Part shown: positions 1 through 39,254 of the stretch, piece by piece
How positions within the stretch are numbered: position 1 is the stretch's first letter
How the letters are laid out: every line of letters starts with the position of its first letter
Assembly (NCBI GenBank): GCA_005809105.1
Contig: SYLI01000095.1
Coordinates: 1 to 39,254 of the forward strand
DNA length: 39,254 nt
DNA from: Verrucomicrobiales bacterium
Lineage (GTDB): Bacteria; Verrucomicrobiota; Verrucomicrobiia; Limisphaerales; UBA1100
Reading direction: 5' to 3'
Made by a program: the position numbers and the translations under genes
The notes under the pieces: model-generated
Told to the model about the DNA's origin: nothing
Database searches by the model: none
Seen by the model: the letters and a program-made list of their open reading frames with translations, nothing else

Positions 1-1805
1 AGATCGCGCACTTCGTCGCGCAGGGCCAGCGCGATCTGCATGCAGGTGGCGGCGCGCGGCTGGTCGTCGCGCACGAAGCTCCATTGCAGGAGGGTCACGG
101 GCCCGGTGAGCATCCCCTTCATGGGCCGGCGCGTGAGCGACTGCGCGTGGCGCGTCCATCGCACGGTCATGGGATTGGGCCGCGACACGTCGCCAAAGAT
201 GAGCGGCGGCTTGACGTACCGGCTGCCGTAGCTTTGCACCCAGCCGTTGGCGGTGAAGGCAAAGCCGCTGAGCTGCTCGCCAAAGTATTCCACCATGTCA
301 TTGCGCTCAAATTCGCCATGCACCAGCACGTCAAGATCCCACGCCTCCTGCCGCCGCACCGCGTCGGCCACGGCGTCCGCGATGAACGCGTCGTATTCCT
401 GGGACGGCAGTGTGCCGGCACGAAACTGCGCGCGGCGGGCGCGCACGTCCTTGGTCTGGGGAAAGGATCCGATGGTGGTGGTGGGAAACGCAGGCAGGTT
501 GAAGGCAGTCTTTTGCCGTGCGGCGCGCTGCGTGAAGGGCGAGCGCCGGTGAAGGTCGTCGGGTTGCACCTTCGCGCTGCGGTCTTTTACACCCGGATTG
601 TGGATGCGCGGACTGCGGCTGCGCGAGCCCTGCGCCGCCGCGTCGGCGTCCAGCGCCGCTTTCGTGTCCTGGCCTAAGAGAGTGCGGGAGAGCACGGCCA
701 CCTCGGTGAGTTTTTCCTCGGCGAATGCCAGCCAGCCCTTGAGTTCGGCGTCCAGCTTGGTTTCGTTTCGCAAGGTCACCGGCGTGTGGATGAGCGAGCA
801 CGAAGGCGCCACCCACAGCCGGTCGGCACCGGTGGACTTGAGCGCCTGGCGCAACTGGCCCAGCGCGCGGTCCATGTGGGTGCGCCAGATGTTGCGGCCG
901 TCTACGACACCCAGGGAGAGGGTTTTCTCCGGCGGCAGAGCGGCCAGAACCGTCCCCAGCGATTGCGGGGCCCGCACCACGTCCACGTGCACGGCGTCCA
1001 CCGGCAGGCCCATGAGCACGGGAAGGTTTTCGCGCAGGTCGCCAAAGTAGGTGGCGACCAGCAGGCGCGACGAACCCGCCGCCGCTTTGAGCTGCGCATA
1101 GGCGCGTCCAAAAAGCGCTCGTTGCGCGGGGGACAGGTCCATCACCAGCGCCGGTTCATCGAGCTGAATCCATCCGGCGCCCGCGGCGCTCAGCCTCTTG
1201 AGCAGTTCGCAATAGACCGGAAGCAGTGAGTCCAGCAGGTCGAACCGGTCCATGCCTGACCCATCCATCACTTTGCCCAGCCACAGATAGGTGATGGGGC
1301 CGATCAGCACGGGCTTGGCATGGACACCCAGCGCACGCGCCTCGGCCAGCTCGTCAAACACCTTCGTGGAGGACACCTGGAAGCGGGTGTCCTTCGTGAA
1401 CTCGGGCACGATGTAGTGGTAGTTCGTGTCGAACCACTTGGTCATCTCGCTGGCCAGGGCGGCGCCGCAACAGCCCGCATCCTTCTCCGTGACGCCGCGC
1501 GCGATCTGGAAATACGTGTCCAGAGGAACAGGGCCGCCCTCCCAGTGAAACCGCTTGGGCACGACGCCCAAGAGGCAGCTCATGTCCAGCACCTGATCGT
1601 ACAGGCTGAAGTCATTCGCGGGAATCAGGTCCATCCCGGCCTCCTGCTGCCGCAGCCAATTCTGCCGGCGCAGATCGCGGGCGGTGGCGAGCAGCGCGTC
1701 CGCGCGCACCTCGCCCTTCCAGTACGCCTCGGTCGCCTTCTTCAGCTCCCGCTGCGGCCCGATTCGTGGAAAACCCAGATTGTGTGTTCGGATGGCGCCA
1801 CTCAT
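1..1805 (-). CDS. metE: Cobalamin-independent methionine synthase MetE (3' end cut by window edge)
   Basis: Transfers the methyl group of 5-methyltetrahydropteroyl-triglutamate to homocysteine, the last step of methionine synthesis, in the cytosol. The gene runs from an ATG at 1805 off the left edge, giving about 601 of the family's usual 750-770 residues. The N-terminal half-barrel begins with the typical LGFPRIGPQRELKKA stretch. The C-terminal catalytic half is recognised by TTTIGSFPQTKDVR and by MKGMLTGPVTLLQWSFVR, which lies near the edge. The zinc ligands of the family (one His, two Cys, one Glu) lie in the missing part, so completeness cannot be judged. It follows moeA on the same strand after 119 bp that contain a strong hairpin, so it may have its own control. 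Confidence 0.97.
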   Translation of the reverse strand, partial: MSGAIRTHNLGFPRIGPQRELKKATEAYWKGEVRADALLATARDLRRQNWLRQQEAGMDLIPANDFSLYDQVLDMSCLLGVVPKRFHWEGGPVPLDTYFQIARGVTEKDAGCCGAALASEMTKWFDTNYHYIVPEFTKDTRFQVSSTKVFDELAEARALGVHAKPVLIGPITYLWLGKVMDGSGMDRFDLLDSLLPVYCELLKRLSAAGAGWIQLDEPALVMDLSPAQRALFGRAYAQLKAAAGSSRLLVATYFGDLRENLPVLMGLPVDAVHVDVVRAPQSLGTVLAALPPEKTLSLGVVDGRNIWRTHMDRALGQLRQALKSTGADRLWVAPSCSLIHTPVTLRNETKLDAELKGWLAFAEEKLTEVAVLSRTLLGQDTKAALDADAAAQGSRSRSPRIHNPGVKDRSAKVQPDDLHRRSPFTQRAARQKTAFNLPAFPTTTIGSFPQTKDVRARRAQFRAGTLPSQEYDAFIADAVADAVRRQEAWDLDVLVHGEFERNDMVEYFGEQLSGFAFTANGWVQSYGSRYVKPPLIFGDVSRPNPMTVRWTRHAQSLTRRPMKGMLTGPVTLLQWSFVRDDQPRAATCMQIALALRDEVRD

Positions 1806-1831
1806 GTTGCCCTGATGGTTGTTGGTTTGCA

Positions 1832-1849
1832 GCCGGGCGCATGCCCGGC
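1832..1849 (-). promoter_or_regulatory. GC-rich hairpin in the metE leader
   Basis: A perfect 7-bp inverted repeat (GCCGGGC / GCCCGGC) with a 4-nt loop lies 27 nt before the metE ATG, flanked by two GGTTTG copies on the plus strand. No U-run follows it on the metE strand, so it is not a simple terminator. Further upstream (1880-1924) is an AT-rich stretch with a near-palindrome, GTGAATATTTAC, that could be a promoter or operator. I cannot match it to a known SAM or cobalamin riboswitch. Confidence 0.35.
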
Positions 1850-1924
1850 GGGTTTGAAGAGTACGGTCGAAGCAGGCTCTGACAAGTAAATATTCACGTA
1901 TCGGGATTTGATGATATAAATCGG

Positions 1925-3124
1925 TTAGCAGGGCCAGCGCAGCACGGTCACCGTCGCGCCCATGGCCAGCAGGGCGCCCGGAGGCACGTCCACCATGCCG
2001 CACGCCCCTGCCAGTCCCCGCAACGCGTGGGACGACTGCAGCCCGGTGGCCCACGCCGTGCCGGCCTCGTCCATGCGCACACGCATGAAATGGCGCCGGT
2101 CGCCATGGTTGAAGAGCGCTTCACCGAGCCGGGCGGGATGGCTTGGCAGCGCCAGGTCCGAGGCGCCCGCCAGGCGCAGCAGGGCCGGGCGAACCAACAG
2201 CAGATAGGTGACCAGTGCCGACACTGGATTGCCGGGCAACCCAAAGACCGGCTTGCCCGAGAGCGTGCCAAAACAAAAGGGTTTCCCAGGTTTGATGGCG
2301 ACCTTCCAGAAGTGCATCGCGCCGCCCAGCGCTTCGAGCGCGGGCCGAACCAGATCGTGGCGCCCCACCGACGCGCCGCCGATGGTGATCACCGCCTCAC
2401 ACGTCGTGGCGGCGTGCTCCAGCGCGGCGCACGTCGCATCGAGACGGTCGGCCACGATGGGTTGAGTCGCCGCGCGCAGCCCATCGGCGGCGAGCATGCC
2501 CCCCAGCATGAGCCGGTTGCTCTCGTGGATTTCTCCGGGGCCCAGCGCAACGCCCGCTTCGCGGAGTTCATTGCCCGTGGCGATCAGTGCGACGGACGGA
2601 ATCTGGCAAACCTCAAGCCTCTCGACCCCCTGTGCGGCGAGGAGGCCCATCGTGACGGCCGAAAGTCGCGTGCCACGGCTCAGCACCGTTTCGCCCGCCC
2701 GGACATCCTCGCCTCGCAGCCGGATGTTCTCCCAGGGCCTCACGATCTCGCTGACCAGGACGGTGGACTCGGTGCAGCGCGTGTCTTCCTGCATCACCAC
2801 GGCGTCGGTTCCGGCGGGCAGGGGTGTTCCGGTGAACACACGCACACACTGGCTGGCGCCGACCTTCCCGCCAAAGACGCTGCCGGCGGGAGTCTCGGCG
2901 ACGCAGTGCAGGGAGGCGGGCGTGGCGGCCGTTGCACCGGCCACGTCTTCTGCGCGCAGCGCGTAGCCATCCATGGCGGACTGGTCCCAGACCGGGAGAT
3001 CCACGCGAGCGGCAACGTCCTCCGCGAGCACGCGCCCACGGGCCTGCGCGAGCGCGACGCGCTCGGTGCCCAGTGGCTCCATCCGGCCGAGAACCATTTC
3101 AAGAGCCTCTTCGAGTGTCGTCAT
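1925..3124 (-). CDS. moeA: Molybdopterin molybdenumtransferase MoeA
   Basis: Inserts molybdate into adenylylated molybdopterin to complete the molybdenum cofactor. The 399-residue length is normal for MoeA. Domain III is near the N-terminus (VWDQSAMDGYALRAED). The MogA-like domain carries GASVGRHD and KPGKPFCFG followed by GLPGNPVSALV, and a C-terminal beta domain follows. The start ATG overlaps the mnmE stop as ATGA (3121-3124), so the two are translationally coupled. No other cofactor gene (moaA, moaC, mogA) or molybdoenzyme is in the window, so the partner enzyme is unknown. Confidence 0.96.
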   Translation of the reverse strand: MTTLEEALEMVLGRMEPLGTERVALAQARGRVLAEDVAARVDLPVWDQSAMDGYALRAEDVAGATAATPASLHCVAETPAGSVFGGKVGASQCVRVFTGTPLPAGTDAVVMQEDTRCTESTVLVSEIVRPWENIRLRGEDVRAGETVLSRGTRLSAVTMGLLAAQGVERLEVCQIPSVALIATGNELREAGVALGPGEIHESNRLMLGGMLAADGLRAATQPIVADRLDATCAALEHAATTCEAVITIGGASVGRHDLVRPALEALGGAMHFWKVAIKPGKPFCFGTLSGKPVFGLPGNPVSALVTYLLLVRPALLRLAGASDLALPSHPARLGEALFNHGDRRHFMRVRMDEAGTAWATGLQSSHALRGLAGACGMVDVPPGALLAMGATVTVLRWPC

Positions 3125-4488
3125 TTTCCGATGCAGAACTGACTGAAGATGGAATCGAGCAGATCCTCAGTGGAGGTCTTGCCCACGATTTCGCCGATGG
3201 CTTGAGTGGCCAGGCGAAGCTCCATGGCGATGATTTCCAGCGGCTCGCCTTGATCCATCGCCGCCAGCGCCCCGGCGACGCCCTCTCGTCCACGGCGCAG
3301 CGCGTCCTGATGGCGCGCATTAATCATGGCCGGCAGCATGTCGCCCTCGACGCTACCCGACCACACAGCCGCGCGCAGCGCGTCCTTGAGAGCCTCGATA
3401 CCACGCCCATCCAAACAGCAGGTGTGGACCACGGCACCCGGCAGATTGGGCCGGGAATGGGCGGCCGCCTGATCCATCTTGTTGCACACAAAGATGCGTG
3501 GCTTGTGCGCGAAGGATTCCAGCTCGGGGAGGTCGGCAGGGGCGTGCGCCCTGCCCGCGTCGAGCACATGGAGGATGAGATCGGCGGCTTGCGCGCACTC
3601 GTGGCTGCGCCGCACGCCTTCGGATTCGATGGCGTCGGTGGTGTCGCGCAGGCCGGCGGTGTCCACCAGCACGACGGGGATTCCACGGATGTCGGCCGTC
3701 TCCTCGATGGTGTCGCGCGTGGTGCCGGCGATGGGTGTGACGATGGCGCGGTCATGGCCCAGCAGTTGATTGAGCAGGCTGGACTTGCCCGTGTTGGGCC
3801 GCCCGAGGATGGCCACGCGCACGCCCCGCCGCAGGATCTGGCCCTCGGCGGAGCGCGCGAGCAGTCCATCCACAAAGTCCAGAGCCGACTGCAGGCCGGC
3901 GCAAATCTGCGCGGTCGTGTGGGGATGAACATCCTCGTCTGGAAAGTCAATGTACGCCTCGATGTGCGCCAAGTGGAGCATCAGCTCGTCGCGCAGCTGG
4001 TTGATGCGCCGGGAGAGCGCGCCGGAGAGCTGCTCGGCTGCGGTGGCCAGTGCCCGCTGGGTGCGTGCGTGAATGAGATCAGCCACCGCCTCGGCTTGCG
4101 CCAGATCGATGCGGCCATTGAGGAAGGCTCGCAGGGTGAATTCCCCGGGCCCGGCCAGTCGCGCGCCCTGATGGAGCAGCGCTTCCAGCACGGCCTTGGA
4201 GGCGAGGATGCCGCCGTGGCAGCTGATTTCCACCGTGTCCTCGCGCGTGTAGGTGCGCGGCGCGCGCAGGACGGCCAGCATCACCTCGTCCACGCGAACC
4301 CCCTCGCGCGCGATGTGCCCGTAATGCAGCGTGTGAGTGGGGGCGTCGGCCGGCGATTTCGAGGACGCGCCTGCGGGCTTAAAACAGCGTCCGGCGATGG
4401 CAAACGCCTGTGGCCCGGAGAGGCGCACCACCGCCATGCCTCCCTCGCCGATCGGCGTGGCAATGGCGGTGATGGTGTCCGGAAGCAT
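3121..4488 (-). CDS. mnmE: tRNA modification GTPase MnmE (TrmE)
   Basis: With MnmG it makes the 5-carboxymethylaminomethyl modification of wobble uridine in tRNAs; a cytosolic, GTP- and folate-dependent enzyme. The chosen ATG at 4488 gives 455 residues, the normal length, beginning with DTITAIATPIGEGG. The open frame continues upstream, but that part does not resemble the family. Visible parts are the folate-binding N-domain, the helical domain, an inserted G domain with GRPNTGKSS (Lys235), DTAGLRD and CNKMD, and the C-terminal CIGK with the conserved cysteine. It sits between a small unknown gene and moeA on the same strand. Confidence 0.97.
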   Translation of the reverse strand: MLPDTITAIATPIGEGGMAVVRLSGPQAFAIAGRCFKPAGASSKSPADAPTHTLHYGHIAREGVRVDEVMLAVLRAPRTYTREDTVEISCHGGILASKAVLEALLHQGARLAGPGEFTLRAFLNGRIDLAQAEAVADLIHARTQRALATAAEQLSGALSRRINQLRDELMLHLAHIEAYIDFPDEDVHPHTTAQICAGLQSALDFVDGLLARSAEGQILRRGVRVAILGRPNTGKSSLLNQLLGHDRAIVTPIAGTTRDTIEETADIRGIPVVLVDTAGLRDTTDAIESEGVRRSHECAQAADLILHVLDAGRAHAPADLPELESFAHKPRIFVCNKMDQAAAHSRPNLPGAVVHTCCLDGRGIEALKDALRAAVWSGSVEGDMLPAMINARHQDALRRGREGVAGALAAMDQGEPLEIIAMELRLATQAIGEIVGKTSTEDLLDSIFSQFCIGK

Positions 4489-4520
4489 TTTCAAAAAACG
4501 GTGTCGAGCACCCCGGGGCG

Positions 4521-4775
4521 CTAGCGCGGGGCGCAGTGGCCCGCGCGGATTTTGCCTGCGCTCCCTTGGAGGAAATGCAGGGCCTTCTGATAGCTCCTGC
4601 GGTGCAGGTAATGAAGCAGGTCGGGCGCGGTCGACGGCGGCAGCTGTGCCGTCAACGTGTCCAGCCGCTGGAAGATTCCCAGCAGGTCGGGCTTGGGTTC
4701 GGCCGTTTTCACCCGGGCCGCGGCCGATTCCAACTCGAGCAAGGCTGCCAGCAAAGACTCTTCGGTCGCGCTCAC
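4521..4775 (-). CDS. Small helical protein of unknown function upstream of mnmE
   Basis: I do not recognise a named family. From a GTG at 4775 it encodes 84 residues, starting (M)SATEESLLAALLELESA and ending in KIRAGHCAPR. It is predicted to be helical and soluble, with no signal peptide. The segment DLLHYLHRRSYQKALHFL looks like a conserved core. An in-frame extension up to 4940 exists but would run into the start of the divergent kinase gene and has a less protein-like composition. It lies 32 bp upstream of mnmE on the same strand, so co-transcription is likely. Function is unknown. Confidence 0.6.
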   Translation of the reverse strand: MSATEESLLAALLELESAAARVKTAEPKPDLLGIFQRLDTLTAQLPPSTAPDLLHYLHRRSYQKALHFLQGSAGKIRAGHCAPR

Positions 4776-4858
4776 AGCCCAGTGATAAACCAAGGCGGGT
4801 GGAACACAAGTCCATTGACCTTGCCAAGCAATTCGCCCGCCGCCGATACTCCCCCGGG

Positions 4859-6649
4859 ATGTCGCGGCCACAGAAAGGACCGTTCGTACTCGGCATCGAA
4901 GGAGGAGGGACGCGCACCGTGGCGGTGCTCTTCGGCCCACGCGGGCAGGTCGTCCGCAGAGCCTCCTTCGGGCCGGGCAATATCGCGCTGCTCAGTGACG
5001 CCGCGTTGGGCGCGCTGCTGGGGCGTATCGCACGCTCTTTTCCCAAGCCCCATGCGGTGGGGCTGGGCATGGCGGGACTGCGCACCGACGCGGACCGAAA
5101 GCGGGTGGAAGTCCATTGTGCCCGAATCTGGCGCGGCGCGGCCTCAAGGGCCACCCATGACCTGGAGGTTGCCCTATCTGCCAATGCCAGCACGCGAAGC
5201 GCCACGATGGCGTCGGTGCTGGTGCTAAGCGGCACCGGCTCCTGCTGCTATGGCCGTGCCCGCGACGGACGGACTGCAAAGCTCGGAGGCTGGGGGCACT
5301 TGCTGGGCGACAAGGGCAGCGGCTACGAGCTGGGACTGCGCGCCCTCAAGGCTGCGGTGTTTTACATGGATCGCGACGGCGCTTGGTCTGCGCTGGGGAA
5401 AAGGCTGTTGGCCGCTACCCATTGCAATGCGCCCGAGGAATGGATCGGCTGGGTGCAACGCGCGCCCAAGGAGGCCGTGGCCGCACTGGCGCCCGAGGTG
5501 TTTGCCGCCGCGTGCCAGCGTGACCGGATTGCGCTGGATCTACTGGAGGGCGCGGCTGCTGCACTGGCCCGGGATGCGTGCGCGTGCGCCACGCGGCTGG
5601 CGGGTCCAGAGGCAGCCGTGGAATTCCTCATGGCCGGCGGCGTGCTCTTGCAGCAGCGGTCCTTTCAGCAACGAGTGGCGGCAGAACTGCGCCGCCTTCG
5701 TCCCGGTTCCATGGTGCGGCGGTGCCGCCACGAAGGTGCCTTGGGCGCAGCAATGATGGTGAGAAATTTGACGGCGCCAGCTTCGCCGCAGGCGGTGATG
5801 AAGTCGCCGCCTGAACCAATTCGGGCGCGCGACTTGCCGGCGACAGAAGGGCGCCATCCCAAATCGGGCCGTCTGGATCGCATGGGCGTTGCCGCCGCCA
5901 TGCGGCTCATGCTCGCGGAAGACCGCCGGCTGCCTGACGCCCTGTGGGCGGAGCGCCGAAAAATCATCGCGCTGGTATCGGCCGTGGTGAGGGCGCTTCG
6001 TGCCGGTGGCAGGCTCTTCTACGTGGGCGCGGGCACGAGCGGCAGGCTGGGCATTCTTGATGCCAGCGAATGTCCACCCACGTTTCGCACCAAGCCCGAA
6101 CAGGTGCAGGGAATCATTGCGGGGGGGCACACGGCGGTCTTTCGCGCCGTCGAGGGCGCGGAGGATGACGGCGATGCTGGCGCGGCCAGCGTGCAGCGGC
6201 GCGGTGTGGGGCGCAGGGATGTGGTGCTGGGCATCGCGGCCAGTGGACGCACCCCCTTTGTCTGGGGCGCGTTGCAGGCGGCGGCGGCCCGGGGAGCGTG
6301 GACGGCGCTGCTTTGTTTTGACGCACGAGTGCGGCGACGGGGACGGGTGCCACTCATGGTGTTGGCGCCTCGCATTGGGCCCGAAGTGCTCACGGGATCG
6401 ACGAGATTAAAGGCGGGCACGGCGACCAAGCTGGTTTTGAATCTGGTGACCACGCTGGCGATGGTGCGGCTGGGCAAGGTGGTGGGAAACCTGATGGTGG
6501 ATCTGGATCCCAAGAATGCCAAGCTGCGCGACCGCGCCATCCGCATCGTGATGGAGCTGGCCGGCGTGGACGCCGCGCGCGCGCAAGCTGCGCTGGAGTC
6601 GTCAGGGTGGGAAGTGAAGGCGGCGCTGCGCGCTCTGGGTTGGCGCTAA
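4859..6649 (+). CDS. murQ: Fused BadF-family sugar kinase and N-acetylmuramic acid 6-phosphate etherase (MurK-MurQ type)
   Basis: A single 596-residue protein with two enzymes. Residues ~9-310 are an ASKHA-fold kinase of the BadF/N-acetylglucosamine kinase family: phosphate loop GIEGGGTRT, then VLSGTGSCCYG and GGWGHLLGDKGSGYELG. Residues ~326-596 are MurQ: LPATEGRHPKSGRLD, then VGAGTSGRLGILDASECPP. The two glutamates matching the family's catalytic pair are Glu404 (in DASECPP) and Glu435 (in EGAED), 31 residues apart as in E. coli MurQ. Likely role (inference): phosphorylate MurNAc from peptidoglycan turnover, then cleave the lactyl ether to GlcNAc-6-phosphate, in the cytosol. ATG 4859 is chosen because the family match begins there. 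The stop overlaps that of the convergent kinase gene. No nagA, amidase or anhydroMurNAc kinase is nearby. Confidence 0.93.
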   Translation: MSRPQKGPFVLGIEGGGTRTVAVLFGPRGQVVRRASFGPGNIALLSDAALGALLGRIARSFPKPHAVGLGMAGLRTDADRKRVEVHCARIWRGAASRATHDLEVALSANASTRSATMASVLVLSGTGSCCYGRARDGRTAKLGGWGHLLGDKGSGYELGLRALKAAVFYMDRDGAWSALGKRLLAATHCNAPEEWIGWVQRAPKEAVAALAPEVFAAACQRDRIALDLLEGAAAALARDACACATRLAGPEAAVEFLMAGGVLLQQRSFQQRVAAELRRLRPGSMVRRCRHEGALGAAMMVRNLTAPASPQAVMKSPPEPIRARDLPATEGRHPKSGRLDRMGVAAAMRLMLAEDRRLPDALWAERRKIIALVSAVVRALRAGGRLFYVGAGTSGRLGILDASECPPTFRTKPEQVQGIIAGGHTAVFRAVEGAEDDGDAGAASVQRRGVGRRDVVLGIAASGRTPFVWGALQAAAARGAWTALLCFDARVRRRGRVPLMVLAPRIGPEVLTGSTRLKAGTATKLVLNLVTTLAMVRLGKVVGNLMVDLDPKNAKLRDRAIRIVMELAGVDAARAQAALESSGWEVKAALRALGWR

Positions 6650-7608
6650 CGCCCGTGCCGCGCGACGAGCAGCCGGCTGCGCGCAGCCTCCAGCGCCATC
6701 CTGAAATCGTCGTAGGATCTGAACCGGTGGTCGGGGTTCTTCTCCATCCCCTTGCAGAGCGCGGTGGTCGTGTCCTTGGAGATGTCCTTCACAACCTTGT
6801 TGGGAGGGATGAGCGTGCCATTGACGTGCGCCCAGACGGTTTCCTCGGCGGTGGGTGCGTCAAAGGGAACCTGCCCGGTCACCGCGTGGTAGAGCGTGGC
6901 GGCGAGGCTGTACATGTCCGAGCGCCAGTCCTGCCACCCCTCGGAGACGCGCTCGGGCGCGATGTAAAAGGGCGTGCCCATCAACCCCTCGGCGTCGTCG
7001 CGCTTGCCTCCCATTTTCTTGGCGATGCCAAAGTCGGTCAGCTTGGGTTCGCCCTCGGTGTTGTAGAGGATGTTGCTGGGCTTGATGTCCAGATGCATCA
7101 GATCCTTCTGCCTCAGGACATCCAGCGCGGAGGAAATCTTGATGCCGACGTCGAGCACGTAGAGCTCGTCCACGCGCCCCTGCGATTCGATGCGCTGGTC
7201 CATGTCGCCCTGATCGGCCACCTCCATCGCCAGATACTTGCGCCCTTCCGACTCGTCGTAGTTATAGATGTGAATGATGTTCGTGTGATTGAGAGTGGCT
7301 TGGAAGCGCGCCTCGCGGTAGAAACCGGCCATCGCCTGGGGGTGCTGCGCGATGTTAGCCGCCATCATCTTCACGGCCACCTCGCGCTCCAGCACCGTGT
7401 CCCAGGCCCGGTACACCGTGGCCATGCCGCCCGAGCCGAGGACCGAGCGCAGTTCAAACTGGCGCAGGCGCACAGGCGCAATGACCGGATGCCGGCATTC
7501 GGTGCAGGGCACGGGCTGGAATTTCGCCAGATCCTGCGGAACCCAGTTGGGAGTGCGGCACTTGTCGCAGGGCACCACCTGCACCGGTCGTCTTGCTGCT
7601 TCTGACAT
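6646..7608 (-). CDS. Hanks-type Ser/Thr protein kinase with N-terminal zinc ribbon
   Basis: A 320-residue cytosolic kinase. Residues 14-38 hold two CxxC pairs (Cys14, 17, 35, 38), probably a zinc ribbon. The kinase domain follows: glycine loop GSGGMATVY (58-66), Lys80 in VAVK, Glu99, catalytic loop HLDIKPSN with Asp174, DFG at 192-194 and the activation end GTPFYIAPE. The Arg of the usual HRD motif is Leu, making it a non-RD kinase. Unlike many bacterial relatives it has no transmembrane segment or sensor domain after the kinase. ATG 7608 is preferred; a TTG 24 nt earlier is also in frame. Its substrate is unknown. Confidence 0.92.
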   Translation of the reverse strand: MSEAARRPVQVVPCDKCRTPNWVPQDLAKFQPVPCTECRHPVIAPVRLRQFELRSVLGSGGMATVYRAWDTVLEREVAVKMMAANIAQHPQAMAGFYREARFQATLNHTNIIHIYNYDESEGRKYLAMEVADQGDMDQRIESQGRVDELYVLDVGIKISSALDVLRQKDLMHLDIKPSNILYNTEGEPKLTDFGIAKKMGGKRDDAEGLMGTPFYIAPERVSEGWQDWRSDMYSLAATLYHAVTGQVPFDAPTAEETVWAHVNGTLIPPNKVVKDISKDTTTALCKGMEKNPDHRFRSYDDFRMALEAARSRLLVARHGR

Positions 7609-7696
7609 TTGGAGCCGAAAGCATTTCCTCAAACATCGGCAGGGTGCAACTGAAAACCTCCGGACGAAGGATGCGTCGCGCGCTCACCCTTGGGAT

Positions 7697-7723
7697 TTGA
7701 CGCGTTTGAGTTCGCCGTATAAA
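7697..7723 (+). promoter_or_regulatory. Possible sigma70-type promoter for the transporter gene
   Basis: TTGACG (7697-7702) and TATAAA (7718-7723) are separated by 15 bp, a little short but acceptable for a sigma70-type promoter. It lies in the 167-bp divergent region between the kinase gene and the transporter, 52 bp before the transporter ATG. No start site is known. Confidence 0.4.
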
Positions 7724-7775
7724 TCAGTCGGCGACGAAGAGGGAAAGTGCCCAAGGGCCCTCGCCATTGTTTTCC

Positions 7776-9119
7776 ATGGTTAGACGAGCTGCCATCTACC
7801 TCTTGCTGCTGACGGCCGTCGTGGCCCACGCGGGCCCAGTTACCGCGTCCGCCGTGCCCACGGTGGCATGGCCGGCCTGCGTGCCTTTTGTGGCGTTGCT
7901 TCTGATGATCGCGCTCGGGCCGCTTCTCTTTGGCGGGTGGTGGTCGCGGCATTACCCCAAGGTGGCCGTGGCACTCGCGGCCGTGACGCTCACCCACTAT
8001 CTCATTGGATTGCGCGCCGTCGACCGCGTGCTCCACACCGGCGCCGAGTACACGAGCTTCGTCTGCCTCATCGGTTCGCTCTTTGTCGTCAGCGGCGGCA
8101 TCCACATCGAAGTGCGGGGCGAGTCCACGCCGGGCCGCAACGTGCTCTTCCTGCTGATGGCCGCTCTCATCGCCAACGTGCTGGGCACCACCGGCGCCTC
8201 GATGCTGCTCATCCGTCCGTGGATCCGGATGAACCAGGGCCGCATCACCGCCCGCCACATTGTCTTCTTCATCTTCATCGTCTCCAACGTGGGCGGCGGG
8301 CTTACCCCCATTGGCGATCCGCCGCTCTTTCTGGGATACCTGCGCGGGGTGCCGTTCTGGTGGGTGATGCAGCAGTGCTGGCCGATGTGGCTCACGGCAC
8401 TGGCGATGCTGCTGGCGATATTCTACGTTCTGGACCGGCGCGACCATCTGCGGGCCCGCCGCCTGTCGCCCTGTCCGTCTCCCGACACTGCGGCAGGATG
8501 GCGTCTGGAAGGCGGCGTAAACCTCCTCTTCCTTGGCGTGATCCTCTTCGCAGTCTTCCTTCCACAGCCTCAATTTCTGCGCGAGGGATTGATGGTGGCC
8601 GCCGCCGCAGGCTCGTGGCTGGCAACGCGGCCGTCGATCCACCACGCCAACCAGTTCAGCTTTCATCCGGTCAAGGAAGTCGCCATCCTTTTCCTTGGGC
8701 TCTTTGCCACGATGATGCCAGCCCTTGATTGGCTGGGCGCCCACGCAGCCTCGCTGGGGGCGCCCACGCCCGGGATGTTTTACTGGGCTGCAGGCTCTCT
8801 GAGCAGCGTGCTGGACAATGCCCCGACGTACCTGTGCTTCTTCGAGGCGGCCGCGAGCTTGCATGCGTCAGGTGCGACCGATCCCGCTACGCTGATGGCC
8901 CTGCCCGAATTCACGCGGCTGCTCTCCGCCGTCAGTGTCGGCGCCGTCTTCTTTGGCGCCTGCACCTACATTGGCAACGGGCCCAATTTCATGGTCAAGG
9001 CCATCGCAGAGCAACACGGGGCGCCGATCCCCACCTTCCTAGGCTACGTCGCGGGCTACACACTGCCGATCCTGCTGCCGGTGCTGACGGCGGTGTGGTG
9101 GATTTTCTTTCGACGCTAG
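7776..9119 (+). CDS. Na+/H+ antiporter or citrate-type membrane transporter (ion transporter superfamily)
   Basis: A 447-residue inner-membrane protein with roughly 11-12 hydrophobic segments; the first (AAIYLLLLTAVVAHA) resembles a signal sequence. Two family features are visible in mirrored halves: GGGLTPIGDPPLFLGYLRG near residue 175, and LSSVLDNAPTYLCF followed by TYIGNGPNFMVKAIAEQ near the end. These resemble NhaD/CitMHS-like carriers annotated as sodium:proton antiporters or putative citrate transporters in related bacteria. The substrate cannot be read from the sequence. ATG 7776 is preferred over a TTG 9 nt upstream. waaA starts 10 nt after its stop, so the two probably share a transcript. 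Confidence 0.85.
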   Translation: MVRRAAIYLLLLTAVVAHAGPVTASAVPTVAWPACVPFVALLLMIALGPLLFGGWWSRHYPKVAVALAAVTLTHYLIGLRAVDRVLHTGAEYTSFVCLIGSLFVVSGGIHIEVRGESTPGRNVLFLLMAALIANVLGTTGASMLLIRPWIRMNQGRITARHIVFFIFIVSNVGGGLTPIGDPPLFLGYLRGVPFWWVMQQCWPMWLTALAMLLAIFYVLDRRDHLRARRLSPCPSPDTAAGWRLEGGVNLLFLGVILFAVFLPQPQFLREGLMVAAAAGSWLATRPSIHHANQFSFHPVKEVAILFLGLFATMMPALDWLGAHAASLGAPTPGMFYWAAGSLSSVLDNAPTYLCFFEAAASLHASGATDPATLMALPEFTRLLSAVSVGAVFFGACTYIGNGPNFMVKAIAEQHGAPIPTFLGYVAGYTLPILLPVLTAVWWIFFRR

Positions 9120-9128
9120 GATGGCATT

Positions 9129-10478
9129 GTGTCAGAACCCGGTCTGGCGCGCATGCGGCTACTCTATAACATCCTCCTCCCGGTCTTCTTTCTGCTGAGC
9201 GCGCCGTATTACCTTTGGAAACTCCTGCGCCGCGGCGGCTGGCGCGCCGGTTTTTTCCAGCGATTGGGCTGGCATGCGCCAGCGCTCAGGGAGGCCCTTG
9301 CAGGGCGGCGCGTGCTGTGGATTCACGCCGTCAGCGTGGGCGAGGCGACGCTCGCGGCCCAACTGGTGTCCGAGCTGGGCAGCCTGCTTTCCGGGTGGGA
9401 ACTGGTCGTCTCCACGACCACGACGACCGGCATGGCAGTGCTGCGCAAGCAACTTCCTCCCGGCGCCCACACCGTCTATTTCCCCGTCGACTTGCTGCCC
9501 TGCGTGCGCGCCGCGTGGCGAGCTCTCAACCCAGCCGCCGTGGTGCTCATGGAGGCGGAAGTCTGGCCCAACTTTCTCTGGCAGGCGCAGTCACAGGGCG
9601 TGCCCGTTGCATTGGCCAATGCGCGACTCTCCGACCGCTCGTGGCGCGGGTATCGGCGGTGGAGTGGAATCTTCGCGCCGTTTTTTAGCGGGCTGCACTG
9701 CGTTGGGGCGGCGAATGAAGCCGATGCGGTGCGATTGCGGCAGTTGGGTTGTCTTGAGAGCTGCGTCGAAGTGACCGGCAACATGAAGTTTGACGGCGCC
9801 GCCGCGCCGCGTGAGCCGGGGCTGGACGCAGGCGCGATTCTCCGGCAAATCGGCGCGGCCGAGGGCGCGCCGGTGCTGGTCGCAGGCAGTACGCACGAGG
9901 GCGAGGAGGAGTTGCTCGCACAGGTTGCAGTGCGGCTGCGACGCGCGCACCCAGGCCTGGTGCTCGTGCTGGTGCCGCGCCACTTCGAACGCGCCCCGGC
10001 GGTGGCTGAACAATTGCGCAGCTTGGGTGTGAGCTTCCAGCTGCGCACCTCCCTTCGCCCGTCCGACGCAGCGGCGGCAGGCTGTCTCTTAGTGGACACC
10101 ACAGGCGAATTGCGGGCTTTCTACGAGGCGGCCACGGTGGTGTTTGTCGGGAAGAGCCTCCGCGCACAAGGCGGACAGAATCCCATCGAGCCCGCGGCGC
10201 TGGGCAAGCCCGTGGTCTTTGGTCCGCACATGCAGAATTTTCGGGCGGTGGTCGGGATGTTGCTCGCCGAACGTGCGGCGGTGCAACTGGCCGACGAGGA
10301 TGAGCTTGAACCTGTCCTGGCCGCGTTGTTGGACGATGCACCAGAACGCAAGGCGCTGGGAGAGCGCGCCCGGGCGGTGGTGTGCGCCAACCAAGGCGCG
10401 ACGCAGCGCACGGCTGCGATGGTGGCGCGGATGTTGGAACCGGCCGGCGGAGGGCCGGGGTCAGACCTCCGAAACTGA
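9129..10478 (+). CDS. waaA: 3-deoxy-D-manno-octulosonic acid (Kdo) transferase WaaA
   Basis: Adds Kdo from CMP-Kdo to lipid A precursor at the inner face of the cytoplasmic membrane, so this organism makes lipopolysaccharide. The 449-residue length is slightly longer than E. coli WaaA. An N-terminal membrane anchor (LLYNILLPVFFLLSAPYYLW) precedes the GT30 fold: WIHAVSVGEATLAA with the expected catalytic Glu72, EAEVWPNFLW, and the C-terminal nucleotide-binding stretch QNPIEPAALGKPVVFGPHMQNF. The GTG start at 9129 has AGGA 7 nt upstream; ATG 9153 (MRLLYN) is the alternative and fits the family N-terminus. Its last 18 bp overlap a convergent small gene. Confidence 0.95.
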   Translation: MSEPGLARMRLLYNILLPVFFLLSAPYYLWKLLRRGGWRAGFFQRLGWHAPALREALAGRRVLWIHAVSVGEATLAAQLVSELGSLLSGWELVVSTTTTTGMAVLRKQLPPGAHTVYFPVDLLPCVRAAWRALNPAAVVLMEAEVWPNFLWQAQSQGVPVALANARLSDRSWRGYRRWSGIFAPFFSGLHCVGAANEADAVRLRQLGCLESCVEVTGNMKFDGAAAPREPGLDAGAILRQIGAAEGAPVLVAGSTHEGEEELLAQVAVRLRRAHPGLVLVLVPRHFERAPAVAEQLRSLGVSFQLRTSLRPSDAAAAGCLLVDTTGELRAFYEAATVVFVGKSLRAQGGQNPIEPAALGKPVVFGPHMQNFRAVVGMLLAERAAVQLADEDELEPVLAALLDDAPERKALGERARAVVCANQGATQRTAAMVARMLEPAGGGPGSDLRN

Positions 10479-10772
10479 TTTGGAACGCATCAGCTTGCGG
10501 ATCCTCTCGGGATCACCCTCCTGCATGAACCGCCACATCTGGATCACCAGCTCATGCGGGACGTGCTTTTTCAGAATGCGCCGCGATTCAGTTCCATTGT
10601 AGAACTCGACGCAGCCGTTCTCGTACACCTCGAGTTTCCACCCCGCATCGTCGTGCAGCTGGATACTGACGTAGTCGGTGCCGGGTGATTCCAGTTCCTC
10701 CAATATGGAAAGCACCATGCCGGTGCTGGGATCCTTGTAGACCATGTCTTGCTTGGCCAGATAAGTCGTCAC
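10461..10772 (-). CDS. Conserved-looking small protein of unknown function
   Basis: 103 residues, soluble, no family recognised. The middle (GWKLEVYENGCVEFYNGTES) looks like a small beta sheet and the end (HELVIQMWRFMQEGDPERIRKLM) like a helix pair. The GTG at 10772 is chosen because a near-perfect Shine-Dalgarno sequence, AAGGGGGTGG (10787-10778), lies 5 nt before it; a GTG at 10781 would sit inside that site. It overlaps waaA tail to tail by 18 bp. It lies 104 bp downstream of the pilT-like gene on the same strand, with a possible promoter between. Confidence 0.7.
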   Translation of the reverse strand: MTTYLAKQDMVYKDPSTGMVLSILEELESPGTDYVSIQLHDDAGWKLEVYENGCVEFYNGTESRRILKKHVPHELVIQMWRFMQEGDPERIRKLMRSKSVSEV

Positions 10773-10819
10773 GAATTCCACCCCCTTCCCGAAGAATACC
10801 GCCCCTCCCTGAGCGTGGG

Positions 10820-10848
10820 ACTTAAATCTCCGAAGCGGCCGCAGTCAA
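10820..10848 (-). promoter_or_regulatory. Possible promoter for the small gene at 10772
   Basis: On the minus strand, TTGACT (10848-10843) is followed after 17 bp by TTAAGT (10825-10820). The -35 element is a 5/6 match and the -10 only 3/6. It would let the small gene be expressed separately from the pilT-like gene. Confidence 0.3.
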
Positions 10849-10876
10849 GTGCAAACTGGCCTGGCCTGCACAAAGG

Positions 10877-12367
10877 CTAGACAATGCCCGAGGAAATCTG
10901 GATGCCCTGGAACCACATTTCCAACTGCTGCTTGTTGGTGCACTTCTCGTACGCCGTCTCCTTCGTGATGACGCCGTCGTTCACGAGGTTAAACATGCAG
11001 CGGTTGAAACTGATCATGCCATCGTCGCCGCTGACCTCGATGCAGGCGGGCAGCTTGTTGAGTTCGCCGTCGAAGATTTTCTGCCGCACCAAGGGCGTGC
11101 CAATCATGATCTCCTGCGCGGGGATCATGCCTCCTCCGATCTTGGGGCACATGCGCTGCGCGATGGCGCCGACGATGACCTCGGCGTATTTTTTGCGCTG
11201 CATCTCGCGCTCCTCCGGCGGGAAAAAATCGAGCAGGCGTCCGGGCACCGACGCGGCCGTGCGCGTGTGGACGGTGGAGAGCACCATCGCGCCGGTGTCG
11301 GCCGCGCGCATCGCCGCTCCGATGGAGGTGGCGTCGCGCATTTCGCCCACGAGCACCATGTCCGGGTCCTGCCGCAGCGCACTCTTGAGGGCGCGCTGGA
11401 AGCTCATCGTGTCCAGCCCCACCTCGCGCTGCTCGATGACGCACTGCTCATCCTTGAACACCATCTCCACGGGATCCTCGATGGTCACGATGTGCTTGCG
11501 AAAGTTGCGATTGAGATGCAGCACCATCGCCGCCATGGTGGTGGATTTGCCCGATCCAGTGATGCCCGCCAAAAGCGTGATGCCGCGATCGGCCTCGGCC
11601 AGCTTGAGGCAGATGGGATTGATGCCCAGCTTCTCGATCGAGGGCAGGTTGCTCTTGATGTATCGGATGGCCAGCGCCCACTTGCCCACCTGCGAGAACA
11701 CGTTCACGCGGTAGCGCCCGAACTTCGGGTTGTAGTACGAGAAGTCCACCTCGCGGTCCTTCTTGAAATCCTCCACGAAAATCTCGGGGCACATGTGGAA
11801 GATGACCTTCTCCATCCATCGCCGCGTGGGGATCGGGAAGTCGCGGTCGCGCAGGCCGCGGCTGATGCGAAAATGCACCGGATGATCTTCCTTGATGTGT
11901 AGGTCGGCGCACTGGGTGCCCTCGGCGTCCTGGAGGATTTCGTCCCAGATCCGCAGGTCGAGATCCTCGATGGAGAGATCAGGCTTGGTGGCGGTTTTCG
12001 ACGCCGAGCCAGCGGGAAACTCCAGACTGGGATGCCGCTGCGGGGGCGGCTCAGCGGGCTCTGGTTCCGGTGCGGGGGACTCATCGGGCGCGGCAAAGGC
12101 CGTCTCCTCGCCTCCCATCAGCCCTCCGTCGCCCGGGGCTTGAAACACCGCCTCGTCCTCGGCGACGGGCACCTCGGCAGAAAACTCCGTGGTGGGGGGC
12201 GCGACGTATTCCTCAGCATACTGAGGATCCTGCACATATTGAGGATCCTGCGCGTACGCCTGCTCCCCTTCCGCGGGCGCATACTCGGCGTAGGGCTGCT
12301 CCGGTTCGGCCGGTGCGTAATTCGCGTACTCTTCCGTCGGCGCTTCCGGCTGGGCTTGAGGCTCCAT
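10877..12367 (-). CDS. PilT/PilU-like type IV pilus ATPase with a low-complexity N-terminal tail
   Basis: A secretion-type AAA+ ATPase that would power pilus retraction or related motility at the inner face of the membrane. Residues ~1-125 are a Glu/Pro/Ala/Tyr-rich tail with repeated YAPAE-EQ and QDPQY units, absent from standard PilT. Residues ~130-496 are the core: an N-terminal PAS-like domain, Walker A GITGSGKST (Lys274), Asp box IEDPVE, Walker B DPDMVLVGEMRD and His box STVHT. PilT's AIRNLIRE motif is replaced by AIAQRMCPK, so PilU-like or another retraction ATPase is possible. At 496 residues it is about 120-150 longer than usual. No other pilus gene is in the window. Confidence 0.9.
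   Translation of the reverse strand: MEPQAQPEAPTEEYANYAPAEPEQPYAEYAPAEGEQAYAQDPQYVQDPQYAEEYVAPPTTEFSAEVPVAEDEAVFQAPGDGGLMGGEETAFAAPDESPAPEPEPAEPPPQRHPSLEFPAGSASKTATKPDLSIEDLDLRIWDEILQDAEGTQCADLHIKEDHPVHFRISRGLRDRDFPIPTRRWMEKVIFHMCPEIFVEDFKKDREVDFSYYNPKFGRYRVNVFSQVGKWALAIRYIKSNLPSIEKLGINPICLKLAEADRGITLLAGITGSGKSTTMAAMVLHLNRNFRKHIVTIEDPVEMVFKDEQCVIEQREVGLDTMSFQRALKSALRQDPDMVLVGEMRDATSIGAAMRAADTGAMVLSTVHTRTAASVPGRLLDFFPPEEREMQRKKYAEVIVGAIAQRMCPKIGGGMIPAQEIMIGTPLVRQKIFDGELNKLPACIEVSGDDGMISFNRCMFNLVNDGVITKETAYEKCTNKQQLEMWFQGIQISSGIV
12219..12254 (-). repeat. Two tandem 18-bp units inside the pilT-like tail
   Basis: Two adjacent copies (12219-12236 and 12237-12254) share the core TGAGGATCCTGC and encode successive QDPQY units. 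They are in frame with the gene, so unit gain or loss would change tail length without breaking the ATPase. Confidence 0.75.
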
Positions 12368-12424
12368 ATTTAACGAAACTTAGAGGAGGGGGCCTTGAAA
12401 TGCGAGTTTCTTTCTGTCGCCCTT

Positions 12425-13420
<996 letters not shown>

Positions 13421-13474
13421 GTCGCCCGGGCCAGATCGCCCGCGCCTTGGGCGCGTGTCGGCGGCCCTTTTAGG

Positions 13475-13666
13475 CTAGTGCCGCGGCTTGACGGTGATGA
13501 CCTGGCGGCCCTTGTAGAAACCGCAGTGGGGGCAGGCGTGGTGCGTGGCGTAGGGCGCCTCGCCGCACTGTGGACAATGGGAAATCTGGGGCACGGCCAG
13601 CACGCTGTTGGAGGCCTGGCGCTTGCGGCGGCGGCTGCGTGTGACTTTGCGTTTGGGCGTCGGCAT
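13475..13666 (-). CDS. rpmF: 50S ribosomal protein L32
   Basis: A 63-residue ribosomal protein of the large subunit. It begins with the classic [17 protein letters not shown] and carries a zinc-binding set of four cysteines (CPQC and CPHC). ATG 13666 is chosen from this family start; the open frame reaches further upstream only by running through yceD. It follows yceD directly (8 bp between the yceD stop and this ATG) and precedes fabH. Confidence 0.97.
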
Positions 13667-13674
13667 GGTTGTCC

Positions 13675-14157
13675 TTAATGCGTCTTCCGCTCGTCCAGCG
13701 CCGCCCAAATGGAGGGGGCTGCCTCCGCTGTGGTTGCAATTTCCGGTTGTGACGGCACTGGATTCTGCAGGCCGGGGCAACCCGAAACACACAGCGGGTG
13801 CTGCGGAAGGGCGAGGAAAATATCCTCGCGCACCCAAGGCGTCAAGTCCAGTGCGTCGCCTTCGAGTGGAGGGGCGTCCTCACCCTTCAAGGGAAGGTCC
13901 AGCCGCCAAGAATCGAGCAGGACGGACTGACGGAAGGGTTTGAGGCAGCGGGAGCACTCGCAATGGGCGGTGGTCTTGAGCCGACCTTCGGCGACCAGCG
14001 TGTCTCCCTCAAGTCGCACCGTGAAGTCATATTCCAACGGTGCCACCAGATGGATCAGTTCGTCGTGCAGTTCCGAATCCATCGCCTGCATCGACACGCG
14101 GCCGCTTAGCTGGTGGCTCTGGTTCGCCAACTCCTCCAAGTGGACGATGAATGACAT
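13675..14157 (-). CDS. yceD: YceD family protein (DUF177)
   Basis: A 160-residue cytosolic protein of the DUF177/YceD family, which is linked to 23S rRNA accumulation and is almost always encoded next to rpmF, as here. The family's cysteine motif is present (CECSRC, then LCVSGC near the end). The N-terminal half is a beta-rich fold, and the acidic segment [14 protein letters not shown] precedes the conserved [10 protein letters not shown] region. It lies 21 bp after coaD on the same strand, so a coaD-yceD-rpmF-fabH transcript is likely. Confidence 0.88.
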
Positions 14158-14178
14158 GGTGGCCTCCAGTCTGGCGGG

Positions 14179-14667
14179 TCAATCCCGCCGGTTTTTCACT
14201 TGCTTGCGGAGCGCGACATCCACATGCGAGGGCACAAACTCGCCCACGTCGCCCCCCAGCCGAGCGACTTCCTTCACCAGGCGGGAGCTGACAAACGTGT
14301 ACGCCTCGCGCGGCATCATGAAGATGGTCTCAATTCGCCCCTCCAACCTACGGTTCATCAAAGCCATCTGAAATTCAAACTCAAAATCGGACACAGCACG
14401 CAGTCCGCGGATGATGGCGCAGGCCTTCTGGTTGCGCGCAAAGTCCACCAATAGACCCTCAAAGGCGGTGACGCGCACGGGTTTGAGGGCGCGCACGGCG
14501 CGGCGTGTCATGGCCAGTCTTTGGTCGACCGTGAACCACGGGTGCTTCTCCTCGTTGTGTGCCACGGCCACGATCACCCGGTCAAAAAGCTTGGCCGCCC
14601 GCTCGATGACATCGAGGTGGCCGTTGGTCAGCGGGTCGAAGCTGCCCGGGTAAATCGCCGTCCGCAT
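14179..14667 (-). CDS. coaD: Phosphopantetheine adenylyltransferase CoaD
   Basis: Catalyses the penultimate step of coenzyme A synthesis: ATP plus 4'-phosphopantetheine to dephospho-CoA. It has 162 residues, the usual length. The nucleotidyltransferase signature is clear: AIYPGSFDPLTNGHLDVI at the N-terminus with the GH of the HxGH motif, GLLVDFARNQ, IRGLRAVSDFEFE, and TFVSSRLVKEVA at the position of the family's ISSTxxR motif. ATG 14667 matches the family start; a longer in-frame extension would overlap the divergent gene and has no family resemblance. Confidence 0.97.
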   Translation of the reverse strand: MRTAIYPGSFDPLTNGHLDVIERAAKLFDRVIVAVAHNEEKHPWFTVDQRLAMTRRAVRALKPVRVTAFEGLLVDFARNQKACAIIRGLRAVSDFEFEFQMALMNRRLEGRIETIFMMPREAYTFVSSRLVKEVARLGGDVGEFVPSHVDVALRKQVKNRRD

Positions 14668-14793
14668 GGTTCTAGCGTTCCGGCTTTGCCTTGGACGGCG
14701 CAAGGATTTTCGGTCGTGGCAATCGTGGCAGGCGCATGTTACGTTTGCCGTGTGCAGCAGGCCGCAGCCTGCTGCGCTCTTGCGCGCACTGGG

Positions 14794-15834
14794 ATGAACT
14801 TGCCGCCCCAACCCGACGAAACCGCCTTGGCATCCTCCGAAGCCACGGAGGCGCCCCGCAGTTCGGGCAGGGCGTTCACGAGCCTCCTGTTGGGTGTGCT
14901 GGGCTGCCTGCTGCTGGCCGGATCCATCGGGCTCTTCTGGCTCTACAAGAACCCGCCCGGGTCGGGCTCGGCCCGTCCGGGCGCCACCAACGCCGCAGGG
15001 GCCGGTGGTGCCATCGAAGCGGCCATTTCCGATGCCACCAAGAAACCCCTCCAACGGGCGCAGCAAAAGCTCTGGCTCAATCTCAGTGCCGGGGCCGGAA
15101 CGCTCTCAGGCGTGCTGGGGTTGATCGGGATCATCTTGGGCGTGCTCAGCCTGCGTCTGGACGGCCCGCCGCGCGCCACCGCCGGTGTGGGGACGTTTTT
15201 TTCCACCATCGCGTTTCTGGGGCTGTTTCTGGCCGGGTATAACAAGTTCGTCGAATGGCAGATGATGGGACAGGAAGTGCAGGAGATTGGCCGACAGGCT
15301 GAGAATGTCTTCGGCGACAAGGGGATTTACGGCAAGGCTTTCAAGATGGCTGATGACCTCTTGGGCGGGCATCGCGGCGGCATTGACACGCTGCTGCACG
15401 AGGATTTCCGCGGCCAGCGCGCGCCCGACTTGCGCCTGTTGCCCGTCAACGGTGACCGCGACATCCTCCTTGGCCAGCAGAAGGGAGTGCGGCCGGTGAT
15501 GCTGGCGTTTCTCGCCACCGACACGGCCTCCAGCGCCGACCTCATCCAGCACCTCAAGGAACTGCACGCGGAAATCCCGCCGGCCGAGCTGCTCATTCTT
15601 GCGGTGAGCCCGCGCGAGGATGCACAGGCTCTGCGCAGCGCGGTGGAGGCGCAGGGCATTCGTTTTTACACCGGCAAGGCGGAGAGTCTGGTGGAGCCCT
15701 ACAAGGACGCGCTGGCGCCCACGATCTTTGGCATCGACGCGCAGGGTATCGTGCGCGGCTCGCTGGTGGGGGACAACGCGCGCAATCGCCAGAATGTGCG
15801 CAACATGGCCACGGGACTGCGCGCGCGCAATTAG
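14794..15834 (+). CDS. Membrane protein with a C-terminal, cysteine-free thioredoxin-like domain
   Basis: 346 residues. Three hydrophobic segments (about residues 28-52, 94-118 and 128-150) form a membrane region. Residues ~204-346 look like a TlpA/peroxiredoxin fold: GQRAPDLRLLPV, then PVMLAFLATD where a TlpA has FWATWC, an Ile-Leu-rich strand, and LAPTIFGIDAQGIVRGSLVG with the expected cis-proline (Pro309). The redox cysteines are missing: the CxxC position reads DTAS, and the only cysteine is in the first membrane segment. It is therefore unlikely to be an oxidoreductase and may act as a binding or scaffold domain. Its role and the side of the membrane are unknown. It is divergent from coaD. 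Confidence 0.75.
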   Translation: MNLPPQPDETALASSEATEAPRSSGRAFTSLLLGVLGCLLLAGSIGLFWLYKNPPGSGSARPGATNAAGAGGAIEAAISDATKKPLQRAQQKLWLNLSAGAGTLSGVLGLIGIILGVLSLRLDGPPRATAGVGTFFSTIAFLGLFLAGYNKFVEWQMMGQEVQEIGRQAENVFGDKGIYGKAFKMADDLLGGHRGGIDTLLHEDFRGQRAPDLRLLPVNGDRDILLGQQKGVRPVMLAFLATDTASSADLIQHLKELHAEIPPAELLILAVSPREDAQALRSAVEAQGIRFYTGKAESLVEPYKDALAPTIFGIDAQGIVRGSLVGDNARNRQNVRNMATGLRARN

Positions 15835-15843
15835 CGCCGCTCC

Positions 15844-16263
15844 CTAGAACACCTCGCTGGCGGAGAAAAAGCGCTGCACCTCAAGCGCGGCATTGTCGGT
15901 GGAATCCGACGCGTGGCAGACGTTGCGCATGCTCTCCTGCCCAAAGTCGCCGCGGATGGTGCCCTTGGCTGCTTTCTTGGAATCGGTGGGGCCCAGCAGA
16001 TCGCGCACGCGTGCCACGGCGTTTTCGCCTTCCAGCACAAGGGCCACGACGGGGCGTGACTTCATGAACTGGACAATCTCCGGATAGAACGGACGGCTGG
16101 TGAGGTGCGCGTAGTGCTCGGCCAAGAGCGCGTCGGTCAGGCGCAGCATCTTGGTGCCGCGCACGGCCAGCCCGGCCGATTCAAAGCGCGCGAGCACCTG
16201 TCCGGCGTGGCCGCGTTCCAAGCAATCGGGTTTGAGCAGAATGAGGGTGCGTTCCAGTGGCAT
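15844..16263 (-). CDS. ndk: Nucleoside diphosphate kinase
   Basis: Transfers the gamma-phosphate from ATP to nucleoside diphosphates through a phosphohistidine. It has 139 residues, the normal length, starting MPLERTLILLKPD with the conserved lysine. The active-site histidine is in NVCHASDS. RPFYPEIVQFMKSRPVV and GPTDSKKAAKGTIRGDF are typical of the family. ATG 16263 is preferred over a TTG two codons upstream. It lies 60 bp after trpE on the same strand and its stop is 9 bp from the convergent upstream gene. Confidence 0.97.
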   Translation of the reverse strand: MPLERTLILLKPDCLERGHAGQVLARFESAGLAVRGTKMLRLTDALLAEHYAHLTSRPFYPEIVQFMKSRPVVALVLEGENAVARVRDLLGPTDSKKAAKGTIRGDFGQESMRNVCHASDSTDNAALEVQRFFSASEVF

Positions 16264-16323
16264 GGTCAAATGGGGGGCGACTCTAGCTTCCTCCGTGGCG
16301 CGCAGGCAACAGGGAAAGTAGGC

Positions 16324-17856
16324 TTACGGCTGCGGTGGCAGCGCGTGTTCAGCCAGCGCCACAGCCTTGAGCATGGCGCGGGCCTTGTTGACGGTTTCCT
16401 GAAACTCCGCCCCGGGATCAGAGTCGTCCACCCAGCCACCGCCCGCCTGCACGTGCGCGCGCCCATCCTTGATGAGGGCCGTGCGGATGGTGATGCAACA
16501 GTCAAGATTGCCGTTAAAACTAAAGTAGCCCACGCAGCCGCCATAGGGGCCGCGGGCCGTCTGTTCCAGCTCGGAAATAATCTGCATGGCGCGAATCTTG
16601 GGCGCGCCCGAGAGCGTGCCCGCAGGAAAGGTGGCGCGCATGAGGTCAAAGGGGGTGCGATGGGCCGAGAGCGTGCCCTCGGTCTGGCTCACGATGTGCA
16701 TGACATGGCTGTAGCGCTCGATGGTCATGAGGTCCTTGACCTTCACGGTGCCGTAATCGCAGACGCGGCCCAGATCGTTGCGGGCCAGATCCACCAACAT
16801 CACGTGCTCGGCGCGCTCCTTGGGATCGGCAAGCAGCTCGCGCTCAAGGGCGGCGTCCTCCTCAGCGGTGCGCCCGCGGCGCCGCGTGCCGGCGATAGGG
16901 CGCAGTTGCACGCGGCGATCCTCGCAGCGCACGTGAATTTCGGGCGAGGCGCCCACCAGCGCAAAGCCCTCCAGCTCCAACAGGAACATGTACGGCGAGG
17001 GGTTGATGGTGCGCGCCGCGCGGTAGATGTCCAAGGGCGCAGCCTTCACCGGCGTGCTAAAGCGCTGCGAGCCGACCACCTGAATGATGTCGCCAGCGCG
17101 GATGTACTTCTGGGCGCGGCGCACATTTTCAAGGAACACGTCGCGGGGCACATTGCTCTCGAAGGGCGCTTCGGGGATTGGGCCGCCTAGGGTCACCGGC
17201 CGGTGCTCGCTGGGCTGTTCGAGCAGCGTGAGCAGCCGGTCAATTTCGCCCAGCGCTTCCTCGTAGGCGTCGGCGGGGCGGGCGTGGCCGTCAAGCACGG
17301 CGTTGACCACGAGTGTGAGCGTCTGTGCCACACGGTCGAAGACGAGCAGCTCGTCGGCGATGAGAAAGTACATCGTGGGCGTGCCCAGATCATCGTGAGG
17401 CGGGCGTGGCACCACGGGCTCAATGTCGTGGATGAACTCGTAGCCGATGAATCCCACCGCCCCGCCTGTGAATCGTGGCAGGCCCGGCACCGGCACCGCC
17501 TTGTATCGCGCGAGGATTTTCTCGACCACCTCCAGACCATCCTTCACGCACTTCTCGCACGGCTCCTTGCCGGGTGCCTGGATGGCGAACTTCTCCACCA
17601 CCTTGCCGTTCTCGATCACCTCAACGCGGCTGCCGGCTTGCCGGATGATCGCGCGCGGATTGCAGCCCACAAACGAGTAGCGCCCCACATGCTCGCCGCC
17701 CTCCACGCTCTCGAACAGAAACGATTCGCCCTGGCCGCGCAGCTTGCGGTAGGCCGAGAGCGGTGTCTCAAGGTCGGCCAGAATGCACCGCGTGACGGGG
17801 ATGAGATTTCCCTGCGCGGCGAGAAGCTCGAACTCTTCCAGTGTCGGGTGATGCAT
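16324..17856 (-). CDS. trpE: Anthranilate synthase component I
   Basis: Converts chorismate to anthranilate with ammonia supplied by TrpG, the first step of tryptophan synthesis. It has 510 residues, a normal length. The N-terminal half carries the tryptophan-feedback region (SFLFESVEGGEHVGRYSFVG). The chorismate-binding half carries IQVVGSQRF, INPSPYMFLLE, PIAGTRRRG, RNDLGRVC and PAGTLSGAPKIRAM, ending with a GGGWVDDSDP stretch. ATG 17856 (MHHPTLEEF) fits the family start. hisI ends 16 bp upstream and ndk follows, a mixed amino-acid/nucleotide transcript. trpG is not in the window. Confidence 0.96.
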   Translation of the reverse strand: MHHPTLEEFELLAAQGNLIPVTRCILADLETPLSAYRKLRGQGESFLFESVEGGEHVGRYSFVGCNPRAIIRQAGSRVEVIENGKVVEKFAIQAPGKEPCEKCVKDGLEVVEKILARYKAVPVPGLPRFTGGAVGFIGYEFIHDIEPVVPRPPHDDLGTPTMYFLIADELLVFDRVAQTLTLVVNAVLDGHARPADAYEEALGEIDRLLTLLEQPSEHRPVTLGGPIPEAPFESNVPRDVFLENVRRAQKYIRAGDIIQVVGSQRFSTPVKAAPLDIYRAARTINPSPYMFLLELEGFALVGASPEIHVRCEDRRVQLRPIAGTRRRGRTAEEDAALERELLADPKERAEHVMLVDLARNDLGRVCDYGTVKVKDLMTIERYSHVMHIVSQTEGTLSAHRTPFDLMRATFPAGTLSGAPKIRAMQIISELEQTARGPYGGCVGYFSFNGNLDCCITIRTALIKDGRAHVQAGGGWVDDSDPGAEFQETVNKARAMLKAVALAEHALPPQP

Positions 17857-17872
17857 GGACCTAAAAGGGCCT

Positions 17873-18268
17873 TCAGGCGTTGCCGGGCTTGCCGTAAATT
17901 TCCCCGGGCGTCTGCAACTGCGCCTCGGTGACCCGTTCACCCGCACCCTCGGTGACGCTGCGAAAGAAGCAGCTCTTGTAACCCTCATGGCAGGCCGCGC
18001 CGGTCTGCTCCACTTGGATCAGCAGCGTGTCGCCGTCGCAGTCGAAGGCCACGTCCTTCACCACCTGCACGTGACCGCTCGATTCGCCCTTCATCCAGAA
18101 CTTCTGCCGCGACCGGCTCCAGAAATGCGTCTTGCCCGTCGCCAGCGTCGTCTCCAGCGAGGCGCGGTTCATCCATGCCATCATCAGCACGCGCCCCGTG
18201 GATTGCTCCTGCACGATGGCCGGGATCAGCCCGTCCGCCGTATACTTTAATCGCTCAAAAAACGACAT
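17873..18268 (-). CDS. hisI: Phosphoribosyl-AMP cyclohydrolase HisI
   Basis: Opens the adenine ring of phosphoribosyl-AMP, the third step of histidine synthesis; a zinc and magnesium enzyme. It has 131 residues and is the cyclohydrolase alone, without the HisE pyrophosphohydrolase domain fused in enterobacteria. The signature is complete: [41 protein letters not shown], and [13 protein letters not shown] with the metal-binding cysteines. ATG 18268 ([10 protein letters not shown]) is chosen; the open frame runs upstream without family resemblance. Probably the first gene of a hisI-trpE-ndk transcript. Confidence 0.96.
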
Positions 18269-18371
18269 GCGCCAAGGTAACCACAGAGCCGCAGGCCGCT
18301 CAAAGCGTTTTTGCCATGTTGGTGCCACGGCTCGACAACGCATCTCAGTCCGCTACTTTGCTTGCGCCACC

Positions 18372-18743
18372 ATGAACTTTGCAGAAAAACGCGACGCCGC
18401 ACTCGCCCTGCTTCACGCCACCGGAATGCTTCCTTCCAGCTACGCGCCGCCACTCTACAAGGCGCTCTGGAAGCTTGGCGTGGAGATTCCCCCGCCCCAC
18501 TTCGCCAGTTTTGCCGCCAACACCGCCCTCTGCGGCACCGTCTTTGGCGCGATCTGGGGCGTCGTCATGTGGCTCATCACGTGGTCTGGCAAGCTTCCTG
18601 GCGGCGCCGCCGTTGCTGCATCGCTCTTCGCCGGGCTGATGTTTGGCGCCATCATGGCCGCCTATTACCGGCACACAGCCCAAAAACACGGCATCCCCGC
18701 GTGGTGCGACTTTCATCCTCCCGGCAGTCCGCCGCCCATCTGA
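18372..18743 (+). CDS. DUF6404-like small membrane protein
   Basis: 123 residues. A soluble N-terminal helix pair (MNFAEKRDAALALLHATG) is followed by a conserved-looking stretch, SSYAPPLYKALWKLGVEIPPPHF, which I recall from DUF6404 proteins of unknown function. Two transmembrane helices follow (about residues 50-70 and 76-98), then a short hydrophilic tail containing HKHGIP-like HGIPAWCDF. It stands alone between hisI (divergent) and hisF (convergent). Its function is unknown; the family name is from memory of the motif. Confidence 0.72.
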   Translation: MNFAEKRDAALALLHATGMLPSSYAPPLYKALWKLGVEIPPPHFASFAANTALCGTVFGAIWGVVMWLITWSGKLPGGAAVAASLFAGLMFGAIMAAYYRHTAQKHGIPAWCDFHPPGSPPPI

Positions 18744-18771
18744 TCCGGGCCCTCATCGTGTAAGGTGACCG

Positions 18772-19545
18772 TTACAGGCGCACGGGGATGCCCCTTTTCG
18801 CCAGGTGCTCCTTCACCTGAAGCACGGTGTAGGTGCCAAAGTGGAAGATGCTCGCGGCCAGCACGGCATCGGCTTGGCCCTCGATCAACACGTCGGCCAT
18901 GTGGTCAAGCGTGCCCGCGCCGCCACTGGCCACTACGGGCACGCCCACCTGCTCAGAGATGCGCCGTGTGATGACGAGGTCGAACCCCGCCTTCGTGCCG
19001 TCGGCGTCAATCGAGTTGAGGACAAGTTCGCCCGCGCCGAGCTCGACGGCTTTCTTGGCCCAATCCACGGCGTCGAGGCCGGTCGGCTGGCGACCTCCTT
19101 TGGCAAAGACCTCCCACTTATCCGGCGCGACCTTCTTGCAGTCGATGGAAACGACGATGCACTGGCTGCCGAATTTCTCGGCGCCTTGCCTGATGAGATC
19201 TGGCGTGGCGAGTGCAGAGGAATTGATGCTGACCTTGTCGGCTCCGGCGCGGAGCATCGTCTGCATATCCTCCACCGTGCGAATGCCGCCGCCCACGGTG
19301 AGGGGCATGAAACACTGGTCGGCGGCGCGCTCAATCACACCCACCATCGAGGCGCGCCCCTGTGCGCTGGCGGTGATGTCAAAGAACACCATCTCGTCGG
19401 CTCCCTGCTCGTTGTAACGCACGGCCAGTTCCACGGGGTCGCCCACGTTGCGCAGGCCGCCGGCCTCGGCGCGGCCAAACTGGACACCGCGGGTGACGTG
19501 GCCGTCGTGAACGTCCAGACAGGGAATGACGCGCTTGGCCAGCAT
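18772..19545 (-). CDS. hisF: Imidazole glycerol phosphate synthase cyclase subunit HisF
   Basis: With the HisH glutaminase it makes imidazole glycerol phosphate and AICAR, joining histidine and purine metabolism. It has 257 residues, a normal TIM barrel. It begins [23 protein letters not shown] with the catalytic aspartate of CLDV; the second catalytic Asp is in [28 protein letters not shown] and [12 protein letters not shown] hold the phosphate-binding loops. ATG 19545 matches the family start. No hisH is adjacent; hisI lies 0.5 kb away and hisA 11 kb away, so the pathway genes are dispersed. Confidence 0.97.
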
Positions 19546-19744
19546 TTGCTGGGGAGAGTAGTGGGCGCGGGTTGCGTGGCACGAGCCAAAACACCGCGTG
19601 GAAACCACGCCCAAAGGGTCATTCTGCCGAGCCACCACGGGGTTTTCTAGGGAAACCCGGCGGGAACCTCGCGTTTTCATACCGTGGCATGGGCGCTGCT
19701 ACGGTCATGACAGAGGAATGCCGATAGTACGTATAGGTTGCATT

Positions 19745-20272
19745 ATGAAACGACTGCTAATCGTGATGGCCGGCGCGCTTTTGGCGGTGTCCGTGCAGGC
19801 GCAGGTGTTCGGACCTTCCGGGCGCGTGGCGCAGCCGGTGTTCCGTGCCACGGCTCCGCAGCCGGGCTCCTCCCAAACTCCCGTTTACGGTGCCACCACC
19901 ACGGTGGTGGGCGCGGCCGTGGGGGGCGTCTTGGGTAGCCGCAGCAACCGCTCTGGCGAAGGCGCGGCATTGGGGGGCGCACTGGGCATGGTGTTGGGGC
20001 AGATGATGGATCAGCGAGCGCAATCTCGTGCAGCAAGGCAGCAAGCCCAGGGTGAAGCTGCAGCGCCGATCGTCGTTGGCGCGGCAGGCGTTCCGCAGGC
20101 ATCGGCGCCGGAGTTGCCGCCGCCCCCAGCCGGATCTTTCCCCGCCGGGAGCATCCCTGCCATCGACCCCAGCACCGGGCTGCCTTTGCCCGGGACTACT
20201 TCCGCGGGGGGATCGCTTTTGCGCCCCGCGAGCCGTCCCTTGCAGCCGGCGAATAGACTGTTCGGCAGATAG
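19745..20272 (+). CDS. Exported glycine-zipper protein
   Basis: 175 residues with a clear signal peptide (MKRLLIVMAGALLAVSVQA, cleavage before the next Gln). Residues ~53-90 are a glycine zipper (VVGAAVGGVLG, then EGAALGGALGMVLGQMM), a membrane-inserting hairpin found in outer-membrane proteins and lipoproteins. The rest is Gln/Arg- then Pro/Ala/Gly-rich, with an IDPSTGLP motif near residue 140 that recurs in the lipoprotein at 22516. No Shine-Dalgarno is apparent at the ATG. It is the first gene of an exported-protein cluster. Function is unknown; an envelope structural or anchoring role is inferred. Confidence 0.75.
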   Translation: MKRLLIVMAGALLAVSVQAQVFGPSGRVAQPVFRATAPQPGSSQTPVYGATTTVVGAAVGGVLGSRSNRSGEGAALGGALGMVLGQMMDQRAQSRAARQQAQGEAAAPIVVGAAGVPQASAPELPPPPAGSFPAGSIPAIDPSTGLPLPGTTSAGGSLLRPASRPLQPANRLFGR

Positions 20273-20303
20273 AATCTCTGCCATAGTCGGTGCCCTTTCG
20301 TGA

Positions 20304-20309
20304 AAGGAG
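20304..20309 (+). promoter_or_regulatory. Ribosome-binding site of the LpoB-like gene
   Basis: AAGGAG lies 5 nt before the ATG at 20315, which settles the start over an in-frame GTG at 20300. Confidence 0.8.
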
Positions 20310-20314
20310 CGATT

Positions 20315-20932
20315 ATGAGAGTCCATGAATTCATCGTGGCGTCCGTGACCCTGTTCATGGGAAGCGGCTGCCTGAGCATCAACGACCCCACCTCCACCAA
20401 CGGGGTGACCCAGATGCGGCCCGACGAGCGCGGCTTTGTGGCGGGCTTGGGGATTGAGTCTCAAGACCTCGTGGTGGTGGCAGAGAAAATGGCGCGCGGG
20501 ATGCTCGGGGTGGCGCCCATCGCGCAGGCCAAAGGCAAACCCAACATCGTGCTGGAGCCGGTGGTCAACAAGACGCGCTTTAACATCGACAAGGAGATTT
20601 TCCTGACACGGATTCGCGTGGCCCTAAACGACAAGGCGCAGGGCCGGGTGAATTTCCTGGCCCGGCAGCGCATTGACGCGCTGGAGCGTGAGCGCAACCT
20701 CAAGCAGGGCGGCCAGGTGACCGGAGGAGGGAGCGCGCAGGCCAATGAATTCAAGGGCGCCGATTTCATCCTGACCGGAACGCTCGAGAGCATCTCCAGC
20801 CGTGGGAAGGCCGGAGCAAGCGATTACATCCTCTACACGTTCCAACTGCTCGACCCGCGCACCAGCGACATTGTTTGGGAGAGTTTTTACGAGATCAAGA
20901 AACAGGGCCGGGACGACGTCACCTACCAGTAG
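20315..20932 (+). CDS. LpoB-like penicillin-binding protein activator lipoprotein
   Basis: 205 residues. The signal sequence ends in a lipobox (FMGSGC), so it is probably an outer-membrane lipoprotein. After a linker the domain reads SQDLVVVAEKMARGML, NIVLEPVVNKTRFNIDKEIFLTRIRVALN, ADFILTGTLESISS and YTFQLLDPRTSDIVWESFYEIKKQ, matching the LpoB/CsgG-like fold. In E. coli LpoB reaches through peptidoglycan to switch on PBP1b. The same role here is inferred; the PBP1b docking domain may be absent. The next two genes resemble COG3014 and YcfL, which often accompany LpoB. Confidence 0.85.
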   Translation: MRVHEFIVASVTLFMGSGCLSINDPTSTNGVTQMRPDERGFVAGLGIESQDLVVVAEKMARGMLGVAPIAQAKGKPNIVLEPVVNKTRFNIDKEIFLTRIRVALNDKAQGRVNFLARQRIDALERERNLKQGGQVTGGGSAQANEFKGADFILTGTLESISSRGKAGASDYILYTFQLLDPRTSDIVWESFYEIKKQGRDDVTYQ

Positions 20933-20945
20933 CCAACCCCGCGCC

Positions 20946-22112
20946 ATGAATTGCCGTGCGTCTTGCATGCTGCTGCCGCTTCTCGCGATGGCGGCTTGCC
21001 TAGCGCCCGTGGCGCAACGCCCTCCGCAGCAGCGCCAGGAGCCTCAAGTAGACTTGGTGGCCGAAGGGCACCTCATCATCGCTGCCGCGCCGGCCAAGGA
21101 TAAAAACCTCTGGGGCTATCAGGTCGCGCTCTTGGCCATGAAACAAGGGCGATACTCTGAAGCGCGTGAACTCTGGGATCGCCATCTGCCGCCCGCCGGC
21201 GCGCTGTTAAAGGGCGGTGCGAGTGCGCAGCGCGCTCGCAGCTTGTTCCAGCCGGAGGAGGCGAAGATCTTCTTTGGCGAACCCCACGAGCGCACGCTGG
21301 CGTGGTTTTATCGCGGGGTATTGCATTGGATGGACGGTGAGCCGGACAATGCGCGCGCTTGCTTCCGCACGGCGCAGCTTCTCGACCAGTCCGACGAGAG
21401 CGCCCGGCAGGGAGATTGGGTGCTGCTGGATTATCTTGATGGGTTTCTCACCGCAAGACAGGGAGGCGATGGCAGCGACAAATTGCGGCGTGCGCGTGCC
21501 CACGCGCCGGGCGGCGCTTCGCCGACATTGCCCGATTATGACACCTCGGCCAACGTCATGGTGGTGCTGCAATTGGGCTTCGGGCCGCTCAAACGCGCCG
21601 AGGGCCGCCAAGGTGAGACACTGAAGTGGTCGGGAGGCCACTCCACCGCGAAGGCTGCCTTGGTGCGCAGCGGGCGCCAGACGGTGCGGGCTCCTGCGCT
21701 TGACGATGTGAGCTTCCAAGCGGCCACACGCGGCGCGCGGAGGATGGACGCACTACTGGCGCAGAAGGCGAACGTGAAACAAGCGACCGACACCGTGGGA
21801 GACCTCGGACTGGTTCCGGGGCTCATTCTGGCGCAGTCGGAGGGCACGCGCGCCGCCGGGCAGGGGCTATTGGTTGCGGCCGTGGCGGGAAAGTCGGTGG
21901 GGGGATCCGTCCAGCCGCGCGCCGACACGCGCACATGGAACAACCTGCCGCAGCATCTGGCATTTGCCGCGTTGCGGCTGCCACCCGGTCGCCATCGTCT
22001 GAGCGTAGACTTCCTCGATGGTGAGGGAAACGCGCTGCCCGCGCGGTGGCGCGAGCTGGAGGTGGACGTGAAGCCGCGCGGCGACACGGTGTTGTTTGTT
22101 GCCGATCCATAA
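20946..22112 (+). CDS. COG3014-like tetratricopeptide lipoprotein
   Basis: 388 residues with a lipoprotein signal (LLAMAAC). The N-terminal half contains helical repeat-like stretches (LLAMKQGRYSEARELWDRHL; GVLHWMDGEPDNARACFRTAQLL), consistent with tetratricopeptides. The middle has the family's VMVVLQLGFGPLKR, and the end is beta-rich (HRLSVDFLDGEGN, EVDVKPRGDTVLFV). It resembles the uncharacterised COG3014 lipoproteins encoded beside lpoB and ycfL in other Gram-negatives. It begins 13 bp after the LpoB-like stop and ends 4 bp before the YcfL-like gene, so it is part of one transcript. Its biochemical role is unknown. Confidence 0.8.
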   Translation: MNCRASCMLLPLLAMAACLAPVAQRPPQQRQEPQVDLVAEGHLIIAAAPAKDKNLWGYQVALLAMKQGRYSEARELWDRHLPPAGALLKGGASAQRARSLFQPEEAKIFFGEPHERTLAWFYRGVLHWMDGEPDNARACFRTAQLLDQSDESARQGDWVLLDYLDGFLTARQGGDGSDKLRRARAHAPGGASPTLPDYDTSANVMVVLQLGFGPLKRAEGRQGETLKWSGGHSTAKAALVRSGRQTVRAPALDDVSFQAATRGARRMDALLAQKANVKQATDTVGDLGLVPGLILAQSEGTRAAGQGLLVAAVAGKSVGGSVQPRADTRTWNNLPQHLAFAALRLPPGRHRLSVDFLDGEGNALPARWRELEVDVKPRGDTVLFVADP

Positions 22113-22116
22113 AGCC

Positions 22117-22497
22117 ATGAAGACTCCGTTGCTTTTGCTTGTCACCGCACTTTGCGCGGCCGCGTGCCTCTCACCCATGGGGCCGGCTCATGGTGCCCAC
22201 GGAAAGTTCGTGGCCTTGGGCGATCTGGCCGCCAGTGCCGTGGGATGTGTGGCGCTGCAGGAGAATGAGCTGTCGGACGGGCGGCTTTCGGTGCGTGCGC
22301 AGCTGGTCAACCGCACCGCGCAACGCATCCAGGTGCAGGTCAATTGCGTGTTTAAGGATGCGCAGGGATTTGGCACCGGCGACGAGACACCCTTTGAATC
22401 GCTCTTTCTGGACGAGGGTGCGCAACAAACCGTGCCCTTCACTTCACTGAACAACAAGGCCAAGTCGTACACGGTGCAGGTTCGGTTGCAGCGTTAA
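22117..22497 (+). CDS. YcfL-like lipoprotein (DUF1425)
   Basis: 126 residues with a lipoprotein signal (ALCAAAC). The mature part is a single beta-sandwich-like domain: GRLSVRAQLVNRTAQRIQVQVNCVFKD, then FLDEGAQQTVPFTSLN, as in YcfL/DUF1425 proteins. In E. coli ycfL lies beside lpoB, and the same association is kept here. Its function is unknown. The ATG follows the previous stop by 4 bp. Confidence 0.82.
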   Translation: MKTPLLLLVTALCAAACLSPMGPAHGAHGKFVALGDLAASAVGCVALQENELSDGRLSVRAQLVNRTAQRIQVQVNCVFKDAQGFGTGDETPFESLFLDEGAQQTVPFTSLNNKAKSYTVQVRLQR

Positions 22498-22515
22498 AAT
22501 CCAAGGGAGGCTCCA

Positions 22516-23319
22516 ATGAAATCAACACAAATGGCGTGGTGCTGCATGGCGCTGGTGGCGTGTGCCGGGCCTGCGGTCTTCCCGCCCGCAGCAGATCGCG
22601 GCGCGATTCCCATCCACCGGAACCGGGAGAAACCTTCCGCGCAAGTGTTCCAATATGAAACGGCGCCTCCCGCGGCGCTGGCGCAACTCTTCACGCCGGC
22701 GCAGGCGCAAGCCATCATCGAGCAATTCAAGGGGGCGTACGTCCGGTTGGGCGCGCCGCGAATGGATGTGCGAGTAAACCTGCCGCCAGGAGCCGCAACG
22801 GCACTGCCCGGCGTCATCGGGCCTTCCATCGACCCCAACACCGGCCTTCCCGCTCAGGCGCCGGCCGCGGTGCCGGCAACGACGCCAGCAAATGTGGCGG
22901 CGTCGCCAGCGGGAACGCCCGCGGCCTTGCCCCGCAATGCTGACACCGGCCCGCTGGCGGACCGGCAGACACGCCGCGATGTGGAGCGGCTCTTTGGCCG
23001 GCCGCTGCGGCAGGCGGGCGTCAAGCTGGTGGATCCGGATCTGGTGAATCCCCCGGAGGTGACGCTGGAGGTGTTGATTTCTGAGCGCGCGATGACGATC
23101 CGTGGCATCGGGGGCGACCAGTCCCTTGCCGTGCCGGACGTTCAGGTGACGGCGGTGCGCGTGGCCGACGGACGCATTCTGGGACAGGCCACCGTGCTGG
23201 ACTTGTTTCCCAAGGCCGGGCAGGCCGCTGCGGGGCTTCGCCGATTTGACGTGAGGGCTCTGGCAGAAGCCACGGCGCTCGCACTCATGAAGGACATGGC
23301 CCGCACCCCGGTGCCGTAA
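22516..23319 (+). CDS. Exported lipoprotein of unknown function, last gene of the LpoB-like cluster
   Basis: 267 residues. The lipoprotein signal ends in LVAC (Cys16). A short N-terminal domain precedes a Pro/Ala-rich linker that contains IDPNTGLP (near residue 105), the same motif as in the glycine-zipper protein of this cluster. The C-terminal domain (VTLEVLISERAM, VPDVQVTAVRVADGRILGQATVLDLFP, ALAEATALALMKDM) resembles the NTF/CsgG-like folds of LpoB proteins, though I cannot name a family. AAGGGAGG 6 nt before the ATG is a strong ribosome-binding site. Confidence 0.75.
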   Translation: MKSTQMAWCCMALVACAGPAVFPPAADRGAIPIHRNREKPSAQVFQYETAPPAALAQLFTPAQAQAIIEQFKGAYVRLGAPRMDVRVNLPPGAATALPGVIGPSIDPNTGLPAQAPAAVPATTPANVAASPAGTPAALPRNADTGPLADRQTRRDVERLFGRPLRQAGVKLVDPDLVNPPEVTLEVLISERAMTIRGIGGDQSLAVPDVQVTAVRVADGRILGQATVLDLFPKAGQAAAGLRRFDVRALAEATALALMKDMARTPVP

Positions 23320-23338
23320 GGGCTTCCGTCGGCCCGTT

Positions 23339-24070
23339 CTAGTGCGCGGGCGCGCGCGCCGAGTGGATGGACATGACGCCGCCCAGCAGGTTTTCCACCA
23401 CGACGTCCACAAAACCTAGCGCGCGCAGCGTGGCGGCGACACCCTCCTGTGCGGGATAGCGGCGCAGCGATTCCAGGATGTAGGCGTACGCCGCGGCGTC
23501 ACCACAAAAGAGCCATCCTAAAACCGGCACGGCGAAGCGCAGGTAGGCGAAGTACGCCGCCCGCCACGCGGTGTTGGCCGGCTTGCCAAAGTCCAGGATG
23601 AGCAGCCGGCCGCCCGGCGTGAGCACGCGGCGCATCTGGGCCAGACCGCCCTCAAGGTCGGTGAGGTTGCGCAATCCGTAGGCGCAGGTGACGACATCAA
23701 AGCTCGCGTCTGCGAAGGGCAGGTTCAGCGCGTCGCCCTGCACAAACTGCGGCGCGTGCACGGGGGCCAACGTGGCGGCGCGTTGGCGGGCGGCTTGCAG
23801 CATGGGTGCGCTAAAGTCCAGCCCCGTGGTGGCGGCTCCGGCCTGTGCCAGCGCCAGGGCGATGTCGCCGGTGCCGCAGCAGACGTCCAGTGCGCGACCC
23901 GGCGCGCCGGACCCGTCCAGCGCCATCCGCACCAGACGCCGTTTCCAAGTGCGATGGAGCCAAAAGCTCTGCACGTCATTGATGGTGTCGTAGCGGGGCG
24001 CGATCCTGTCGAAGAGCGCGCGGACGCGTCCGGACGCGTCGCCTGAGAAGTCCCCATGCGGGCTGGCCAC
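23339..24070 (-). CDS. ubiE: Demethylmenaquinone / ubiquinone C-methyltransferase
   Basis: SAM-dependent methylation of demethylmenaquinone (menaquinone synthesis) or of the ubiquinone precursor; cytosolic, membrane-associated. It has 243 residues. It begins with the family region VRALFDRIAPRYDTINDVQSFWLHRTWKR, then the SAM site DVCCGTGDIALAL, FVQGDALNLPFADASFD, AYGLRNLTD and PGGRLLILDFGKP. It starts at GTG 24070; there is no alternative ATG before the family region. Without quinone genes nearby I cannot say which quinone is used (menG or ubiE). It is convergent with the preceding lipoprotein gene, 19 bp apart. Confidence 0.93.
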   Translation of the reverse strand: MASPHGDFSGDASGRVRALFDRIAPRYDTINDVQSFWLHRTWKRRLVRMALDGSGAPGRALDVCCGTGDIALALAQAGAATTGLDFSAPMLQAARQRAATLAPVHAPQFVQGDALNLPFADASFDVVTCAYGLRNLTDLEGGLAQMRRVLTPGGRLLILDFGKPANTAWRAAYFAYLRFAVPVLGWLFCGDAAAYAYILESLRRYPAQEGVAATLRALGFVDVVVENLLGGVMSIHSARAPAH

Positions 24071-24180
24071 GCCCCAAACCGTAGCCCAAAGCGGGTGGTG
24101 CGGGGAGTCCTTTGGCGCGGCCTGATCAAAAATCGCGGTTGCATCGGAAGGCGGGACGGATGTACAAGCCCGCGCTAAGC

Positions 24181-26994
24181 ATGGGCAAAGCCCTTGTCAT
24201 CGCAGAAAAGCCGTCCGTGGCCGCGGACATCGCGAAGGCGCTCGGCGGTTTCAAGAAGGACGCGTCGGGCGATTTCTTCGAGAGCGAATCGCAGATCGTC
24301 TCGTCGGCGGTCGGCCATTTGCTCGAGCTCATCGTGCCCGAGGAGCACGACGTCAAGAAAGGCAAGTGGACGTTCAAGCACCTTCCGCACATCCCGCCGC
24401 GTTTCGGGCTGAACCCGATCGAGAAGTCCGCAGCCCGCCTCAAGACCCTCCAGCGCCTCCTCAATCGCAAGGACGTGGACGCTCTCATCAATGCCTGCGA
24501 CGCCGGGCGCGAGGGCGAACTCATCTTCCGGCGCATTGCAGAATTCACGAAGGCGAAGCAACCGATCAAGCGGCTTTGGCTCCAGTCCATGACCGCCGGC
24601 TCCATCCGCGAGGGATTCGAGCAACTCCGCACCGACGCCTCCATGCGCCCGCTGGCCGATGCCGCCGAAAGCCGTGCCGAGGCCGACTGGCTGATCGGCA
24701 TCAACGGCACGCGGGCCATGACGGCGTTTAACAACAAGACCGGCGGCTTCAACCTCACGACGGTCGGCCGCGTGCAGACGCCCACGCTGGCCATCCTGGT
24801 GGAGCGCGAAGACAGGATTCGCAAGTTTGTCTCGCGTGATTACTGGGAGGTGCTGGGCACCTTCGACGCCAGGGCAGGGCAGTACGAGGGGCGCTGGTTT
24901 GATGAGACGCACCAGAAGAGCACCGCGAAGGACGCCGATGCCGAGCTCAAGGCCGAGCGGCTGTGGACGAAGGCGCAAGCCGATGCGCTGGCCGCCAAGT
25001 GCCTTGGCAAGCCAGGCATCGTCACGGAGGAGAGCAAGCCCAGCACGCAGCTCTCGCCAGGGCTTTACGATCTGACAACCTTGCAGCGCGAGGCGAATGG
25101 CCGCTTTGGCTTCAGCGCAAAGAACACGCTGGGACTGGCGCAAGCGCTTTACGAGAAGCACAAGGTCCTCACCTATCCGCGCACCGACTCGCGCCATCTT
25201 CCCGAGGACTACATGGCCACGGTAAAGAAGACGCTCGATTCGTTGCGCGGCCTCGCCGGCTACAGCGTGCCTGCGGCGAAGATTCTGACCGAGGGCTGGG
25301 TCCACCCGAACAAGCGCATCTTCAACAACGCAAAAATCTCCGACCACTTCGCCATCATCCCCACGGGCGTGCTGCCCCGGGGCCTCTCCGAGCCCGAACA
25401 GAAACTCTACGACCTTGTCACCAAGCGTTTCCTCGCCGTGTTTTTCCCGGCGGCGGAATATCTGGAAACCGTCCGCATCACGCGCGTCGAGGGCGAGCCC
25501 TTCAAGAGCGCCGGCAAGGTGCTCATGAAGGCGGGCTGGCTCGAAGTTTATGGCAAGGAAGCCGCCGGCAACGACGGCGCGCCCAGCCTGGTGCCCATCG
25601 ATCAGGGCGAGCAGGTGAAGACCGCGAACATCGAGGTGAAGGGCAGCCAGACCAAGCCTCCGCCCCGCTACACGGAGGCCACGCTGCTCAGCGCGATGGA
25701 GAGTGCGGGCAAGCTGGTGGACGATGAGGAGCTGCGCGAGGCGATGTCCGACAAGGGGCTGGGCACGCCGGCCACGCGCGCGGCCGTGATTGAAGGGCTC
25801 ATCTACGAGAAATACCTGTACCGCAACCAGCGCGAACTGGTGCCCAGCGCGAAGGCGTTCACGCTGATGGCGCTGCTCAACGGATTGGGTGTCCACGAGC
25901 TCACCAAGCCTGAGCTCACCGGTGACTGGGAATACAAGCTGCGCCAGATGCAGCGTGGCGAGCTTCCACGCGACGAGTTCATGGCGGAGATCCGCGGGCT
26001 CACCGAGCGCATCGTGGGCCAGACCAAGGCTTTCGAGCACGACACCATTCCCGGCGACTTCGGCAAGCTCACCGTCCCATGCCCCAAATGCGGCGGTGAG
26101 ATCCACGAGAATTACAAAAAATTCCAGTGCCAGAAATGCGACTGGAATATGTGGAAGGTCGTTCTTGGGCGCGCATTTGAAATCGCGGAAGTCGAGACGC
26201 TGCTGCGCGAAAGGCAGGTTGGCCCGCTCCAGGGTTTCCGCAGCAAGCAGGGGTTTCCTTTTGCCGCCGTGATGAAGCTCTCGCCCGAGGGCGAGACGAA
26301 GTTCGACTTTGGCAATGACCAGAAGGACGAAGAGAATGCCGCGCCCGTAGATTTCACAGGGAAGGAGCCGCTGGGCAAGTGCCCCAAGTGCAAGGCCGGC
26401 CACGTCTTTGAGAACGGGATGAATTACGTTTGCGAGCACTCCACCAGCCCGAACCGCCAGTGCGACTTTCGCACCGGGGCCATCATCCTCCAGCAGCCCA
26501 TTGACCGGGCGCAGGTCGTGAAGCTGCTTGCCGAGGGCAGGACGGATTTGCTCAAGGGCTTCGTGTCAAAGAAGACCAATCGCAAGTTCGAGGCGTTCCT
26601 CAAGTTCGATGGCACCAAAGTCAGCTTCGAATTTGCGCCGCGCGCGCGGAAGTTTCCGGCCAAGGGTGCGAAGGCCGACGCCACGCCGGCCGTGAAGCTG
26701 GACTTTACCGGTCAGGAGCCGCTGGGCAAATGCCCCAAGTGCAAGGGCAACGTCTTCGAGGGACCGGAGTCCTACCTCTGCGAGCGCAGCCAGTCCGACA
26801 CGAAGAAGTGCACCTTCAAGACCGGCAAGGTGGTGCTGCAACAGCCCGTGAACCATGAGCAGGTGAAGAAGCTTCTCGCCACCGGCAAGACCGGTCTGCT
26901 CACCCAGTTCATCAGCAAGGCCGGCAAGCCCTTCCCCGCCCATCTCAAGCTCGCCGAGCGGGGCAAGGTGGAGTTTGAGTTCCCGGAGTCGTGA
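24181..26994 (+). CDS. topB: DNA topoisomerase III (type IA) with three C-terminal modules
   Basis: Relaxes and decatenates DNA by single-strand passage. It has 937 residues, well above the ~650 of E. coli TopB. The Toprim domain begins GKALVIAEKPSVA (Glu9) and has DAGREGE (Asp107-Glu113); the third residue is Gly rather than Asp, as in many bacterial topoisomerase III relatives. The active-site tyrosine is Tyr332 in LTYPRTDSRHLP. From residue ~640 there are three consecutive modules, each a CxxC zinc ribbon followed by a conserved repeat (LLAEGRTDLLKGFVSKK type). ATG 24181 is chosen because the family match begins there. It stands alone, divergent from ubiE. Confidence 0.94.
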   Translation: MGKALVIAEKPSVAADIAKALGGFKKDASGDFFESESQIVSSAVGHLLELIVPEEHDVKKGKWTFKHLPHIPPRFGLNPIEKSAARLKTLQRLLNRKDVDALINACDAGREGELIFRRIAEFTKAKQPIKRLWLQSMTAGSIREGFEQLRTDASMRPLADAAESRAEADWLIGINGTRAMTAFNNKTGGFNLTTVGRVQTPTLAILVEREDRIRKFVSRDYWEVLGTFDARAGQYEGRWFDETHQKSTAKDADAELKAERLWTKAQADALAAKCLGKPGIVTEESKPSTQLSPGLYDLTTLQREANGRFGFSAKNTLGLAQALYEKHKVLTYPRTDSRHLPEDYMATVKKTLDSLRGLAGYSVPAAKILTEGWVHPNKRIFNNAKISDHFAIIPTGVLPRGLSEPEQKLYDLVTKRFLAVFFPAAEYLETVRITRVEGEPFKSAGKVLMKAGWLEVYGKEAAGNDGAPSLVPIDQGEQVKTANIEVKGSQTKPPPRYTEATLLSAMESAGKLVDDEELREAMSDKGLGTPATRAAVIEGLIYEKYLYRNQRELVPSAKAFTLMALLNGLGVHELTKPELTGDWEYKLRQMQRGELPRDEFMAEIRGLTERIVGQTKAFEHDTIPGDFGKLTVPCPKCGGEIHENYKKFQCQKCDWNMWKVVLGRAFEIAEVETLLRERQVGPLQGFRSKQGFPFAAVMKLSPEGETKFDFGNDQKDEENAAPVDFTGKEPLGKCPKCKAGHVFENGMNYVCEHSTSPNRQCDFRTGAIILQQPIDRAQVVKLLAEGRTDLLKGFVSKKTNRKFEAFLKFDGTKVSFEFAPRARKFPAKGAKADATPAVKLDFTGQEPLGKCPKCKGNVFEGPESYLCERSQSDTKKCTFKTGKVVLQQPVNHEQVKKLLATGKTGLLTQFISKAGKPFPAHLKLAERGKVEFEFPES

Positions 26995-27056
26995 GGGCTG
27001 CGCCGGGGGTGGCGCCCAAGCTTGTTGCCGGGCGCGACCTTTGCTAGCGTGTCGCC

Positions 27057-28019
27057 ATGCCGGGAGGCACGGGGATCGACCCACTGGAGCGTGACGAGGA
27101 CGCATCGGAGTTTCTGAGGCGGTTGCAGGCCGAGGCGGGCGCTTCCCCGTACACCGTCCGGAATTACAGGCAGGCACTCGGCGAATTCTCCCTCTGGCAT
27201 CAGGGCCAACGGCAGCAGCCTCCGCCTTGGCTGCAACTTTCGCGGGCCGACTTCAGGGCGTACCTGCGCTTTCTGGGCCACCAACGGCTGGGACGCGCCG
27301 CCGTGATGCTGCGATTCTCCGCATTGCGATCCTTCTACCGCCAGTTCGTGCGCGCAGGGAGACTGGCCGCATCGCCCCTCCATGACATCGCGCTGCCCCG
27401 GCGCGAGCGGCGCCTGCCGCAGTTTCTGACAGCCACACAGACCGAGGCGCTGCTCAATGCCCCCCGGGATGAATGGCTGGCCCTCAAGGCGCGTGCGGCA
27501 GACCCATCGGCCGCGATCCATTCCTTGCGCGACGCGGCGGTGCTGGAGCTCATCTACTCCTGCGGCCTGCGAATCAGCGAGGTCTGCGGCTTGCGCGCGG
27601 GCGATGTGGACGGAGAGTCGCGGCTGGCGCGTGTGCGCGGCAAAGGGCGGAAGGAACGGCAATTGCCGCTGGGCCGGCCCGCATGGGTGGCGCTCTCGCA
27701 ATACTGGGCCGCGATGGGTGGGGTGCCAGCACCCGACCTTCCCGCATTCCCGCGCGAGTCGGACGCCACGCTGCCAATTTATCCCCGGATCATCCAGTCG
27801 CGGTTCAAACATTATCTGGCGGCCGCGGGGTTGGATCCGGCGCTTACCCCGCACAAGCTGCGCCACAGCTTCGCGACGCACCTGCTGGACAGGGGCGCCG
27901 ACCTGCGCAGCGTGCAGGAGCTTCTGGGACACGAGCGCCTGGCCACCACGCAGGTGTACACGCATGTCACCACGGCGCGCTTGCGCAAGGCCTACGACGC
28001 GGCGCATCCGCGCGCATAA
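27057..28019 (+). CDS. xerC: Tyrosine recombinase XerC
   Basis: With XerD it resolves chromosome dimers at dif near the septum. It has 320 residues, slightly longer than usual. The N-terminal DNA-binding domain is clear (SPYTVRNYRQALGEF). The catalytic set is complete: Arg172 in CGLRISEV, Lys196 in GKGRKER, His266 and Arg269 in TPHKLRHSFATHLLD, His292 in LGHERL and the nucleophile Tyr301 in VYTHV. XerC is preferred over an integrase because of its length, these motifs and its place beside a divisome gene. No att-like repeats flank it. Confidence 0.93.
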   Translation: MPGGTGIDPLERDEDASEFLRRLQAEAGASPYTVRNYRQALGEFSLWHQGQRQQPPPWLQLSRADFRAYLRFLGHQRLGRAAVMLRFSALRSFYRQFVRAGRLAASPLHDIALPRRERRLPQFLTATQTEALLNAPRDEWLALKARAADPSAAIHSLRDAAVLELIYSCGLRISEVCGLRAGDVDGESRLARVRGKGRKERQLPLGRPAWVALSQYWAAMGGVPAPDLPAFPRESDATLPIYPRIIQSRFKHYLAAAGLDPALTPHKLRHSFATHLLDRGADLRSVQELLGHERLATTQVYTHVTTARLRKAYDAAHPRA

Positions 28020-28076
28020 AAATCGTTTGCGGCTTGAGTTGCTCACAGGAGCCTGTTAATAACACGGCGCTTGGGG

Positions 28077-28400
28077 ATGCACGAAGAGGAGGTGGATCTG
28101 GGAATCTGGGACAAGCTGCTCAAGGCCGTCGTGTGCCTTCTCATTGTGGCGGCGCTCATGGCGGTGGCGGTGTGGTACCTTCCGCTCATCCGGCAGAACG
28201 AGCGGATGCGCCAGGAGATTCTTCGGATGGACGCCCAGGTCCAACATGAGGAGGACGGCCTGCGCCAGCAGAAGCTGGCGGTGGAGGTGTTGCGCACCGA
28301 TCCGCTGTCGGTGGAGCGGCAGGTTCGCGAACGGCTGGGACTGGCGCGAGCGGGCGAGACGGTCTTCCGGTTCGAGGAACCCGATCCAGAGCGCCGTTAG
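28077..28400 (+). CDS. FtsB/DivIC-like septum formation initiator
   Basis: 107 residues with a short cytosolic N-terminus, one transmembrane helix (about 14-36, VVCLLIVAALMAVAVWYLPL) and an extracytoplasmic coiled coil (RQNERMRQEILRMDAQVQHEEDG), then a short conserved end (DPLSVERQVRERLGLARAGETVFRFEEP). This is the FtsB/DivIC layout; the protein would link FtsL and FtsQ in the divisome. ATG 28077 is chosen; a TTG two codons upstream is in frame. It follows xerC by 57 bp on the same strand. Confidence 0.87.
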   Translation: MHEEEVDLGIWDKLLKAVVCLLIVAALMAVAVWYLPLIRQNERMRQEILRMDAQVQHEEDGLRQQKLAVEVLRTDPLSVERQVRERLGLARAGETVFRFEEPDPERR

Positions 28401-28499
28401 CCTCGCATTTCAGGGCTTGCAATCCCAAGATGCTTGGCTAAGTTCACCGCCCCGTTTTCAAAAATCAAAAGCGGCAACCCCAAAGTCACGACCACCACC

Positions 28500-29057
28500 A
28501 TGGCTTCAGCGAACGATTTGCGGCGCGGCAACGCGATCAACTACAACAACGCCGTGTGCGTCGTCCTCGAAGTGACCCACCGCACGCCGGGCAATCTGCG
28601 CGCCTTTGTGCAGGCCAAGATGCGCAATCTCAACACCGGCAAGTCGTTTGAAGCGCGCTTCTCCTCCACCGAGGCGGTGGAACTGGTGCCCATGATGACG
28701 CGCAAGATGGAGTTTAACTACATGGACGGGGAGGACTTCGTTTTCATGGATCCGGCGTCGTACGAGCAGGTGACCATCACCGCCGAGATTGTGGGCGATG
28801 CCAAGCACTACATGACGGAGAACCTGCAGCTCACCATCACCTTCGTGAACGACCGAGTGGTAGACGTGGAGCTGCCCGGGTCGGTCGTGCTCAAGGTGGT
28901 GGAGGCCTCCGAGGGCATCCGCGGCGATTCCGCCAACAACGTGATGAAGCCCGTCGTCTTGGAGACGGGCATCAGTGTTCAGGCGCCGCTCTTCATCAAG
29001 CCGGGCGAGAAGATCCGCGTGGACACGCGCACCGGCAAGTACATGGAGCGCGCGTAA
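28500..29057 (+). CDS. efp: Elongation factor P with Asn at the loop tip
   Basis: Rescues ribosomes stalled at polyproline stretches. It has 185 residues, the normal length, with three beta domains: MASANDLRRGNAINYNN, then HRTPGNLRAFVQAKMRN, then the middle domain with FMDPASYEQVTI, and a C-terminal domain ending KIRVDTRTGKYMERA. ATG 28500 is the family start; an upstream in-frame extension to 28434 is not protein-like. The tip residue, modified Lys or Arg in other bacteria, reads Asn32 here (TPGNLRAF, with Pro30-Gly31). No epmA, epmB, earP or ymfI is in the window. Confidence 0.97.
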   Translation: MASANDLRRGNAINYNNAVCVVLEVTHRTPGNLRAFVQAKMRNLNTGKSFEARFSSTEAVELVPMMTRKMEFNYMDGEDFVFMDPASYEQVTITAEIVGDAKHYMTENLQLTITFVNDRVVDVELPGSVVLKVVEASEGIRGDSANNVMKPVVLETGISVQAPLFIKPGEKIRVDTRTGKYMERA

Positions 29058-29080
29058 GTGCCCCTCCGCCTGAGACCCTC

Positions 29081-30124
29081 CTAGGACTCGGCCGCCACGG
29101 CGGCCCGCGGACGGTATTTCTTTGCCAGCGCCAGGCACGCCTTGAGCGGTTTCATCCCGCCCGTGCACGTGGCGTCCGAGAGTTTGGCGGCGGCCGCGCA
29201 CACGGCCGTGTGCAGGCAGCGGGGAATCTCCCAGCCTTCGTGCAGTCCGTACAACACGCCCGCGCAAAACGCATCGCCCGCACCCGCGGTGCCGGCCACG
29301 TACTTGGGCGGAAGGTTCAGCGAGGACTGCCAGTGGTCATGCCCGTCGCGCGTGCGCGCGAAGCCGCCCTCGGGAAAGTGGATCACCACCAGCTCCCTTG
29401 CCCCCATCTGCAGCAGCGAGCCCGCCGCGTGGCGCAGGGCAACGGTGTCCAGCGCGCCATCGGACTGGCGCACGGCAAACCCGGTGATCTTGCCCGCCTC
29501 AAACTCGTTGATGATGCAATAGTCCACGTGCCTGAGCGCGGGCGTCACGACGCGGTTGAATCGGTCACTGTTCTCGCTGACCACGTCGATGCTGGTCTTC
29601 ATCCCCGCCTTCTGCGCCGCCGCCAGGATCGCCGCGGCCTTGGTGCCGTGCGTGGCATCGGGCGCGTCCACGGCGTCGAGCAGCAGCAGGTAGCCCAGAT
29701 GAAAGAGGCGCGCGTGCGACGCGGTAAAGTTGAGAAACTTGCCATCCCATAGCGCGTTGGCGCCGCGGCAGTGGAAAAAGGTGCGGCGTCCGTTGGACTC
29801 CTCGGTCATCACGTCGGTGTAGGACGTGGGTGCGGCGTCCGTCGTGTGGATGAGGCGCGCGTCAATCTTGTGCCGCTTGCAGTCGGCCAGGATGCAGGCG
29901 CCCAGCGCATCGCGCCCCACCAATCCCGCCCCGGCCAGCGGGAAGGGCGCGCCCAGCTTGGCCAGGTTCACCAGCACGTTGTAGGGCGAACCGCCCGTGC
30001 CCTGCGCCTGGCGCCGGATGTTGGCCAGCGTCTCGCGCTCGGGATAGGCATCGATCAACTTGACCTGATCGACGATCCAGTTGCCTGCCGCCAAAATGCC
30101 TTTGCGCCTGCTGGGATTGCTCAT
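29081..30124 (-). CDS. PfkB-family carbohydrate kinase
   Basis: 347 residues, cytosolic, ribokinase fold. The N-terminal substrate region is GTGGSPYNVLVNLAKLGAPF with GLVGRDALG; the C-terminal signature is AGTAGAGDAFCAG with catalytic Asp284 and the anion hole beside it. The motif fits sugar or nucleoside kinases of the PfkB family (ribokinase, fructokinase, 2-keto-3-deoxygluconate kinase, adenosine kinase). The precise substrate cannot be decided. ATG 30124 is preferred over a TTG two codons upstream. It follows a lipoprotein gene on the same strand after 69 bp. Confidence 0.92.
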   Translation of the reverse strand: MSNPSRRKGILAAGNWIVDQVKLIDAYPERETLANIRRQAQGTGGSPYNVLVNLAKLGAPFPLAGAGLVGRDALGACILADCKRHKIDARLIHTTDAAPTSYTDVMTEESNGRRTFFHCRGANALWDGKFLNFTASHARLFHLGYLLLLDAVDAPDATHGTKAAAILAAAQKAGMKTSIDVVSENSDRFNRVVTPALRHVDYCIINEFEAGKITGFAVRQSDGALDTVALRHAAGSLLQMGARELVVIHFPEGGFARTRDGHDHWQSSLNLPPKYVAGTAGAGDAFCAGVLYGLHEGWEIPRCLHTAVCAAAAKLSDATCTGGMKPLKACLALAKKYRPRAAVAAES

Positions 30125-30139
30125 GCCCAATGGTTGGAA

Positions 30140-30154
30140 AAAGGGTGGCCCTTT
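30140..30154 (-). promoter_or_regulatory. Hairpin upstream of the PfkB kinase
   Basis: On the minus strand AAAGGG, a 3-nt loop and CCCTTT form a 6-bp stem followed by TT, ending about 16 nt before the kinase ATG. It could be a weak terminator of the preceding lipoprotein gene or a leader structure close to the start site. Confidence 0.3.
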
Positions 30155-30193
30155 GTAGGCCAGGCGTCGCGGGGTGTCGAGCCAAAGTCGGTC

Positions 30194-30796
30194 TCAAGGC
30201 CGCGCCCGGCTCGTCGCCCGGGGCACGCGCGAGAAACGCAGCTGCACCAAAACGCCCAGACTGTCCTTCGCGGAGTCGCCGGCAGACATGCGGATCACCA
30301 CCAGTTCGTCGAGCGGTGCGGTGCCGCTAAACCAGGTTTCCCGCGCAGTCCACGTCGTGGTTTGCAGGCCTTGCGAGGCGCTGTCTGGGGTCAGCTGCCG
30401 CACGGCGCATTGCCCCTGAAAAACCACCGAGGCGCCCTCGATCTTCGGCACGATACGAAGCGAGAGGCCCGCGGGCACCTGCCGCTCGTCGGGAAGCGTC
30501 ACCGGATGCTCGATGCTGATCTGCGCCTCGCGGCCGCTCAGCGTCAGGATGCGCGGCGCTGAGAGGACTGCGCCGCCGTCCAGAAGTCGGCACTCGACCA
30601 GAACAAAGTCGGCGGTCGGTTTGGACTGGGAGAGCGGCGACGGGGGCGAGGGTGGCGGCACGGGCTCAGGGGCGGACTGGGCGGACGCTTTCAAAGACGC
30701 CGGGCCTGGTTGCGCACAGCCCGCACCCAGCAGCAGCAATCCCAAACCCAGTTGAACGGCGCACACAGGCGTTCTGAAACGTTTGAATCCCTTCAT
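30194..30796 (-). CDS. Small exported lipoprotein with a secretin-like C-terminal segment
   Basis: 200 residues. The lipoprotein signal ends LLLLGAGC. A Pro/Ser-rich linker (PEPVPPPSPPSPLS) follows, then a beta-rich domain. The segment AVLSAPRILTLSGREAQISI resembles the start of the secretin domain of type II/IV secretion proteins, but the rest of a secretin is missing, so this is a partial resemblance only. The ATG at 30796 is set by a GGGAGGT ribosome-binding site; a longer upstream frame is less convincing. It is divergent from hisA by 123 bp, which must hold both promoters. Confidence 0.7.
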   Translation of the reverse strand: MKGFKRFRTPVCAVQLGLGLLLLGAGCAQPGPASLKASAQSAPEPVPPPSPPSPLSQSKPTADFVLVECRLLDGGAVLSAPRILTLSGREAQISIEHPVTLPDERQVPAGLSLRIVPKIEGASVVFQGQCAVRQLTPDSASQGLQTTTWTARETWFSGTAPLDELVVIRMSAGDSAKDSLGVLVQLRFSRVPRATSRARP

Positions 30797-30919
30797 GACG
30801 ACCTCCCAGCAAGGACAGGCTGGCGGGGCGCGGTCTTGTGCGCAACGGGAAGTTGTCCCCACCCAAGACTGCGTATTCGTCCCTCGACGCGCGTCGGCCT
30901 TTCGCACTAGGTTCGGGCC

Positions 30920-31690
30920 GTGTTCCGGCCGTGCATTGATCTTCACGAGGGGAAGGTGAAGCAGATTGTCGGTGGATCACTGAGCGACGGCGGCGAAGGG
31001 CTGCACACCCACTTTGTCTCCGACCGGCCTGCGTCGTGGTACGCGCAGCAGTACCAGCGTGACGGCTTGCGCGGAGGCCACGTCATCCAGCTGGGAGCGG
31101 GCAATGAGGCGGCCGCGCGCGAGGCGCTGGCGGCGTATCCGGGCGGCCTGCATCTGGGCGGCGGGGTCAATGGCGACAATGCGAAGGGGTGGCTTGAGGC
31201 AGGCGCTTCACACGTCATCGTCACTTCCTGGGTGTTCCGCGAAGGGCGGCTGGACTTTGAGCGCGTACGCGCGCTCGTGGCGGCCGTGGGCAGGGCGCGG
31301 CTCGTGCTGGATCTCTCGTGCCGCCTGCGCGAGGGCCGCTACTGGGTCGTCACCGACCGGTGGCAGAAGTTCACCGAGTTTGAAATCAACGCGCGCGAGC
31401 TGGCGCGGCTCGCTGTGCATTGCGACGAATTTCTGGTTCACGCGGTGGACGCCGAGGGCCTGTGCGGCGGCGTGGATCTGAATCTGGTTGGGCGGCTGGC
31501 GGAAGGCTCCCCCATTCCCGTCACCTACGCAGGCGGCGCGCGGTCGATCCACGATTTGGAGGAGGTGAGTGCCGTCGGCAAAGGCCGTGTGCATCTCACC
31601 ATCGGCACGGCGCTGGATTTGTTTGGCGGCTCGGGCGTGCGATATGCGGATTGCGTGGCGCACAACCACAGGCTAGCGTCGGCGGTATGA
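30920..31690 (+). CDS. hisA: Phosphoribosylformimino-AICAR ribotide isomerase HisA, plant/yeast type
   Basis: Isomerises ProFAR to PRFAR in histidine synthesis. The 256-residue TIM barrel follows the eukaryotic HIS6 (plant and yeast) subgroup rather than the usual bacterial HisA: MFRPCIDLHEGKVKQIVGG, HLGGGVNGDNA, WQKFTEFEINARELARLAVHCDEFLVHAVDAEGL and PVTYAGGARSIHDL. It starts at GTG 30920. It overlaps the next gene (ATGA, 31687-31690), so the two are coupled. The bacterial-type hisF is 11 kb away. Confidence 0.92.
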   Translation: MFRPCIDLHEGKVKQIVGGSLSDGGEGLHTHFVSDRPASWYAQQYQRDGLRGGHVIQLGAGNEAAAREALAAYPGGLHLGGGVNGDNAKGWLEAGASHVIVTSWVFREGRLDFERVRALVAAVGRARLVLDLSCRLREGRYWVVTDRWQKFTEFEINARELARLAVHCDEFLVHAVDAEGLCGGVDLNLVGRLAEGSPIPVTYAGGARSIHDLEEVSAVGKGRVHLTIGTALDLFGGSGVRYADCVAHNHRLASAV

Positions 31691-32562
31691 ACCGCGTCCT
31701 CAAGGCTGCCGCGCTGCTTTTTCCGATCCTTCTGACGGCCGGAGAGCTCAAGCTCAACACGCGCGTGCGTGTTCTGGGCGCGCAGAGCGGCGGAAGGTAC
31801 GAGACCCTGTTGCGCGAGGTGCGCTGGGATTCCAGGAAGACCGCCGTCATCGTCTGCGACATGTGGGACGACCACTGGTGCAAGGGCGCGGCGGCGCGAG
31901 TGGCGGAAATGACCCCGCGCATGGACGCGGTGCTGCGCGCGCTTCGCAGCCAGGGCGTGTTCATCGTGCATGCTCCCAGCACCGTCACCGATTTCTACAA
32001 GAACACACCCCAGCGCCGGCGCGCCCAGACCGCCCCCGCCGCCCGTCCGCCGGTGCCGCTGGACACGCGGCACGAACGCTGGGGCACCTGCTGGCTCTAC
32101 ACCGATCCAGACCGCGAGCCGGGCCTGCCCATCGACGACACCGACATGGGCTGCGATTGCGCGGTGAAGTGCGCGATCGAGCCCCCATGGAAACGGCAGA
32201 CCGCCGGATTGCACCTGGGCGACGAAGACGCCCTGACCGACAGCGGCGCCGAGCTGTGGAACCTGCTGGCCGCGCGCGGCATCAACCAGATCATCTTCAT
32301 GGGCGTGCACACCAACATGTGCGTGCTGGGCAGGCCCTTTGCCATCCGGCAGCTCGTCAAGCTGGGGCTCAACGTCGTGCTCGTGCGCGATCTCACCGAC
32401 ACGATGTACAACTCCAAGATGGCCCCGTTTGTCAGCCATTTTGAGGGCACCGACCGGGTGGTTGAACACATCGAAAAGTACTGGTGCCCCACCGTCACCA
32501 GCGCCGACTTGGTTGGCACGCCGGCCTTTCGGTTCAAGAATGACCCCAGGGGGAGCAAGTGA
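31687..32562 (+). CDS. Exported isochorismatase-fold cysteine hydrolase
   Basis: 291 residues. An apparent signal peptide (LKAAALLFPILLTAGE) makes export likely. The domain is isochorismatase-like: VIVCDMWDDHWC with Asp58, and GVHTNMCVLGRPF with Cys212, the expected nucleophile; the lysine is not certain. Other features include a Pro-rich insert (APAARPPVPLD) and CDCAVKCAIEPP. Similar exported hydrolases are known in PVC-group genomes without a defined substrate; amidase or ureide hydrolase activity is possible. It is translationally coupled to hisA, though an exported protein cannot act in histidine synthesis. Confidence 0.85.
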   Translation: MNRVLKAAALLFPILLTAGELKLNTRVRVLGAQSGGRYETLLREVRWDSRKTAVIVCDMWDDHWCKGAAARVAEMTPRMDAVLRALRSQGVFIVHAPSTVTDFYKNTPQRRRAQTAPAARPPVPLDTRHERWGTCWLYTDPDREPGLPIDDTDMGCDCAVKCAIEPPWKRQTAGLHLGDEDALTDSGAELWNLLAARGINQIIFMGVHTNMCVLGRPFAIRQLVKLGLNVVLVRDLTDTMYNSKMAPFVSHFEGTDRVVEHIEKYWCPTVTSADLVGTPAFRFKNDPRGSK

Positions 32563-32575
32563 GCGGGCAAAAGCA

Positions 32576-32603
32576 GTAACCCGAAGGCTGCTCGAAGCGT
32601 ATT
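32576..32603 (+). promoter_or_regulatory. Possible ECF-type promoter before the exported protein gene
   Basis: GTAAC (32576-32580), 17 bp of spacer and CGTATT (32598-32603) recall the AAC / CGT core of ECF sigma-factor promoters. It sits in the 79-bp gap before the exported gene, with the sigma and anti-sigma genes downstream, so autoregulation is conceivable. Confidence 0.25.
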
Positions 32604-32641
32604 CCCAAGTGGGCGTGCCAAACGAAAAGGGAAGGATCAAC

Positions 32642-33631
32642 ATGAAGCGCCACATCCAATGGGCCTTGGTGGCAGGGCTGTGCGTGGCCGCGGCGGCCAC
32701 GGCCGACCCATTCGATCCAGCGAAGGTGCCCGAGAAAACGCGCTGGTTTGTCCACGCCGACCTCAAGCGTTTTAAGGAAACCCAGTTGGGTGCGCAGATT
32801 CTCAAGCAGCTGGCGCCGCTCTCGCCGGCCTTGGAGCTGGTCGAGAAGGCCACCGGGTTGGATCCGCGCCGAGACCTCTCTGGCGTCACGCTCGTGGGGC
32901 TGGGCGCCAAGGGCGACGAAGTCGTGGTGCTCTTCTCCGGACAGTTCCAGCAGGAAAAACTCAAGGTCGCCGTTCGGGGCGCCAAGGAACACCGCGAACT
33001 TGCTTACGGCGGGCACGCCCTGCACAGCTGGCGTGACGACAAGGGGGCGCATTATGGCTGCGTGTACGATGCCCGGACGGTTCTCATGGGCGATGGCCAG
33101 CCGGCACTGCTTGCCCTGCTCGATGTGCTCGACAAAAAGTCGCCCGCTTGCAAGCCCCACGAGGTGCTGGCCCGCCTCGGCAAGGGTGAAGAGCCCTTCA
33201 CGCTGTTGGCGCTGGCCGACATGGAGGCCTTTGGGAAGCTCGAGCCGCAGGCCAATCTGCTGGAGAAACTCAAACTCATGTGCCTTGCCGTTGGCGAACA
33301 CCGCGGAGATTTCACCGCGCGCCTGCTGGTACAGCCCTGTGAGGCGTCGGCCGCGGTGTCGGTGCAGCAGGCGCTGCAGGGGCTGGTGGCCATCGTGCAG
33401 CTGGGCGACAGCAAGAAGCCTGAAATCCGACGTGCCCAGGAGCTGGCGCAGCGCCTGAAGATCGAGCAGGCCGATCCCTATGTTTCAGTCCGGCTCGATG
33501 TGCCGGTGAAGGAGGTATTGGAAACGCTTAAAATCAGGCTGGAGGCGGAATCCACTGCGCAGGGAAAGGGCTCGCTCAAGCTCGAGCTTAAGCTTGGCGA
33601 TCCACCCGCAAAGCCCCTCCCCCCCAAGTGA
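32642..33631 (+). CDS. Exported protein of unknown function, first gene of the sigma module
   Basis: 329 residues with a signal peptide (HIQWALVAGLCVAAAATA). No named family recognised. The mature part starts DPFDPAKVPEKTRWFVHADLKRF and contains beta-alpha stretches such as DEVVVLFSGQFQQEKL, YGGHALHSWRDDKGAHYG and LLALADMEAFGKL; it ends in a helical segment and PPAKPLPPK. Similar exported proteins are common in PVC-group genomes. GGAAGGA upstream of ATG 32642 is the ribosome-binding site. It overlaps the sigma gene's alternative start (33628), so one transcript is likely. Confidence 0.75.
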   Translation: MKRHIQWALVAGLCVAAAATADPFDPAKVPEKTRWFVHADLKRFKETQLGAQILKQLAPLSPALELVEKATGLDPRRDLSGVTLVGLGAKGDEVVVLFSGQFQQEKLKVAVRGAKEHRELAYGGHALHSWRDDKGAHYGCVYDARTVLMGDGQPALLALLDVLDKKSPACKPHEVLARLGKGEEPFTLLALADMEAFGKLEPQANLLEKLKLMCLAVGEHRGDFTARLLVQPCEASAAVSVQQALQGLVAIVQLGDSKKPEIRRAQELAQRLKIEQADPYVSVRLDVPVKEVLETLKIRLEAESTAQGKGSLKLELKLGDPPAKPLPPK

Positions 33632-33639
33632 CCGGTACG

Positions 33640-34287
33640 ATGGCACCGCTTTCCGACGAGGAACTGGCCCGGCAGGCGCAAGCGGGTGAGCTTGCGGCGT
33701 TTGAGGATCTGATCACGCGCCACCATGCCCGGGTCTTTCGTTTTCTCTGCCAGAAAGCGCCCACACAGGAGGACGCCGAAGACCTGACGCAGCAAACCTT
33801 CATCACCGCGCACCGGCGCATCCATCAATTCCGGCTGGACGCAAAATTTGTCACCTGGCTCTTCACCATCGCGCGTCGGCTGGCCATCAACCACCATCGC
33901 GCCCGCGCCGTGCGCCCCACCTGCGAGTTGGCCGCGGCCGAGTCGCTGCCCTCTCCCGGCCGCGATCCAGCGTGGACATTGGCCGAGGCCGATGACTGCC
34001 AAGAGCTCTGGCGCGCCGCTCGTGAAGCCCTCGTGGAACCGCAGTACGCGGCCCTCTGGCTCTTCTACCGGGAGCACATGCCCATCGAGTCCATCGCGCG
34101 GGTGATGAACCGCTCCCAGGTTTCGGTGAAAGTGTTGTTGCACCGCGCGCGCAAGCGGCTGGCCGGGGTGCTGCCCGGTCCGCAGGGAGGCAGCGGCGGC
34201 GCCACGGGAATCGATCCCATCCTCGCGCCAGCCTGCGCCTCCCCGGTGCCAGTGAAGCAACTGCATTGGTGGCCCCAGCAAGCCTGA
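33640..34287 (+). CDS. ECF-family RNA polymerase sigma factor
   Basis: 215 residues. Region 2 is clear: LITRHHARVFRFLCQKAPTQEDAEDLTQQTFITAHRR, followed by KFVTWLFTIARRLAINHHR. Region 4 is ALWLFYREHMPIESIARVMNRSQVSVKVLLHRARKRLA. The tail after region 4 (GPQGGSGGATGIDPILAP and onward) is about 40 residues, Gly/Pro-rich and unusual. ATG 33640 is used; GTG 33628 overlaps the previous stop and would couple the genes. A zinc-type anti-sigma candidate follows 10 bp later, which makes signal-controlled transcription likely. The signal and regulon are unknown. Confidence 0.92.
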   Translation: MAPLSDEELARQAQAGELAAFEDLITRHHARVFRFLCQKAPTQEDAEDLTQQTFITAHRRIHQFRLDAKFVTWLFTIARRLAINHHRARAVRPTCELAAAESLPSPGRDPAWTLAEADDCQELWRAAREALVEPQYAALWLFYREHMPIESIARVMNRSQVSVKVLLHRARKRLAGVLPGPQGGSGGATGIDPILAPACASPVPVKQLHWWPQQA

Positions 34288-34297
34288 ACCCCGCGCC

Positions 34298-34867
34298 ATG
34301 ATCTGCTTTTATCACCAATGGAAGATCAGCCAGCACGTGAGCGCCGGCTCACCGCTCCCGGAATTTCTGCTGCGGCACACGGCCCGCTGCCCGCGCTGCC
34401 AAGCGCATCATGCCGCCCAGAGCCGCATTTCCCGCCTGCTGGCCGAGGCGCAAGGCCCGGTTCCGCCACCGCCACCTTACCTGCGCGAGCGCATCCTGCG
34501 CGCCGTGGCCGCCGACGCCGCCGATGAAGAGCCCCATCCATGGATTGCGCCAGCATTCTCGCGGGCGATTTTGGGAGTGGCGCTGCTGGTGGTCGCGCTG
34601 ACGCTCGTCAAATCGCATCTGCTGCCGCAACCCCAAGCGCCCGCGCCAGCGACATTGGCGGACTCGCAGCACCCTTCACTGGGCGCCCAAGCGTCCCCGC
34701 CGCCATTGCCCTCGCTGCCGGTGCAATCGGCCTTCTCGCTGCTGGACGCGTCATTGGCTTCCCCCTACGAGACGGAATGGGTGGGCTTGAAGGAGTCGCT
34801 GGCCCAGATGGGCGGGTTCTTGGCCGGCTGCCTTCCCCAATTGCCTACGCTGGATTTGAAGCCCTAG
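34298..34867 (+). CDS. Putative membrane anti-sigma factor with a zinc motif
   Basis: 189 residues. An N-terminal H-x3-C-x2-C (His27, Cys31, Cys34) is the zinc motif of anti-sigma factors that bind ECF sigma factors. One transmembrane helix (about 88-106, AILGVALLVVALTLVK) separates this domain from an extracytoplasmic Pro/Ala/Gln-rich tail that ends in a short helical segment (ETEWVGLKESLAQMGGFLA). The topology suggests it holds the sigma factor at the membrane and releases it on an outside signal. The family assignment is inferred from motif and position. Confidence 0.82.
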   Translation: MICFYHQWKISQHVSAGSPLPEFLLRHTARCPRCQAHHAAQSRISRLLAEAQGPVPPPPPYLRERILRAVAADAADEEPHPWIAPAFSRAILGVALLVVALTLVKSHLLPQPQAPAPATLADSQHPSLGAQASPPPLPSLPVQSAFSLLDASLASPYETEWVGLKESLAQMGGFLAGCLPQLPTLDLKP

Positions 34868-34894
34868 AGCTTCCCAAGAAGGGCACGCGCGCCT

Positions 34895-35806
34895 TTAGGG
34901 TTTTGAGGGAGCCTTTCCAAACTGGCGGCTGCTTTCCTCAAAAAACTCCCGTTGCGCTCGCGCCACGTCAAACGTGCGTTTGAGTCCGTGCTTTTCTTCC
35001 AAATACCCGGCGGCGTTGGGCCGATACTTGCCCTCCGCGTTGGTCATCCGCAGGGTGGTGGCGTTGCCCTCGACGGCACCCGCAGCCAGCACCAATTGAT
35101 TGTGCCGCAGCGCGAATTCAAAACCGCCCTCCAGCATCTTGGGGACGGCCTTGAGAATCGATGAATCCTCCCCGTGGAGGGTGACCCAGATCGTGTCCCA
35201 TCCCGCGGGAAGATGGGCCTCGATTCTCTGTCCCTTTTGGATAATGAAGTCCGCATGGGCGCGCGCATGGCGGCGCAGACCCTGTTGGAACACGTCTTCC
35301 CCGTCCTTGGCAGGCCGCGCGAGCAGCTCGGCGCGCAAGGCGGCGTTGGCGGCCGCCAGAATCTTGGCAAACCGGCGCACGGTGACGCGCTGGATGCCCG
35401 AGGTTTTTCCATCGGCATTGAGGTAGAAGGGGCCCGACTGGATGGTGACATTCTCCAGCAGCAGCTCCAAGAGCGCCATCGTGGCCTTGCGCACTTCGGG
35501 CGCACTCTGGGCGTCATTGCGCAGCTCGGCCAGGCGCTGCCGGACTTGTGGCGCGTTGTATTCCAGAATCCAGTTGGAGAAGAAAAACGTGCGCGGCCCC
35601 TCGAACACCGAGGCGAGCTGGTCGCGCTCCGTGGCGTCCAGTCCATCCGCTTGGCTCGTGCCATGCACGCCCTCGTAGTTCTGAAAGATCACCATCACGT
35701 CGCTGGCCGCAAAATACCGGTAGGTCAACGACTGGGATTCAAAATCCAGACACGCCATCCAAGGCAGCAGCGCGGCCGCCAGCGCGAGGCTCCAACAAGT
35801 TTTCAT
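34895..35806 (-). CDS. Exported lipoprotein of unknown function
   Basis: 303 residues with a lipoprotein signal (LLPWMAC, Cys19). No named family. The mature region is mixed alpha/beta, with YFAASDVMVIFQNYEGVHG, a helical middle (RQRLAELRNDAQSAPEVRKATMALL), FGFEFALRH-like FEFALRHNQLVLAAGAVEGN and an Arg/Glu-rich end. It is convergent with the anti-sigma gene, 27 bp apart. It lies just upstream of the hemB 3' end on the opposite strand. Whether it belongs to the sigma module's regulon cannot be told. Confidence 0.75.
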   Translation of the reverse strand: MKTCWSLALAAALLPWMACLDFESQSLTYRYFAASDVMVIFQNYEGVHGTSQADGLDATERDQLASVFEGPRTFFFSNWILEYNAPQVRQRLAELRNDAQSAPEVRKATMALLELLLENVTIQSGPFYLNADGKTSGIQRVTVRRFAKILAAANAALRAELLARPAKDGEDVFQQGLRRHARAHADFIIQKGQRIEAHLPAGWDTIWVTLHGEDSSILKAVPKMLEGGFEFALRHNQLVLAAGAVEGNATTLRMTNAEGKYRPNAAGYLEEKHGLKRTFDVARAQREFFEESSRQFGKAPSKP

Positions 35807-35851
35807 GGCACCACCCTACGCACCCGCCCGCCCAAGGCAAGCGTGCATCCT

Positions 35852-36853
35852 CTAACGCAGCGTGCGCGCCACATCCATGGCGAAGTACGTGAGGATGAGG
35901 TCCGCACCGGCGCGCTTGATGGAGAGCAGCGCCTCGTCGCGCGTGGCCTCGAGGTTGAGCCAGCCCAGCCGGGCCGCGGCATGCAACTGCGCGTATTCGC
36001 CGGAGACCTGATAGGCCGCCAGCGGCAGCGTCGTGCGCGCCCTTAGCGCGTGCAGGATGTCGAGATACGCGCCTGCGGGCTTGACCATCAGGATGTCCGC
36101 GCCTTCCTGCGCATCGAGCGCCGCCTCGCGCGCCGCCTCGCGCGCATTGGCGGGATTAAGCTGGTAGGTGCGCTTGTCCAAATAGGTTTTCCCCGCAGCC
36201 TCGCCGCTGCCCACCGCTTCGCGAAACGGGCCGTAGTAGGCCGAGGCAAACTTGGCGGCGTAGGAAAGGATGGCCACCTGCGTGTGTCCCGCCTTGTCGA
36301 GCGCCTCCCGGATGGCGCGCACACGCCCGTCCATCATGTCCGAGGGCGCGACCCAATCGGCACCCGCCTCGGCCTGCAACACCGCCATCTTGGCCAGGAT
36401 GGCGACGGTGGCATCGTTGTCCACATCGCGGCCACGCTTGTCGAGCACGCCGTCGTGGCCGTGGCGGGTGTAGGGATCGAGCGCAACGTCGGTGATGACG
36501 ACCAGGTCGGGCAGCGCCTTTTTGAGGGCGCGCACGGCCCGCAGCGCCAGCCCCTTGGAATTGAGCGCCTCGCGCCCCCGCGGGTCTTTGCGGCGGGCGG
36601 GCGTGACGGGAAAAAGCGCCACGGCCGCAATGCCCAACTCGTGCGCGGCGCGCGCTTGCGCGACCAGACCCTCCAAAGTGTGCCGCGAGACGCCGGGCAT
36701 GGACGCCACGGGCTCAGCGTCGCCGCTGCCCTCACGCACAAAGAGCGGCAGGATAAGATCCTCGACGCGCAGGCGCGTCTCCTGGACCAGACCGCGCACC
36801 GATTGCGAGCGGCGTAGTCGGCGCAGGCGTGGCGGGATGGAGGGCGTGCTCAT
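35852..36853 (-). CDS. hemB: Delta-aminolevulinic acid dehydratase (porphobilinogen synthase)
   Basis: Condenses two 5-aminolevulinate molecules to porphobilinogen for heme. It has 333 residues, normal length. The two catalytic lysines are Lys201 (SYAAKFASAYYGPFR) and Lys258 (MVKPAGAYLDI). The metal region reads DVALDPYTRHGHDG: the zinc-type cysteines are replaced by Ala/Asp, as in the Mg-dependent type of Pseudomonas. ATG 36853 (MSTPS) is chosen. It stands alone, divergent from a sugar-binding gene 175 bp away. Confidence 0.96.
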   Translation of the reverse strand: MSTPSIPPRLRRLRRSQSVRGLVQETRLRVEDLILPLFVREGSGDAEPVASMPGVSRHTLEGLVAQARAAHELGIAAVALFPVTPARRKDPRGREALNSKGLALRAVRALKKALPDLVVITDVALDPYTRHGHDGVLDKRGRDVDNDATVAILAKMAVLQAEAGADWVAPSDMMDGRVRAIREALDKAGHTQVAILSYAAKFASAYYGPFREAVGSGEAAGKTYLDKRTYQLNPANAREAAREAALDAQEGADILMVKPAGAYLDILHALRARTTLPLAAYQVSGEYAQLHAAARLGWLNLEATRDEALLSIKRAGADLILTYFAMDVARTLR

Positions 36854-36864
36854 GTGCGTGGCAT

Positions 36865-36938
36865 TGACGCGCGCGCTTGTGACGCGCGCTTGCAAGTTAG
36901 TTTTGCGGTGGGCACCGCGACAAGGCAAAACGCCTTGT
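36865..36938. promoter_or_regulatory. Repeat and palindrome cluster between hemB and the sugar-binding gene
   Basis: In this divergent 175-bp region there are two near-identical direct copies of TGACGCGCGCTTG (36865-36879, with a 2-nt insert, and 36880-36892). Two palindromes follow: GCGGTG-GG-CACCGC (36905-36918) and ACAAGGC-AAAAC-GCCTTGT (36920-36938). The palindromes could be operators for a sugar-responsive regulator or folded leader elements. No promoter stands out; TTGGCT and TACTCT 17 bp apart further downstream are weak. Confidence 0.4.
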
Positions 36939-37028
36939 GCATTTCCCCTGTGCGGGGCGTGTTTTTCGTTGGCTTGAAAGGGTGCGGCCGGTACTCTCTC
37001 TGGCTATTCTCAAGCAAACAAAGGGCGC

Positions 37029-38024
37029 ATGAATCATTTTGGACTGCGGGGTGTTGTGGGGCTGCTGTCCGTGTTTGGCCTCTTGGCATGCGATGGCGAT
37101 GCTGGGCCCAAGCCCGGTTCACCCGCGCCCGCAGGGTCCAAAGCGGCCCACCGGGGCACGATTGGTTTCTCTGCGCTCACCCTCAAAAATCCTTTCTTCA
37201 AAATCATCGCAGACAGCCTTACGGCCGAGGCGAAGAAGCAGGGCTTTGACGTCGTGGTGAGCGACGCCGAGCGCGACGTCAACGAGCAGTCCAAGCACGT
37301 CGACAATTTCATCGCGCAGAAGGTGGCAGCCATCGTGCTGAACCCCGCCGACCGCATCGCCATCGGCCCCGCCGTGAAGAAGGCCAACGCCGCAGGCATC
37401 CCGGTGTTCACTTGCGATCTGGAATGCGTGGCCGAGGGGGCGAAGATCGCCGGGCATGTGGGCACCGACAATTTTCAAGGCGGCAGACTGGCGGGACAGG
37501 CGATGGTCGAGGCGCTGGGCGCGGCGGGCGGCAAGGTGTTGGTCCTGCACTTTAAGCAGGCCAATTCGTGCGTCATGCGCGTGCAGGGATTTCGAGAGGT
37601 GATCGACCGCCATAATCAGGGGCGTGACAGCGGCAAGATTGAGATCGTCTCCGAGCTGGAGGGCGGCGGCCTGCAGGACGCCGGGTTTCGCGCCGCCGCG
37701 GATGCGTTGCAGGCTCATACTGACCTCAGCGGTATTTTTGCCATCAATGATCCCTCTGCGCTGGGTGCGTGGACGGCGTTGCGGCAGGCGAACAAGACCA
37801 CGCAGGTGAAGATCGTGGGATTTGACGGCCAGATCGAAGGCAAGCAGGCCATCAAGGAAGGCAAACTCGTCGCCGACCCCATCCAATTCCCGGATCAGAT
37901 GGGCGTCGTGATCGTCAGCCACATTGTGAAGTACCTCAACGGCGAATCCTTCCCCGTCAACATGCTCATCCCCACCCAGCTCTACCGACGGGCCGACGCC
38001 GAGAAGGATCCTGCCCTGAAATGA
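37029..38024 (+). CDS. Sugar ABC-transporter substrate-binding lipoprotein
   Basis: 331 residues. The lipoprotein signal (VFGLLAC) anchors the protein to a membrane after a short Pro/Gly linker. The rest is a ribose/xylose-type periplasmic-binding fold: IGFSALTLKNPFFKIIADSL, VNEQSKHVDNFIAQKVAAIVLNPAD, GHVGTDNFQGGRLAG, FAINDPSALGAWTAL and IVGFDGQIEGKQAIKEGKL. The sugar cannot be read directly. Its stop overlaps the start of the ATPase gene (ATGA, 38021-38024), so they form one transporter operon; the permease gene should lie past the window edge. Confidence 0.92.
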   Translation: MNHFGLRGVVGLLSVFGLLACDGDAGPKPGSPAPAGSKAAHRGTIGFSALTLKNPFFKIIADSLTAEAKKQGFDVVVSDAERDVNEQSKHVDNFIAQKVAAIVLNPADRIAIGPAVKKANAAGIPVFTCDLECVAEGAKIAGHVGTDNFQGGRLAGQAMVEALGAAGGKVLVLHFKQANSCVMRVQGFREVIDRHNQGRDSGKIEIVSELEGGGLQDAGFRAAADALQAHTDLSGIFAINDPSALGAWTALRQANKTTQVKIVGFDGQIEGKQAIKEGKLVADPIQFPDQMGVVIVSHIVKYLNGESFPVNMLIPTQLYRRADAEKDPALK

Positions 38025-39254
38025 GCGGGACCGCGCCGGCCGAGCCGCCGCCCCTGCTGCGAATGCGCGGCATGACCAAGTCCTTTCCGGGCGTGCAGGC
38101 GCTGCGAGAGGTGGATCTGGATTTGCACGCCGGTCAGGTGCTGGCACTGCTGGGAGAAAACGGCGCGGGCAAAAGCACCCTCATCAAAATTCTGGGCGGC
38201 GCGCACTCTCCCGACGCCGGCGTCATCGAGCTTGATGGAAAACCGGTGCGTCTCGCCTCGCCGCCGGAAGCCAGGCGCGCGGGCATCGCGGTGATCCATC
38301 AGGAGTTGCAGTTGGTGCCCTGCTTAAGCGCGCGGGAGAACATTTTTCTTGGAAAGGAGCTAAGCCGCGGTGGCTTCATTCTCCGGGCTGAGGAACACGC
38401 CCGCGCCACGGAGGTGCTTTCGCAGCTGGGCGCCACGTTCGACCCAGAAACCCCGTGCGCTCAACTCAGCGTGGCCCAGCAGCAGCTGGTGGAGATTGCC
38501 AAGGCGCTGGCCGGGCAGGCGCGCATCTTGGTGCTGGACGAACCCACCGCCGCGTTGTCCCCGCGCGAAGTCGCGGGCCTTTTGGCACGCCTGCGTGAGC
38601 TGCGCGCGAAGGGGCTGGGCATCCTGTACATCAGCCACCGGCTCGACGAGGTGTTTGAGATTGCCGACCGCGCCATGGTGCTGCGCGATGGCGCCCATGT
38701 CGCCACTGCCGATTTGCGCGAATGGACGCGCGGGCGAGTGATTGAACACATGGTGGGGCGCAGCCTCGATGAGGAATTCCCTAAGCGGCGGGCGGAGATT
38801 GGGCCCGAACGTCTGTGCGTGCGCAGCCTCGTCCGCGGACGCGCGGTGCGCGGTGTCTCCTTTTCAATTCGGCGTGGAGAGGTGCTCGGCTTGGCGGGAT
38901 TGGTGGGTGCGGGTCGCACCGAGACGGCGCGCCTGATTTTTGGAGCGGACCAACCTGAATCGGGCAGCGTGGAGCTCGACGGGCGGCCGCTTTCTCTGCG
39001 CAGCCCGCGCGACGCCATCGCCCAAGGAATCTGCCTGCTCACCGAGGATCGCAAGGCCGAGGGGCTGGTGCTGGGGCTCTCGGCGCAGGAGAACTTCTCG
39101 CTGCCCAATCTCAAGGCGTTTTCGCGCGCAGGCTGGATGGTGGCCGCCCGCGAGTGCAGCGCATTTGACGATCGGGCCGCGCAGTTGCAGATCAGGCTGC
39201 GAAGCCGCCAGCAGCCCGCGGGGACGCTCTCGGGCGGCAACCAGCAGAAGGTGG
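38021..39254 (+). CDS. Sugar ABC-transporter ATPase, RbsA/XylG/MglA type (3' end cut by window edge)
   Basis: A double-domain ATPase for ribose-, xylose- or galactose-type uptake, at the cytosolic membrane face. 411 of about 500 residues are visible. The first domain has Walker A GENGAGKST (Lys51), signature LSVAQQQLVEIAKAL and Walker B LVLDEPTAAL. The second begins VRGVSFSIRRGEVLGLAGLVGAGRTE, the degenerate Walker A typical of this family, and is cut at LSGGNQQKV. The gene is coupled to the binding-protein gene by ATGA. The substrate is not decidable. Confidence 0.94.
   Translation, partial: MSGTAPAEPPPLLRMRGMTKSFPGVQALREVDLDLHAGQVLALLGENGAGKSTLIKILGGAHSPDAGVIELDGKPVRLASPPEARRAGIAVIHQELQLVPCLSARENIFLGKELSRGGFILRAEEHARATEVLSQLGATFDPETPCAQLSVAQQQLVEIAKALAGQARILVLDEPTAALSPREVAGLLARLRELRAKGLGILYISHRLDEVFEIADRAMVLRDGAHVATADLREWTRGRVIEHMVGRSLDEEFPKRRAEIGPERLCVRSLVRGRAVRGVSFSIRRGEVLGLAGLVGAGRTETARLIFGADQPESGSVELDGRPLSLRSPRDAIAQGICLLTEDRKAEGLVLGLSAQENFSLPNLKAFSRAGWMVAARECSAFDDRAAQLQIRLRSRQQPAGTLSGGNQQKV

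Follow-up and report, generated by a model that had tools for sequence, protein, structure and literature searches.

The window analysed here comprises 39,254 nucleotides of a Verrucomicrobiales genome (3.0 Mb, 96% complete), with Verrucomicrobiota MAGs labelled Pedosphaera, Verrucomicrobiales, Limisphaerales and Opitutaceae as the nearest named relatives. At positions 19745-23319, five consecutive open reading frames, g1 to g5, lie on the plus strand, and export signals were recognised in the translations of all of them. They are read from one strand and separated by short gaps of 4-42 nt (42, 13, 4 and 18 nt in the order g1 to g5), a spacing as in an operon. The genes hisF and ubiE, both on the minus strand, flank the set on one side and the other, the convergent ubiE lying 19 nt beyond the end of g5; in the window's family the neighbours of the operon are hisF, ubiE and topB. 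A search of the window against Rfam gave 0 matches, and no sigma-70-like promoter was found when one was looked for. The first-pass annotation had described five consecutive exported proteins in one direction, and this description is borne out by the reading frames, the export signals, the Pfam matches and the kept gene order presented below.

The five gene products

The first gene, g1 (19745..20272, +), encodes an exported glycine-zipper protein of 175 aa that passed the cut-off of PF05433 (1e-7; 32.2 bits, cut-off 24.2). It carries a signal peptide with no lipobox, and is thus not a lipoprotein. Its C-terminal tail reads ..PANRLFGR, with the codons for A-N-R-L-F-G-R at 20249..20269 (+). In Verrucomicrobiota the body of g1 is variable, but almost every copy recovered with g5 ends in N-x-LFGR. 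The string N-x-LFGR-stop is rare elsewhere in relatives and occurs once in the host genome, at g1, for which reason a role of LFGR as a general sorting tag was rejected.

The next three genes encode lipoproteins. The product of g2 (20315..20932, +) is an LpoB/CsgG-like protein of 205 aa with a short conserved tether. That of g3 (20946..22112, +; 388 aa) is a TPR protein, which we take to be of the COG3014 type as proposed earlier; it matches TPR_2 (1e-8), a domain found in 32 of 33 relatives. The AlphaFold2 model of g3 (pLDDT 85.9) has a helical N-terminal half and a beta-rich C-terminal part, and through Foldseek it was matched to peptide-binding TPR domains, for example that of CHIP. TPR domains often bind C-terminal peptides. 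The product of g4 (22117..22497, +; 126 aa) is of the DUF1425/YcfL type and passed the cut-off of PF07233 (2.8e-7; 30.8 bits, cut-off 28.3). The earlier lipoprotein assignments hold for g2 to g4 in most relatives and for g5 in the window's family, where a lipobox is present; elsewhere g5 mostly bears a plain signal peptide.

The last gene, g5 (22516..23319, +), encodes an exported alpha/beta protein of 267 aa that matched nothing in Pfam or NCBIfam, with no family common to its 58 relatives. Sequence searches of solved structures with g2 to g5 likewise gave nothing relevant. The AlphaFold2 model of g5 has a mean pLDDT of 76.8, with a structured core mostly above 90. The best Foldseek match was LptE, a weak one (E=2.6e-3, prob 1.00, TM 0.42 by target length), and further weak likenesses, with E-values around 1e-3 and TM 0.42-0.48 by target length, were to PelC, CsgG, GNA1162 and DUF330 lipoproteins. 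The model appears to share the alpha/beta layout of these periplasmic outer-membrane lipoprotein folds, but g5 differs from the CsgG/PelC/LptE group in matching no sequence family, in a long variable insert between the first strand and the second helix, and in an ERLFGR motif. This motif lies in the stretch ERLFGRPLR (residues 157-165, codons 22984..23010, +), of which E157, L159, F160, G161, R162 and R165 are invariant across 58 Verrucomicrobiota sequences. A profile comparison between g5 and g2 was not significant (E=0.045, prob 1.2), and sequence homology of the two was rejected.

LpoB likeness of g2 and class A penicillin-binding proteins

The set had been proposed to form one envelope complex controlling peptidoglycan synthesis, and in the corresponding reading g2 would be a true LpoB that stimulates a class A PBP by way of a docking domain of the UB2H kind. 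The LpoB domain of g2 does match PF13036 well above its gathering cut-off (1.5e-18; 67.6 bits, cut-off 22.3) and aligns to residues 78-210 of E. coli LpoB. Moreover, lpoB adjoins ycfL in E. coli, so that LpoB-domain and DUF1425 lipoproteins are encoded side by side in both cases, and the host genome encodes a PBP1C. However, against the LpoB equivalog model TIGR02722, g2 scored 53.4 bits, far below the cut-off of 110.55, while other loci in the host's order exceeded it with 130.8 and 129.5 bits. The tether also differs from the long, flexible one expected of an LpoB. The lipid anchor of E. coli LpoB is Cys20 and its domain starts at residue 78, whereas in g2 the predicted lipid-bearing residue is Cys19 and the domain starts at residue 51; the resulting tether, about 26 aa shorter, is conserved in sequence in the alignment.

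The search for an enzymatic partner points the same way. No UB2H match was obtained in the host genome (96% complete), and its sole GT51 protein, hence its only class A PBP, is a PBP1C by TIGR02073 (526.7 bits, cut-off 494.2) lacking UB2H. PBP1C was also the best match for all nine further GT51 proteins taken from relatives. In 8 of 19 genomes that carry the locus and are at least 90% complete, no GT51 was found (G004, G023, G025, G027, G029, G030, G036 and G039), and these eight come from 8 families. MAG incompleteness may hide single genes, but it would hardly hide this one in all 8 families, and parts of the PVC group have been reported to lack aPBPs (PMC8406291). Typas and others described LpoB and UB2H as restricted to enterobacteria at the cut-offs of that study (Typas, 2010; PMC3060616), which also argues against a true LpoB here.

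Compared with E. coli lpoB-ycfL, the locus therefore combines a g2 below the equivalog cut-off and a short tether with three extra genes, in a host that lacks UB2H and PBP1A/1B. Because many locus-bearing genomes lack such an enzyme, a role of the operon as a switch for PBP1-type cell-wall synthases is unlikely, and PBP1 activation was rejected on the absence of UB2H, the presence of PBP1C only and the many genomes with no GT51 found. That g2 is a true LpoB governing peptidoglycan synthesis appears very improbable, and the part of the earlier proposal that invoked a PBP1-type partner and control through it is not borne out. Since the operon is also kept in genomes in which no class A PBP was found, "LpoB" genes of this kind should not be taken for activators of PBP1B; this sets the widespread "LpoB" annotation apart from PBP activation.

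A second, divergent LpoB cluster was observed in the host's order (L191, L195, L196, L198, L199 and L200). In it, a g3-like gene precedes LpoB where both were seen, and the LpoB proteins of L191 and L199 pass the equivalog cut-off.

Gene order within and beyond Verrucomicrobiota

Conservation of the order was a check set beforehand. By using a g5 profile, 80 related loci were collected, and the order g1-g2-g3-g4-g5 is kept in 61 of them; since this profile served as the bait, the rate of g5 absence is not readable from this set. Among the loci outside the 61, one has a second glycine-zipper match and seven have g3 behind g5, and the remaining ones are cut by contig ends or have no g1. Overall, g1 lies upstream of g2 in 68 of the 80. 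A g5-independent sample was obtained by searching 144 genomes of the host's order with g2, of which 115 gave a match, about 90 being of the window's locus type; the trio g2-g4 was present in every one of the 80 such loci that were tabulated from that search. In almost all genomes of the window's family, the five genes have hisF on one side and ubiE on the other. The kept order indicates that the five-gene set is not due to chance, and g1 to g5 form a conserved unit whose products plausibly assemble into a single envelope complex. To this extent the earlier proposal of a single complex stands, in contrast to PBP1-linked control.

Seven Opitutia-type loci (L065, L067, L085, L089, L090, L091 and L094) show a permuted order, g2-g4-g5-g3, with g1 in front in six. 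In L043 (genome G016), at 7014-8072, g1 adjoins g5 and g2-g4 are missing; with N present in this stretch and a genome completeness of 71%, an assembly effect may be responsible.

The order might be only an old synteny of unrelated envelope genes, with g5 and the g1 tail lost in the same lineages and never interacting. The flanking hisF and ubiE are indeed partly conserved as well. However, Opitutia loci keep the order although hisF and ubiE are not neighbours there, and the order g2-g3-g4-g5 recurs in Pseudomonadota. This recurrence was found by tblastn of g3 against plasmids, which revealed two loci (NZ_CP117027 and NC_017507). On pSZ.B2R2_2 of Sphingomonas hankookensis the order is a CsgG/HfaB-type gene, a TPR gene, a 160-aa gene and a 279-aa gene; on pHP-187 of Marinobacter adhaerens it is LpoB-type, TPR, YcfL and a 272-aa gene, the record origin splitting the cluster. 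The LpoB-like proteins of both plasmids match g2 over nearly the full length, including the conserved tether (E 5.8e-21 and 8e-30). The g5 profile matched the fourth protein of each, P0006 with E=1e-6 and P0007 with E=8e-4 (prob 24), the latter being weak alone and accepted as g5-like because of its position in the cluster. The plasmid clusters thus share with g2-g5 the succession of LpoB-like, TPR, YcfL-position and g5-like genes, but differ in that no glycine-zipper g1 was seen in them and that their g5-like proteins have no LFGR; ERLFGR is absent from both P0006 and P0007.

From the plasmid order and the profile matches, it follows that g5 regularly occupies the fourth place in a module found in more than one phylum, which gives this unnamed family a place. 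Of the glycine-zipper and last genes, both described earlier as additions, only g1 retains that status, as a clade-specific one. Within the phylum, g5 is not universal, as its profile matched 10 of 276 good genomes, mostly of one family, with at most 8 candidates scored per genome. The library of papers searched contained none on the Sphingomonas and Marinobacter four-gene clusters, whose genes are mostly annotated as hypothetical, and none that mentions LpoB together with either COG3014 or DUF1425, or CsgG together with YcfL.

An outer-membrane export or assembly apparatus was also considered, in the manner of CsgG (curli) or PelC (Pel polysaccharide), in which rings of g2 and g5 would pass or anchor a surface product. 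The likeness of the g5 model to PelC, CsgG and GNA1162 is in keeping with it, and so are a marginal match of g2 to CsgG (PF03783) and the position of the Marinobacter plasmid copy beside the Flp pilus gene cpaB. Nevertheless, the CsgG match covers 46 residues only and stays under the cut-off (19.8 vs 20.8 bits), the Foldseek matches are weak, and in the window's family no dedicated substrate gene stands beside the locus, the neighbours being hisF, ubiE and topB. Such an apparatus is, on balance, unlikely.

Coupling of the g1 tail to g5 and a proposed complex

Of 75 loci of the host's order with enough flank, 38 have both the tail and g5, 33 have neither, 4 have g5 only and none has the tail only, so that g5 is missing in 33 of the 37 loci lacking the tail. 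The Fisher test on this table gives p=3e-17 with relatedness ignored. On a tree of g2+g3, 12-13 changes were counted for the tail and 11 for g5. Among 7 independent pairs, tail and g5 differ in the same sense in about 6 and in the opposite sense in 0 (sign test, p ~0.03). The tree-based test is the fair one, as the Fisher p-values ignore relatedness, and its support for the link between tail and g5 is modest. In eight loci of the order the glycine zipper is kept with another tail, mostly ..PDAPRVPDAPxF (..DLRVGR in L293), and all eight lack g5. Among glycine-zipper loci, the tree shows no more than two changes of the tail. The sister loci L270 and L293 differ in that one of them has lost g5 together with the tail and kept the glycine zipper. 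These data bear on the reading of the order as mere synteny: g1 and g5 stand at opposite ends, so a single deletion would take g2-g4 too, and the zipper persists while the tail alone changes. Together with the recurrence in Opitutia and Pseudomonadota, this makes unconnected loss in the same lineages quite improbable, more so than the export apparatus.

The gene g5 is found with no g1 tail in two genera (L239/L246 and L047/L283) and in the Opitutaceae locus L065, and it therefore does not need g1. Where g1 is absent and g5 is kept, the ERLFGR motif of g5 is degenerate in L047 and kept in L065 and in L239/L246 (as L083, the same record type). The LFGR letters common to g1 and g5 may be a coincidence.

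The operon product is probably an outer-membrane protein complex. In the proposed arrangement, g2 to g5 would form a complex anchored to the outer membrane on its periplasmic side. Its core would consist of the lipoproteins g2 (LpoB/CsgG-like), g3 (a TPR scaffold) and g4 (small, DUF1425), with g5 as a further exported domain whose fold would be of the LptE/PelC/CsgG type; the four-gene module behind this core is common to Verrucomicrobiota and some Pseudomonadota. To it, Verrucomicrobiota would add the exported g1, probably inserted into a membrane through its glycine zipper and docking through the C-terminal N-x-LFGR tail, either on g5 or on a surface, such as the g3 TPR, that the ERLFGR helix of g5 would also use. 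Its role would lie in linking or organising the envelope and not in the activation of a class A PBP. Observed directly are the conserved order, the signals for export, the association of the tail with g5 and a weak likeness of the g5 fold. We infer the complex, the docking of g1 by its tail, the membrane insertion and the function alike from sequences and models, and hold this outer-membrane lipoprotein complex at about even confidence. Its fuller form, with four ancient subunits in an undescribed outer-membrane complex, tied in Verrucomicrobiota to a glycine-zipper protein by an LFGR peptide (bound by g5 or competing with the ERLFGR helix), in bacteria with PBP1C alone or no class A PBP, is put forward more tentatively and with some doubt. 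The locus offers an example in which the occurrence of a short peptide tail follows that of another gene.

Some minor features of g1 and g5 were also recorded. A different conserved tail, PDAPxVPDAPxF or a near variant of it, was seen in the glycine-zipper proteins of L260, L262, L264, L267, L272, L274, L275 and L197, none with g5. In L049, at about 4690-4798, a 36-residue reading frame before g2 retains only the g1 tail (..INNNYYGGSRDMAEANRLFGR). In the window's family, a linker motif IDPxTGLP is common to g1 (20160-20195) and g5 (22820-22860), and that of g5 aligns with LVDxxSGL of other families.
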